NCBI GenBank assembly: GCA_961205875.1
Contig: OY540820.1
Coordinates: 806,001 to 870,000 of the forward strand
Direction: 5' to 3'
From: Sialis fuliginosa
Lineage: Eukaryota; Arthropoda; Insecta; Megaloptera; Sialidae
Length of the DNA stretch: 64,000 nt
Part shown: positions 1 through 64,000 of the stretch, piece by piece
How the letters are laid out: each line of letters opens with the position of its first letter
Numbering within the stretch: the first letter of the stretch is position 1
Program-made: the position numbers and the translations under genes
The notes under the pieces: generated by a model
Database searches by the model: none
Seen by the model: the letters and a program-made list of their open reading frames with translations, nothing else
What the model was told of the DNA's origin: nothing

Positions 1-618
1 ACAAATATTCAAATTTTTAATTTAATGTTGAATTTCGCCTTGACATATTGGTGTATCATAAGTGTAAACGATTGTATATAAAACTTCAATATGAAAAATT
101 TCCTCAGTTTTACATTTAATATTGTATCGATAATATCATTCATTACACTGAAATTCTGTCTTATAATTAACAATTTTTATTTGCAACAATTTTTTAATTT
201 TAACTATGACTTTCTATTAATTAATTTCTATTTTTCATATGCCACAACATGATATCTATCTCAATGCACAGAGGTAAAAAAACAAATTAAAGATCTAATA
301 AAGAACTACAAAAAATATTTGAAATACTTTTTAATAAAATTAGCTGTTTTCATGTTATTAATGAAAAAAAAACAACACTTTTTCACTCCATGCCAAACTA
401 CCCCTGCACCCCTTAGTCAACTACGCTCATCAGTTTTTTAAAGTGTAAGTATAAAAACACATATGTACCAATGTTTGTTGATAAAAGATATTTTTACTGT
501 AGTATATAATAAACAAAACACTTAGTCTTCTACAATAAGCTTTATACCTCTTAATCAGGTCTCTATATACCGATGTTTATGTAATATTTTGCATTTGGAT
601 TGTTTTGATGGAAAGATA
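1..618. other. AT-rich sequence, nothing recognised
   Basis: No open frame of protein-like character, no RNA gene and no repeat that I could match elsewhere in the window. Confidence 0.5.
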
Positions 619-620
619 TA

Positions 621-1467
621 CAGGGTGAGTCATTTTAATCAACGCAGTCAAATATCTCAAAAAGTAAGCGAAATTGAGAAAAACGTTTCGAACAAAACTT
701 ACTTTGTTTCAAGGGGGCCAAACAATGGTGACCTTGCAGTTGACCTTCAAACCATTTTCAATGTCAAATCAAGGTCAACTTTGATTCTTTAAATGGAAAC
801 CTATATTTTTTATTGCATATTCGTATTCTACGTGAAAAATTGAGTATCTTTAGTAGGAAATTTTTTTCTTAAAAATGCTTTCTTCTCTTGGTGGAGGACG
901 CTGTAAGATTTATCAACGAACTCAAATATCTGAAAAAAAGTTGCACCTAATAGCTCAAACTACTTTTAGCATTACCCAGAAACAACGGCGTGGATGTAGT
1001 AGTTGTATGTTTCCTTTGGGATGATTTTTTAATGTGAGTCCTCTTGTCTCTTACTTTAAAAAAGCACCCCAAAAGAAACATACAACTACTACGTCCACGC
1101 CGTTGTTTCTGGGTAATGCTAAAAGTAGTTTGAGCTATTAGGTGCAACTTTTTTTCTGATATTTGGGTTCGTTGATAAATCTTTCAGCGCCCTACACCAA
1201 GAGAAGAAAGCATTTTTAAGAAAAAAATTTCCTACTAAAGATACTCATTTTTTCACGTAGAATACGAATATGCAATAAAAAATATAGGTTTCCATTTAAA
1301 GAATCAAAGTTGACCTTGATTTGACTATGAAAATGGTTTGAAGGTCAACCGCAAGGTCACCATTGTTTGACCCCCTTGCAACCAAGCAACTTTTGTTTGA
1401 AACGTTTTTCTCAATTTCGCTTACTTTTCGAGATATTTGACTGCGTTGATTAAAATGACTCATCCTG
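621..1467. mobile_element. Foldback element, TA target duplication
   Basis: An 847-bp near-perfect palindrome. It begins CAGGGTGAGTCATTTT and ends with the inverse (AAAATGACTCATCCTG), and is flanked by TA on both sides (619-620 and 1468-1469). The two arms match almost to the centre near 1040, where a block around ACCCAGAAACAACGGCGT at about 975 is mirrored near 1095. There is no transposase, so it is non-autonomous. TA duplication and CAGGGTG ends are shared with several other palindromes in this window. Open frames inside are products of the palindrome. Confidence 0.85.
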
Positions 1468-1469
1468 TA

Positions 1470-1786
1470 TATAAAGGTATGATAAATCTTTACGTTCGGC
1501 CTTAAACAATTTTTAGGTCCGTTTCATAAGAAAGCCATCAGATTTTGTTTTGTAGAGTGTAGACCATCAGCAGTTAAATATGAATAGCAATTTTTTTGCG
1601 ATGGGACGTTCACCCTGTGTCATGAGTGACGGAAGTCTCCGCATGACGCCTATACGATTTTTCGAAGTCCAGATTACAGCTGCCTTGTATTTACACAATT
1701 GATTCTGAAAAGTATATGATGTTATCATACAGGGACTAAATTAATCACACGTGTCGTTATTTTAGGGCTTAGCGTAATTTTTTTAC
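1470..1786. other. Unassigned spacer
   Basis: No gene seen. A CACCCTGT motif near 1610 resembles a decayed foldback end, but no partner end was found. Confidence 0.4.
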
Positions 1787-2446
1787 ATATCGTCCCCTAC
1801 AAGGCAAAGTATCTTAAGCGACATTTTTTGCGAAATTGAGTTATAGTGGTTACGATAATCTGCTTGATACTACACATCGATTCTGAAAGTCTCGTAAACA
1901 ACAAAGTTCTCTTTCCCGCTAAAAAATTTGTTTATAATTTGACTATCATATAATTGTATTCAGCATTGTTTTTTGAAGTATCGTAACTGCCAGATAAAGA
2001 ATCGTAACCACCAGACAGTGTCGTAAACATCGATATCTGTTTTACAAATTATCATAACCGACTATAATATTGTATCATAATGGCACTTAAGATATTTTAA
2101 ACTATAAATACCTGTTAATTGTGAATAAAATTCTATTATTGCTTATTGATTTAATAAATCAACTATCAATTGGTAGTCCAATTTTGTATATATATATGAA
2201 ACATTGAAAAGGTATTTAAGGTAGTTTACAACAGTGACCACTGAAATTGTGGGTTATAAAATATCTTAAGCGCCAAACATTGATAAATAATCGTTTTTCA
2301 ATTCCTTTATAACGGTTAAGTTAAAAGTATCAAAGTACATATTATTAAAGAAAATTATGTCGTCTGGGGTCATATTATTCATTTTTATGTCTTGTAAAAT
2401 TAGAAAAATGTCGCTTACAGTACATTGACTTTTAGGGGACGATATA
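1787..2446. mobile_element. TIR DNA element with ATCGTCCCCT ends
   Basis: The left end reads ATATCGTCCCCTA and the right end is its inverse, TAGGGGACGATAT. Similarity continues inward for about 45 bp on both sides (AAGTAT-TTAAGCGACATTTTT). The interior repeats an ATCGTAAC-like motif several times between about 1800 and 2075, which could be transposase-binding subterminal repeats. A 65-codon minus-strand frame (2463-2266) starts just outside the right end and reads inward; it matches no family I recognise. One-ended relics of the same family lie at about 5546-5770 and 25236-25460. Confidence 0.65.
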
Positions 2447-2481
2447 AACTCTGACATATCCATCGAAACAATCCCAAGACA

Positions 2482-2641
2482 GGTGTTACATGCTCAGTCT
2501 GGCATCAGTTCAGTCCATGACCTTCATCGTACCAAGACTGACGAAAAATATTAAAATATTTAGTCTGTCGATCAATGTATTACACGATCAGTTTGATGTC
2601 AGTCGTGGACTGAACTGATGCCAGACTGAGCGTGTAACACC
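2482..2641. mobile_element. Short palindromic MITE (160 bp)
   Basis: Inverted arms of about 38 bp, GGTGTTACATGCTCAGTCTG at the left and its inverse at the right, enclose an AT-rich loop of about 85 bp. No coding capacity. I could not define a clean target duplication. Confidence 0.75.
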
Positions 2642-2995
2642 CATCTAATGCAAAAGATTTCAGAAGTATAAAGGTACATTTAGAAAAAACACTAAACGAA
2701 CAATATTGCGTATGTGTACATTGTTCAAATTTAATTAAGTATTTTGTCCTTGATTAGGACAATTTCTACGAACCTTAATCTCTTGTGGCAAAGCTTCTCG
2801 TTTAAAACGTGAACTCAATCTCCTTTACATCAATTACTTATTTCAACATGATAATTGAGAATGTTGAGATGCCAAATTAGAAAATTGACAGCAGTTCGGA
2901 AACCAAGTTCATATATTAATTTTAACAACAGCCATGAAAACCTATAGAAAAAATTACTTTTATAATAATAATAATATAATGCCGACTTTTAAATA
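2642..2995. other. AT-rich spacer, nothing recognised
   Basis: No gene, repeat match or structured element seen. Confidence 0.4.
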
Positions 2996-2999
2996 TATG

Positions 3000-4154
3000 T
3001 TTATATTGTATTTTATGTACTTACATGATTACATGATATTAGAAATAATTTGGTTTTTCTGCTTGCCATCTATCAATGTCTCATATAAATATTTTGATAT
3101 TTTCAATTAACATTTTTCATAATTTTAATACTTGTAAATTATTTAATACTTGTGAACTATTTAACAGAGCTTTACAAAACATTTTGAAGATGCACATTGA
3201 CATTTTAGTTGAATGATGTACATAGATAAGTAAATTTAACAGATGTACAAATTTCGAACAACAATTAAAAAAGTATCATTTAAAATTACGACAATGTTAT
3301 TTTTAAATTATATAAATTCTTCTGATATTTATGATTACATATTAATTTAATAAAATACCTATGTAGGTAAAAATATTGAAATATCAATAACTTTAAGTTT
3401 TAAATTTTAATGTATTACCTATGTTATGCCGAATGTTAGTCATTCGAATGCTGTAATTGTTTGTCTTCAATTTTTTTGACATATTTATGTACGAAAATTT
3501 TAATTATTCATTACTTTGAGTTGTGCATATTTTTTTCATTCGTTATGTTCTTTATATTTCTTTTTTGTTATATTTTATTGTTGATATTAATAAACACATT
3601 CACTTCCAAATCTTAAATGGCCACTGACATTTAAATTTTTTTAAAATAATCAATAAAATATAATGTATCCATAGTTACGACATTTGCAATTAATTTAGTA
3701 GATGCTTAAAGCGACTTATATGTAAACGTATTTTGTTTATTTTCTCCTCTTTAACATATCTTTTTCAAAAATCAGACACGGGTTCATGGTTGTCAATTAA
3801 CCAAAGTATTTGAAAAAAAAAAATCTAATATCGGTTTTCGTTTTGATAGTTTTTTACATCAAAACTTTTTTTTCCTTTTTTTTTCTTTTTTTTTAAATCT
3901 GAAATTTGAACCTTACATTATATCGCCCAAGGAATATAAAAAAAATAATAAAAAAATTCTAACTTTTTTTTTGAAAAATTGGGAGCCCCTTGTTACCCCA
4001 TTTATAAACTTTTTCAAAAAAGGCCCACTAGTTGTTATTTTTTACCCCCAAGGAATGTATATACCAAATTTCAAGTTTCTCCGATGAGTGGAAATGGTCA
4101 AAAAAATGATTGTGAGTCAGTCAGTCAGTCAGGGCACTTCGTTATATATAGTAG
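3000..4154 (-). repeat. Helitron-type 5' unit, copy 1
   Basis: This is a diverged copy of the sequence at about 6660-7893. It ends, read on the plus strand, with GGGCACTTCGTTATATATAG followed by TAGA. On the minus strand that end reads TCTACTATATATAACG preceded by A, as expected for a Helitron 5' terminus beginning TC. It directly abuts the CTAG terminus of the next element at 4156. Long poly-A/T tracts and a GTCAGTCAGTCAG microsatellite lie near 4115-4130. No coding content. Confidence 0.6.
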
Positions 4155-4155
4155 A

Positions 4156-5109
4156 CTAGCTGCTACCCGCGACTTCGCTCGCGTGGATTTCGAAACCCTT
4201 CATATGTGACAGGGGGTAAAATATTAAATTTATCTTATTTTTAGTTTTCTTTAATTATACAAAATCGTAAATGTGTCGGCTCCTATGCGAGATAGAGGGG
4301 TTTTTCCGCCCTAAAACCCTTACCCCCGTGGTATTTTTCCCGCTGGATCGAATAAAACCACTTACAACCCTTCATATGTAACGGGTAAAATATTAATTAC
4401 TAAAAAAAAATTAAAATTTTCCTCCCCCTTGCAATTCCTTAGGGGTTGAATTTTCGAGATATGAAATAGCCTTAATCCGTCCTTGGGATGTAAGCCATCT
4501 CACTGCCAAATTTCATCAAAATCGGTAAAGCAGTTTAGTCGTGAACAGGTAACAAATAGACAGACTGAGAGATACACTTTCGCATTTATAATATAAGTCG
4601 CGACTCCTATGTAAGATAAGGGGTTGTTTTGTCCCCCTAATAATCCCTCTTCCGTAGTATTTTTGCCCGCCAGATCGAATGTAATCAATTACAACTCTTC
4701 ATATGTGACAGGGGGTAAAATATTAAATTTTTCTTATTTTTAGTTTTCTTTCATTATACAAAATCGTAAATATCTCGGCTCCTATGCGAGATAGAGGGTT
4801 GTTTTGCCCCCTAAAACCTACGCCCCCGTGGTATTTTTCCCGCCGGATCGAATAAAACCACTTACAACCCTTCATATGTATCGGGGGGTAAAATAATAAT
4901 TACTAAAAAAAATTAAAAAATTTCTACCCCCTTGCAATTTCTTAGGGGTTGAATTTTTAAGATACGAAATAGCCTATGTCCGTCCTCGGGATGCAAGCTA
5001 TCTCACTGCCAAATTTCATCAAAATCGGTAAAGCGGTTTAGCCGTGAAAAGGTAACAAACAGAAAACAGACAGACAAACACACTTTCGCATTTATAATAT
5101 TAGTATGGA
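4156..5109 (-). mobile_element. Short non-autonomous Helitron inside the composite
   Basis: Minus strand 5' end TCCATACTAATATTATAAAT, a form I know as widespread in arthropod Helitrons; 3' end a GC hairpin followed by CTAG. Between them is a tandem internal repeat of about 250 bp carrying GATCGAA-type and CGTAAAT blocks (about 4180-4380, 4600-4700, 4700-4880). The part next to the 5' end has CAAATTTCATCAAAATCGG and a GACA microsatellite. Related internal units recur at 49.4 kb and 53-55.8 kb. Confidence 0.75.
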
Positions 5110-5545
5110 TATCGTAAAATGTCCAAATATTACTTTACTTAATATTTTATTAACTAATTAAAATTTGAACAATAAAACTTAAATTTTTCGAAAAATTGTT
5201 CATTCGAAGAATTTTGATTCAAAAAATTGTGATTCGAAAAATTGTGTTTCGAAAAATTTACACCAAACCTAATAATTAATTTCGATATTTTACCTTTCAT
5301 AGAAGTGAAATGTTTCTTCATATTTAAATTTTCAATCAATATAGGCATTTCAAAATATTTAATTGTTAATATGTGTCAAAAATCATTTAATTGTTCGACA
5401 AAATATTTTAAAGAGACATAATCATAGTAACCTAAATTAATAAAATAAAATATTGAAACCGTAAATTATAAAATTCCGTATTCCATGGCTAGGTACTATG
5501 TTTTTATATACCTAAATTATAACATACCTGGTTAAATTATTTCTA

Positions 5546-5770
5546 TATCGTCCCCTCCAAAGCAAAGTATCGTAAGATACACTTTTTGCGAAATTGAGTT
5601 ATCGATTCTAAAAATCTCATATATAAGCGACAAAATTCTCTTTTCCGCTAAAAAATCTGTTAAAACTTTTATCGTATTCCTCCAGACAATGTATTCTAAG
5701 CACCGATATCTGTTTTATGAAATATCGTAACCAACAATAATATAGTATCGTAACCAGTGACGTAGCTAGC
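5546..5770 (+). repeat. Relic of the ATCGTCCCCT family
   Basis: It begins TATATCGTCCCCTCCAAAGC and carries the same internal ATCGTAACC-like motifs as the element at 1787-2446, but only one end is present. It was carried along inside the composite Helitron (second copy at 25236-25460). Confidence 0.6.
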
Positions 5771-7893
5771 CCTGAGTGGATCCTGACTGGCCTATATGGT
5801 AGGTACTTTCCCGCGACGGAATAATATAGTGCTGTGACGGAGTGCTTTCTTATTTATTCATTAGAGCTGGGCTTTTATCAATTTTAATTTTATTAATTTT
5901 AAGATATTTTAGAAAAATCGTACCTGTTAAAACTTTATTGCACAAACTAAATATGGTTTCTCTATGAGGTTTTTTCAATATATTTTTTACCCTCAATAAC
6001 TCAATTTGGTTGATATTGAAGTATGATGTAGAACAGTGCTTCCTAAACTTTTCCTACGACAGAACACTTCACAAATCCTGAAATTTTAATGGAACGTCTT
6101 GGTTATTTTGTAAGTAATATATAAAATAAGGAAAAAAGTAAATTTAAATCAGTCAAGCATGTTTGAACTTCTCGCAGCATTTAAAAACATTGAATATTAA
6201 CTTTGATATTTTTTACGCTTAAACTGATAAGACATACGTTATATATCGTAGTACAGGTATTCCTCGACTTACAACCGAGATAGGTTTCTAAACATCGATC
6301 GTAAATAGAATAAGTTGTAAGTTAACACGTACAATATGTACATATTTTTGCTTTGGACGTTTTCCTTGATGTGAAGCGAATCGCATTTTCTATACATAAC
6401 AAACAGTTGCGGGTTCCCAAAAATATCTACATAAATAATAATAAATTACATTTTTGGGAAATTCCCGGAACTGTTTGTTTCATTTATGTAATATGTGCAT
6501 GTAAGAAAGAGACAAAGACAATTATAAGTCGAGGATTACCTGTATATTTGTTTACGATGCGTTTTCAACTCTTGTCGTATGAAAATATATTGCATACTAA
6601 ATACATATTATGACATTTGTTTCTGATATGACAACGACAAAAAATTATTTTATGACTTCTGGTACATGTATTGTATTACATCATGTACTTACATGATTTG
6701 AACATTTTATGAATATTAAAAATAATTTCATTTTTGGTTTTTCTGCTCGTGTCTTTCAAAAATTCATCAATGTGTCTATATAAATACATTATTAGCTCTT
6801 GTAGATACTCGTACACCCTTTGTACAATTAATTAATTAATTACAATCAAATATAGGTCTTGTCAATTGAATGAAGCTTTCGTAACAATTTGCAATAAATC
6901 AACATCTTGTTTTAATTTTGTAAATGTACATTTTAGGTTAGTACATTGGGTAAAGATGACAGATATACAGTTTCAAACAACAATTAAAATAATATCATTT
7001 AAAATTACAATGTTAATTTGAAATTATATAAATTCTTCTGATATTTATGATTACAAATAAATATAATAAAATACCTATACCTATGAAAGTAAAAATATTG
7101 ATAATTCAATGACTTAAGATTAAAAAAATGTCATTATATACCTACTTAATTTTTATTTGTACCGGGAACACATATCTATCGCCGAATGTTGGTCGAATTG
7201 TGTCCGAATGCTGTAATTGTTTGTCTTCAATTTTTTTGTCAAATTTATTTATGAAAATTTAAATTATTTATTACATTAGAGTTGTGCATATTTTTTCGTT
7301 CGTTATGCTCTTTATATTTCTTTTTTGTTATATTTTATTGTTCACTTCAAAATTTTAAATGGCCACTGACATTTAAAATTTTTAAAAATAATCAATAAAA
7401 TATAATGTATCCATAGTTACGACATTTGCAATTAATTTAGTAAATGCTTAAAGCGCATTATATGTAAACGTATTTTGTTTATTTTCTCCTCTTTAACATA
7501 TCTTTTTCAAAAATCAGACACGGGTTTATGGTTGTCAATTAACCAAAGTATTTGAAAAAAATTAAAAAAATCTAATATCGGTTTTCGTTTTGATACTTTT
7601 TTACATCAAAACTTTTTTTTCCTTTTTTTTTCTTTTTTTTTAAATCTGAAATTTGAACCTTACATTATATCGCCCAAGGAATATAAAAAAAATAATAAAA
7701 AAATTCTAACTTTTTTTTTGAAAAATTGGGGGCCCCTTGTTACCCCATTTATAAACTTTTTCAAAAAAGGCCCACTAGTTGTTATTTTTACCCCCAAGGA
7801 ATGTATATACCAAATTTCAAGTTTCTCCGATGAGTGGAAATGGTCAAAAAAATGATTATCAGTCAGTCAGGGCACTTCGTTATATATAGTAGA

Positions 7894-9431
7894 TTACAAA
7901 TTAATACAATAAAATACCTATGTATATCAATAACTTTAAGTTTTAAATTTTAATGTATTACCTATATTATGCCGAATATTAGTGATTCGAATGCTGTGAT
8001 TGTTTGTCTTCAATTTTTTTGACTTTATGTACGAACATTTAAATTATTTATTACTTTATAGTTGTGCATATTTTTTCATTCGTTATGTTCTTTATATTTC
8101 TTTTTTGTTATATTTAATTGTTCATATTAAACACATTTACTTCAAAATTTTAAATGACTGACATTTAAAAATAATCAATAAAATATAACGTATCCATAGT
8201 TACGACATTTGCAATTAATTTAGTAGATGCTTAAAGCGCATTATATGTAAACGTATTTTGTTTATTTTCTCCTCTTTAACATATCTTTTTCAAAAATCAG
8301 ACACGGGTTCATGGTTGTCAATTAACCAAAGTATTTAAAAAAAATTTAAAAAATCTAATATCGATTTTCGTTTTGATAGTTTTTTACATCAAAACTTTTT
8401 TTTTGTTTTTTCTTCATTTTTTTTAAATCTGAAATTTGAACCTTACATTATATCGCCCAAGGAAAATAAAAAAATAATAAAAAAATTGTAACATTTTTTT
8501 TGAAAAATTGGGGGCCCCTTGTTACCCCATTTATAAACTTTTTCAAAAAAGGCCCACTAGTTGTTATTTTTTACCCCCAAGAAATGTATATACCAAATTT
8601 CAAGGTTCTCCGATGAGTGGAAATGGTCAAAAAAATGATTGTGAATCAGGGCACTTCGTTATATACAGGGTGGGACAATAGTGTGTGGAAGTTCGATAGC
8701 TCGTAGACCATGAAAGATAAAAAAATCTTTCTAATGCGGATGTAAACTGTGGGTAAATGCGCATACATAGAAATTATTTTCAAAAATTAATTTTTTAAAG
8801 TAAATATTGTTGAATTTTGTACTTTTTGCTCAATAAATCAAAAATGGTTACAAATAACCATAAGGATGTACAAACAAAAAATGCTCGTTATGTAATTCTA
8901 CATAACAACGCTAAAAAATATATAGGGTGTTCCATTTGAAATAGTTGAGAAAAATAACTTTGAAGTTATCAAAATTTGAAAATTAATTTTGAACATCCTG
9001 TACATGGTGGCTCTAAGATATTTTAAAAAAAGCACCCACTAGCCTCCTACAATAAGGTTCATATTTAATTTCCTCTATAAAGATGCGGCCGCTGAAGGGG
9101 TGAATTTTTAAGTGGAGTAGTGTAAAAGCTATTTTTTTTGAAAAAAATATTATTACGTCTAGACCGGGCATCAGAGGGGGCTAATATTTTAGATATGAAT
9201 AAACATCCGAAGAGAAGTGTTAAATATGCAAAAATATTTAGGGTATTCCATTTAAAAAAAATTATCTCAAGCGTACCACACTTTTTTGTAGCACCCTGTA
9301 TATTTGAAAATAATTTCTATGTATGCGCATTTACCCACAGTTTACATCCGCATTAGAAAGATTTTTTTTATCTTTTATGATCTACGAGCTATCGAACTTC
9401 CACACACTATTGCCCCACCCTGTATAGTAGA
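7894..9431 (-). repeat. Helitron-type 5' unit, copy 3 (interrupted)
   Basis: Third copy of the unit ending GGGCACTTCGTTATATATAG-TAGA. It occupies 7894-8665 and 9425-9431 and is split by the foldback at 8666-9422. Joining the outer parts and removing one TA reproduces the uninterrupted terminus seen at 4154 and 7893. No coding content. Confidence 0.7.
8666..9422. mobile_element. Foldback element nested in a repeat unit, TA duplication
   Basis: A 757-bp palindrome with CAGGGTGGGACAATA at the left and the inverse TATTGCCCCACCCTG at the right, flanked by TA (8664-8665, 9423-9424). The empty site is present in the sister repeat copies, so the insertion is directly documented. Arms are similar for at least 120 bp from each end (for example CTAATGCGGATGTAAACTG and its inverse). 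No transposase. Confidence 0.9.
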
Positions 9432-9707
9432 TACATCAAATATATGTTTATTGTATATATGTAGGTAGGTATAATAAAAATACAGGTTGTTTCAAAAAGA
9501 ACACAAAATTTTAAATTGATCTATCAGTTCCACGTCAAGACAAACACTTTTCGTTCCGTGTATGTCTGTCTGTCCGTCCGTTTATCCGTATTGTTCAATA
9601 ATTAACTACATTAGGTGAATTTAGCACGAGGAAGCACTGTGCATTTACTTAGCAGATGTTTTTTCTAGTGTATAGTTCTCACAAAGAGCACTTTTTATCT
9701 GTTTATA
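9432..9707. repeat. Truncated repeat fragments
   Basis: From about 9485 a one-ended fragment begins ACAGGTTGTTTC. From about 9530 to 9665 a segment in inverse orientation matches the repeat inside 10592-11953 (CGTCAAGACAAACACTTTTC and CGAGGAAGCACTGTGCATT). A TCTGTCTGTCCGTCCG microsatellite lies between them. Confidence 0.5.
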
Positions 9708-10551
9708 CCGGGTGTTTTTTTAAAGACTTTCCAGCATATTTTATCCAAAATAACGAATTTTCAGAGAAAATGTTTCATTCAAAAGTTTCATGATTTCGAG
9801 GGGGCTCAATACTGATAATATGGGTTGACCTTGAAAAGGTCACATTAATGAGTTTTCAGGTTCAACTTTTCTTTTTCAAATCTAAACCTATATTTTTTGT
9901 TGCAGATTCACAATTTACGAGGAAAAATAAACAACATTTTTTCTGAAAATGTGCATGTTTTATGATAGGGAGCATAACAAAAAAAAGTTTCTGGATATTC
10001 AATAATTTTTTACTCGAAAACTATTAATTTTCAAAAATAATCATGAGCTAAAAAGTGTTTAGATTTAGACAATGATTCTCAGAGAATTTTATTTTACTTG
10101 TTTTTAATTTTTTCTTCAAAAGTTCAAAAAAATTACTTTATTAAAAAGTTGCATAAAAAGTTAATATGAAATTTGAATAAAAAAAATTCTCCGAGAATCC
10201 TTGCTTAAATCTAAGTGCTTTTTTTTAATTTATAGTATTCGAGTAAAAAATTATTGAATATCCAGAAATTTCATTTTGTTTTGATCCATATAAAAAAAAT
10301 TCAGAAAAAATGTTTCAGGTAAAAATTGCTTATTTGCTCATAAATTACGAATCTGCAACAAAAAAATACAAGTTTAGATTTGAAAAAGAAAAATTGAACC
10401 TGAAAACCCATTACGGTGACCTTTTCAAAGTCAACCCATATTGTCAGTATTGAGCCCCCTCGAAACCATAAAACATTTGTATGAAATATATTCTCTGAAA
10501 ATTCGTTATTTTTGAAATAATCCGCTGGAAAGTCTTTAAAAAAACATCCTG
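9708..10551. mobile_element. Foldback element, TA duplication
   Basis: An 844-bp palindrome: CCGGGTGTTTTTTTAAAGAC at the left, mirrored by GTCTTTAAAAAAACATCCTG at the right, with TA outside both ends. Arms include TGACCTTGA (9826-9834) and a long AT-rich middle. A diverged one-armed relative lies at about 13380-13960 inside a hAT-type MITE. Confidence 0.85.
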
Positions 10552-10591
10552 TATATTCTTACCAATGTACTGACTTGTTCACACTGTATAG

Positions 10592-11953
10592 TAGGGTGGA
10601 GTGAAAAAATATGCGGAAAATGTGCATTTGTATATCCTTAAAACACCTACCGAAGGAATTTGTAATTGGATATCATCCTGAGGTTCCTAAATGATTTTCT
10701 TTATTAGAAAAAAACATAAATTTTTGGGCATTATATCTCGGTAACGGGGTAAGATATTTGAATGCGCAATAGTTTAAATTAAAGAGACATTCAGTACCTT
10801 TAAAATGATATATAACAGTCAAACATTTATTATACTAAATCGTTTGAAAAATGCTCTCAAAATAAGATTATTTTTATTAAAAAACCAAAAAAAAAACTTC
10901 ATTTTAAAAAAAATCTGCCAAGTAAATGCACAGTGCTTCCTCGTGCTAAATTCACTAAAACTGATAGTGTTCAGATAAATTGCCTGGCATTGGTTAACCA
11001 TTTAATTTTTATACAAATTTTACTAAAAAATCTTAGTTCGAATTTTTCTTAAAACGCACCTGAATATTTTTTCATATATTTTTAATTTTTTGACAATTTC
11101 AATCTAAATCTAAATTTATGCAAATGTCAAAATGACATTTAAAACGTCAAAGTGACATTTAAAACGCCAAAGTGACATTTAAAACGTCAAAATGACACTT
11201 AATATATCCAATCAAAATATCAATTTAGAAAAACAAAACACGAATTTTTAAAATTAATTTAGATAAATCTTTGTAAGGGAATATTTTACAACAAACGTAG
11301 TAGACCCATATTATAGGAAAAATTCTCTACAAAAAATATTCCATAAAATTTTCTCGTAACATGTGTCATTCTTGAGATATCTTGAAAAAATAAATATTTT
11401 CGGGTGTCACCCCTCCCTCTTACACACGATTTTGATGATTTTGAAATGGGACCGTCCTCAAACCAAACCCAACCATCCGACCAAGTTTCAATAATATCGG
11501 TTCAGTGGTTCATGAGTTATGCGTGTGACAAGGATTCAGGGGACAGACGGACGGACGGACGGACACACGGACACACGGACAGACAGACAGACAGACAGAC
11601 AGAAAAGTGTTTGTCTTGACGTGAAACGGATAAATAAATTTAAAGTTTTGAAATTGGATAACTTTTTTTTTGTCTCAATCTGAAACGATCACATAGCTTC
11701 TCGTATTTTCGATATTGCGGGGAAGCAAAAATGATTAACTATAAAAAAAATTACAGTTACATATTATTTTAAAGACACTGGATTGCTCTTTAATTTAAAT
11801 TATTGCGCATTCAAATATCTTTCCCCGTTAGGAACCTCAGGATGATATCCAATTACAAATTCCTTCGGTAGGTGTTTTAAGGATATACAAATGCACATTT
11901 TCCGCATATAGCGTTTCGAAGATTCCAAAAAAACATTTTTTCACTCCACCCTA
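10592..11953. mobile_element. TIR element with 8-bp target duplication
   Basis: The left end TAGGGTGGAGTGAAAAAA is mirrored at the right (TTTTTTCACTCCACCCTA). Flanks are an exact 8-bp repeat, CTGTATAG (10584-10591 and 11954-11961). Arms of about 200 bp correspond (for example ATTTGAATGCGCAATA and its inverse). An 8-bp duplication fits hAT or another 8-bp superfamily. The middle is occupied by a different repeat (about 10905-11720). No transposase frame. Confidence 0.8.
10905..11720. repeat. Repeat nested in the TIR element
   Basis: It starts near CTGCCAAGTAAATGCACAG; relatives lie at about 9530-9665, 16818-18490 (split) and, inverted, 40975-41385. It includes four copies of a 20-bp unit around CGTCAAAGTGACATTTAAAA (11127-11203), in which GTCA and TGAC face each other. 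A CCAAGTTTCAATAATATCGG cassette and a GGACGGACGG/GACAGACA microsatellite follow (about 11478-11602). Confidence 0.6.
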
Positions 11954-11961
11954 CTGTATAG

Positions 11962-12411
11962 CAATATCACGAAATAAAGATTAATTATTAATTATTATAC
12001 AATCCTATCGAATACGTTAATGTCATTTTAAATATTATGCATATTATCACCCTTTAACCATCACGTTTGTTTTTCCTAAACATTAAAAAAATATTTCGAA
12101 TTGAAAACTTTTTGTTTGGGAAATTGGTCAATGTTTTTCCATTGGTCAGATTACGTAGGAAGTATTTAATACTTTAATGGAAATGTTAAAAACGTATTTT
12201 CCTTATGCTGAATAAGGATTAACGAACAAATAATTCTGTTCATTTTCAATTACAAAATGATTTTTGTTAATAACGGTATATTTTTAACTTCTAACTTTGT
12301 GCGTTCATCGGTAGGGGATGTGCAACCTTTACCAGGGCTGTACTTACACATTTTGATACCTGAACCGTAATTTACTTAACACTGTTTTAAAATATTATAT
12401 TTTGTTTGATA
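11962..12411. other. AT-rich spacer, nothing recognised
   Basis: No gene, RNA or repeat match seen. Confidence 0.4.
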
Positions 12412-12412
12412 A

Positions 12413-12954
12413 TAGGCACGATGCCAGTAACAAAGTATCACTGAAATTATGATTTTAAATAATGAAATAAGTTAAAAAGATTCTAAAAAATGTATTTATT
12501 TTTATATTAAAAGCGAGATTAATATAATTTTTGTTAAAATAAAAACGCAAAATACAGCAATCTGCCATGTTAGATAAAACACCAGTCAAAGTGGATGACG
12601 TCACGGCTACGTAAACGTCATTTTTGTTTAATTAATATCTGCACTGTTCATAAATTATTTTATGGTTTTAAATTGTCAATTTGCTCAGTTTTGTGTTACC
12701 AAAAGTAAAAGCGAGAAACATTAGCGATGGAACAAGGATTTATTATAGTTGACAAGGAGTGTTTACATAGACGTGACGTCACAAATGCGCCATAACACCT
12801 GCGAGCGTTTTGGCGTTAAATTCAAAATTAGTTTTAAAAGGGTCAATTTTTGTGATTAAACCTTTATTTTCTGCAGAAATAAGCATTTTTTTGGAAATAA
12901 GAGACACGTAAGATCATCATAAAATAGTTTTTAAAAATTAGGCATCGTGCCTAT
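12413..12954. mobile_element. MITE with TAGGCACGATGCC ends, copy 1
   Basis: The left end TAGGCACGATGCC is mirrored by GGCATCGTGCCTA at the right. The interior holds TGACGTCA-type sequence (GATGACGTCACGG at about 12595, CGTGACGTCACA at about 12772). A second copy in inverse orientation lies at about 35964-36513 and conserves the interior well. No coding content, and the target duplication is unclear. Confidence 0.7.
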
Positions 12955-13051
12955 TTTAATACTTTTTTATTTATTTCATTGACAAAATAATTGAGTTAAT
13001 TTATTTAAAATCCAACTTGTTCTATTTCTGCAAATAAATAAATTAATAACG

Positions 13052-13123
13052 GGGCTCAACCGGGATTTGAACCCGGGACCTCTCGCACCCAAAGCGAAAA
13101 TCATACCCCTAGACCATTGAGCC
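13052..13123 (-). tRNA. tRNA-Pro (TGG)
   Basis: 72-nt cloverleaf on the minus strand. The acceptor GGCTCAA pairs with TTGAGCC. The A box TGGTCTAGGGGT, the anticodon loop TTTGGGT (anticodon TGG) and the B box GGTTCAAATCC are all present. There is no intron, and CCA is not encoded, as in eukaryotes. Compared with the copy at 16527-16598 the anticodon stem has one C-to-T change, giving a tolerated G-U pair. The first T4 run downstream is about 42 nt away (13007-13010 on the plus strand). Confidence 0.93.
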
Positions 13124-13336
13124 ACCAAATGAAAGTACAATAACATAAGATTAGTAAAAATAATATAAAAACAAAATAAATGATAAAAACAGTGACGCAT
13201 AATAATTATACAAACCGCTTATAAAATCTGTAGACCGCAAACCGACTACGCTACACTAATGACGGACTGGGTCGCTCGCCACACGACTGGCCAAATGTCC
13301 CGGAAGCTAAACTAGTGTATACATAATGCTTTAAAG

Positions 13337-14074
13337 CAGGTCTGCACAACTCAAAATGTAATGCTTTATGAAAAATAAAAAAAAAAAATTTTACTCGAAA
13401 ACTATAAACTTTTAAGAAAAATTATAAAATTAAAAAAGTACTTAGAACTAAGCAAGGATTCTCGGAGAATTGTTTTTAAAATTTATTGTTAATTTTTTTA
13501 TGCAACTTTTTTATAAAGAAAAAATTCTGAAATTTTGAAAAAAAAATTAAATTATAAATTAAAAAAAATTTTGTGAGAATCTTTGCATAAATCTAACTAC
13601 TTTTTATCTCATGCGATTATTTATAGAAATTAGTAGATAATTTTCGATTAAGAAATATGGAAAATCAAGAAAGTTTTCTTTGGTTTGCTCCTTATAATAA
13701 AAAATTGACATTTTCAGAAAAAATGTTCTAAACAAAAATTGTTTAGTTTATCTCTTAAATTACTAATCTGTAAAAAAATATAGGTTAGATTTGAAAAAGA
13801 AAAGTTGAACCTGAAAACCCATCAAATTGACCTTTCTAAGGTCACCCCATAATGTCAATATTTAGCCCCCTCAAAAAACCATGAAACTTTTGTCTGATAC
13901 ATTTTTTCTGAAAATTCGTTATTTTGGAAATAATCCGTTGGAAATAAGTCTTTACAATATTATAAATCAATAAGCTAGGGAATATTATTTTTAATTTATA
14001 ATATTATGAATTTTCACCAAAGTCTCCGCGGGCCGCAAAGTAGGTGCTGGCGGGCCGTATGTTGTGCAGGCCTG
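13337..14074. mobile_element. hAT-type MITE
   Basis: The ends CAGGTCTGCACAAC and GTTGTGCAGGCCTG, with GCGGGCC sequence just inside the right end, are typical of insect hAT elements. The left 8-bp duplication is CTTTAAAG (13329-13336). The right copy is split by the TTAA-type element next door, and joining 14075-14080 (CTTTAA) to 14792-14793 (AG) restores CTTTAAAG. Most of the interior (about 13380-13960) is one arm of the foldback family at 9708-10551. Confidence 0.85.
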
Positions 14075-14080
14075 CTTTAA

Positions 14081-14787
14081 GGGGGCAGACCCAATTGGGA
14101 CTTTAAAAAAAAGCTCTTTTTTTAGGTTTTTTTTTGGCCACGTATTAAAATAATTAATAACAAATGTTTTTCCACATGAAAGATATATATTTACAGAAAA
14201 CATTGTAATTTTTTTATGGCAAAATATTAAATAATAAGTGGGATACAGCAAATTTGGGAGGGGTCTAAAAAAAGTGTTTTGCCGTGATCACTGCTGCTCG
14301 TCACTAGATCATCTGAAATAAAAAAAAAACATAAGGGATCATTAGCTAATGACATAATGGTCGGATGAACGAAGGGATTTGAAAAATTTTGAATTTTCAC
14401 AAAATGGCGGATATTGAAAGTCAAAATTGTTTATTCGACTAAAATATTACTCGCATTTTCGGCTATAAAAAAAATAATAATCGTCCAAAAAAATCCTTCG
14501 TTCATCCTGAGGACAATTATGTATAGGTTAAGTGAGAAAAATATCAAACCAATCGGCAAAGCCGTTCTCAAGTTACAGTGATCACCGACTTCTGGTTTCG
14601 AGAAAAATGCGTTTAAAGTTTTGAGTACGAATTGCATGCAGATAAAAAATTTATTTTGGAACTTACACTGAATCGTCTATGGACAGGACATTTGTCTGAA
14701 ATTTTCAGAGAATACTTTTGAAATATTCTACTTTGAGAAAATGCAAAAAAAAATGATTTTTTCAATATTCTAACTGGGTCTGCCCCC
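14081..14787. mobile_element. TTAA-specific MITE (piggyBac-like target)
   Basis: The inverted ends GGGGGCAGACCCA and TGGGTCTGCCCCC are each flanked by TTAA (14077-14080, 14788-14791). Insertion at TTAA with duplication of TTAA is characteristic of the piggyBac superfamily. The ends GGGGGCAG are not the usual CCC type, so the superfamily is inferred from the target alone. Several short minus-strand frames inside look non-coding. Confidence 0.8.
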
Positions 14788-14793
14788 TTAAAG

Positions 14794-15583
14794 AATCGAT
14801 ATTGTCAATTGAAACATTTTTATTATAATCTCATTATTATGAACCGTAAAACCTAGTGAGTAAACCTACGTGTAATTCCGTTGAAATCTCGATTCGAATT
14901 TTTTCATGATCACTATACTTTATTGTACAGTACATTTCATGTATGTATAAAAAATAAAAAGTGATTATCCTGAAGGACAAAAACATTTCAACTAATGATT
15001 GATAAACAAGAACAGTTAAGCTTCAAAACCTTTTTTTGAAAACTGTTTCATGAACATTTCTCGCGGAGAAACAGCCATTCAAAAATACCTTTAATAAGTT
15101 GGTCAATTTGAGTGATCCTTTAACCTTCAAGCAGGCGCGTAGTTAATAAGAAGATTTTAGGGAATTAAAACACCTTAAAACAATTATCTTTCAGTCAGGA
15201 AACTATTAAGTTATTAAAAATTGTTCTAATCTAAGTAACTGCAATTAAAATGATAATTAAAAAAGAACACTTATTTTCTTTAGATTGGATCAAAATTTCA
15301 ATAAAATTAATTAGAATCAAATTATAAAAAAACACATTAGCAAAACAATTTGGCAAGATATATCCTTATAATAAGAAATCAAAAATAAAAATTATAAAAT
15401 CCAAAATCTCAGTTTTCTTCCTCATCAGAAACTTCGCCGCGACTAAAACAAAAGCTATTTGGACAACGCGGGACGCACGGGGAAAGGGGTAATTAGTTGT
15501 TTATGTTTGTAGTGAACTTAGAAGAGGGTACTTGAGACGAGAAATGTTTGTGACGAAAATATTCAAAATTAGAAACAATAATA
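14794..15583. other. Spacer, nothing recognised
   Basis: AT-rich with a short GC-richer patch (about 15420-15500). No convincing frame or splice pattern. Confidence 0.4.
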
Positions 15584-16298
15584 CAGTCGGGACTCATTTA
15601 TTTTAAACCTTCTGAATCATATGACTCGCGTTTATTTCAAGTCGAGAGGGGCTCACACCAAGTTATGTGTAGATCCTTGACCAATCAGCGATGGCGCGGG
15701 AATTGACATCACCACGAAGATGTATTCAAATGTTATAAATGTATAATAAAATATCAAATACAAGAAATCCTTTATTTATTCTTGTCTTCGTATTTTTTGA
15801 TATTTTAACAACATATACAATCAAAGAAGTACAAATTCGACATTGCAAAATCATGAAAAAGCTATCACAGACAATTTTGTCTATTCGGGAAGTGTCATTT
15901 TTACTATTCTTAAGTTGGCAATACGTTCTGTGATGTCAAACATTTGAATACATCTTCGTGGTGACTTGAAATCCCGCGCCAACGCTGATTGGTTAAGGAG
16001 CTATAGAGACTATGTATGTAAACCTTGGTATTTAATATTTATCGTTAATAGTTAATCGTGATAGTGAAATAATTTTACTTTACTTTTAATTTGGAATATG
16101 AGCAAGGTGACGAGTGACGACGGTGATAAGTGTCTCTAATTAATTCTACAAAAATTTCAAAAATATGTTCGTTTACGCCATGATTCGAGAATGGTGGGAG
16201 GTGAAGGAGGAGAAAAAATTTACAATAAACGAAAGTCGGCATTTACGATAAACGAGAGTTAAAAATAAACGAGCGTTACAATAAACGAGTCCCGACCG
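15584..16298. mobile_element. TA-flanked TIR element with an inner palindrome
   Basis: The left end CAGTCGGGACTCATTTA is mirrored by ATAAACGAGTCCCGACCG at the right, with TA on both sides (15582-15583, 16299-16300). This fits the Tc1/mariner target and end style. Inside, 15673-16001 is a second, independent palindrome with arms around CCAATCAGCG...GGCGCGGGA and ACGAAGATGTATTCAAATGT. No transposase. Confidence 0.75.
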
Positions 16299-16526
16299 TA
16301 TATCAAGTGCGGTCGATTCGACGCCGCGCGACTGCTTGAAGGTTAACTCTCTTATAGCAATATGCCATGTTTGATCGCTTAGGGTACAAACTAAAAAAAA
16401 ATCTAAGCGATTCAGGGTTTCGCAAAAAGTGGTACATAACGTTATGCCTGTATGGGATGCTAGGGAGGGGGGGATGCTGCATGTGTAGCTGATAAAGCGT
16501 CAAACATTAAACAACAAAATAACTAC

Positions 16527-16598
16527 GGGCTCAACCGGGATTTGAACCCGGGACCTCTCGCACCCAAAGCGAGAATCATACCCCTAGACCATTGAGCC
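16527..16598 (-). tRNA. tRNA-Pro (TGG)
   Basis: 72-nt cloverleaf with a fully Watson-Crick anticodon stem (CTCGC/GCGAG), loop TTTGGGT, and intact A and B boxes. On the minus strand the Pol III terminator TTTT follows about 8 nt after the tRNA (plus-strand AAAA at 16516-16519). Flanks differ from the 13052 copy, so this looks like a dispersed gene copy rather than part of a SINE. Confidence 0.95.
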
Positions 16599-16606
16599 GC
16601 TATGTA

Positions 16607-16817
16607 ACCTAATGTATGGTTTTGATTAAAATTATAAATATAATTACATATCACCTACTTTCTAAGTAGACTTTCACTAGCGCGTATATAATACATATTA
16701 ATGCATACATACAAACAAACAAACATACATAAGTAACTGCACGTCACATTAAAAAAAGACTAAAGCAGTGGCATCTGCTGAAAAATTTTCAGCGAGGGGG
16801 GGGGGGTGAATTTGAAT
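16607..16817. other. Spacer with poly-G tract
   Basis: ACAAACA microsatellite near 16710 and a run of G (about 16796-16806). Nothing else recognised. Confidence 0.4.
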
Positions 16818-18490
16818 AAAAAAACATCTGCCAAGTAAATGCACAGTGCTTCCTCGTGCTAAATTCACCAAAGATAGTTAATTATTCAACAATTTAAATA
16901 AAAACCGATAGTGTTTATGTTGACGCCGATACCTTTTAGATTGAATTTTGAACTTGGCGCGTTACGCGATACCACGGAGAGATAACGCTAACGTGCATTT
17001 GCAAACATGGCAGAAACGTTGAGTCAGTATCTGACGAGTATCTCAGCTGGGTCTAACCTGGACCGGTGGGATATATTGTCGCACATTTGAATACCAAATT
17101 AAAATTACCTACTTTTTATAACAAATTTTTCTCTGAGATATTTTTCTCGAAAAGCAATTAACTTTTGAGAATAATAATTGCAGGTTTTTGGTCACAGAAT
17201 ATTCATAATTTTTTTTGGGATCATGTTCATTTTTAATAATGTACCTACTTTTAAATATATAATTTTCACTATCAAAGTAATATAATATATTTAAGATTTA
17301 AATTATCATACATATTCGTTATTATGATCATTTACAATTTCTGGTTTAAATCAAAATACGCATAACTTCCGTTTGAAAATGTAATAATTATTTTTTAAAT
17401 GTACATCATTTCACAAATGGTTTTTCTAATTTCTACAATGTATAAACAAGTGCATAAAATACTTACATACGTATATAATATGCATTACCTATTCACGGTT
17501 AAAGAATAACCAATTTAGGGTGGTCCTTATTTTGCGACTTTTGAAAAATTATCGCGGCAGCCTATCATATCGTTCTTTACCCTAAAATAGACACTAGTTA
17601 TTTTTTATTTAATTTTTGGTAAAGTTTTAGAGGTCGCTACTCCCCGTCAAACTTTCTGAAAAACATATTTCATGTAGCACAATAGCCAAAAGTCCATAGA
17701 CGATTATTTAACGTAAATAAAGTTAGCGGGGACCCTATAGCGGTTCCAAAAAAAATATGTGGAGATTTTGTTGCTAATTAGTGCCGCCAATCCTGATTTT
17801 GTTGCTCTATTCGTTTCCGAGAAAATCCGGATTAGCTAATTTAATAGCTTCAAAACAGCTGTTCCGCGATATTTCAGTGAAAAATGAAGCTATCGAATTC
17901 AAACAAGTGATATAATTTGTTGCTAATTTGTGCCGTCAATCATATTTTTTTTCCTCCATTTAAAATAAAACAATCAAATAATTTTTATTTATGTTTAATA
18001 TTTTTTTTTAAATAGGTACCAAATTTTATTACCTAAAATAAATTACCAAAATATGTGAGTGAAAGTAATCGGCATTTTAAAGTTAAAAAGTGTCATTTCA
18101 AAAGGAGTACGACAGTGGTGTGCACAAGGAAAATCATCTGGTAGTCCGATCTAGGAGGTAAAACCCGCTACGTTCCTTGTCCTTTAAAACCTTCCTATTA
18201 CAGGGATCGTGGCTGGGCAAACCCCGCCAGAGCAGACAAAAGGGTGAGTCTTTTTTTTGTGTACTTTAATATCCATGAAGGAGCCGTCTGTCGTTTCTCC
18301 AACCAGTACCTTAAATTATACAGTCCACTAATTGTACCACGAAGCCCAGAAGGGCGCCAACAGTTTATATAAATTACCTGGAATTGGTTAACCATTTAAT
18401 TTTTACACAATTTTACTAAAAAATATTAGTTAGAAATTTTTGTTAAGACGCACCTGATTATTTTTTCGTATATTTTTAATTTTTTGGCTG
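16818..18490. repeat. Repeat split by a solo LTR
   Basis: The two outer parts (16818-16917 and 18363-18490) together match the repeat at 10910-11100: CAAGTAAATGCACAGTGCTT on the left side and TTGGTTAACCATTTAATTTT on the right. The uninterrupted copy has GATAGTGTTCAGATAAATT where this copy is opened, which gives the pre-insertion sequence. Confidence 0.75.
16918..18362. mobile_element. Solo LTR (1,445 bp)
   Basis: It starts TGTTGACGCC and ends GGGCGCCAACA, that is TG...CA with short inverted termini. It is flanked by an exact 5-bp duplication, GTTTA (16913-16917 and 18363-18367). A 5-bp duplication fits Gypsy or BEL/Pao. No gag or pol frame is present inside, so the internal region was probably lost by LTR-LTR recombination. 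An unusually long LTR, or a degenerate non-autonomous element, is the alternative. Confidence 0.75.
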
Positions 18491-18912
18491 TTCCCCTCTC
18501 TTTCTTTTGACACGTCTTTTTTCTAATCAGATCCGTGGTCCATGCTCTATGTCTATGGGTTACATTACATTCTCTTAGGAAAGGTCCCCCTCCCCCCTCC
18601 AGGTATGACTCATCATTTACCCGCCCTGCGGACGCCCATAGAGTATCAATTTCTTTCTCTTTTTATCTTATATTGCCTTTTAGTAAAACAATGTATCGTA
18701 TGTAGATTTATTTTTAAATTATAATCTATTTACGAGTTAGTAATCTTTCACTGTGTAATTTTGAAATTCTATATTATCATTCAATATGAAATCTAATCTT
18801 ATCAGTTCTAATAAATTACATGACAATTTCGTATTTTATGTATAATTTGTAAATATCTACAATCTGCAGTCTGGGACACAAGTTTTACTGTTTTTGGAAT
18901 TGATATAATATA
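18491..18912. other. Spacer, nothing recognised
   Basis: A CCCCTCCCCCCTCC tract near 18590 and AT-rich DNA. No gene seen. Confidence 0.4.
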
Positions 18913-19345
18913 TCTATATATATATAAAGCTCAACGTGTCTCTGTCTGTCTGTCTGTCCGTTAGTGCGCTTATCCCTCGAGAACCACTTATCCGATTTAC
19001 GTGTTTTTTTTAATTCATAGGTACGTTATCTAGCCAGGTTATAGGCTATATTTTGTTACGTTAGGTCACATAACAACTAAGCAGTGACAATAATATTGAA
19101 TCAAGTCGGAAAAAATTTTGCCGCCGGCGCGCTGTTATGCAATACGCTGTCTAAACCGTTCAATATTGAACAAAATAATGTATTGTGTAGAATCAAAAGA
19201 TCTACAATAAAGTCCGCGACACCATATATCTAACTTTTGTATTTAAGCCTTAATGACTGCTTTAATGTTACAAAGAAAAATAAAAATATTTTGGTTCTGT
19301 TTACGTGGACTTATGACTTGCAAAACATTAATCCTTATCTAATAA
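18913..19345 (+). mobile_element. 3'-truncated Helitron
   Basis: After A, it begins TCTATATATATATAAAGCTC, then a TCTGTCTG microsatellite and the family block GTTAGTGCGCTTATC. It follows the Helitrons at 28196-29872 and 53993-54825 until about 19345 and then loses similarity, so the CTAG end is missing. Confidence 0.7.
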
Positions 19346-19559
19346 AATTAGTACTTTCACGGAAAATTATAACGAACTTTGTAGCTAGAATAGTTTATAA
19401 AAAAAATTGAAATAACTCTTGTTTATAAATCGTAATGACTACGGAAACCTATCATGTGCGTGCCCAACACGCACTTGGCCGTTTTAATTAATCAATAATT
19501 TTAAGTATTTAATAATTTGAGAAGTTAAATTTGTAGCGGACGCCACTGTACAAATAAAC

Positions 19560-21640
19560 TTCAGTGATCCGTTTAAATAATATATTAAAATGGAAATACA
19601 TGTCACAAAAACTGTATTGTACCAACTTGTCCATTAAAAAACTTAGCACCTTCGTAAAAGCTGTAAACTTTAAAAAAAAGTCAGCAAGTTCAGAAATGAT
19701 CAATCTTTTAGTAAAAGTATTAAATAAATTAAAAACTAAACCGAAAGTTTTTCTGGAGTTTGTTGAGAATGTATGTTGCAACATCTCTGAATCCAAGAGG
19801 GTCTACATATGTACATACATACATGCAGCACCATGCGCGTATACAAGAGGGGGGGGGGGGGTCAAGGGGGTATAAACAAGATTTTAAATAAACCAGAAAA
19901 AGCACTTGAAAAAATAAAATTATATTATAACAACAAATTAGAAAATATTGAAGATGGTGTCTTAAAAATATTTGCAGAATATTATCTTAATGCGGTGAAT
20001 AATAAACTAAAAGACCATTTTGGCGATAACATATCGAAGGAGTGTACTAGATCTGACTCTATAAATGAAAAAACAATGTTTTTATTACCAACCAGTCCGG
20101 GAGAAATTTATAATACAATAAATAAACTGCCAAATAAGCAGTCCACAGGTATAGATGGAGTACCGATACATGTAGTTAAGTATAATGCTTATTGCTTGGC
20201 GCACCAAATGTATTCTATAATAAACAAAATATTTGAAACAGGTATATTTCCAGATGCATTAAAAATTGCGAAAATCATACCTATATATAAGAAAAACGAT
20301 CGATGCATGGTAAATAACTACAGACCAGTGTCGTTGTTATCAGTGTGGTCAAAGATAATAGAAAAAGTGATTTGTACCGCCAGAATAGTTAATTTTTTAG
20401 AAGCTAATAATATATTTAATAGAGCTCAACATGGATTTAGAGCAAACCACTCTACAAATACTGCTATTTTTGAAATATATGATTATATCACAAAAGCACT
20501 AGATTCAGGAAAGTATGTAATTGGGTTATTCTTCGACCTAAGTTCGGCATTTGATACGGTAAAACATGATTTTTTATTACATAAGCTAGAAAGGCTAGGA
20601 ATAAGAGGAAATATTTATAATTTAATACAATCATACTTGCATAATAGGAAGTTCTATATAGAAATAAATAAACGACAATCAGATATAAAAAATGTTAACT
20701 GTGAAGTACCCCAAGGAAGTACTTTGGGTCCATTATTGTTTATCTGTTTTGTAAATGATATAGAAGAAAGTGTTGATATCGGAAAGTTGATTATGTATGC
20801 AGACGACATCACAATATTAATTGAAGGAAAAAATAGAGATGAAGCAAAATTATTGACTAGTGAAGTGATTACAAAATTTAAATTATGGTGCTATAAAAAT
20901 CAGTTAATGGTAAACTTAAATAAAACATCTATAGTAAATTTTAAGTTAAAAGTTACACAAGACATGAATTTTACAATAGGAAATCATAAAAATGTTATGG
21001 ATACTAAATTTTTAGGTATAGTGATAGATTTTAATTTAAAATTTATAGAACAAATTAACATTATTTGCAAAAAAATGAATAAGTTACTGTTTCAGTTAAA
21101 AACTTTGAGTCAATATATGGAAATCGAACAATTAATTATGTTTTATTATGCACACGTGTTTTCAATAATGAAATATGGAGTTATAATGTGGGGCCGAAGC
21201 ACTGAGTGTAAAAGAATTTTCATAATTAAAAAAAAAATCATGAGAGTAATGTTTCGATTATCATCACGAGAGACATGTAAAGACATATTTAAAGAACAAC
21301 GAATATTTTCCGAGTATATACATATACGAATTAATTACATATATGCATCAAAAAAAATATTTTACAATGACAAAAACACAGGGACATTACAATACAAGAT
21401 CGAAATATATGTATGATTTCATGCACAAAACAAGTTTCTACGAGAAAACGCCTATTTATACTGGATTCAAAATTTATGAAAAAATACTGGATGATATAAA
21501 AAATGAAAAAATATCTACTAAATTTAAAACAATATCGGTATGGAGAACCATACATGACTTCCATGTTCTTTCTATCTTTTTAAATAATTTTTAAATATAC
21601 ATTTTTTTAAATATTTTATTTATATAACCTACTACTATGA
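19560..21640 (+). mobile_element. 5'-truncated non-LTR retrotransposon
   Basis: It contains the RT region described below, then a short AT-rich 3' region ending near 21640. Upstream, an open frame (19564-19875) reads into a poly-G tract (about 19848-19861), where the reading frame of the RT begins. No endonuclease or ORF1 was seen, so the element is 5'-truncated or rearranged. No target duplication could be defined. Confidence 0.75.
19809..21594 (+). pseudogene. Non-LTR reverse transcriptase (frame-shifted near its end)
   Basis: The long frame (19809-21416, 535 codons) carries RT motifs in order: IPIYKK (about residue 157), NYRPVSLLSVWSKIIEKVI, QHGFRANHST, FFDLSSAFD (about 241), PQGSTLGPLL (about 300) and the catalytic YADD (330-333). 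This fits the Jockey/I-like branch of non-LTR retrotransposons. The first 20 or so residues come from a simple repeat and poly-G, so the true start is lost. The conserved C-terminal part (HYNTRSKYMYDF... to 21594) lies in another frame, implying a frame break near 21375-21395. It would copy element RNA at a nicked target; here it is probably defective. Confidence 0.9.
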
Positions 21641-22396
21641 ATATACATATCGTAATACATTAAAAAAACATATATACTTACAACGGTTACAGCTCTTTTT
21701 GCCATTTGTATATAAATATTAGTTTTCTAATGTCAAAAACATAATTCACATTCGTAGAAAAACTAATTTGACAATTTGAATTTAGTTGCATTTGTTTCAA
21801 AGGCAACATGAATTAATGACATATTAGTATTTAAAATTCAAATTTTAAGTGTGTTTTTCACCCCTTTAACGGCTGTTTAGGCACGTACAAATAATAAATG
21901 TCCCTTAGATTCAATTGAACTGCAAATGTACCAAATCTTATCAAAATTAGTGAGATAATACTCGCAATATTCACTTTTTAGACGAAAAAAGTTACAAAAT
22001 TTTGAATATTTCCAAAACCCCTAATCCGATTAGCACCAAAATCAATAGGTCTGGAGTACTCACTGAGACAAACATTTTCCCCAAAAATAATTTAGATCGG
22101 TGCATTTTTACGGTAGTTATCGTGAACGAAAAAAAATCTACATCCTGACAGACAGACACACAGACACACAGACACACGCACAGCCGCCATGCGGAAATTA
22201 ACTTTTCTTTAAGTTTTGAAGTTAGTACAATCAGAATTTGTCATTTTCTCGGACACGATTTTTCGATGGTATTACAATACTTCCATTTCTTTCAGAACAT
22301 GGAAGTAAAAATTAAAAATTATTTGCTTAATATGGTTCTTTATGATGTTGATGAGATAGTAGAATTATAGTTGTGGTATTTTTTTTTAATGTTTTT
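21641..22396. repeat. AT-rich spacer with a GACA-type repeat tail
   Basis: No gene. From about 22021 it has the CCGATTAGCACCAAAATCAA cassette followed by CAGACAGACACACAGACAC (to about 22175), resembling tails of other repeat families here. Confidence 0.45.
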
Positions 22397-23613
22397 AGGG
22401 TTCCGAAGAAACCCTATTAATATCGCTTTGTCGTCCGTCCGTCCGTCCGTCCTTTTCACTCAAAGCTAAATAGCTCGTAAACTATATAAGCTAGAAACTT
22501 GAAATTTTTACATGTAAAATAACACCCTCTAGTAAAATATGTACAAATTTATTGAATAAATAATTTTTCAGGGGGGGCAAAAGCTAGGTAAAAAAAATAT
22601 TTTTTTTTATACCAAGGCATGTGGCACGTTAAAATGTATAACCAAACAAGCGGAATTTGACCCTTTTTTTATTTTTTTTCTAAATCAAAAATGGTGCCTG
22701 TAGGGGGCTTTAAAGCAAATCCAAAAAAACAAAAAAATTGTATACCAAAATACGTCAAAATTTACGTCTCAATTAGTAGAATATGCCCCTATTTTTTATT
22801 TTTTTTTCTAACTTAAAAATGGCGCCTGTAGGAGGCTAAAAGCAATATTTTATTCTGTCCCCCCCCCCTCTAACTCTGTAACTACCGGCTCAAAAAATCT
22901 GAAAAAAATTTGGTAACGAGGTTTTGGTGGGACTACTAACGACAAATACTAAAGTCAATAATATAATTTTAAATTTTGGAATAATAGGGAGGGGTGTAAG
23001 AGAATTTAAAATTTTTATTTTCATATCTAGGCATGTGATATGTCAAAATGTACATCTCAATTCGTAGAATATGACCATATTTTTTATTTTTTTTCTAAAT
23101 GTTTGATGTTTTAATTTGATATAATAATAAGTAACGCATATTTTTTAAACTATAGTTTATAAGCCCCACATCGAGATTCCACACCTAGTTCTAGTCTGAG
23201 TATGCTCTGTACTCGACTGGGGTTTGGAGTGCAAATATCAATGAAACGATTTCCAAACTCCAGTGCTTTACAGAGCACAATTTTCATCCGTTGCTCTGTA
23301 CTGGACGGGCTTTTGGAAATATGCAACCCGGTTGTATTTTAGGTGAGCCATGTACTCTTTAAATTTAATGTTTATTGATCTCCTAGTTTGTCCTATGTAA
23401 CTTTTGTCGCAAAATATAAATATAATTTAATTTTAATTTTTTATTCTGACAAGTGGGGTGTCAAAATATAGATCTCAATTAGTAGAACTTGAAACTTTTT
23501 TATATTTTTTTCTAACTTAAAAATGCACCTGTAAGTGGTTCCAAACATTCCACGTAATACGTACTTCGGAACCCTTATCGCATACACTCGTGTATGTCTT
23601 GCTCGAATTATTT
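22397..23613 (+). repeat. Repeat family with GGTTCCGAAG end, copy 1
   Basis: It starts AGGGTTCCGAAGAAACCC and near its right side has CTTCGGAACCCT, so inverted termini are present. A further 35-40 bp (ACACTCGTGTATGTCTTGC) also follows in copy 2, so the real end may be near 23613. Other copies: 34842-35562 and, inverted and truncated, 30305-30989. It holds GTCCGTCCGTCC, poly-G and poly-T tracts. No coding content. Confidence 0.65.
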
Positions 23614-23845
23614 TTATAATTATTTAGACTCACCCCACACACTGTTCACTCTTAGTATTACGTATAAGAAAGTCCCATGGTACCTATGGCAAACACACAC
23701 ACTGTTCAATCTCTGTATTACGTATAAGAAAGTCCCATGACACTCATGGATACTTCTTCACTGTTATGAACCATTTGAATTATAATATTTTTTTTAATTC
23801 GTTTTTTCGAAATAATGAATAGAACATAAATTATATAAATTGATA
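23614..23845. repeat. Two-copy 60-bp tandem repeat
   Basis: TATTACGTATAAGAAAGTCC occurs at about 23656 and 23716, in units 60 bp apart. Nothing else recognised. Confidence 0.6.
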
Positions 23846-26800
23846 CTAGCTGCTACCCGCGACTTCGCTCGCGTGGATTTCGAAACCCTTCATATGTGAC
23901 AGGGGGTAAAATATTAAATTTATCTTATTTTTAGTTTTCTTTAATTATACAAAATCGTAAATGTGTCGGCTCCTATGCGAGATAGAGGGGTTTTTCCGCC
24001 CTAAAACCCCCACCCCCGTGGTATTTTTCCCGCTGGATCGAATAAAACCACTTACAACCCTTCATATGTAACGGGTAAAATATTAATTACTAAAAAAAAT
24101 TTAAAATTTTCCTCCCCCTTGCAATTCCTTAGGGGTTGAATTTTCGAGATATGAAATAGCCTTAATCCGTCCTTGGGATGTAAGCCATCTCACTGCCAAA
24201 TTTCATCAAAATCGGTAAAGCAGTTTAGTCGTGAACAGGTAACAAATAGACAGACTGAGAGATACACTTTCGCATTTATAATATAAGTCGCGACTCCTAT
24301 GTAAGATAAGGGGTTGTTTTGTCCCCCTAATAATCCCTCTTCCGTAGTATTTTTGCCCGCCAGATCGAATGTAATCAATTACAACTCTTCATATGTGACA
24401 GGGGGTAAAATATAAAATTTTTCTTATTTTTAGTTTTCTTTCATTATACAAAATCGTAAATATCTCGGCTCCTATGCGAGATAGAGGGTTGTTTTGCCCC
24501 CTAAAACCTACGCCCCCGTGGTATTTTTCCCGCCGGATCGAATAAAACTACTTACAACCCTTCATATGTATCGGGGGGTAAAATAATAATTACTAAAAAA
24601 AATTAAAAAATTTCTACCCCCTTGCAATTTCTTAGGGGTTGAATTTTTAAGATACGAAATAGCCTATGTCCGTCCTCGGGATGCAAGCTATCTCACTGCC
24701 AAATTTCATCAAAATCGGTAAAGCGGTTTAGCCGTGAAAAGGTAACAAACAGAAAACAGACAGACAAACACACTTTCGCATTTATAATATTAGTATGGAT
24801 ATCGTAAAATGTCCAAATATTACTTTACTTAATATTTTATTAACTAATTAAAATTTGAACAATAAAACTTAAATTTTTCGAAAAATTGTTCATTCGAAGA
24901 ATTTTGATTCAAAAAATTGTGATTCGAAAAATTGTGTTTCGAAAAATTTACACCAAACCTAATAATTAATTTCGATATTTTACCTTTCATAGAAGTGAAA
25001 TGTTTCTTCATATTTAAATTTTCAATCAATATAGGCATTTCAAAATATTTAATTGTTAATATGTGTCAAAAATCATTTAATTGTTCGACAAAATATTTTA
25101 AAGAGACATAATCATAGTAACCTAAATTAATAAAATAAAATATTGAAACCGTAAATTATAAAATTCCGTATTCCATGGCTAGGTACTATGTTTTTATATA
25201 CCTAAATTATAACATACCTGGTTAAATTATTTCTATATCGTCCCCTCCAAAGCAAAGTATCGTAAGATACACTTTTTGCGAAATTGAGTTATCGATTCTA
25301 AAAATCTCATATATAAGCGACAAAATTCTCTTTTCCGCTAAAAAATCTGTTAAAACTTTTATCGTATTCCTCCAGACAATGTATTCTAAGCACCGATATC
25401 TGTTTTATGAAATATCGTAACCAACAATAATATAGTATCGTAACCAGTGACGTAGCTAGCCCTGAGTGGATCCTGACTGGCCTATATGGTAGGTACTTTC
25501 CCGCGACGGAATAATATAGTGCTGTGACGGAGTGCTTTCTTATTTATTCATTAGAGCTGGGCTTTTATCAATTTTAATTTTATTAATTTTAAGATATTTT
25601 AGAAAAATCGTACCTGTTAAAACTTTATTGCACAAACTAAATATGGTTTCTCTATGAGGTTTTTTCAATATATTTTTTACCCTCAATAACTCAATTTGGT
25701 TGATATTGAAGTATGATGTAGAACAGTGCTTCCTAAACTTTTCCTACGACAGAACACTTCACAAATCCTGAAATTTTAATGGAACGTCTTGGTTATTTTG
25801 TAAGTAATATATAAAATAAGGAAAAAAGTAAATTTAAATCAGTCAAGCATGTTTGAACTTCTCGCAGCATTTAAAAACATTGAATATTAACTTTGATATT
25901 TTTTACGCTTAAACTGATAAGACATACGTTATATATCGTAGTACAGGTATTCCTCGACTTACAACCGAGATAGGTTTCTAAACATCGATCGTAAATAGAA
26001 TAAGTTGTAAGTTAACACGTACAATATGTACATATTTTTGCTTTGGACGTTTTCCTTGATGTGAAGCGAATCGCATTTTCTATACATAACAAACAGTTGC
26101 GGGTTCCCAAAAATATCTACATAAATAATAATAAATTACATTTTTGGGAAATTCCCGGAACTGTTTGTTTCATTTATGTAATATGTGCATGTAAGAAAGA
26201 GACAAAGACAATTATAAGTCGAGGATTACCTGTATATTTGTTTACGATGCGTTTTCAACTCTTGTCGTATGAAAATATATTGCATACTAAATACATATTA
26301 TGACATTTGTTTCTGATATGACAACGACAAAAAATTATTTTATGACTTCTGGTACATGTATTGTATTACATCATGTACTTACATGATTTGAACATTTTAT
26401 GAATATTAAAAATAATTTCATTTTTGGTTTTTCTGCTCGTGTCTTTCAAAAATTCATCAATGTGTCTATATAAATACATTATTAGCTCTTGTAGATACTC
26501 GTACACCCTTTGTACAATTAATTAATTAATTACAATCAAATATAGGTCTTGTCAATTGAATGAAGCTTTCGTAACAATTTGCAATAAATCAACATAATAA
26601 TTTAATTTTGTAAATGTACATTTTAGGTTAGTACATTGGGTAAAGATGACAGATATACAGTTTCAAACAACAATTAAAATAATATCATTTAAAATTACAA
26701 TGTTAATTTGAAATTATATAAATTCTTCTGATATTTATGATTACAAATAAATATAATAAAATACCTATACCTATGAAAGTAAAAATATTGATAATTCAAT

Positions 26801-27585
26801 GACTTAAGATTTAAAAAATGTCATTATATACCTACTTAATTTTTATTTGTACCGGGAACACATATCTATCGCCGAATGTTGGTCGAATTGTGTCCGAATG
26901 CTGTAATTGTTTGTCTTCAATTTTTTTGTCAAATTTATTTATGAAAATTTAAATTATTTATTACATTAGAGTTGTGCATATTTTTTCGTTCGTTATGCTC
27001 TTTATATTTCTTTTTTGTTATATTTTATTGTTCACTTCAAAATTTTAAATGGCCACTGACATTTAAAATTTTTAAAAATAATCAATAAAATATAATGTAT
27101 CCATAGTTACGACATTTGCAAATAATTTAGTAAATGCTTAAAGCGCATTATATGTAAACGTATTTTATTTATTTTCTCCTCTTTAACATATCTTTTTCAA
27201 AAATCAGACACGGGTTCATGGTTGCCAATTAACCAAAGTATTTGAAAAAAATTAAAAAAATCTAATATCGGTTTTCGTTTTGATACTTTTTTACATCAAA
27301 ACTTTTTTTTTCCTTTTTTTTTCATTTTTTTTAAATCTGAAATTTGAACCTTACATTATATCACCCAAGGAATATAGAAAAAATTATAAAAAAATTCTAA
27401 CTTTTTTTTTGAAAAATTGGGGGCCCCTTGTCACCCCATTTATGAACTTTTTCAAAAAAGGCCCACTAGTTGTTATTTTTTACCCCCAAGGAATATATAT
27501 ACCAAATTTCAAGGTTCTCCGATGAGTGGAAATGGTCAAAAAAATGATTATCAGTGAGTCAGGGCACTTCATTATATATAGTAGA
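23846..27585 (-). mobile_element. Composite Helitron-type element, copy 2 (3.74 kb)
   Basis: Near-identical to 4156-7893, offset by 19,690 bp over most of its length, with the same termini (CTAG plus hairpin at 23846; TCTACTATATATAA on the minus strand at 27585). Flanking host bases are again A and T, but the flanking sequences differ completely from copy 1. This supports transposition rather than segmental duplication. Differences are few in the first 3 kb and denser in the last 350 bp, where related tails sit beside copy 1 and gene conversion is possible. Confidence 0.8.
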
Positions 27586-27960
27586 TTACCTACAATTTTT
27601 AACTTGACCATTTTTCTCTATTTCACACTGTTTCAGAGTAATTCGAAAAATTCAAAAATCGACATAGGTAAACATCCGTTTCCGGTTGAAAGATCGTTTT
27701 CAAAAATAGGACGTTTTCTTCCCAGACAAAAATTAATCTTAAATATAAAATGCCATCCTTCTACGATTTGTCGTATTTGAGTTACAGCGCTTACAGACAG
27801 ACAGACAGACACACACATAGACATCATGGCGAAAATAGTCAGAATGGATTAAGGGAAGTTCAAAATGGATAATTCCATCAAAATCCGGATTTCGAAAAAA
27901 ATCGGCTTCACTATACTTACTAATACCATATATATTTCATTGTACATGGTATAAGAAAGT
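27586..27960 (+). repeat. Repeat with GACA microsatellite
   Basis: CAGACAGACAGACAGACAC (about 27794-27812), followed by a CATCATGGCG-containing block. Diverged inverse relatives lie at about 39080-39370. No gene. Confidence 0.5.
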
Positions 27961-28195
27961 AAAAAAAACTGTATTTTGAACGTACTGTAAGACTTCATGA
28001 ATATACATTGTTTTAAAATCCGGAATTACTTCATTATTTCCATATATTAAAAACATTAATTAAAATCTACTTAATGATTTATTACAAAATGTAATTACTT
28101 TAAATTAAGCGCCAATATAATTAAGAAATTAAGTGACAAATACAATTAAGAAGATTGAATTTTATATAAAAAATGTGTACACACAAAACGTTTTA

Positions 28196-29872
28196 TCCTT
28201 AATATACAGGGTGGCCCAACGAAAACGAACCGACCGCGGTTCAGTTAAAATAAGATTTTGTAAAAACGCTCGAACACGTCCATTTTTTGCAAGAATATTT
28301 TCAACCCTCTGCGCTATGAGCACAACCCTTTAAATTTCAAATAGCATGATAGGGCAAGTGATACCTCATTTGAAAGGTTTTTTCATTCTAAACAAGGTGC
28401 TTTTTGTTTTTTTCAAATATGTTTAATTTTAGTCATGTTATTTACATTTTTAATTCCATGAATGCATTTATTTTCTGATCAACAAAACAAACATTTAGAA
28501 CTAAAACTCCAAACAAAGTAGGCTTATTTTCTTATCAGATAATTCACAAAAATTTACTAACATCCAAAACTTTAATTAATTCAATAAATGTTCAAATTGA
28601 GCTCCGCTAGCTTTCATACAAAAATACAAGTTATGCTCAAAATTATTTCTCACTTGTTGAAACGTTTGGGGACTAAATTGGCGACATTCCTCGATAATAA
28701 GCCTACTTTGTTTTGAATTTTAGTTGTAAATTGTTGTTTTGTTGATCAGAAAATAAATGCATTCATTGAACTACAAATGTAAATAACTTGACTAAAATTC
28801 AACAGATTTGAAAAAAAAAACAAAAAGCATCTTGTTTAGAATGAAAAAACCTTTCAAATGTGGTATCATGCTATTTAAAATTTTAAGGGTTGTGCTCATA
28901 GCCCAAAGGGTAGAAAAGATTCTTGCAAACATTTTATTGAAAGCAAAATCGACGTGTTCGAGTGTTTTTCAAAATCTTCTTTTAACTGGCCAAAACTGCG
29001 GCCGTTTCGTTTTCGTTGGGCCACCCTGTATGAACATCTCTCTGTCTGTCTGTCCGTTAGTGCGCTTATCACTCGAGAACCAGTTATCAGATTTACGTGT
29101 TTTCTTTTTTAATTCATAGGTATGTTTTCTGGTTAGGTAATAGGCTATATTTTGTTATGTTAGGTAACATAACAACTAAGCAGTGACGATAATAGTAAAT
29201 CAAGTCAGAAAAAAATTTGCCGTCGACGCGCTATTTTGCAATACGCTGCCTAAACCGTTCACTATTGAACAAAATAATGTATTAAAGAATTATGTAGAAT
29301 CAAAAGATCTACAATAAAGTCACCGACACCATATGTCTAACTTTTATATTTAAGCCACAATGACTGCTTTTATGTTACATAGAAAATTTTTAATATTTGG
29401 GTTTTGTTTACGTGGACTTATGTCCTGTAAAACATTAATCTTTATCGAAATAAATGATATCATCGTCATAAGTACTTAATGTAGGTATAATTTGCCCTTT
29501 ACAGCATCCGATTTGGTCGTATATGTAGTTTAGAAAATATCGAAATATACATACAGGAACATATTATTCGCGCGATGGGTACCCGTGTCGCGGAGCTTGC
29601 CTTGTAGTTGCGGGGCAGAGGGAATGATCCCAGGCCGGTATTATTTTGATTGTCAATTGTTTATTATGTTTTCAATAATTAACTTTTAAATTTAAATAGA
29701 ACAAAAATTATTTTTACTTTTTGTTAGGTAAGTAATTTATTTAAGTATTGTTTAGTTTTTATTCAAATAATAACTAATCGTGTTTGTACTTAATTCAACT
29801 ATATATTTTTTAAATCAATTTTTAACAATAATTCCGTAGTTAACGCGAGCTAAGCCGCGCGGGCCCAGCTAG
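28196..29872 (+). mobile_element. Helitron interrupted by a foldback
   Basis: It begins A|TCCTTAATA and ends with a GC hairpin and GCCCAGCTAG|T (29872), as in the copy at 53993-54825. Ten bases from its start it is split by the foldback 28207-29028. After the insertion the sequence continues with TCTCTCTGTCTGTCTGTCCG. No Rep/helicase, so non-autonomous. Confidence 0.8.
28207..29028. mobile_element. Foldback nested in Helitron, TA duplication
   Basis: An 822-bp palindrome: CAGGGTGGCCCAACGAAAAC at the left and its inverse at the right, with TA at 28205-28206 and 29029-29030. Arms match over several hundred bp (for example TTGTGCTCATAG facing CTATGAGCACAA). No transposase. Confidence 0.85.
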
Positions 29873-30304
29873 TATTACATAAGAATAGTTACTTATTATA
29901 TTGAATATTGTACAAGTATAATTAAATTGCTCGTCAGTTGACAAAGTATGTCATGTAATTTCAAAACTCCTCCTACAAGATTTCAATAAGATGATTACAA
30001 ATTTGAAATTCCTTTATACGGGAGATAAACGTAATGCTAATTTTACTGAAAAGCGGGGAACTTGAAACTAAAGTTGAAAATCGATAGAAATAATTTAATA
30101 GTTTTAAAGTAGACAGGCCGACATCACTTGAATAAGTGATTTCGGAGGTTTTTGGTTGAAACTGAATCCATTATCCAAATTTCTTCATCACTTATTGTTT
30201 TTGATCTAATCTAAAAGAGCCGAAATGATGATTTTGACATTGTTTTAGAATTGATTACCAAAAAGGTAATTTAATCTTAAGTTTTTGTACAGCGCATATT
30301 TTTG
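29873..30304. other. Spacer, nothing recognised
   Basis: No gene or matched repeat seen. Confidence 0.4.
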
Positions 30305-30989
30305 AGTAAGATTAAAAATATAGTCATATTCTACTAATTGAAACCTACATTTCGACACCCCACATGCCTAGATATGAATATAAAAATATAAAATTCTATG
30401 ACGCTCCTCCTTATTATTCTAAAATTTTAAATTATGTTGTTGACTTTAGTATTTGTCGTTGGTAGTCCCACCAAAGCCTCATTACCAAATTTGTTTCAGA
30501 TTTTTTGAGCCAGTAGTTAAAGAGGAAAAAATAAAATACTGCTTTTAGTCCCCTATAGGCGCCATTTTTGAGTTATAAAAAAAAATAAAAAATAGGGTCA
30601 AATTCTACTGATTGAAATCTACACTTTGATAACCCACACGTCTTGGTATACAATTTTTTAATTTGCTTTAATGTCCCTGCAGGCACTATTTTTAATTTAG
30701 AAAAAAATAAGAAAAATAAATTAAATTTGATTGTACATGTAACGTGCACATGCCTTGGTATAAAAAAAAATATATTTTTTACCTAACTTTATTTCTTTAA
30801 TGCCCCCCCCCCCCCACCCCCCTGAAAAAATATTTTTTCGATAATTTTGCACAATTTTTACTATTTTTTACATATTCAGTAAAAATTTCAAGTTTCTAGC
30901 TTATATAATTTACAAGATATTTTGCTTTGAGTGAAAAGGACGGACGGACGGGCGACAAAATGAGATTACTAGGGTTTCTTCGGAACTCT
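30305..30989 (-). repeat. Repeat family with GGTTCCGAAG end, copy 3 (truncated)
   Basis: Inverse orientation: it ends GGGTTTCTTCGGAACTCTA at 30989 and carries the inverse of the TCCGTCCGTCC and poly-G blocks. The other end is absent. Confidence 0.65.
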
Positions 30990-30999
30990 AAAAATTACA

Positions 31000-31266
31000 T
31001 TAAATTAATAATAAATTGATAATTTTAATTTTAATAAAATAATTCATAAACGTCAATACGGTAATTAGAATAAAATATAAAAAAATGAATAATAAGTAAA
31101 TAAATACCTATTTAAAGAACAGCATATAATCATATATTAATCAACTCTTTTTTTTGAATCGATAGTTTATAAAGTAGAAGGGGGGAGGGGACGCTCTGAT
31201 AACGACATTTAAATGCAAATAGGTTGATACGCCTCTGCATAAAATATCTAGTATTTCAAAAATCGG
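31000..31266. other. AT-rich spacer
   Basis: A GGGGGGAGGGGACGCTCTGAT block at about 31180 recurs near 32740; otherwise nothing recognised. Confidence 0.4.
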
Positions 31267-31309
31267 ATGCATTTTTGTACATTGTACTATCATAAAAAAA
31301 TTCCTAACG

Positions 31310-31600
31310 GTGACTTGACCTACGCAGATTTATGCACGCTATCTCCAGGCCCGCTCACGGACGCTCAACACATCGATGCCTCTGCCGACGCACCAGCCGA
31401 CGATCCACCCACGGACGCCACACACCGCCCAGGCTTTCGCGGTCACCCACGTCGTGATTCACAACTCCGACGCCTACACCGTCGCTCGCGTCGCCCAGGC
31501 GTCCACGGTCACCTTCCTCGTGACCCCGCACCTACGACGCCGATTCCGCCATCCACGCCAGTCTACGTCCCTCCAACCTCTAGATGCTGATGACCTCTTT
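31310..31600 (+). other. GC-rich island with two overlapping open frames
   Basis: A sharp GC-rich block in AT-rich surroundings. Two plus-strand frames are open: 31267-31590 (107 codons) and 31376-31612 (78 codons). A 66-bp imperfect direct repeat (starting 31427 and 31493, GCCCAGGC in both) keeps frame, giving a 22-residue repeat beginning AQA in the second frame. The protein is not recognised. It could be a gene or retroelement fragment or GC-rich repetitive DNA. It ends directly against the foldback at 31615. Confidence 0.4.
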
Positions 31601-31614
31601 ACTATACTATAATA

Positions 31615-32373
31615 CAGGGTGTCTAAATACCAGGGTACAGTATCTCGGAAACTATAAGAGATAGAGATTCGGTTAAATGAGAGAAAAGTTACCTTGAAAA
31701 TTTACTTGTAAGCTAACATAGCATGTTACATATTTATTTAATACACAATACCATTAAAAGATGGTTATGGCTTTCAACATTAAGATATTAAATTAACTTA
31801 TAAAAAATGTGATTAGTAATTAATTGTATTTATAAAAATAATTTAAATTGCAGTTGTTTTTAAATCTTATTATTGATTGTCATAGCCATCTTTGGATCAT
31901 ACAGTGTATTAAATAATAAAAAAATACTTTTTGATCATTTTTTGAGATATTTTGAAAAGTAAGTACATCAAGTTGCATATCATTGAAAAGATAATAAAAT
32001 CTTCTGTTCAAAAATTAAAAAAATTCATATTGCTTCTATTTAAGAAAATATAAGTTAGTCTTATATCTCAAAAGTCAAAAACTATGAGATTTCTGAAAAT
32101 TAAAATATATTTCTAAATAGACAATACTAAACCCGACAGCATTTATTTGAAACATTTTTTAAATTTCAAGTCACTTAAGAAATATTCACGATGGAAAAAT
32201 TCGGACTAAAATGGTTTTTGACTAATATCTAGTAGGCTATGAAATTTTTGTGAAATGTAAATACACCATTGAACTGTCCCCTCTTAAAGGTAACTTTTCT
32301 CTCATTTAACCGAATCTCTATCTCTTATAGTTTCCGAGATCCCCATACTGTACCCTGGTATTTAGACACCCTG
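31615..32373. mobile_element. Foldback element, TA duplication
   Basis: CAGGGTGTCTAAATACCAGG at the left is mirrored at the right, with TA at 31613-31614 and 32374-32375. The outer 90 bp of the arms are well conserved (TAACTTTTCTCTCATTTAAC and inverse); the middle is more diverged. Confidence 0.85.
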
Positions 32374-32454
32374 TATACAATAACTTTACAAACATTATTG
32401 TATACTATTCACATTATTATTGTCGAAAGAAAATAAAATACAATAAAACATCAT

Positions 32455-33080
32455 CCGTCTCTCTCTCTCAACACCCCGAATTGTATCAAGGTATATCGTG
32501 ACTGAAGGGTTAAAATCAAAAGATCATTTAACATTTTTTGTTGCATTTTAGGAGACCTATTTAATGACATCCCAATTGATAGGGTAAGTGAAAAGAAAAA
32601 TGCGAGTTCACTTTTCAGCTATGGGAGGGGTGTCCAAAATAATTTTGACAGTGTTCGTTACAATTTTCAGTGAAAGTACTGATTAAAAGCTATATTCTCA
32701 AAATTTTTCAGATTTTTTATTTTGATAGTTAAGAAAATAGAGGGGGGGGGGCGCTCTGATAACAACTTTGAACACAAATGTATCGAAGGGTTAAAATCAA
32801 AAAGTCATATGACATTTTTTATTGAATTTTAGGAGACCTATCTAAAGACACCCTACATAATAGATTAAGTGAATTTTTTTTTAATATGCTATTCAGTCTA
32901 TGGAATGGGGTCCAAAAAAATTTTTTTTTTTTAAATCTTATCATTCCTGTTTTTGGGTTTTCAGTCTTCATCCGTATACCAAATTTCATTTTAATCGGCT
33001 TAAAATTTTTAAGGACGGACGGACATGGTGAAACTATAAAGTTTCCTAGTTTTCTACGGAAACCTAAAAAGGATAATAAA
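32455..33080. repeat. Tandemly arranged GGGGGCGCTCTGATAAC repeat
   Basis: Two related halves: GAAGGGTTAAAATCAAAA occurs near 32504 and 32787, each followed by TTTTAGGAGACCTAT. A poly-G tract with GCGCTCTGATAAC lies near 32742. The end carries ACCAAATTTCATTTTAATCGG and GGACGGACGGACA (about 32978-33027). Open frames on both strands here are repeat-derived. Confidence 0.55.
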
Positions 33081-33085
33081 GACTG

Positions 33086-33977
33086 TAGGGTCAACTGGGG
33101 TAAAAGTGAAACAAAATACAAATTTTTGATGTTTGTTGACAGTTAACGATACAAATTGATACTTTAATTTTTTTCTACTAGATGCGCTTATGAATAACCA
33201 TTTTAAATAATATGTACTTACGGTCATTTGAACTGTACGATACAACACGGACTTTGAAAATGAAAAAAGTTTGTTTCATTTTTAACCTCTAATTTGGGAA
33301 AAAGTGAAACAGACCTCTAATGGAAAATATTTCTTGAAAAAATTAAAAAAAAAACTACTTTGGCAACTTTGATTTATCTTCTTTGTGGCATTTCAATGTG
33401 AAATTGTAACTTTAATTAATATCAGAGCTATGCAGAAAGTTATGTGCAAAGAATTAAAATTTAATTCACATGTTTTGACATCGACTAACAGACATTGACA
33501 AAGGGAGGGGTGACACATCACTAGAGATTGAAAAGTAGTTATTTTCAATGAAATAGTTACTAGTTGAATTTTTTTTCGGAAAATAGTTGGTAAATAGTTT
33601 TTTTTTACGATTTAATAATAATTAGTGCAAACAAAGCAGTAAAAAGTGTCGCAAATAGTTTTAAAATAGTTGGAAAGGTAGTTGCAAATACATAGTTGAT
33701 TCCAAATTGTGTTCAATCAAACCAGTTTTCTGAAAACGGTGGAGCTATGTAATAAAAATTACAATAAATGCATTTTTACGCAATAGTTGAAAAACTATTT
33801 TTCCAATCCCTACACATCATTTATTAGGCGATTCATATTTTCAGATCGCTTTAACAAACCTTTAATGATGATGTCAGTTTTTATAATTCTCCTATAAACA
33901 AATTAGTTTTTTAGTTGCAAGCTTGTTTCACTTTTACCCCATTTTTTAGTTTTTCATATTTACCCCGCTCGACCCTA
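33086..33977. mobile_element. TIR element with TAGGGTC ends, copy 1
   Basis: The left end TAGGGTCAACTGGGGTAAAA is mirrored by a diverged right end (inverse of TAGGGTCGAGCGGGGTAAAT). It is interrupted by a hAT-type MITE at 33522-33812. A second copy without that insertion begins near 34490. No transposase. Confidence 0.7.
33522..33812. mobile_element. hAT-type MITE nested in TIR element (291 bp)
   Basis: The ends TAGAGATTGAAAAGTAG and CTATTTTTCCAATCCCTA are inverted repeats. Flanks are CACATCAC and CACATCAT (8 bp, one mismatch). The paralogous copy at about 34704 reads ACACATCACTTATTA with no insertion, giving the empty site. Confidence 0.85.
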
Positions 33978-34489
33978 CAAAATATATCTAAGTTTAAATT
34001 CATATACAATAATTATTATTAAAATGACAATATTTTAATATAATTTCAATTGACAGTTAGAATTGACTTAAGGGAAGCTTAAGATTTTCTGTGAAATGTG
34101 TGTTTGAACACAAAAACATAAACATGAAAGAGATTTTGAGATTTGAAGGAAAACATTAAATGTAATGCTTGGAACTTTGATAATATCATTCTCTTTGACA
34201 TGATCCTAATCTTTTAACATGAATGAATATTTCACAATATTTAAGATTTTCTGTTTACAAATCTGCTTTATTTTTCATTCTTTTTATCTATTATTGTTGA
34301 AGAACAGTTTCTTTACCATGTTACATACATTACAACAATAACAACATTACTATTTATTAAATAAAGTACCTCCAATGTTAACAATTTCTAGTAGGTAGGA
34401 ACACATGAAAATTTTAATCATTTTGCTTCGGAGCAATTCTTTAAAAGTCGTACTTCTTGTACGACCATTTTAAATTTCCTTAAAAAACT
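33978..34489. other. AT-rich spacer, nothing recognised
   Basis: No gene or matched repeat seen. Confidence 0.4.
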
Positions 34490-35590
34490 AGGAACCCTTA
34501 TAGTTTTCTAATGAAAAATATTTCTCGAAAAATTAAAGGAAAAGCTACTTTAACAACTTTGATTTATCTTCTATGTGGCATATCAATGTGAAATTGTAAC
34601 TTTAATTAATATCTGAGCTATACAGAAAGTTATGTGCAAAGAATTAAAATTTAATTGACACGTTTTGACATCGACTAACAGACATTGACAAAGGGAGGGG
34701 TGACACATCACTTATTAAGTGATTCATATTTTCAGGTCGCTTTAACAAACCTTTTAATGATGATGTCAGTTTTTATAATTCTTCTATAAACAAATTAGTT
34801 TTTTAGTTGCAAGCTTGTTTCACTTTTACCCTATTTTTTAGAGTTCCGAAGAAACCTATTAATCTCACTTTGTCGTCCGTCCGTCCGTCCTTTTCACTCA
34901 AAGCTAAATAGCTCGTAAACTACATATATAAGCTAAACTTTAAATTTTTACTGAACATGTAAAATGACACCCTCTATATTGAATAAATAATTTTTCAGGG
35001 GGGGGGCAATAAGGAGCTAAAGCTAGATAAAATATATATATTTTTTAAACCAAGGCATGTAGCACGTTAAAATGTATAACCAAACAAGCGGAATTTGATC
35101 CTTTTTTTATTTTTTTTAAATCAAAAATGGTGCCTATAGGGGACTTTAAAGCAAATCCAAAAAAAAATAATAAAAATGTATACCAAGACATGTGGCATGT
35201 CAAAATGTACATCTCAATTAGTAGAATTTGACCATATTTTTTATTTTTTTTTCTAACTAAAAAATGTTGCCCCTATAGGGGGCTAAAGGCAGTATTTTAT
35301 TTTGTCCACCCTACCTCTAGCTCGGTAACTACTGGCTCAAAAAATCTGAAAAAAATTTGGTGACGAGGCTTTGGTGGGACTACCAACGACAAATACTAAA
35401 GTCAACGATATAATTTTAAATTTTGGAATTATAGGGAGGGGCGTCATAGAATTTTTTATTTCTAACTTAAAAATGCACCTGTAAGTGGTTCCAAACATTC
35501 CACGTAGTACTTCGGAACCCGTATGGCATACACTCGTGTATGTCTTGCCCGAATTATTTGATGTTTCATATTTACCCCGCTCGACCCTAT
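34490..35590. repeat. TAGGGTC-type element, copy 2 (5' end missing, interrupted)
   Basis: It matches copy 1 from about 33310 onward, lacks the nested hAT MITE, and is interrupted near its right end by the GGTTCCGAAG family element at 34842-35562. It resumes with TTTCATATTTACCCCGCTCG and CGACCCTA. Confidence 0.7.
34842..35562 (+). repeat. Repeat family with GGTTCCGAAG end, copy 2
   Basis: It starts AGTTCCGAAGAAACC and ends near TGTCTTGCCCGAATTATT. It is shorter than copy 1 because internal blocks are deleted. It sits inside copy 2 of the TAGGGTC element, so it inserted after that element. Confidence 0.7.
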
Positions 35591-35963
35591 ATGAATTTTA
35601 TACATAGGGAAGTATAAAAAAGGTAAAACATCATAAAGAAAACAAACCCAATATAAATACACGACAGTATATATTTATTTGTATACGGAGAGAAACATAT
35701 TTAATTGTTTTAAAAATTAAAAGACATTGAATTGGGCGCGCAGGAGAAAGGCGGATACAGGAAGCTCGTAAACTTAGCAGAATCTATCCCTTGCGTACAA
35801 TCTCACCGATTGTTTCCACCGGATTTATTTCCTACAGGCTTCTCTTCTTTGTATAAAAAATACACTCTCGCGTTCTTTTTAAATTGTGAACGAATAAAAT
35901 AGCATACGCAATTGCCTTGTTTTCAATTTGTTATCTATGTATATCGCATGTGTGTAATATTAA
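35591..35963. other. Unmatched segment of mixed composition
   Basis: Less AT-rich than its neighbours (about 35730-35880), with no repeat match in the window and no convincing frame. Confidence 0.4.
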
Positions 35964-36513
35964 TACAGTAAGCATGATGCCTTATTTAAAAAAAAACTAT
36001 TCTATGATGATCTTATGTGTCTCCTATTACCAAAAAAAAACTTATTTCTGCAGTTAATAATGGTTTAATCACTAAAATTGACCTTTTGAAAACAAAATTT
36101 GAATTTGACGCTCAAACACTCGCAGGTGTTATGGCGCATTTGTGACATCATGCCTGTGTAAACACTCCTCGTCAACTATAATAAATCCTTGTTCCATCGC
36201 ATTGCTAACGTTTCTCAGTTTTACTTTTGGTAACACAAAACTGACCAAATTGATAATTTAAAACCACAAAATAATTTATAAACAGTGCAGATATTAATTA
36301 AACAAAAATGACGTTTACGTAGCCGTGACGTCATCCACTCTGACTGGTGTTTTATCTAACATGGCGGATTGCTGTATTTTGTGTTTTTATTTTAACAAAA
36401 ATCATATTAATCTCGCTATTAATATAAAAATAAATACATTTTTTAGAATCTTTTTAACCTATTTAATTATTTAAAATCATAATTTCTGTGATACCTTGTT
36501 ACTGGCATCTTCA
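35964..36513. mobile_element. MITE with TAGGCACGATGCC ends, copy 2 (inverse)
   Basis: Inverse of 12413-12954. The interior is well conserved, including GTGACGTCATCC at about 36326 and the CATGGCGGATTGCTGTATTT block. Terminal bases are more decayed than in copy 1. Confidence 0.7.
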
Positions 36514-36768
36514 TAAAGCTTCTCTTATTTTCGATATGGCGAGACATTGATAGTAAAAATATTTCATGTTTTATAATACGTGTTTTTAGTTCTATGCTCA
36601 ACCAATTTAAATATAATTACATAGCTTTGAATTTTGTCCTTGCTTTTATCTAAAGGTTTGACCCTCTTGTAAGTGTACTTCAATTCAATACGTAAGTTTT
36701 ATGCTGAAATGTCAAAGAATTCTGTGAAAAATCAGAGATAATCAAAAAAGCGTTTCAAAGCTACTATA
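36514..36768. other. Spacer
   Basis: It starts with TTCTCTTATTTTCGATATGG, a weak match to 11698-11720 and 40985-41010; otherwise nothing recognised. Confidence 0.4.
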
Positions 36769-36860
36769 CAGGGTGTTTGGTTCGGCGATACGAATATTTT
36801 GAAGAAAGATAGAATGAGTCATTTGGAAATAATTTAAGCAAATATACCTATACAGTGTAT
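36769..36860 (+). repeat. Single foldback-type end
   Basis: TATACAGGGTGTTTGGTTCG resembles the termini of the TA-flanked foldbacks, but no mirrored end was found. Probably a truncated copy. Confidence 0.5.
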
Positions 36861-37151
36861 TCCAAGTTGATTAAGACATAGGAAATTTAACATGGGGGCA
36901 ATTAGAAATGTTGTAGTTACCTTTGGTCAAATTTAACGATGATGATTGGTGCATTTTGAAATGTCGCCACAAAATTTTATAAAATAGTAGTAAATAAATG
37001 AAATTAAAGTTGAGAACAAAATACTGTTGATTAATTTAAAATCAGTTAGTTTCGAGGCAGAATTTCAAAATGCACCAATCACACTTAAATTTGACCAAAG
37101 GTTACTACAACATTTCTAATTGTCCCCATGTTAAATTTCCTATGTCTTAAT
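36861..37151. mobile_element. Palindromic MITE (about 290 bp)
   Basis: The arms ATTAAGACATAGGAAATTTA and its inverse extend about 90 bp each and enclose a loop of about 115 bp. No coding content. Confidence 0.75.
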
Positions 37152-37183
37152 GCAACAGTTTTATTTATATCGGCCATTTTACT

Positions 37184-38436
37184 AAAGGACCCCGCACAAA
37201 CGCAATGGAAAAACACTCTCGGTGGATTTTGACCAAACCTACGGAAATAGATACTACATAATATAGTGATCAAAGTTGTCCATAGAACATGGGTCCGCAA
37301 ACTCGATCTTCATGGTCATTTCAAGGTCATATTATCAAAAAACCATCCAAAAAATCTAAAAAAATATATATTCAGAGGTTTTCGGGGTCGCTGAATCCAA
37401 ATCCGAGGTCTACTTTTCTGTATCGAGTGAAGGGTCAAGGTCGAGTCAAGGTCAAATAAACAAGAAGCCATTACGAAATTCTGAAAAAATGTGCAGGTAG
37501 GTATTCGGGATGACTGAATCCGAATCCTAGGTCTGCTTTTCTGTGTCGAGTCAAGGTGAAGGTCGATTCAAGGTGAAATTAACATAAAAAATCTGCAAAA
37601 ATGTACATGTAGGTTTTCTGGGTCGCTGAATCCGAATCCGAGATGTGCTGTTCTGTATCGAGTGAAAGACAAAGTTATTTCAAGGTCAAATAAACAAAAG
37701 GCCATTACAAAAATCTGAAAAAATGTACAGGTAGGTTTTTGGGTCGCCGAACCCGAATCCGAGGTTCGCATTTCTGTATCGAGTCAAGGTCAACGTAGTT
37801 TTAAGGTCAAATTAACAAAAGGATGTGACTAGATACAAAAAAACGGACCTCGGATTTGAATTCAGTGATACCGAAAACCTATTTATTAAAACTATTTTAT
37901 TTTTTAAATCCTTTTGTTAATTTTACCTTAAAACTACCTTGACCTTGCCTCGACACAGAAAAGCAGACCTAAGATTCGGATTCAGTCATCCCGAATACCT
38001 ACCTGCACATTTTTTCAGAATTTCGTAATGGCTTTTTGTTTATTTGACCTTGAATCGACCTTGACCCTTCACTCGATACAGAAAAGCAGACCTCGGATTC
38101 GGATTTAGCGATCCCGAATACCTATCTGCACATTTTTTCAGATTTTTGTAATGGCCTTTTGTTTATTTGACCTTGAATCGACCTTGACCCTTCACTCAAT
38201 ACAAAAAAGTAGACCTCGGATTCGAATTCAGCGACCCCGAAAACCTTTGAATATATTTTTTTAGATTTGTTTGATGGTTTTTTGATAATATGACCTTGAA
38301 ATGATCATGAAGATCGAGTTTGCGGACCCATGTTCTATGGACAACTTTGATCACTATATTATGTAGTATCTATTTTCGTAGGTTTTGTCAAAATCCACCG
38401 AGAGTGTTTTTCCATTGCTTTTGTGCGGGGTCCTTT
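37184..38436. mobile_element. Foldback-type element with tandem repeats in its arms
   Basis: Two inverted arms of about 600 bp (37184-37823 and about 37905-38436) enclose an 80-bp spacer. Each arm holds an outer unique part and about four copies of a roughly 115-125 bp unit (left-arm starts near 37378, 37498, 37612, 37731) with GGGTCGCTGAATCC and TCAAGGTCA blocks. Long inverted arms built from tandem repeats are characteristic of Foldback/Galileo-type elements. No transposase is present. Confidence 0.8.
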
Positions 38437-38535
38437 TTGAAAAAATCCAGATTTATACATGTTAATGTCAAACATTCAAAAGTTAATGAGCCTATGTTTT
38501 TTAAACATGATTTTTATATTACTTAAATGCTTATA

Positions 38536-40531
38536 GTACGTCTGGTTCGTGGCAAATAAAGTCAAAACGCTGCACTTTTTGATTGGGGTATGACACTTTC
38601 TGTGGTCATATATAAGGTCAAAAGAAAGATTTTCAGATACGGAGCCACTTTAAAATCCGTGTAGAACACCATTATATCGGCTATTAAAGATGGCCCCCAC
38701 CGTTTATATTAAATTGGCTGTATCACAGCTCCTAGTCATCTGATTTCAATTTTCTTTTGTTTGTTTTAAAGTTCTTATTGAGAAGATTATTTTTTGTCAT
38801 TATTCATTTTTCTCTAAATCTTAAGGGTTCCCCACAATTTTCGAAAATCTGAAAATGTTACTTTTCTTACGAACTTAATTTTTATATAACTTTTTTATTG
38901 TGCCCAATATCATTTTTTTACTTAATATAAAAAAGAAAGACATTTTTTTCTGCGTTCCATTGATAACAAGATAATACTGTTTTAATCAACAACTTCTTTG
39001 GAAATAGCGTGTTAAACTAAGAAAAAAGGATTATTTTTGGATCATTACCTGTCAAGTTTACCTGTATTGGTTTCTCGGATTCAAGATTTTGATGGAAATG
39101 TCCATTTATACCTTCCCTGAATCAATTCTGACTATTTTTATCATCATGTATGTCTGTCTGTCTGTGTGTGTATCTGTTTGTCTGTAAACGCTGTAACTAA
39201 AAAATTACAGTACATAGAGGGGTAAAATTTTATATTTAGGATTAATTTGTTTTAAGAAAGAAAACCTGATGTTTTTAAAACCGGAAACGGATGTTTACTC
39301 TTGTAATTTTTATAATTATTCGAATTATTTCTGAAACGGTACATGTTGGAAGAAAATGTTTAAAGAAAAATTTGTTTAGAATATTATTATTTATAATTTA
39401 TGTTATGTTCAATTTCTCCCAAAAAAAGTTTTTGAGGTTATAATCGTTTTTTTCAATTATATTTGAAATGGCTTAAAGCAGAAATAAATCATTGAAATAA
39501 AAGTTGTAGAGTACGTTATTTTCTATAGTTTATGTTCCATTAATTTTTTTGTATCTCTTACCAAATAAAAAAAAAATCTTTTTAATTATATTTTTAATTT
39601 TTTTCCATTTTATTTGAACAAGTTCATGACAGAATGAAATGTTTATAACAAAAAATGTAGAGAACGTTATTATCTATAGTTTATGTCCTATTAATTTTTT
39701 TGTATCTCTTACCAATTAAAAAAAATCTTTTTTATTTAATTTTTTATTTTTTTACATTTTTTTTGAACAAGTTCATGACAGAATGAAATGTTTATAACAA
39801 AAAATGTAGAGAACGTTATTATCTATAGTTTATGTTCTATTAATTTTTTTATATCTGTCATCAGTAAGCCAAAATTATTTGTTTTATATTAGTAGATACA
39901 CGTACATTTTTTTATTGTATAAGAAAGTTCAGTCACATCCATGACAGATTTTTCAATTTTTTAGCTATACCATATGAGAAAATTGATCCCAACATAAAAT
40001 TTCATATGATAAAAGGTAAACTTGACATGGAATGATCCAAAAATAGTCAATTTTTCTTAGTTTAACACACTTTTTCCAAAGAAGTTGTTAATTAAAACAG
40101 TATTATCTTGTTATCAATGGAACGCAGAAAAAAATGTCTTTCTTTTTTGTATGATGTAAAAAAATGATATTGGGCACAATAAAAAAGTTATATAAAAATT
40201 AAGTTCGTAAAAAAAGTAACATTTTCAGATTTTCGAAAATTGTGGGGAACCCTTAAGATTTAGAGAAAAATAAATAATGACAAAAAATAATCTACTCAAT
40301 AAGAACTTTAAAACAAACAAAAGAAAATTGAAATCAGATGACTAGGAGCTGAGATACAGCCAATTTAATAAAAACGGTGGGGGCCATATTTAATAGCCGA
40401 TATAATGGTGTTCTACACGGATTTTAAAGTGGCTCCCTATCTGAAAATTATTCTTTTGACCTTATCTATGAGCACAGAAAGTGTCATACCCCAATCAAAA
40501 AGTGCAGGGTTTTTTTACGTACCAGACGTAC
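38536..40531. mobile_element. 2-kb palindromic element, TA duplication
   Basis: It begins GTACGTCTGGT and ends ACCAGACGTAC, with TA outside both ends (38534-38535, 40532-40533). Arms extend about 540 bp (to about 39075 and from about 39995). The loop carries a block with CTGTCTGTCTGTGTGTG (about 39153) related to 27700-27900, then a 150-bp tandem repeat. Confidence 0.8.
39506..39850 (+). repeat. 150-bp tandem repeat in the palindrome loop
   Basis: GTAGAG(A/T)ACGTTATT recurs at 39506, 39657 and 39806, followed by CTATAGTTTATGT and a TTTTTTTGTATCTCTTACCA block. Two full units and a partial third. Confidence 0.75.
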
Positions 40532-40533
40532 TA

Positions 40534-40797
40534 TTATGTTACACTATCAGATCAAAATTAAATTTATGAATAACAAAAACAAAACATGGCTGCAGTTTAA
40601 CATTTAAAAACTTATAAAACTTTGATAAAATTATTTTATAAAATCTAGTACACTTATAGATGTTCAGATGATTTTAAAAACTGCTCTGTTTTATACCCTT
40701 TCGAAAAACCTACCATAATACCTACATGAATTGGATATTTTTGTTAAAAAACTTACTTTTATCCCAGAATAAGTAAGATTGTTACAGTGAGTCGATC
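40534..40797. other. AT-rich spacer
   Basis: Nothing recognised. Confidence 0.4.
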
Positions 40798-40962
40798 GTA
40801 GTATGCTATTCTAAATAAGTCATTAAAAATGTGATGCTTTTCAAATATTTTTTTGTACTCAATGGACAAGATCATCCTTTGCACAGGAGTAGATGTTACT
40901 ACACTGTTCAAATTTTTGAAAAGTATCACGTTTTTAATGACTTATTTAGAATAACATACTAC
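40798..40962. mobile_element. Short palindromic MITE (165 bp)
   Basis: The arms GTAGTATGCTATTCTAAATA and its inverse (about 50 bp each) surround a loop of about 60 bp. Confidence 0.75.
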
Positions 40963-40974
40963 AATACTATAAAT

Positions 40975-41385
40975 TTTGCTTCCTCGCAATATCGAAGATA
41001 CGAGAAGCTTTGTGATCGTTTCAGATTGAGACAAAAAAAAAGTTCTCCGATTTCAAAATTTTAAATTGATTTATCCGTTTCACGTCAAGACAAACACTTT
41101 TCGTTCCGTGTCTGTCCGTGTGCCGTCCGTCCGTCCGTCCGTCTGTCCCCTGAATCCTTGTCACACGCATAACTCATGAACCACTGAACCGATATTATTG
41201 AAATTTGGTAGGATGGTTGGGTCTGGTTTGAGGACGGTCCCATTTAAAAATCATCAAAATCGTGTGTAAGGTGGAGGGGTGACATTCCAAAATATTTATT
41301 TTTTCAAGATATCTCTTTTTTGTAGAGCATTAAATTTCCTATAATATGGGTCTACAACGTTTGTTGTAACTTTCAGTGCGGGATC
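40975..41385 (-). repeat. Inverse copy of the 11280-11720 repeat
   Basis: It has TTCAGATTGAGACAAAAAAA, the CGTCAAGACAAACACTTTTC block, a GTCCGTCCGTCCGTCC microsatellite, the GAACCGATATTATTGAAATT cassette and CCTATAATATGGGTCTAC, each in inverse order relative to 11280-11720. Confidence 0.7.
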
Positions 41386-42195
41386 CGCGCGGAATTTTTT
41401 GAACAATGAATTTGTAGGTCGCGTGCGTTTTGAATACTTGTAAAGCGTAAATATGAATAAAAAAAGGTAACAATTTTGAAAAAAAAATTAAGGTTGAGAT
41501 GACTGCATATGAAACTAGTGAAGTAAATTATATCTCTTGTTCACGATTAGTTAAGTGGTTACACTGAGTGCGACTCAAGCGACGAAAGAAGCTCGAACAG
41601 CCCCCAGATTACAAAAAAAAAACATAAAAAATACAAAAATTTAGAAGAAGAATAGCAGATTAATTGAAAGTTAACCATAAAAATTTAATACACAAAATTC
41701 GATCAACACGATATTTTTTTAACATTATTGTCCCTAAAATATAACCGTAAATAATGATATTTAGTGGTTTAGTTTACGTGACATACCGTATATATCGGCG
41801 CGGCGTAAAAGGTGACCTACGTATAAAACAAGGGCTAATTTATACGCAACGAAGGAGTTAAAAAAATTGAAATGGATAATTGAACAAAAAGACAAAAGTA
41901 GTTAGAAGCATCTTGTCCTTGTACCTAACATATTAGACAACCTCCTATTTACAGGTGTATTTTATGGATTTTACATCGGTCTATACGGTACGAGTTACGT
42001 CTACGTATCATATGTTACCACTATAAAAATATTTTTCATCAGTTAATTGTCATGTTAACTAAATAATAGTAACTTTAAGCATGAATAACAAATTTTTTGG
42101 AAAAAATGCGGGATCCCGCGGGATTCCGCGGGATTTGAGGATTTCCCGGAAAATTCCCGCGGGAAAAAAAGTCTGCGGGATTGCAAACCCTACTC
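41386..42195. repeat. Possible hAT-type relic with GC-rich end
   Basis: The right part (42106-42195) is a strikingly GC-rich block with CGCGGGATTCCGCGGGATTT-type repeats, ending GGATTGCAAACCCTA. This resembles a hAT terminus (TAGGGTTTGCAATCCCGC in inverse). The left part begins GTGCGGGATCCGCGCGG. The two ends are not clean inverted repeats, so the boundaries and the element type are uncertain. Confidence 0.4.
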
Positions 42196-42197
42196 AT

Positions 42198-42784
42198 AAA
42201 CTGCTCGTTGAAAAAATATTTTTGTACAGAATTAAATTTCCTACAATAAGGATCCTGAGTGCCCAATTCATAGATCCAGTATATTTAAAGATATGTTCGT
42301 TTAAAGTTTAAACATTATCATTAAATTGGAAATTTTCTAATTTTATTTTCGGGTACCGCACTTCCTTGTCTAACAAGCTCTCATTGGTAGACAACATACT
42401 AAAAATACAAAAAACATTGAATTCGCAAGATATGGTGGTAACCATGGAAACAACTAAAACATGTTTAGGTTAGAGAATACTGGAAGCAAAGCGGTACGTT
42501 GATAACTATATTTATCAGCGCACGCTCGTCCATTGGAGTTATCGCTTCAGTAATCATATATTACACCTCTATGCACGAAGCAGGCACCGGAAATTATTAA
42601 CCTAAAAATATACTACTCAGTTTTTGGGCGATATTGTGATGATATGTACTCTATACTCTATAGTACTCTATAGCACTTCCGAGATTCCAGTGAACACGTT
42701 AGTGCAAGTGTCACTAAAATCGGTCTAATAGTTTTCGAGATTGCTTTGGTCAAATATACATACACAAACTATTATTAGTATAGA
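42198..42784 (-). repeat. Helitron-like repeat, copy 1
   Basis: It matches 51860-52730 (blocks CTGCTCGTTGAAAAAATAT, TTTTCGGGTACCGCACTTCC). The minus-strand 5' side reads TCTATACTAATAATAGTTTG, Helitron-like. Both copies continue to match for 8 bp beyond that point, so the end is provisional. Contains CTCTATAG-TA-CTCTATAG at about 42657-42674. Confidence 0.55.
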
Positions 42785-43264
42785 TTACACAGCTTGTGAA
42801 CTACACAGTGGTGAACATTATAATATTAAATGTACTGAAATAGAAATATCCGTTGATATTTGATTACTGTCATTATTGAATATTAATCTAACTAATATAA
42901 TTAACTGTCTTACAACGTGATTTGATAACAATTGGTCATTTTGTAAAAATAGTGGACAAATAAACATCGCGGTTTGGCAGATCAAGAAAAGTGTATTTTC
43001 TTATGTAAATGACTAATTGTTGAATATAGTTTTAAGGTAGCTTAGCAATCAAATGTAGTATTATTATATTCATTAATGTCATATTTGTTTCAAAAATATT
43101 CAGATTTATTAAAATTTAACTACAATATCTTAAATAACTTAGTCCTAGTATATTATACTATAATACTCCTATAAAATTTAAAAAATTTGTAAAAAAAGTA
43201 AAAATAATTGAATTTACAAAAAAAAAAACAGAACTATATTTTAATATAATTATAATTTAAAAAC
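42785..43264. other. AT-rich spacer
   Basis: Nothing recognised. Confidence 0.4.
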
Positions 43265-43555
43265 GGTTTGAAACGTTAATAACATTAGTTACAAGTCAAT
43301 ATTAGATGATATTTAAAATTTATTATTATTAAATATTGTATTATATTTACATAAATAAAAACTATACATGTATTTTTTATATATATTTTATATTATAATT
43401 ATTATTATAATACTTCTATAAAATTAAAGAATGAATTTGTAAAAATAGTCAGTTTGAAACGTTAATAACATAAGTTACAAGTCAATATTAAATGATAATT
43501 AAAATTTATTGTTATTAAATATTGTATATACATAAATATATATCTATGTACAGCG
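43265..43555 (+). repeat. Two-copy tandem repeat, 186-bp spacing
   Basis: GTTTGAAACGTTAATAACAT followed by AGTTACAAGTCAATATTA occurs at 43266 and 43452. Confidence 0.7.
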
Positions 43556-43769
43556 CATACTTTGAGACATGCCTTTTTTACTGCATACGTTCATTATATC
43601 AGGTAGTACGAATTAAGATCAAATAGAATTTTTTGATATATGGCCATATATCAAGAGATATATTACTTTTACGAATGTACCGCATACTTTGAGACTCAGA
43701 GACTCAAGGCATTGAATGGAGACAGTCCCCGTTCTATTTCTATATCTATATAATGTATCTAATATATAT

Positions 43770-45065
43770 ATTCATATATCGTGCGCACAGTTTGAAGACA
43801 TTTTTTTATTATACGTATATCGGGTGTATAGTTTGAAGTCTTTTTTTTATTATATGTATATCGTGAGCATAGTTTGAAGTCTTTTTTTACTAAACGTATA
43901 TCGTGTGCATAGTTTTAGGTCTATTTATTATACGTATATCGTGTGCATAGTTTGAGGTCTTTTTTATTATATGTATATCGTGTACATAGTTTGAAGTCTA
44001 TATATTATAATTTTTGGCGGCAGTTTTAAAATCGACTATTTTTATAAAAAAACAAAATTTATGTTTAAAATTAAATAAATATTCTAAAGCGATTTTAAAT
44101 CAAAGTTCAATAAAAAAACGAAAAGAATGAGCTCTATAAAATGCATAATATGGAACATTTCGAAACATAATTAAATTAATTGTGTATAGTTTTTGGTGTA
44201 TTATTATTTGTTTAAAATTAAATAAATATTCGGTTCTAAAACCGATTTTAAATGAAAGTTCAATAAAAAACAAAAAGAATGAGCTCTATAAAATGCATAA
44301 TAAGGAACATTTCAAAACATAATTAAATTAATTGTGTATAGTTTTTGGTATTTTTATTATACATATTATTATATCGTGTACATAGTTTGAAGTCTATTTA
44401 TTGTATATCGTACGCATAGTTTGAGGTCTTTTTAATATACGTATATCGTGCGCATAGTTTGAGGTCTTTTTATTATACGTATATCGTGTGCATAGTTTGA
44501 GGTCTTTTTATTATACGTATATCGTACGCATAGTTTGAGGTCTTTTTAATATACGTATATCGTGCGCATAGTTTGAGGTCTTTTTATTATACGTATATCG
44601 TGCGCATAGTTTGAGGTCTTTTTATTATACGTATATCGTGCGCATAGTATGAGGTCTTTTTATTATACGTATATCGTGTACATAGTTTGAAGTCTATTTA
44701 TTGTATATCGTACGCATAGTTTGAAGTCTATTTATTGTATATCGTACGCATAGTTTGAGGTCTTTTTATTATACGTATATCGTGCGCATAGTTTGAGGTC
44801 TTTTTATTATACGTATATCGTGCGCATAGTTTGAAGTCTATTTATTGTATATCGTACGCATAGTTTGAGGTCTTTTTAATATACGTATATCGTGCGTATA
44901 GTTTGAGGTCTTTTTATTATACGTATATCGTGCGCATAGTTTGAGGTCTTTTTATTATACGTATATCGTGCGCATAGTTTGAGGTCTTTTTTATTATACG
45001 GATATCGTGCGCATAGTTTGAAGTCAATTTATTATATATCGTACGCATAGTTTGAGGTCTATTTA
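43770..45065 (+). repeat. Minisatellite, 38-bp and 34-bp units in blocks
   Basis: The main unit is 38 bp: TTTTTATTATACG, then TATATCGTGCGCATAG, then TTTGAGGTC. A 34-bp variant has TATTTATTG in place of the first block and GTACGCATAG. About five or six units lie at 43780-43990 and roughly 18-20 at 44360-45060. The blocks are separated by an unrelated spacer (about 44000-44350) with GGCGGCAGTTTTAAAATCGA and AATGAGCTCTATAAAATGC, and the same spacer follows the array at 45070-45235. No protein-coding frame or spacer diversity is present. Confidence 0.85.
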
Positions 45066-45434
45066 TTATAATTTTTGGCGGCAGTTTTAAAATTGACTGT
45101 TTTTATAAAGAAAACAAAATTTGTATAAAATTAAATAAATATTCGGCTCTAAAACCGATTTTAAATGAAATTTCAATAAAAAACTAAAAGAATGAGCCCT
45201 ATAAAATGCATAATAAGGAACATTTCGAAACATAATTTTTCTATCAAAATATATGTGTAATGTTGCTCGATTTCAAAACTTTAAAAAAATGTTATTCGGT
45301 CGAAAAGAATGAGGGAGGAGAGTTAAAATTTGGGAAACATGTTTTTGATATGTGGTTTAAAAAATAGGTAGCAGAATCGGTGACATATGTGCACCCTATT
45401 TTTTTTTTTTTTAAGTACTGGATTAGCTCATATA
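45066..45434. repeat. Repeat of the minisatellite spacer, then AT-rich DNA
   Basis: 45070-45235 repeats the spacer at about 44005-44170 and 44205-44340. The remainder, with a run of T near 45400, is unmatched. Confidence 0.6.
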
Positions 45435-45890
45435 CAGGGTGATTAAGCACTACTGTCGTGCCAAACTTGAATAGTAAATTAAGAAAAATATTTTAAGCAA
45501 AAAACTTTATATGAACATGTGTCCGGACATTTTTTGTGAAAGAGCTACAGCCCTCCAAAGATTTTACTTAAAATTCGTTTTTATTTAATATCTGGAGAAT
45601 CCATTGTGCTAAAGTTATGAAATTTGATACAGGATTTAGTATTAATAAGTGTTATTGATTTCAAGTATTAAATAATTATGATTTAGACCAGAAGTGTATG
45701 ACGCCAGTGGGCCCATCGATTTTTATCTATTATTTTTTTGTTCTCTATTTTTTTCCTGAGTTAGACGGCACGGAAAAAAATACAAAAACATATACTTTGC
45801 TTATTTATCATAGGATAAACTGTTTTTCAAGAAACATCAATGCAAAAGTAAAAAATATGTTATTTAAACTTCGCGCGCTGTAATTATTGC
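45435..45890 (+). repeat. Single arm of the foldback family at 62112
   Basis: It begins TA|CAGGGTGATTAAGC and follows the left arm of 62112 onward (AAAATATTTTAAGCAAAAAAC, CATGTGTCCGGA, CTACAGCCCTCCAAA). No mirrored arm was found, so it is truncated. Confidence 0.7.
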
Positions 45891-48700
45891 CAATCAGTGT
45901 TCAACAAACACATTTTTTAACATCAAAGTGAGACAAAAAGACTACTGTTCTTCTTTCTTTTGGTAGTTGACGTTTATATTTGATTGAATTAAAGAATACA
46001 TTATATTAGGCCGTAATATTGTATTTTATATATTTGATTAGTGTTTTAAATGTTAGAAGTGTAAATAACATAAAAAGTTTTTATGTGTTTTGTATTTATA
46101 ATACAAAAAAAGTGTCTTGTGATTTTAATGGCTTCTAGTGTTGTTTTTTGTGATGATATATAGGTTATTTTATTTTATTCAATCTTAGCGAGAAGTGACA
46201 AGCTTTTTGTAAATAATTTAGTTCAGTTATGTAGGTATATTAAAATGTTATCTATTATTTAATATACAAGCTGTTTTTTTAATTTCTAAAAAAATACAGT
46301 TGCCGACGGCCGACGGACATAAATTACAATAATTCTCATCCTAATATTTTTTGCATTATTAATAAGTACCTATAACAAACGTTTTAAATGTTAGATTTCA
46401 AAGTGTGAAAATATGTGATAAGATGTGTTTTTTTGTTATGTAAATAAAAATAAATAAAAAATTATGAATTAATTTTTTTTTACTTTTTACTTTTTTTCAG
46501 AGTGAATTAGGTATTTTATTTTAACAATTTTATTCAGGATTTCTTGAATTATTCTTCGAGTAATTGCATTACAAAATAATTGTTAATTTTTAACATATTT
46601 TATATAAACTTTTTTTTTATTTACTTTCACTAAAAAAACATACTTTAATATATGAAATTACCGTTATTAAGTTATTAAAATTTGTCAGCAATTTTGTACG
46701 ACGTTTTTAATAATAATAGAACATCATATTGCATTGTCTTAAAATCTCTTATAAAATCATTATTTGCCTGTTTATAATATATGTATGTAATAGTAATATG
46801 TACTCGTATGTAACAAACTGTTTATTAATAGGTCAAACTTAATGTTTTATAATAGACAGAAATTAGAAAACAAACGATATATTTAATAAAATATCGTTTG
46901 ATAAATTATTGAGAAGACTTAGGTATTTATATCTACTCATAATAAAGTTATTCTATATCTATTTCAAGTTTAAGGTATTACCATCGCGACAGTCGCAGCA
47001 AAAAGTTTATGCTTTTATACAGTACAATCAGTATTGGAATCATTATTTATAAGCCCAAAACTTTTTGCTGTTTATGTACCATTTCTAGCCAATCCCGAAC
47101 GAGTATTATCCACTATGCATATAGAGCGTCGTACTCGAAATGTTACATTGTTTGTTAAAATATAAAGTATTTTCGTATGCCGTTCTATATAGATTAATAC
47201 TAATGCGGACCACTTAAGTAGTCAAGATTTCTTCGCGACGTTCTGTTCAGTATTTGTTTGGATGACCACATTCAGCAACTCAGTGGTGGCGTTCGAAAAA
47301 AAATAATTTAAAAAAAATAATTTATACACAAGCTGATTGTAAAAATAACAATACGATTTTTATGAAATAATTATTGTTATTTATTTTTTTTATAAATAAA
47401 TTTAATGCAGGAAATAATTTTTTAGGCACAATCTTAGGTATAAAGTATGTTTAACCAGTCTTACAAAGATAATATTATATTTCTATCATATATAAATTAT
47501 ATAAATAACAGTCATAAGAACAAACTAATCACATTTTTTTTAAATTATTCTTGCATAGATTAAACGAAAGTAATAAAATAATTATCAAATTTAACTACTA
47601 TAAATTGAAAAAGTTATCAATAAAATATATATCTAAAGAATACAATAATAATAATTATGCAGTAAATCAACATAAAATCTAATCACTAATTGTTTTTGAA
47701 AAACATAACTATGTTGTTGTTGTTGATAATTTTAGATCGATTAGTTAATCGAGGTTTACCGTTTACTTTTTCTGACAAAAATGACTTAATTCGGCTTAAC
47801 CTTTTTTTTAAATTATTAGAAAACAGTTTAGTCAGAGACATTTTTTAAGGTACCATCAGAGACCGTGTTTTTTATAATGCACTTTATCAGACATTTCAAT
47901 AATATTTCTAAATGAATTTATGTACGCAAATTAATAACACAAGTGGCAATACAACTCATTAAAATACAATTTATTAAAATCTGACATTACTTTCTTTCAT
48001 TGTCATAAAATAATTAAAAAAATCACGTGCTTTCGATAAACATATTGCATTGATGTGAACGACAATTAAAATTTAAATATGTCATTGTAATATATTCTAT
48101 AAATGTATTTGTATTTGACTACGCCTATGGACTGATATCGTTCAGTCGATTTTGTTCCCGCCCATTCCGGTTTTTTTTCTTTATATATTAATTAATATCT
48201 CGGAAACTGTGTTGTAACTATGAATTAAACTACTCTTAAAAAATTGCTTAGTTGCTATTGAATGTTACTTTAGTTTTTTATAAAAATCGTAAGAAAAGTT
48301 TCTGAGATAAAATTATATATGTGGGTAAATATTTTGGTTTCCCGTATAGCGCAATGTATAAAAGTCTCAAAAACTCAATTTTTAGAATTTAATATCTCCG
48401 GAACTATGTTGTTCATAAATTTCATTTTGCACCAATCGATGCAGATTTATTTGAAGATTAATCTGTCAAAATTTTAAAAAAATCCTAAGAAAACCCATTT
48501 GGCGATGGTACTATCTTAAATGAAATATAAAACAAATAAAGAATTTGAAAAAGTAGATACTTTTCAAAATTTTGAATTAATTTATATACCTATTATTAAT
48601 ATTAAATACAGCATGTAATAAAATAATATGGTTATTAAAGACTAAAAGGTGATTACATTTGTCAAAATACTATAAAGATTTGCTTATATACTAGCCGACG
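45891..48700. other. 2.8 kb without recognisable features
   Basis: Very AT-rich. I found no frame of protein-like character and no RNA gene. Less AT-rich patches lie at 46980-47150 and 47200-47295. AATATCTC(C)GGAACT(A/G)TGTTGT occurs twice (about 48200 and 48400), suggesting a decayed repeat. Confidence 0.4.
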
Positions 48701-48769
48701 GGATTTATAAAAAAACATTAAAAAATGGATTTATTTAATTCAAAGTACATAATTATTTATTATTATTTA

Positions 48770-50520
48770 TAAAGACGCGACTAGTCACCATTATTCAAGA
48801 ATCAACATTTCGTATAACAAAGGAAGACCTAAAAATTATGACTATCAAAGATACCACATGTGCCCATAACCCACGCGCATTATTAAATTTTATTATGTTT
48901 AGAATATTTAATAATAATATAACATTTCTTATAACAGTGAAAGCCCCAAAACAATATATTTTATAATTAAGTTAGATAGGTTCTATGTAAATTTAAAACA
49001 TTATTTATAAAGACGCTGCTTGTCACTATAACCCAGGAATCATCCTTACGTATACAAAAACAATTAACACAATATTTAAATAATTAAATAATAAAAATTA
49101 ATTATAGGCATAATAAAATAGGTATTGTAAATTATAAAATAGAAATTATTATCAAAGATCCGGCTTGTGACCATAATCAAAGAATAAGCGTTTCTTCACA
49201 TACACTATTATATAGAAACCTTGTTTATAATTTGATCAATTTAAATAAATGGTTTCTATATAGTAGGTATATGTGAATTTGTTATTTTAATAATACGGGC
49301 CTAAAATATCAGTCCGTGTCTGGATTTTTTAAAATAAAATTTAATAATCATCATCATATGTTTCTATGTTTTATTTATTGTAAATAATGAATTTTTCTCT
49401 GTTTCGTTACTTACCTATTCATTACAGAAAATCGTAAATATCTCAACTCCTGTGCTAGATAGAGGGTTGTTTTTCCCCCCACGCCTCTTAAATACCAAAG
49501 TATTTTTCCCGTCGGTTCGAATGAGACCACTTACAACCCTTCATCTGTGACAGGGGGCGAGTTGTGCATTTATTAATCAATTTAATACACGGGGCTTAAA
49601 TATCACTCAATACGCTTCTGTACATTTTTTTTAAATTGATTAAATTATAAACAAGGTTTCTATTTAGTAGGTATATGTGTATTTGTTATTTTCACAATAC
49701 CAGCGTAAAATATCACTTAATACGTGTCTGAACTTTAAAAAGTAAATTAATTCAACAACCCGCCACCACGTTGTTATATTACTACGTTAAGGTAAGTTAA
49801 TAAGTGTAATTGTAAGATTTTGCAGTTAACAATTAATCAATTGTTAGTCGTAAACACGTCAATAAATATTTTTAAATAAAGAAATATGTAAATAATAAAT
49901 ATTATTATCAAAGACCCAACTTGTGACAATAATCCAAGAATCAGCCTTTTGTGTGACAGCAGAAGACTTAAAGCAATTTTCAAATACGTAATTAAATAAT
50001 AAAAATAAATTATAGGCATAATAAAATAAATGATAAAATATAAATAATTATCAAAGACACGGCTGGTCACCATAATCCAAGAATAAGCGTTTCTTATAAC
50101 AGCGAAAGCCTAAACACGTCAATAAATATTTTTAAATAAAGAAATATGTTAGTAACAATTATTATTATCAAAGACCCAGCTTGTGACAGTAATCCAAGAA
50201 TCAGCCTTTCATGTAACAGCAGAAGACTTAAAGCAACATTCAAATACGTAATTAATTAATAAAAATAAATTATACCTAGGAATAATAAAATAAATCATAA
50301 AATATAAATTATTACCAAAGACCCAGTTTGTGACAATAACCGAAGAATCAACATTTCGTAACAGCGAAAGACTCAAAACAATATTAAAATAATTATATAA
50401 TAGAAATTATTATCAAATAAATTATATTATTATTATTTTTTTTTTAGAATAAATAATTATTTATATAATTTAAATTATGTTAAAAGACACGCCCTTTACC
50501 CATAATCCACGAATCAATAA
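48770..50520 (+). repeat. Degenerate array of about 120-160 bp units
   Basis: Units share AAAGAC(C/G)C-GCTTGT-AC, then AATCCAAGAATCA(A/G)C, then a TTTC-TAACAGCGAAAGAC block. Copies are centred near 48797, 49030, 49177, 49929, 50072, 50192, 50339 and 50502, with spacing 120-163 bp in the right half. The left half is interrupted by the unit at 49240-49760. No coding content. Confidence 0.65.
49240..49760 (+). repeat. Isolated unit of the 53-55.8 kb array
   Basis: It contains AGAAAATCGTAAATATCTCA, TAGATAGAGGGTTGTTTT, CCCTTCATCTGTGACAGGGG and AATACGGGCCTAAAATATCA. These are the same blocks as at 55470-55812, and relatives of the tandem interior of the short Helitron at 4156-5109. Confidence 0.65.
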
Positions 50521-50656
50521 CATAAAAATTGAAATATCGCGCATATACAATATAGGTACATCGATCGTCTAACATGAAATCATGAAACCAGTTTGTAAAT
50601 GCAAAAAAAACAAATGCACGAAAAATTGATCACAGTATCGCCACCTATCCGTATCA

Positions 50657-50856
50657 TTTGAAATTACAATCGTCCTCAAAATATACCCTCAATCATGGAT
50701 TTCGGAAAGTCCTCAAACTATGCCTTCAACATGTGATTACTTTGAGGACCGACCTCAAAGTATGCAAATGTCTCCAAAGTAGTCGCTGGATCGAAATCTC
50801 GACCTCGAAAGATGCGGTGTACATAGATATACATATAAATATACATATAAATATCC
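50657..50856. other. Segment downstream of the F-box exon
   Basis: It has repeated CCTCAAA/TTTGAGG motifs. On the minus strand one frame is open from about 50826 to 50728 and could be a further F-box exon, but no good acceptor was seen. No AATAAA occurs on the minus strand between 50500 and 50857. Confidence 0.3.
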
Positions 50857-51318
50857 TTATAAATAAAAGAAAAGACATATTAAACATACAATTGTTACAG
50901 CAATGTTAAAACTATTATAATTATCAAAATCATCGTTAACAGCGTTAATAGTTGCTAATGCAGGTGACGGCGTTGTAATATTGAGATGGTAGAGATTCCT
51001 CGCTAAATCTATCAGTTCTTGACGTTCAGTTCTCAACTGGCATCGAACCCGTGTCCTCAACACTTTCTCGCAGCGAACCAGAGAGTTCCATCGGCGACAG
51101 ACTCCAGCAGCATTGATCAGAGATCGTGAGTCAAGGTATCTGTGGAATACAGAAACACATACGTTAGCCAAATATAACAAACATATCAAATAAAATATAT
51201 AAATGTAATAAATCACTTACCTGAGAATACAACAGGACACCTCCTCCGGGAGACGAGTGAGAAGGTCTTCACCAACCTCACATCGTAACACCGAACTGCA
51301 GATCTGGTTTGTAGACAT
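50857..51318 (-). CDS. Small F-box protein, two exons
   Basis: Exon 1 is 51318-51221 (98 nt); the donor reads CTCAG|GTAAGTG. Exon 2 starts at 51139 after the acceptor TTCCACAG and is open to a stop at 50857. The 81-nt intron interrupts codon 33 after its second base, and joining the exons keeps frame for 126 residues. Residues 21-60 form an F-box (RLPEEVSCCIL, then RYLDSRSLINAAGVCRRW). F-box proteins bind Skp1 and recruit substrates to SCF ubiquitin ligases. No WD40 or LRR domain follows; residues 70-126 are unrecognised. The last 10 or so residues are hydrophobic and follow a GTATGT, so they may be read-through of a second intron and the gene may continue. No poly(A) signal was seen nearby. 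The promoter lies just upstream. Confidence 0.75.
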
Positions 51319-51340
51319 CTCAACAAGAACTGTATACAGA

Positions 51341-51375
51341 ATGACCTGTGACTGTTAGGGCAGGACCTTTTATAC
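51341..51375 (-). promoter_or_regulatory. TATA box plus initiator of the F-box gene
   Basis: On the minus strand, GGTATAAAAGG has its TATA starting at 51374. An arthropod-type initiator TCATTC has its A at 51342, 32 nt downstream, which is the standard TATA-to-start distance. The predicted 5' UTR is about 23 nt before the ATG at 51318. Confidence 0.65.
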
Positions 51376-51433
51376 CTATTGATGGCCACATAACAACAAA
51401 TATCCTGTTACACTTGATTGGTTAGACGATTGG

Positions 51434-51485
51434 GGATTAATGCTGGAGAACACAAACACGGATTATGAAAGTTAATCGAGGATTA
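51434..51485 (+). promoter_or_regulatory. Cluster of three GGATTA sites upstream of the F-box gene
   Basis: GGATTA occurs at 51434-51439, 51460-51465 and 51480-51485, about 90-145 bp upstream of the predicted start. TAATCC is the known site for K50 homeodomain factors (Otd/Bcd/Gsc/Pitx class). Binding here is inferred. Confidence 0.4.
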
Positions 51486-51529
51486 AGATAAATCACTTAT
51501 CACGGTTAAAAATCTGTTCTTCAGTTGTA

Positions 51530-51851
51530 TGAAACATATTTTCTTTAATGATGATAAAAACCTCTTGGTTATTAAAAGATCACAAATGAAGAAAAAGGTT
51601 TTTATCATTTGTAAAAATGTAATACAATTTACAATAGATTTTTTTTTTTGTAAAAAACTTTATGATATGTAGAAAATGTAGATATATATAACATGTATAT
51701 GTATATATCTATAACAGTCCCTAGTCAAGTGAAGTTCAAAAAACTAATAGACCAGAACTGAAAACGGCCAAAAGGATTCGACCGAAACGTCGTTAAGATG
51801 ACAATACAGAACGTGTAGCTACTCGGAATTCATCACCAGCATGTATACCTA
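51530..51851. other. Spacer with a short hairpin
   Basis: ATGATAAAAACCT (51549-51561) faces AGGTTTTTATCAT (about 51596-51608). Otherwise nothing recognised. Confidence 0.45.
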
Positions 51852-52730
51852 TGTATACTTACCCGTAAATTGCTCGTTGAAAAAATATTTCTTAATATCT
51901 CATAGCAACATTTTATTTAGAATAAAATTTCCTACAAAAAAGATCATAAGTGCTTAATTCATAGATCCGGTATATTTGAAGATATATTCATTTAAACATT
52001 ATCAATAAATTGGAAATTTTCTAATTTTATTTTCGGGTACCGCACTTCCTTGTCTAACAAGACTGATTGGCAGACAACATACTAAAAATACTAAAAACAT
52101 TGAATTCGCAAGATATAGTGGTAACCATGGAAACAACTAAAACATGTTTAGGTTAGAGAATACTGGAAGAAAAGTGGTGCGTTGATAACTATATTTATCA
52201 GCGCACGCTCGCCCATTAGAGTTATCGCTCCAGTAATCATATATTACATCTCTATGGACGAAGCAGACACCGGAAATTATTAACCTAAAACTATACATAT
52301 TACTCAGTTTTTTGGGCGATAGTGTGATGATATGTACTCTATACTCTATAGACTCAATGCTTCTTAATCTTTTTGATGTCACGGCTCCCCTGCACCATAA
52401 ATCGATAACCCACGGCCCCTCTATATTTTTTTTGGAACCCAGGTTGGTTAAACAAAATTAAATGTTCTTTGTTTCATTTGTATAACTATGGTGCTATCTA
52501 GCCGTAAAATAAGTATTTAGAATTTGCGTTAACAGTTTAAAATGTTTGATTTAAAAAAATAACCCGTGAAATCAATAAGCAGTTGTAAAATTGCAGCCAT
52601 TTTAACATTTCAATGTTTTAACAAAGTTTTTGCGGCTCTATAGCACTTCTGAAATTCCAGTGAACAACAAATCGGTCAAATAGTTTTCGAGATTGCTTCA
52701 GTCAAATATACATACACAACCTATTATAGA
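51852..52730 (-). repeat. Helitron-like repeat, copy 2
   Basis: It matches 42198-42784 (TTTTCGGGTACCGCACTTCC, GATATGTACTCTATACTC). It is interrupted by a 284-bp insertion at 52352-52635. Confidence 0.6.
52352..52635. mobile_element. hAT-like insertion with 8-bp flanking repeat
   Basis: Flanked by an exact CTCTATAG (52344-52351 and 52636-52643). The left part CAATGCTTCTTAATCTTTTT with GTCACGGCTCCCC resembles a hAT end. The right end does not mirror it well, so the element is degenerate. Confidence 0.6.
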
Positions 52731-53186
52731 TTACACAGATACACAAAAAAAAGTACGAAGCCAAAATAGCGACTAATATAGCACTGTAGTATTGGTCGAG
52801 CATGGTCTAAATTCAAATTTTTGGAATTTTCTGCTTACCGTTTTTTTTATTTGAGCTTGAATTTTGGGTTTAGCCAATTTTGACAAATTCAATCTAAACG
52901 CAAAATTCAAGTTCAAATAAAAAATTTCTGCCTTGGGAACAGAGTTGGGCATTAGACGATTAATTTTTTTAGTCGATTTAAAAATTGACGAATAACGAAT
53001 AAACTGCACATTATTCGCAACTAACGAATAAATATATATATATTTTAGGCCCGTATTGTTAAAATAACAAATACTCATATACTAAATAGAAACCTTGCTT
53101 ATAATTTAATAAATTTAAAAAATTGTACAGAACCGTATTGAGTGATATTTGAGGCCCGTGTATTAAATTAATTAATAAACTCACAA

Positions 53187-54086
53187 CTCGCCCCCTGTCA
53201 CAGATGAAGGGTTGCAACTGGTTTCATTCGATCCGGCGGGAAAAATACTTCGGGATTCTAGGGGATTGGGGGGGGCAAAACAACCCTCTACCTAGCACAG
53301 GAGTCGAGATATTTACGATTTTCTGTAATGAATACCATAAGTAGCGAAACAGAAAATTTCAATATTTACAATAAATACAGCATAGAAACATAAGATATTA
53401 TTATTAAATTTAATAAAATGAAAAAAAAGTACAGACACGTATTTAGTGATATTTAAGTCCCGTATTGTTAAAATAACAAATACACATATACTAAATAGAA
53501 ACCTTGCTTATCCTTAATATATACATATAAAGCTCAACGTCTCTCTGTCTGTCTGTCTGTCCGTTAGTTACCTTATCACTCGAGAACCACTTAAATTTAC
53601 TTTAAAACTAAACTGATCGGTAAGAGAATTCCACTGTAATCCAAGTATTTTTAGACTACCTTTATCAACTCGCCCCCTGTCACAGATGAAGGGTTGCAAC
53701 TGGTTTCATTCGATCCGGCGGGAAAAATACTTCGGGATTCTAGGGGATTGGGGGGGGCAAAACAACCCTCTACCTAGCACAGGAGTCGAGATATTTACGA
53801 TTTTCTGTAATGAATACCATAAGTAGCGAAACAGAAAATTTCAATATTTACAATAAATACAGCATAGAAACATAAGATATTATTATTAAATTTAATAAAA
53901 TGAAAAAAAAGTACAGACACGTATTTAGTGATATTTAAGTCCCGTATTGTTAAAATAACAAATACACATATACTAAATAGAAACCTTGCTTATCCTTAAT
54001 ATATACATATAAAGCTCAACGTCTCTCTGTCTGTCTGTCTGTCTGTCTGTCTGTCCGTTAGTTACCTTATCACTCGAGAACCACTT
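53187..54086 (+). repeat. 406-bp tandem duplication with a 76-bp filler
   Basis: Unit 1 (53187-53592) and unit 2 (from 53669) appear identical apart from a longer TCTG microsatellite in unit 2. The joint holds 76 bp (53593-53668) that are not part of either unit and are identical to 57569-57644 in the BEL pol region, same orientation. Unit 1 includes a copy of the Helitron 5' end (53510-53592), so the duplication is younger than the Helitron insertion. Confidence 0.9.
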
Positions 54087-54825
54087 ATCCGATTTACGTG
54101 TTTTTTTTTTTAATTCAAAGGCTATATATTTTTACGTTAGGTAACATAACAACTAAGCAGTGACGATAATAGTAAATCAACTCGGAAAAAATTTTGCCGT
54201 CGGCGCGCTGTTTTGTAATACACTGCCTATACCGTTCAATATAGAACAAAATAATGTATTAAAAAATTGTGTAGAATCAAAAGTTCTACAATAAAGTCCG
54301 CGACACGATATGTCTAACTTTTATATTTAAGCCACAATGACTGCTTTTATGTTACAAAGAAAACATAAAATATTTGGGTTCTGTTTACATGGATTTATGA
54401 CCTGCAAAACATTAATCCTTATCAAAATAAATGATTTCATCGTCATAAGTACTTAATGTAGATATAATTTGCCATTTACAGCATCCAATTTGGTCGTATA
54501 GTTTAGAAAATATCGAAATATATGTTATACAGGACATATTATTCGCGCGTTTTGACCGTGCGCGGGGAGCGGCGAGGGAACGTGCCAACACGCTGGGCAG
54601 AACAGGCCGGTATTCTATTGATTGTCAATTGTTTATTTTGTTTTCAATAATTAACTTTTAAATTTAAATAGAACATTTAAATAGGTACCTAGGTAATTTA
54701 AGTGTTATTTGGTTTTTATTACATTAATAACTAATCGTGTTTGTAATTAATTCAACTATATATTTTTTAAATCCTAAACAATAATTCCGTAGTCCACGCG
54801 AGCGAAGCCGCGTGGGCCCAGCTAG
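53993..54825 (+). mobile_element. Non-autonomous Helitron (833 bp) with empty site
   Basis: A|TCCTTAATATATACATATAA at the start and GCCCAGCTAG|T at the end, preceded by the hairpin CCACGCG...CGCGTGG. The paralogous unit at 53090-53110 reads CCTTGCTTATAATTTAATAA without insertion, so the A|T target is confirmed. No Rep/helicase. Confidence 0.9.
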
Positions 54826-55812
54826 TAATTTAATAAATTTAAAAAATTGTACAGAAGAGTATTGAGTGATGTTTGAGGCCCGTGTATTAAATTAATTAAT
54901 AAAATCACAACTCGCCCCCTATCACAGATGAAGGGTTGCAACTGGTTTCATTCGATCCGGCGGGAAAAATACTTCGGGATTCTAGGGAATTGGGGGGCAA
55001 AACAACCCTCTATCTAGCACAGGAGTCGAGAAATTTACGATTTTCTGTAATGAATACCATAAATAGCTAAACAGAAAATTTCAATATTAACAATAAATAC
55101 AGCACAGAAACATAAGATATTATTATTAAATTTAATAAAATGAAAAAAAAGTCCAGACACGTATTAAGTGATATTTTAGACCCGTATTATTAAAATAACA
55201 AATACACACATACTAAATAGAAACCTTGCTTATAATTTAATAAATTTAAAAAAAAATGTACTGACTGATATTTGAAGCCCGTGTATTAAACTAATTAATA
55301 AACTCACAACTCGCCCCCTGTCACAGATGAAGGGTTGTAACTGGTTTCATTCGATCCGGTGAGAAAAATATTTTGGGATTCTAGGAATGTGGGGGGCAAA
55401 ACAACCCTCTATCTAGCTCATTATTCTTATTAATATACATATAATATATAATATAATATATAATATATGTAATATAATCTTATGTTTCTATGCTGTATTT
55501 ATTGTAAATATTGAAATTTTCTCTATTTCGCTACTTATGGTATTCATTACAGAAAATCGTAAATATCTCGACTCCTGTGCTAGATAGAGGGTTGTTTTGC
55601 CCCCCCAATCCCATAGAATCCCGAAGTATTTTTCCCGCCGGATCGAATGAAACCAGTTGCAACCCTTCATCTGTGACAGGGGGCGAGTTGTTTGTTTATT
55701 AATTAATTTAATACACGGGTCTCAAATATCACTCAATACACTTTTGTACATTTTTTTTTAAATTTATTAAATTACAAGCAAGGTTTCTATTTAGTATATG
55801 TGTATTTGTTAT

Positions 55813-56246
55813 TGTATTGGCTCGAAAACCAATCCTGGTTAGGCTGGTTTTTTGGTTGGAAGTGAACTGTATGGAATATAGTATGATACATAAAGTGAAA
55901 CGATACGAACTAACCTTCTTTTTGGTGGGTGCTCCGTCTCGTGGCTCCAATTGGCAGTGAGTGGTAAGACGTGGAAATAAGGGATAATCCGGTATCTCAC
56001 TCCTGCACTCCACTACACTTTTCACTATATGTATCAGTTTTATTGCTATTAACACTATTATAATATTTAACAAAAATAATGATATTCAAATTTACTTGTA
56101 TAGTTTCACCAACGGTGGTTCTTAACATACTTACTTCTTATCACTAAAATTTCAATTCCCTTTAGGGTGGGGGGTATGTACATATTATCAGGCATGCAAT
56201 GCCATCTAGGAACGAAATCGAAAATGCTATGAAACCGGCTACAACA
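55813..56246 (-). repeat. BEL/Pao 3' LTR
   Basis: TGTATTGGCTCG...GGCTACAACA on the plus strand, 434 bp. It differs from the other LTR at only a handful of positions (for example near 55841-55858, 56003, 56180 and 56208 in this copy), so insertion is fairly recent but not new. Short open frames in it are also in the other LTR. Confidence 0.9.
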
Positions 56247-56331
56247 TCCTGCCCGGCCCAAAAATTAAATAAACGGAAACAAAAAATATATTCATTGGCT
56301 TAAACTAAACTAAAACTAGACTAAGGCTAAT

Positions 56332-57903
56332 TTATTGAGTTGGAAGGGGGCATAGTTTGACTACGGGTCGTGTGTAGCTACTATGCTTGGTTTTTACTAA
56401 AGCTACCCGAGTTACCCCATCTTTACCCGGATATACCCTTTCGATGAAGGCTAATGGCCACTGTAGTGGGGGGATATTATCGTGCATTATCACGACAACC
56501 GTACCCACATTAATTGGCGTATTGGCATGTTGCCATTTTTGGCGAGCTTGTATAGTATGCAGGTACTCTAAATGCCATCTTTTCCAAAATACCTGTGCCA
56601 TACTATCTAATAATTTATAACGACCTATAAGGTTCGTCATGGGTTCTAGAACTACATTTTCTGACGGCAAGCTGTTTAGTGGAGTGGTACAAAGAAAATG
56701 TGCTGGGGTTAGCGCGGTCGGTTCGAACGGATCATTACTGAGAGGACACAAAGGGCGTGAATTTAATATGGCTTCAATTTGGGTGAGCACCGTATTAAAC
56801 TCTTCGTCTTTAAAATTCAAATCATTTTTGTTAAATGTTTCTATCGGCCATTTTGCTGGTGGTAAAAATAACCACGGGGGATCCGATAACCAGAACGATC
56901 GTGATACAACTTCTAACGGGGTAAGACCTCGAGATATAACATCCGCAATGTTTGATTTACCCGGAATAAAATACCAATTACAGGCAGGTAATTGGGTTTG
57001 GATGGTGGAAACTCTATTTGCTACAAATGTAAGTGTAAGTGTAAGTGTAAGTGTAATCATTGAGTCTGAAAGTGCAAAAATTTGATCAATGATTTTTCGG
57101 GGGGAATATATATCCCGAATATGCGCGATAAGTTTTGATAATAATACGGCAGCGCAAAGTTCTAATCGAGGTAATGTTACACCTTGCATTGGGGCAACCT
57201 TGGTTTGGGAACAAAGGAATGTAACATTAGTTTTGTTTTTTGAATCTGTAACTACCGCATAAACTACCGCTCCATAGCCCGCGGGAGATGCATCCGCGAA
57301 ACCAACTAATTTAAAGGAAAGGGTATCCTCAAATATTGACAAATGTCGAGGAATTTTTATATCATTTAACATTTTGAATTCATTTTGGATTTTGGTCCAT
57401 GACTTTTCAATTTCCGGGGGGACTGGATCATCCCAATTTAGTTTCATTTGCCATAACTTTCTAATCAACAATTTTAAATATAAGGTGAATGGCGCAATGA
57501 ATCCTAACGGATCGAAAATTCTAGCCACTATCGATAAAATATTTCTTTTGGTACATGGGGTTTTCTGAAAATTTACTTTAAAACTAAACTGATCGGTAAG
57601 AGAATTCCACTGTAATCCAAGTATTTTTAGACTACCTTTATCAAATTCTATGGTTGGGAAAAGTTTTAAATCATCAGAAATTTTCGATAATAATTCGGAC
57701 GAATTGGATATCCATTTGACCATTTGGAAGCCTCCTGACTGAAACAACTCAACTAACTGGTTATGAACTACAAAGGCATTTTGCACATTTGGCAAACTAC
57801 AAATCAAATCATCCATATACATATCTCGATTGACATGTACAATGGCTAGGGGGTATGTTTGCAATTCATCTTGGCATAACTGTTTCAGAACTCGTAGACT
57901 CAA
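56332..57903 (-). pseudogene. BEL/Pao pol, second part (RT end, RNase H, integrase remnant)
   Basis: 523 codons in a different frame from the upstream part. The RT catalytic YMDD-type motif (MYMDDLIC) is near residue 28, the A17-type RT continuation and RNase H region (VGFADASPAGYG) near 200, and the integrase C-terminal region (EAILNSRPLCPL near 374, then WKRWHLEYL). Between the RNase H region and EAILNSRPL the family normally has the zinc-binding and DDE core of integrase; here they are absent, an internal deletion near residues 355-370. A TTACAC run at about 57030-57055 adds a (TL)n stretch. The product cannot support integration. Confidence 0.9.
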
Positions 57904-60385
57904 ATAGCTGGTTTGACACCGAATGTGACAGTATTCATTTGGTAAATGGATGGTTGCTGTTCCGAACTAAACCTCCATAAAATTCTTTGGAACGATCTAT
58001 GTATATTTTCACATTGATTTGGCGATACATTTGTTTTATATCCGCGGTTACGGCTATGGGAAAAAGGCGAAAATTAAGCAAAATACTAATTGCACTATTT
58101 TGCAGTTTTGGCCCTGTATACAATATGTCATTTAAGGAAATTAAATTATTCGTTTTTGCACTTGCATCAAAAACGATTCGGCAAGGGGTTGTTGTGCTAT
58201 CGGCTTTAAAAATACAATGATGTGGATTATAATAAGAAGGATCCATTAACTTTTCTTTCGGAACTAGAGACATGTGACCTTGATCTAGGTAATCTTGCAT
58301 TATGGAATTATAAGTTACTCTAAGATCTGGACATTGGTCCAATCGTCTTTCTAGCGAACTAAGTCTTTTTAAAGCTGATTGCTTGGAATCCCCTAATTTT
58401 AATGGGTCATCCTTAAATGGAAGCGCGACTGAATAACGACCAGTGGAATCACGCTTAACATTTTCGGTAAATATTTGCTCACAAATGTGATCTTCTTCGG
58501 TAGGAGTTATAGTGTCTGTGTTATCTATTTCCCAAAAATTTTCTACTAAAGTATCTAAACTGAGAAATACAGAATATGTTGAATTTTCTTTTGAATTTTG
58601 AAATGAGGTTGCGGAACCAAAAACTACATAGCCCAACGCGGTTTGAAGGGCAATTGGTGTCTCAGGTGGTCCAGTTACTTTATGTGTACCAACTATTTCC
58701 GCAAACAAAGAGGCACTTAAAATTCCCTGAATGTCCCCAGGAATATGGTAAGTGGGGTCAGCTAATGGAAGAAATTTTAAGTGATCGAACGAAGTGGTAT
58801 TTATTTTAACATCAGGTAATATGTTCGCTATTGTATCCACTACTAAGGCTTCTATTGCAAATTTCAAATTCGGATTAAGCGTTGACTGAATTAACAAATT
58901 TGTTTTTCCCTTGACTGGCTTGCTTGTACCACCGATTCCTTTTAAATTTGTAAAAGTCTTAGAAAAATACAATCCCAATTTCTTACAACAATCAATTGTC
59001 AAAATATTAGACATAGATCCCGTATCTACCAAAAATCTAACTTGTTGCTCTTTGCCCCATCTATCAGCTACATTAACTATGGCAGTAAATAATAAAATGG
59101 TTGATCTGGAATTTTGGTCGGTGGAACCGTTAGTAGTACATAAGCGTTGGATATTGCTTTCTGAAACAACGGGATTAATTTTCGAATCATTGCTGTTAAG
59201 GTCTGATTCACGATGTAACAAAGTATGATGTTTTAATTTACAAATAATACACGAAAATTTGGAAGGGCATTGTTTTACCGTATGTTTATTAGAAAAACAA
59301 TTAAGGCACAAATTTTTTTCTTTAATCAAATGAAATCTTTGGTCTTGTGTCTTTTCTTTGAACGGTTGGCAATCTTTCAACAAATGGAAACCCTTTTGAC
59401 AAGCAATACAATTATACTTGACAGTTGTGTGTTCTGTCACAAAAGTTTTGGTACCCTTTACAAAATTACTCCGAGGCTTTTCCATTTTGACGGAAATTTT
59501 GCTTTGATTTTGAATAAATTGCATTAACTCTTTATAGATAGGAATTTCTTGATTCGCACGAATCAATTCAATACAATTTATCGTTTCTTGGGGCAATTTT
59601 GTCATGGCTATATAGGTAAAAAGAAAATCAGATAAATCTTCTAATTTTAAACGTTTAAGGGCATTCACATTAGTGTCAAAACTTTCTAAAAATATTTGCA
59701 ATGAATTTGGATTAGGGTTGATTAAAGGTTTAAAATTCAATAATTTTTCAAAATACAAGTTAGCTAAATATTTTTTATTTTGGTATTTATCTTCAATTAA
59801 TTCCCAAATAATTTCATAATTGGCTGGAAGTGGTTCTATATTACTACAGCATTTTAAAGCCTTCCCTTGTAAACTACTCAATAAATACTGTAACTTTTCG
59901 GAGTTCGACAAGTCAGAATCGTTATGTATTAAGTTTTTAAAATTTTTATAAAATAGGGGCCATATTGAAATGTCTTCACCGTTGAATTTCATTAATTCAA
60001 TCTTAGGCAGGTGTACGCGAATTTTCTTTGAATGTTCTGAATGCACAGACCCAGTTTTAGGAGGAATTTCAGCTAACACTGTACTAGCTGTAAATTCAAT
60101 ACGATTATACAAATCTTCAAAAGCTTCTAAATTAGCGTAATCAGGGTTTTCCTCAGAATTTAATTCTAATTTCAAATAAACAATACGCTCTATTATGTCC
60201 TTATATTCTTCTCCAGTTTTGTTAAGGGCAGCATAACGAATTCTAAAATCTTTTAATATGGCTGCATTATTTGGATCTACTTCTAAATTTGAACTTAAAT
60301 CGTATAAAATTTGGACTCTACGAAATAAAGTTTCTTTTTTGGCAATTAAGGCCTTTAGTTTTCGTTCGGATTTATCCTCAGCCAT
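57904..60385 (-). pseudogene. BEL/Pao gag-protease-RT, first part
   Basis: 816 codons from the ATG at 60385 to a stop at 57935. Order: a gag-like N-terminal region with a DUF1759-type segment (FNGEDISIWPLFYKNF, about 133), Cys/His clusters (about 322-385), a retropepsin-type protease with FLVDTGS (about 453), and the start of RT (PCRIVFDASA about 720, TADIKQMYRQ about 785). The frame then breaks between RT motifs; the next part resumes in another frame at 57903. An intact element has one long gag-pol frame here, so this copy is interrupted. Confidence 0.92.
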
Positions 60386-61278
60386 TTTGAAAAGATAAGC
60401 CGAAAATTAAAATTAAACAGGTACCAGAAAATGTTTCAACAAAAATTAAAATACTAACCCGTATTCTAACAAAAATCTTATTGGATTAATTATTCAAATC
60501 TCAAATAACTGAATAATAAATTTCAAATATATCTACTAACAATAGGTGATATAGTATTCGATGATCATATAACAAAATATAATTAACTAACATGAAGTTC
60601 TATACACAAATAGAATAATAAATATATTTAGTACGTCCCTGTATTCCTATGAACAATATTAAAAAACTACGAAATAATATTAATTAAATAATACGAATGT
60701 GGTGATATATTGCACTGCTTATGTCTATAATTTAATTATATCCTATTATTTTCCTTAACAAAAAAATATTAATGTAAATAAACAATATATTTTTATTTGC
60801 CAATGAATATATCTTCAATATACACAATATGTGTAAAACGACCATAATAATACAAACGTATATATTTTAGTTAACATTGACGATTTTGTTCATAGTACAT
60901 AGATTTTAAATTAATATTTAATTGGATAATAAAATCTAATGGGCAATTAAATTTTACAAATCTTGAAATGACGTACGGAATACGTTCTATCTTGTAAGTG
61001 GATTTTGGTTTTAACATGAAATTCAACAATATATTTTATACGTATATTTTTATAATTAACAATGAAAATATACTTTTCAACAATAGGATTGAACTTTTCG
61101 GCAATTTGGTAACTGAAAATCTTTAATAATAATTTGGTATTATTATGGGGGCAATGATTTCCTACAACAACATACAAATTTGGTGAACACATACAAGTAA
61201 ATATTGTCCAGGCCCAATGGTTTAAAACAAACGAACATTTAATGTTAATAACAATCCGGGTCGAATGAGACCATTTAA
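60386..61278 (-). other. BEL/Pao 5' untranslated leader
   Basis: AT-rich, between the 5' LTR and the gag ATG, about 890 bp. Open frames here are short and not protein-like. Confidence 0.6.
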
Positions 61279-61713
61279 TGTATTGGCTCGAAAACCAATC
61301 CTGGTTGGGCTGGTTCTTTTAATTGGAAGTGAACTGTATGGAATATAGTATGATACATAAAGTGAAACGATACGAACTAACCTTCTTTTTGGTGGGTGCT
61401 CCGTCTCGTGGCTCCAATTGGCAGTGAGTGGTAAGACGTGGAAATAAGGGATAATCCGGGATCTCACTCCTGCACTCCACTACACTTTTCACTATATGTA
61501 TCAGTTTTATTGCTATTAACACTATTATAATATTTAACAAAAATAATGATATTCAAATTTACTTGTATAGTTTCACCAACGGTGGTTCTTAACATACTTA
61601 CTTCTTATCACTAAAATTTCAATTCCCTTTAGGGTGGGGGGTATGTACCTATTATCAGGCATGCAATGCCATCTAGAAACGAAATCGAAAATGCTATGAA
61701 ACCGGCTACAACA
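61279..61713 (-). repeat. BEL/Pao 5' LTR
   Basis: TGTATTGGCTCG...GGCTACAACA on the plus strand, 435 bp. It would carry the element's promoter on the minus strand. Confidence 0.9.
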
Positions 61714-62003
61714 GTTATTTTAACAATACGGGTCTAAAATATCACTAAATACGTGTCTTGAAAATTAATTCAAGAACTGACAATAACACCGATCATGCAT
61801 CATAATTATGTATATTACTACGCCAAAGTACAAGTAGTAATAGTTCAATCGTAATTTTTTAGTTTGATTAATCTGAAACTAACGAATGATTATTCGTTAT
61901 TCGTTAGTTGCGAATAAGAACTGCGATTTATTCGTAAATTTTTATTCGCACTCACGATTGAATTTTGCCCAACTCTGCTTGGGAACCACGGGACTTTCTT
62001 ATA

Positions 62004-62024
62004 CCTAACCTAACCTAACCTAAC
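62004..62024 (+). repeat. Interstitial telomere-type CCTAA repeat
   Basis: About four CCTAA units (TTAGG on the minus strand), the canonical insect telomere motif. Too short to be a telomere. Confidence 0.7.
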
Positions 62025-62111
62025 AGTAAATTGTATACGTGATTCTTTGTTTATTAAAACATTTCTAACAAACTAACAAGAAAGAACAAAATGAATAATT
62101 TTATATTTATA

Positions 62112-64000
62112 CAGGGTGAGTCATATCAGGTGGAACAAACTTGAACCGTAGATTGAGAAAAATATTTTAAGCAAAAAACATTATATAAACATGTGTCCGG
62201 AAATTTGTCATGAGGGGGCTACAGCCCTCCAAAAATTTTATTAAAAATTATTTTTTATTTAATATCTGGAAAACCCATTATGCTAAAGCTATGAAATTTA
62301 TACGGAGCTTAGTATGAATAAGTATTATTGATTTCCAGTATTAACCAATTATAATTTAGACCAGGGCTGTATGGGCCCAGTAGGCCCATCGATTTTTATC
62401 TAGTATTTTTTTGTTCTTTAATTTTTTTCTGAGTTAGATATTTGAATTTGTATGACACAAAATACACAAAAATATACTTTGCTAATTTATCATAGGATAA
62501 ACCGTTTACGATAAATATGGATGCAAAAGAAAGGATGCTGAATTTTACTTAATACGGATGCTTCAAATTACAAAAAATATTTTTATATTCTTGTTCTATG
62601 ATAAAAAATAAGACTAAAAAATAATAAAAATATACCTCCAAAAATTCATCCTTACCAACAAATAGCCATTTTAAGTATAGCTTTCTAGTTATGTTAGTAA
62701 ATTACTTGCAACATAAATAGAACTGGCTATAGCTCTAAGAGGACACGTATTGGGTGATATATGTACATGAACTTTTTTCTTACCATTAATCAAAGAACAG
62801 GAATATAGATTTATTTTGTTTAATTTGAAGCATCCGTATTAAGTAAAATTCTGCATGCTTTCTTTTGCAATGATATTGGTCGTAAACGGTTTATCCTATG
62901 ATAAATGAGCAGAGTATATTTTTTGTGTATTTTGTCTCATACAGTCTTATTAAAATCTCTAACACAGGAAAAAATTAAAGAACAAAAAAATACTAGATAA
63001 AAATCGATGAGCCTACTGGCCCCTTACAGCCCTGGTCTAAATTATAATTGGTTAATACTGGAAACCAATAATACTTATTCATACTAAACCCCGTATTAAA
63101 TTTCATAACTTTAGCATAATGGGTTCTCCAGATATTAAATAAAAACTAATTTTGAATAAAATTTTTGGCTGTAGCCCCCTCATGACAAATTTCCGGACAC
63201 ATAATTATATTGTAACGTGGAAATACTATATTAGAAATAAAAAACCCAACTTGATTTTTTTAAAGTACTCAGACAGAAAACTTTATTCTAATTACATACC
63301 AATAAATATTTTACACACCAAAAGGCAATACATAACTTAATTCTACGATCAACAAATGAACCATAGCCAGCTCACCGATAAAATACTGCTGGAATGGTTA
63401 TACAGTTCTAAAGAACATAAGAAAAATAAAGAACTAATGAAAGAAAAAAAGAATTAACAACACTAAGCACGCGCTAATAATAACATAGTAAGTTTCACAA
63501 ATTATTATATTTGGCACTATTCGTAAACAAACGTCCCACATTAAAAAAAAATATACTTAAATACACAAAATTCCGAATGAGTGAACAAATAAGTAAAAAC
63601 ACAAAAGGCAAAATAGCCAAATATATACACAAATAATAACTAAACACCAATCACTTCGAAGGAAGGTTACAGGGAATCCTTTACTTGTGATTGTCACTTT
63701 AGATTCTCCAAGGTGTTTTCTATCGAAACTCCAAATTTCAACTGACGACACTTCGTGTAACCGGCTATCCAGTTTTCTCCGATGTTACGTGCGTATTTAT
63801 CTTACGCGGGTTTCCAGTTAAGTAATATTATTATACTATAGACTGTAAAAACACATAATATCTTGAGAATTCTTTTAAACCAACAATGCATTAGAAAGAG
63901 ATTATTTCAACTCATAATATATGTTTGTTGGTAATATTATAATATAATGTTTTTTGCTTAAAATATTTTTCTCAATCCACGGTTCAAGTTTGTTCCACCT
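62112..64000. mobile_element. Foldback element, cut by the window end
   Basis: It begins TA|CAGGGTGAGTCATATCAGG. The left arm runs to about 62690, and the right arm mirrors it (62700-63198, resuming about 63945-64000). The window stops about 30 bp before the expected right end. Its arms include GTGTCCGGA and CTACAGCCC blocks. The right arm is interrupted by an insertion of about 745 bp. Confidence 0.8.
63199..63944. mobile_element. Unclassified insertion in the foldback right arm
   Basis: It interrupts the arm after TTTCCGGACACA. It starts near TGTAACGTGG (63211) and might be a solo LTR, but I could not show a CA end or a target duplication. Short frames inside are not recognisable proteins. 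Confidence 0.45.

Follow-up and report, generated by a model that had tools for sequence, protein, structure and literature searches.

How did 76 bp from inside a BEL/Pao retrotransposon come to lie between two direct copies of a segment that joins parts of two other transposons? Positions 53187-54086 of the window, by which we mean the whole 64,000-nucleotide stretch of Sialis fuliginosa DNA that was analysed, raise this question. We addressed it by defining the elements and joints at the locus, by comparing each breakpoint with related sequences in the genome and by weighing the repair routes that could yield such a product.

Nested elements, duplication units and joints

The outermost element at the locus is foldback-like, with arms that are inverted repeats built of tandem subunits of ~410 bp (Table 1). 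Terminal inverted repeats together with an 8-bp target-site duplication, which we take to be hAT marks, are present in this element and in a relative; in the related C10 copy (L006), both ends are found about 1.9 kb apart with GTGGACGG flanking both sides. Among the six relatives L003-L008, two of which overlap, the motif of the left end is present in four and that of the right end in two. The genome contains numerous relatives, several of them arranged as nearby inverted pairs. Just to the right of the hAT-type element, positions 62183-63210 form a 1-kb imperfect palindrome that is 84% identical to its own reverse complement.

Table 1. Window coordinates of the nested elements and of the duplication
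Feature	Positions	Strand	Details
Host hAT-type, foldback-like element	52940-61977	.	Ends CAGAGTTGGGCA / TGCCCAACTCTG; 8-bp CTTGGGAA on both sides
CAA	53184-53186	+	Common to host sequence, filler end (53666-53668) and donor end (57642-57644)
Duplication unit 1	53187-53592	+	406 bp; 324 bp of hAT arm and first 82 bp of Helitron (53511-53592)
Templated filler	53593-53668	+	76 bp; identical to 57569-57644
Duplication unit 2	53669-54086	+	418 bp; continues into full Helitron
Helitron-type element	53993-54825	+	833 bp; TC...CTAG; GC-rich palindrome before 3' end (seen by eye)
BEL/Pao retrotransposon	55813-61713	-	LTRs of 434 and 435 bp; flanking GTTAT
BEL open frames	60385-57935 and 57903-56332	-	Peptidase_A17, DUF1759, DUF5641, aspartyl protease (Pfam)
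Candidate filler donor	57569-57644	+	Inside second BEL open frame, just upstream of Peptidase_A17 match

Both the Helitron-type element and the BEL element entered this host as later insertions. At a hAT subunit boundary, the Helitron separates an A from a T, and uninterrupted counterparts of its insertion site are found in the same host element at 53101/53102 and 55232/55233. It begins with TC, ends in CTAG with a preceding hairpin and lacks a target-site duplication; the TC, CTAG and hairpin motifs are those that define a Helitron. Over the full 257-base query, with 40 of 331 candidates scored, the nearest copy elsewhere is 93% identical, which is evidence against this Helitron having been active recently. 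Elsewhere, members of its family lie head to head at L017 (C12:998.9 kb), where a third partial copy follows close behind the pair, and at L031 (C1:6999.6 kb), and at L003 (C11:2750 kb) this Helitron family and the same hAT family lie side by side in opposite orientations. The BEL element carries the LTRs, short target-site duplication and Pao peptidase A17 domain of the BEL/Pao group, and its LTRs differ from each other by 6 substitutions and 1 indel.

Within these elements, two direct copies of one segment flank an unduplicated spacer, the arrangement of a tandem duplication. The sequence-only reading had described two copies of a 406-bp segment. Two direct copies are indeed present, but this length is exact for unit 1 only, as unit 2 carries 12 bp more of a GTCT microsatellite; the units have no substitutions between them, and the microsatellite is their sole difference. 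The other features named in that reading were recovered as described: a spacer matching the BEL sequence without a mismatch in the same orientation (76/76 bases on the same window strand; E 2e-33 in a search within the window), CAA common to both sequences at the right joint (3 bases) and a single A (1 base) at the left joint. The identity between filler and donor extends 0 bases beyond either edge, and an identity over 76 bases is not due to chance. Because the long BEL open frames lie on the minus strand, the filler, read on the plus strand of the window, is antisense relative to BEL.

Two familiar processes do not fit this structure. Ordinary BEL integration was rejected, as the insert is an internal piece of pol without an LTR, and the flanking direct repeat is 406/418 bp rather than a short target-site duplication. 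Unequal crossing over between hAT subunits was likewise rejected because the duplicated unit extends into the Helitron and shared sequence at the joints amounts to only 1 and 3 bp.

Breakpoints, donor copies and order of events

When the joints were searched as 32-base patterns allowing up to 2 mismatches, the 392-Mb genome yielded one match per joint on the forward strand and none on the reverse strand. A 261-bp query spanning both joints gave one full-length match among the 40 scored of 2585 candidates; repeat counts from these genome searches are lower bounds. We then compared the breakpoints across 45 loci, with L001, L002, L013 and L016 (the studied locus) and L009 (the local BEL) left out, and called a locus continuous when its alignment covered at least positions 35-65 of the 100-base query. 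Outside the studied locus, 7 loci (6 places, as two overlap) are continuous across the host breakpoint, and 4 loci across each BEL breakpoint. The Helitron breakpoint is continuous in all 30 other matching loci (40 of 331 candidates scored, and 30 of 46 matches retrieved), by which recurrent breakage at the Helitron 5' end was rejected. Among the 45 loci, no other match at the host, Helitron or BEL source stopped at the breakpoint. Since relatives of all three source sequences run on across the breakpoints, the duplication and its breakpoints represent the derived state.

The sequence-only reading had proposed a genome search for other BEL copies that could be the donor. A 316-bp BEL query found 7 places in the genome, with all 7 candidates scored, one of them the filler itself. 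Against the filler, the four close BEL copies match at 76/76 (local), 76/76 (C11, at C11:670376-670451 as computed from the locus offset), 75/76 (C14) and 73/76 (C2) bases. The C14 and C2 copies, with 1 and 3 mismatches over the 76 bases, are poorer donors, and two further C14 places were rejected at only 70% and 65% match. The spacer thus has an identifiable source in the local BEL and C11 copies. Among the copies found, either of these two, which are identical over the 76 bases, may have been the donor, and proximity favors the local one.

With respect to the order of events, the duplication must be later than the Helitron, as the sequence-only reading had argued, because unit 1 contains 82 bp of the 5' end of an element that is complete only from 53993 onward. 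The place of the BEL insertion in this order can be approached through divergence. Microsatellite length aside, 0 of 482 aligned bases differ in the duplicated and filler sequence (406 in the units and 76 in the filler), against 6 of 434 between the LTRs (Fisher p = 0.011; p = 0.031 for the units alone against the LTRs), and the 95% upper limit on divergence is 0.6-0.7%. This difference weakly suggests that the local BEL insertion preceded the duplication event.

Routes of repair

With the breakpoints derived, the joints unique as searched and a donor present, the evidence supports the earlier proposal that a break was repaired by template switching into BEL, in this copy or another, with a templated insertion left behind. 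We consider it very probable that a single error-prone repair event, with filler copied from BEL, made the locus. The simplest reading, and a supported one, is a templated insertion at the joint of a tandem duplication. The event would have begun at a break, or a stalled or collapsed fork, within the 5' region of the Helitron, at what is now 54086 in unit 2, where the growing 3' end would have left the Helitron template. It would then have copied 76 bases of BEL pol, 3482 bp from its point of departure, and gone back 3976 bp to where unit 2 begins (pre-event coordinates), rejoining the same arm about 0.4 kb behind its exit. The product would be a tandem duplication with a templated insertion at the joint, so that one serial template switch would explain both. 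Switches of the opposite polarity are equally possible, and we leave polarity free because the reverse order would yield an identical product. We infer the switching of templates by a DNA polymerase, the role of the local copy as a donor in cis, what triggered the event and its occurrence in the germ line.

Our analysis favors aborted synthesis-dependent strand annealing (SDSA) finished by polymerase-theta joining, or MMBIR/FoSTeS, with no choice between them. Random joints in this element would share at least 3 bases with a probability of 0.072 and at least 1 base with a probability of 0.475, and two joints would sum to at least 4 with a probability of 0.105. The 1- and 3-bp microhomologies are thus within chance and do not prove microhomology priming. 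In DNA folding of the five breakpoint stretches, between 66 and 190 of 200 shuffles did at least as well as the real sequence, and a hairpin at the breakpoints was rejected as none of the five folds unusually well. As shared bases and folding are both ordinary, the evidence does not establish microhomology or a local hairpin as the cause. A possible trigger is the pair of large inverted arms.

The genome encodes polymerase theta, which may have acted in this duplication. Helicase and polymerase parts lie on the same strand at G000:C2:30662342-30667783, outside the window. The helicase part, at C2:30662342, combines DEAD, Helicase_C, HTH_61 and POLQ_helical domains in one open frame, with POLQ_helical matched once in the genome. 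The polymerase part (C2:30666019-30667783), 3.7-5.4 kb downstream, holds three of the eight polymerase A matches in the genome; the first two of these read through one TAG, as may occur at an intron.

The product does not discriminate among aborted SDSA plus polymerase-theta joining, MMBIR/FoSTeS and patch repair of a staggered break. In the last of these routes, nicks ~400 bp apart on opposite strands would have left tails that were filled in before the two ends were linked by a 76-bp patch of BEL DNA. This would give the same product, and the sequence holds nothing to distinguish it from template switching, but a stagger of ~400 bases is long for the patch route. One study does propose paired adjacent nicks on opposite strands as a source of tandem duplications (PMC5730883). 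On balance, we regard patch repair as unlikely. A patch reverse transcribed from BEL RNA, in the manner of class 2 templated sequence insertions, is quite unlikely. BEL elements are generally known to encode a reverse transcriptase, and a review with a section titled 'TSIs are derived from RNA' describes class 2 TSIPs as using sequence from a distant region to patch double-strand breaks (PMC5110952). However, an RNA patch would not need the perfect donor that lies 3.5 kb away in cis, the insert is without poly-A, and no reverse-transcriptase family was listed when the local BEL frames were scanned against Pfam in six pieces, although the cutting may hide a match. Both of these routes lead to the same product and overlap template-switch repair, our best explanation.

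An assembly or library artefact, in which a chimeric molecule or a wrong join created a structure absent from the organism, is very unlikely in our judgment. The units are without substitutions and are known from a single assembly, and template switching during amplification makes artificial structural variants in amplified libraries, according to a fly study (PMC11226609). Against an artefact, the 12-bp microsatellite difference means that the units are not simply one stretch entered twice, and a 482-bp period should be easily spanned by long reads. Finally, it is highly improbable that the Helitron itself started the repair, by a nick and displacement synthesis at its 5' end whose fork collapsed ~80-94 bases in and switched to BEL and then to the upstream flank; if this were true, aborted rolling-circle transposition would leave 5'-flank duplications with filler.

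Related events and other repeats in the window

As far as one assembly can show, the locus is a real and well-resolved repair scar, well preserved but ordinary, and one of a known kind. Closely related cases are on record from worms and flies. Among the papers listed in a literature search, no title or abstract opening describes this exact arrangement, which is not a claim that it is absent from print. Patch-mediated tandem duplication in a plant, rice, reportedly described by Vaughn and Bennetzen in 2014, has inserted DNA flanked by a direct duplication, as here. In Caenorhabditis elegans helq-1 mutants, tandem duplications that span ~100 bp to 10 kb (median ~1 kb) arise through POLQ-1, some of them carrying a templated insertion, and duplications of this type are rare in the wild type (PMC8654963). 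The present case resembles these in a unit size within the worm range and a templated insertion at the joint; the worm events differ in that they were found in mutants.

The hobo transposon is a hAT element. In the fly study, hobo cases with duplications fit an MMBIR/FoSTeS model, and 11 of 17 duplications were attributed to repair, MMBIR being one such route; these repair-type duplications had median block sizes of 3.7-4.5 kb, and seven of them carried insertions, which measured 1-27 bp (median 7) (PMC11226609). Serial template switches giving a duplication and an insert are common to those events and ours, but the fly blocks are larger and the fly insertions shorter; by that measure, we count a 76-bp filler as long.

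Pack-TIRs offer a third comparison. There, breaks inside TIR transposons are filled by template switching, the same chromosome is the main source of the filler (59.8%), one breakpoint or both show microhomology in 67.6% (1-36 bp, median 2), and FB4 elements with repetitive TIRs carry structural variants including tandem duplications (PMC8277862). The locus studied here shares with them the break inside a TIR element and, for the local donor, a filler source on the same chromosome. In contrast, the Pack-TIR text considered here has captured DNA as non-transposon sequence, does not describe it as lying between two copies of a duplication and finds microhomology above chance in most of the human cases tested, which is not so here (PMC8277862). 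Templated insertions in people are covered in PMC5110952.

No accepted mechanism is changed by this case. It offers a clean natural example of duplication and filler made in one step, in which donor candidates, event order and ancestral states can be read from one assembly, and it illustrates how a nest of transposons can provide the site of breakage as well as the template in a rearrangement.

A scan of the window found 12 direct repeats with a spacer, and in 5 of these, including the one studied here, the spacer or most of it recurs in the window. The other candidates for a second event of this type were judged to be of another kind: 53040-53511 consists of hAT subunits, 44338-45070 is a tandem array, and 7049-7921 and 7205-8668 are long repeats with further copies. 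At 7205-8668, direct repeats that are 91% identical lie 98 bp apart, and 60 bp of their spacer match 3381-3440 at 96.7%; these repeats are perhaps, as a guess, of LTR type.
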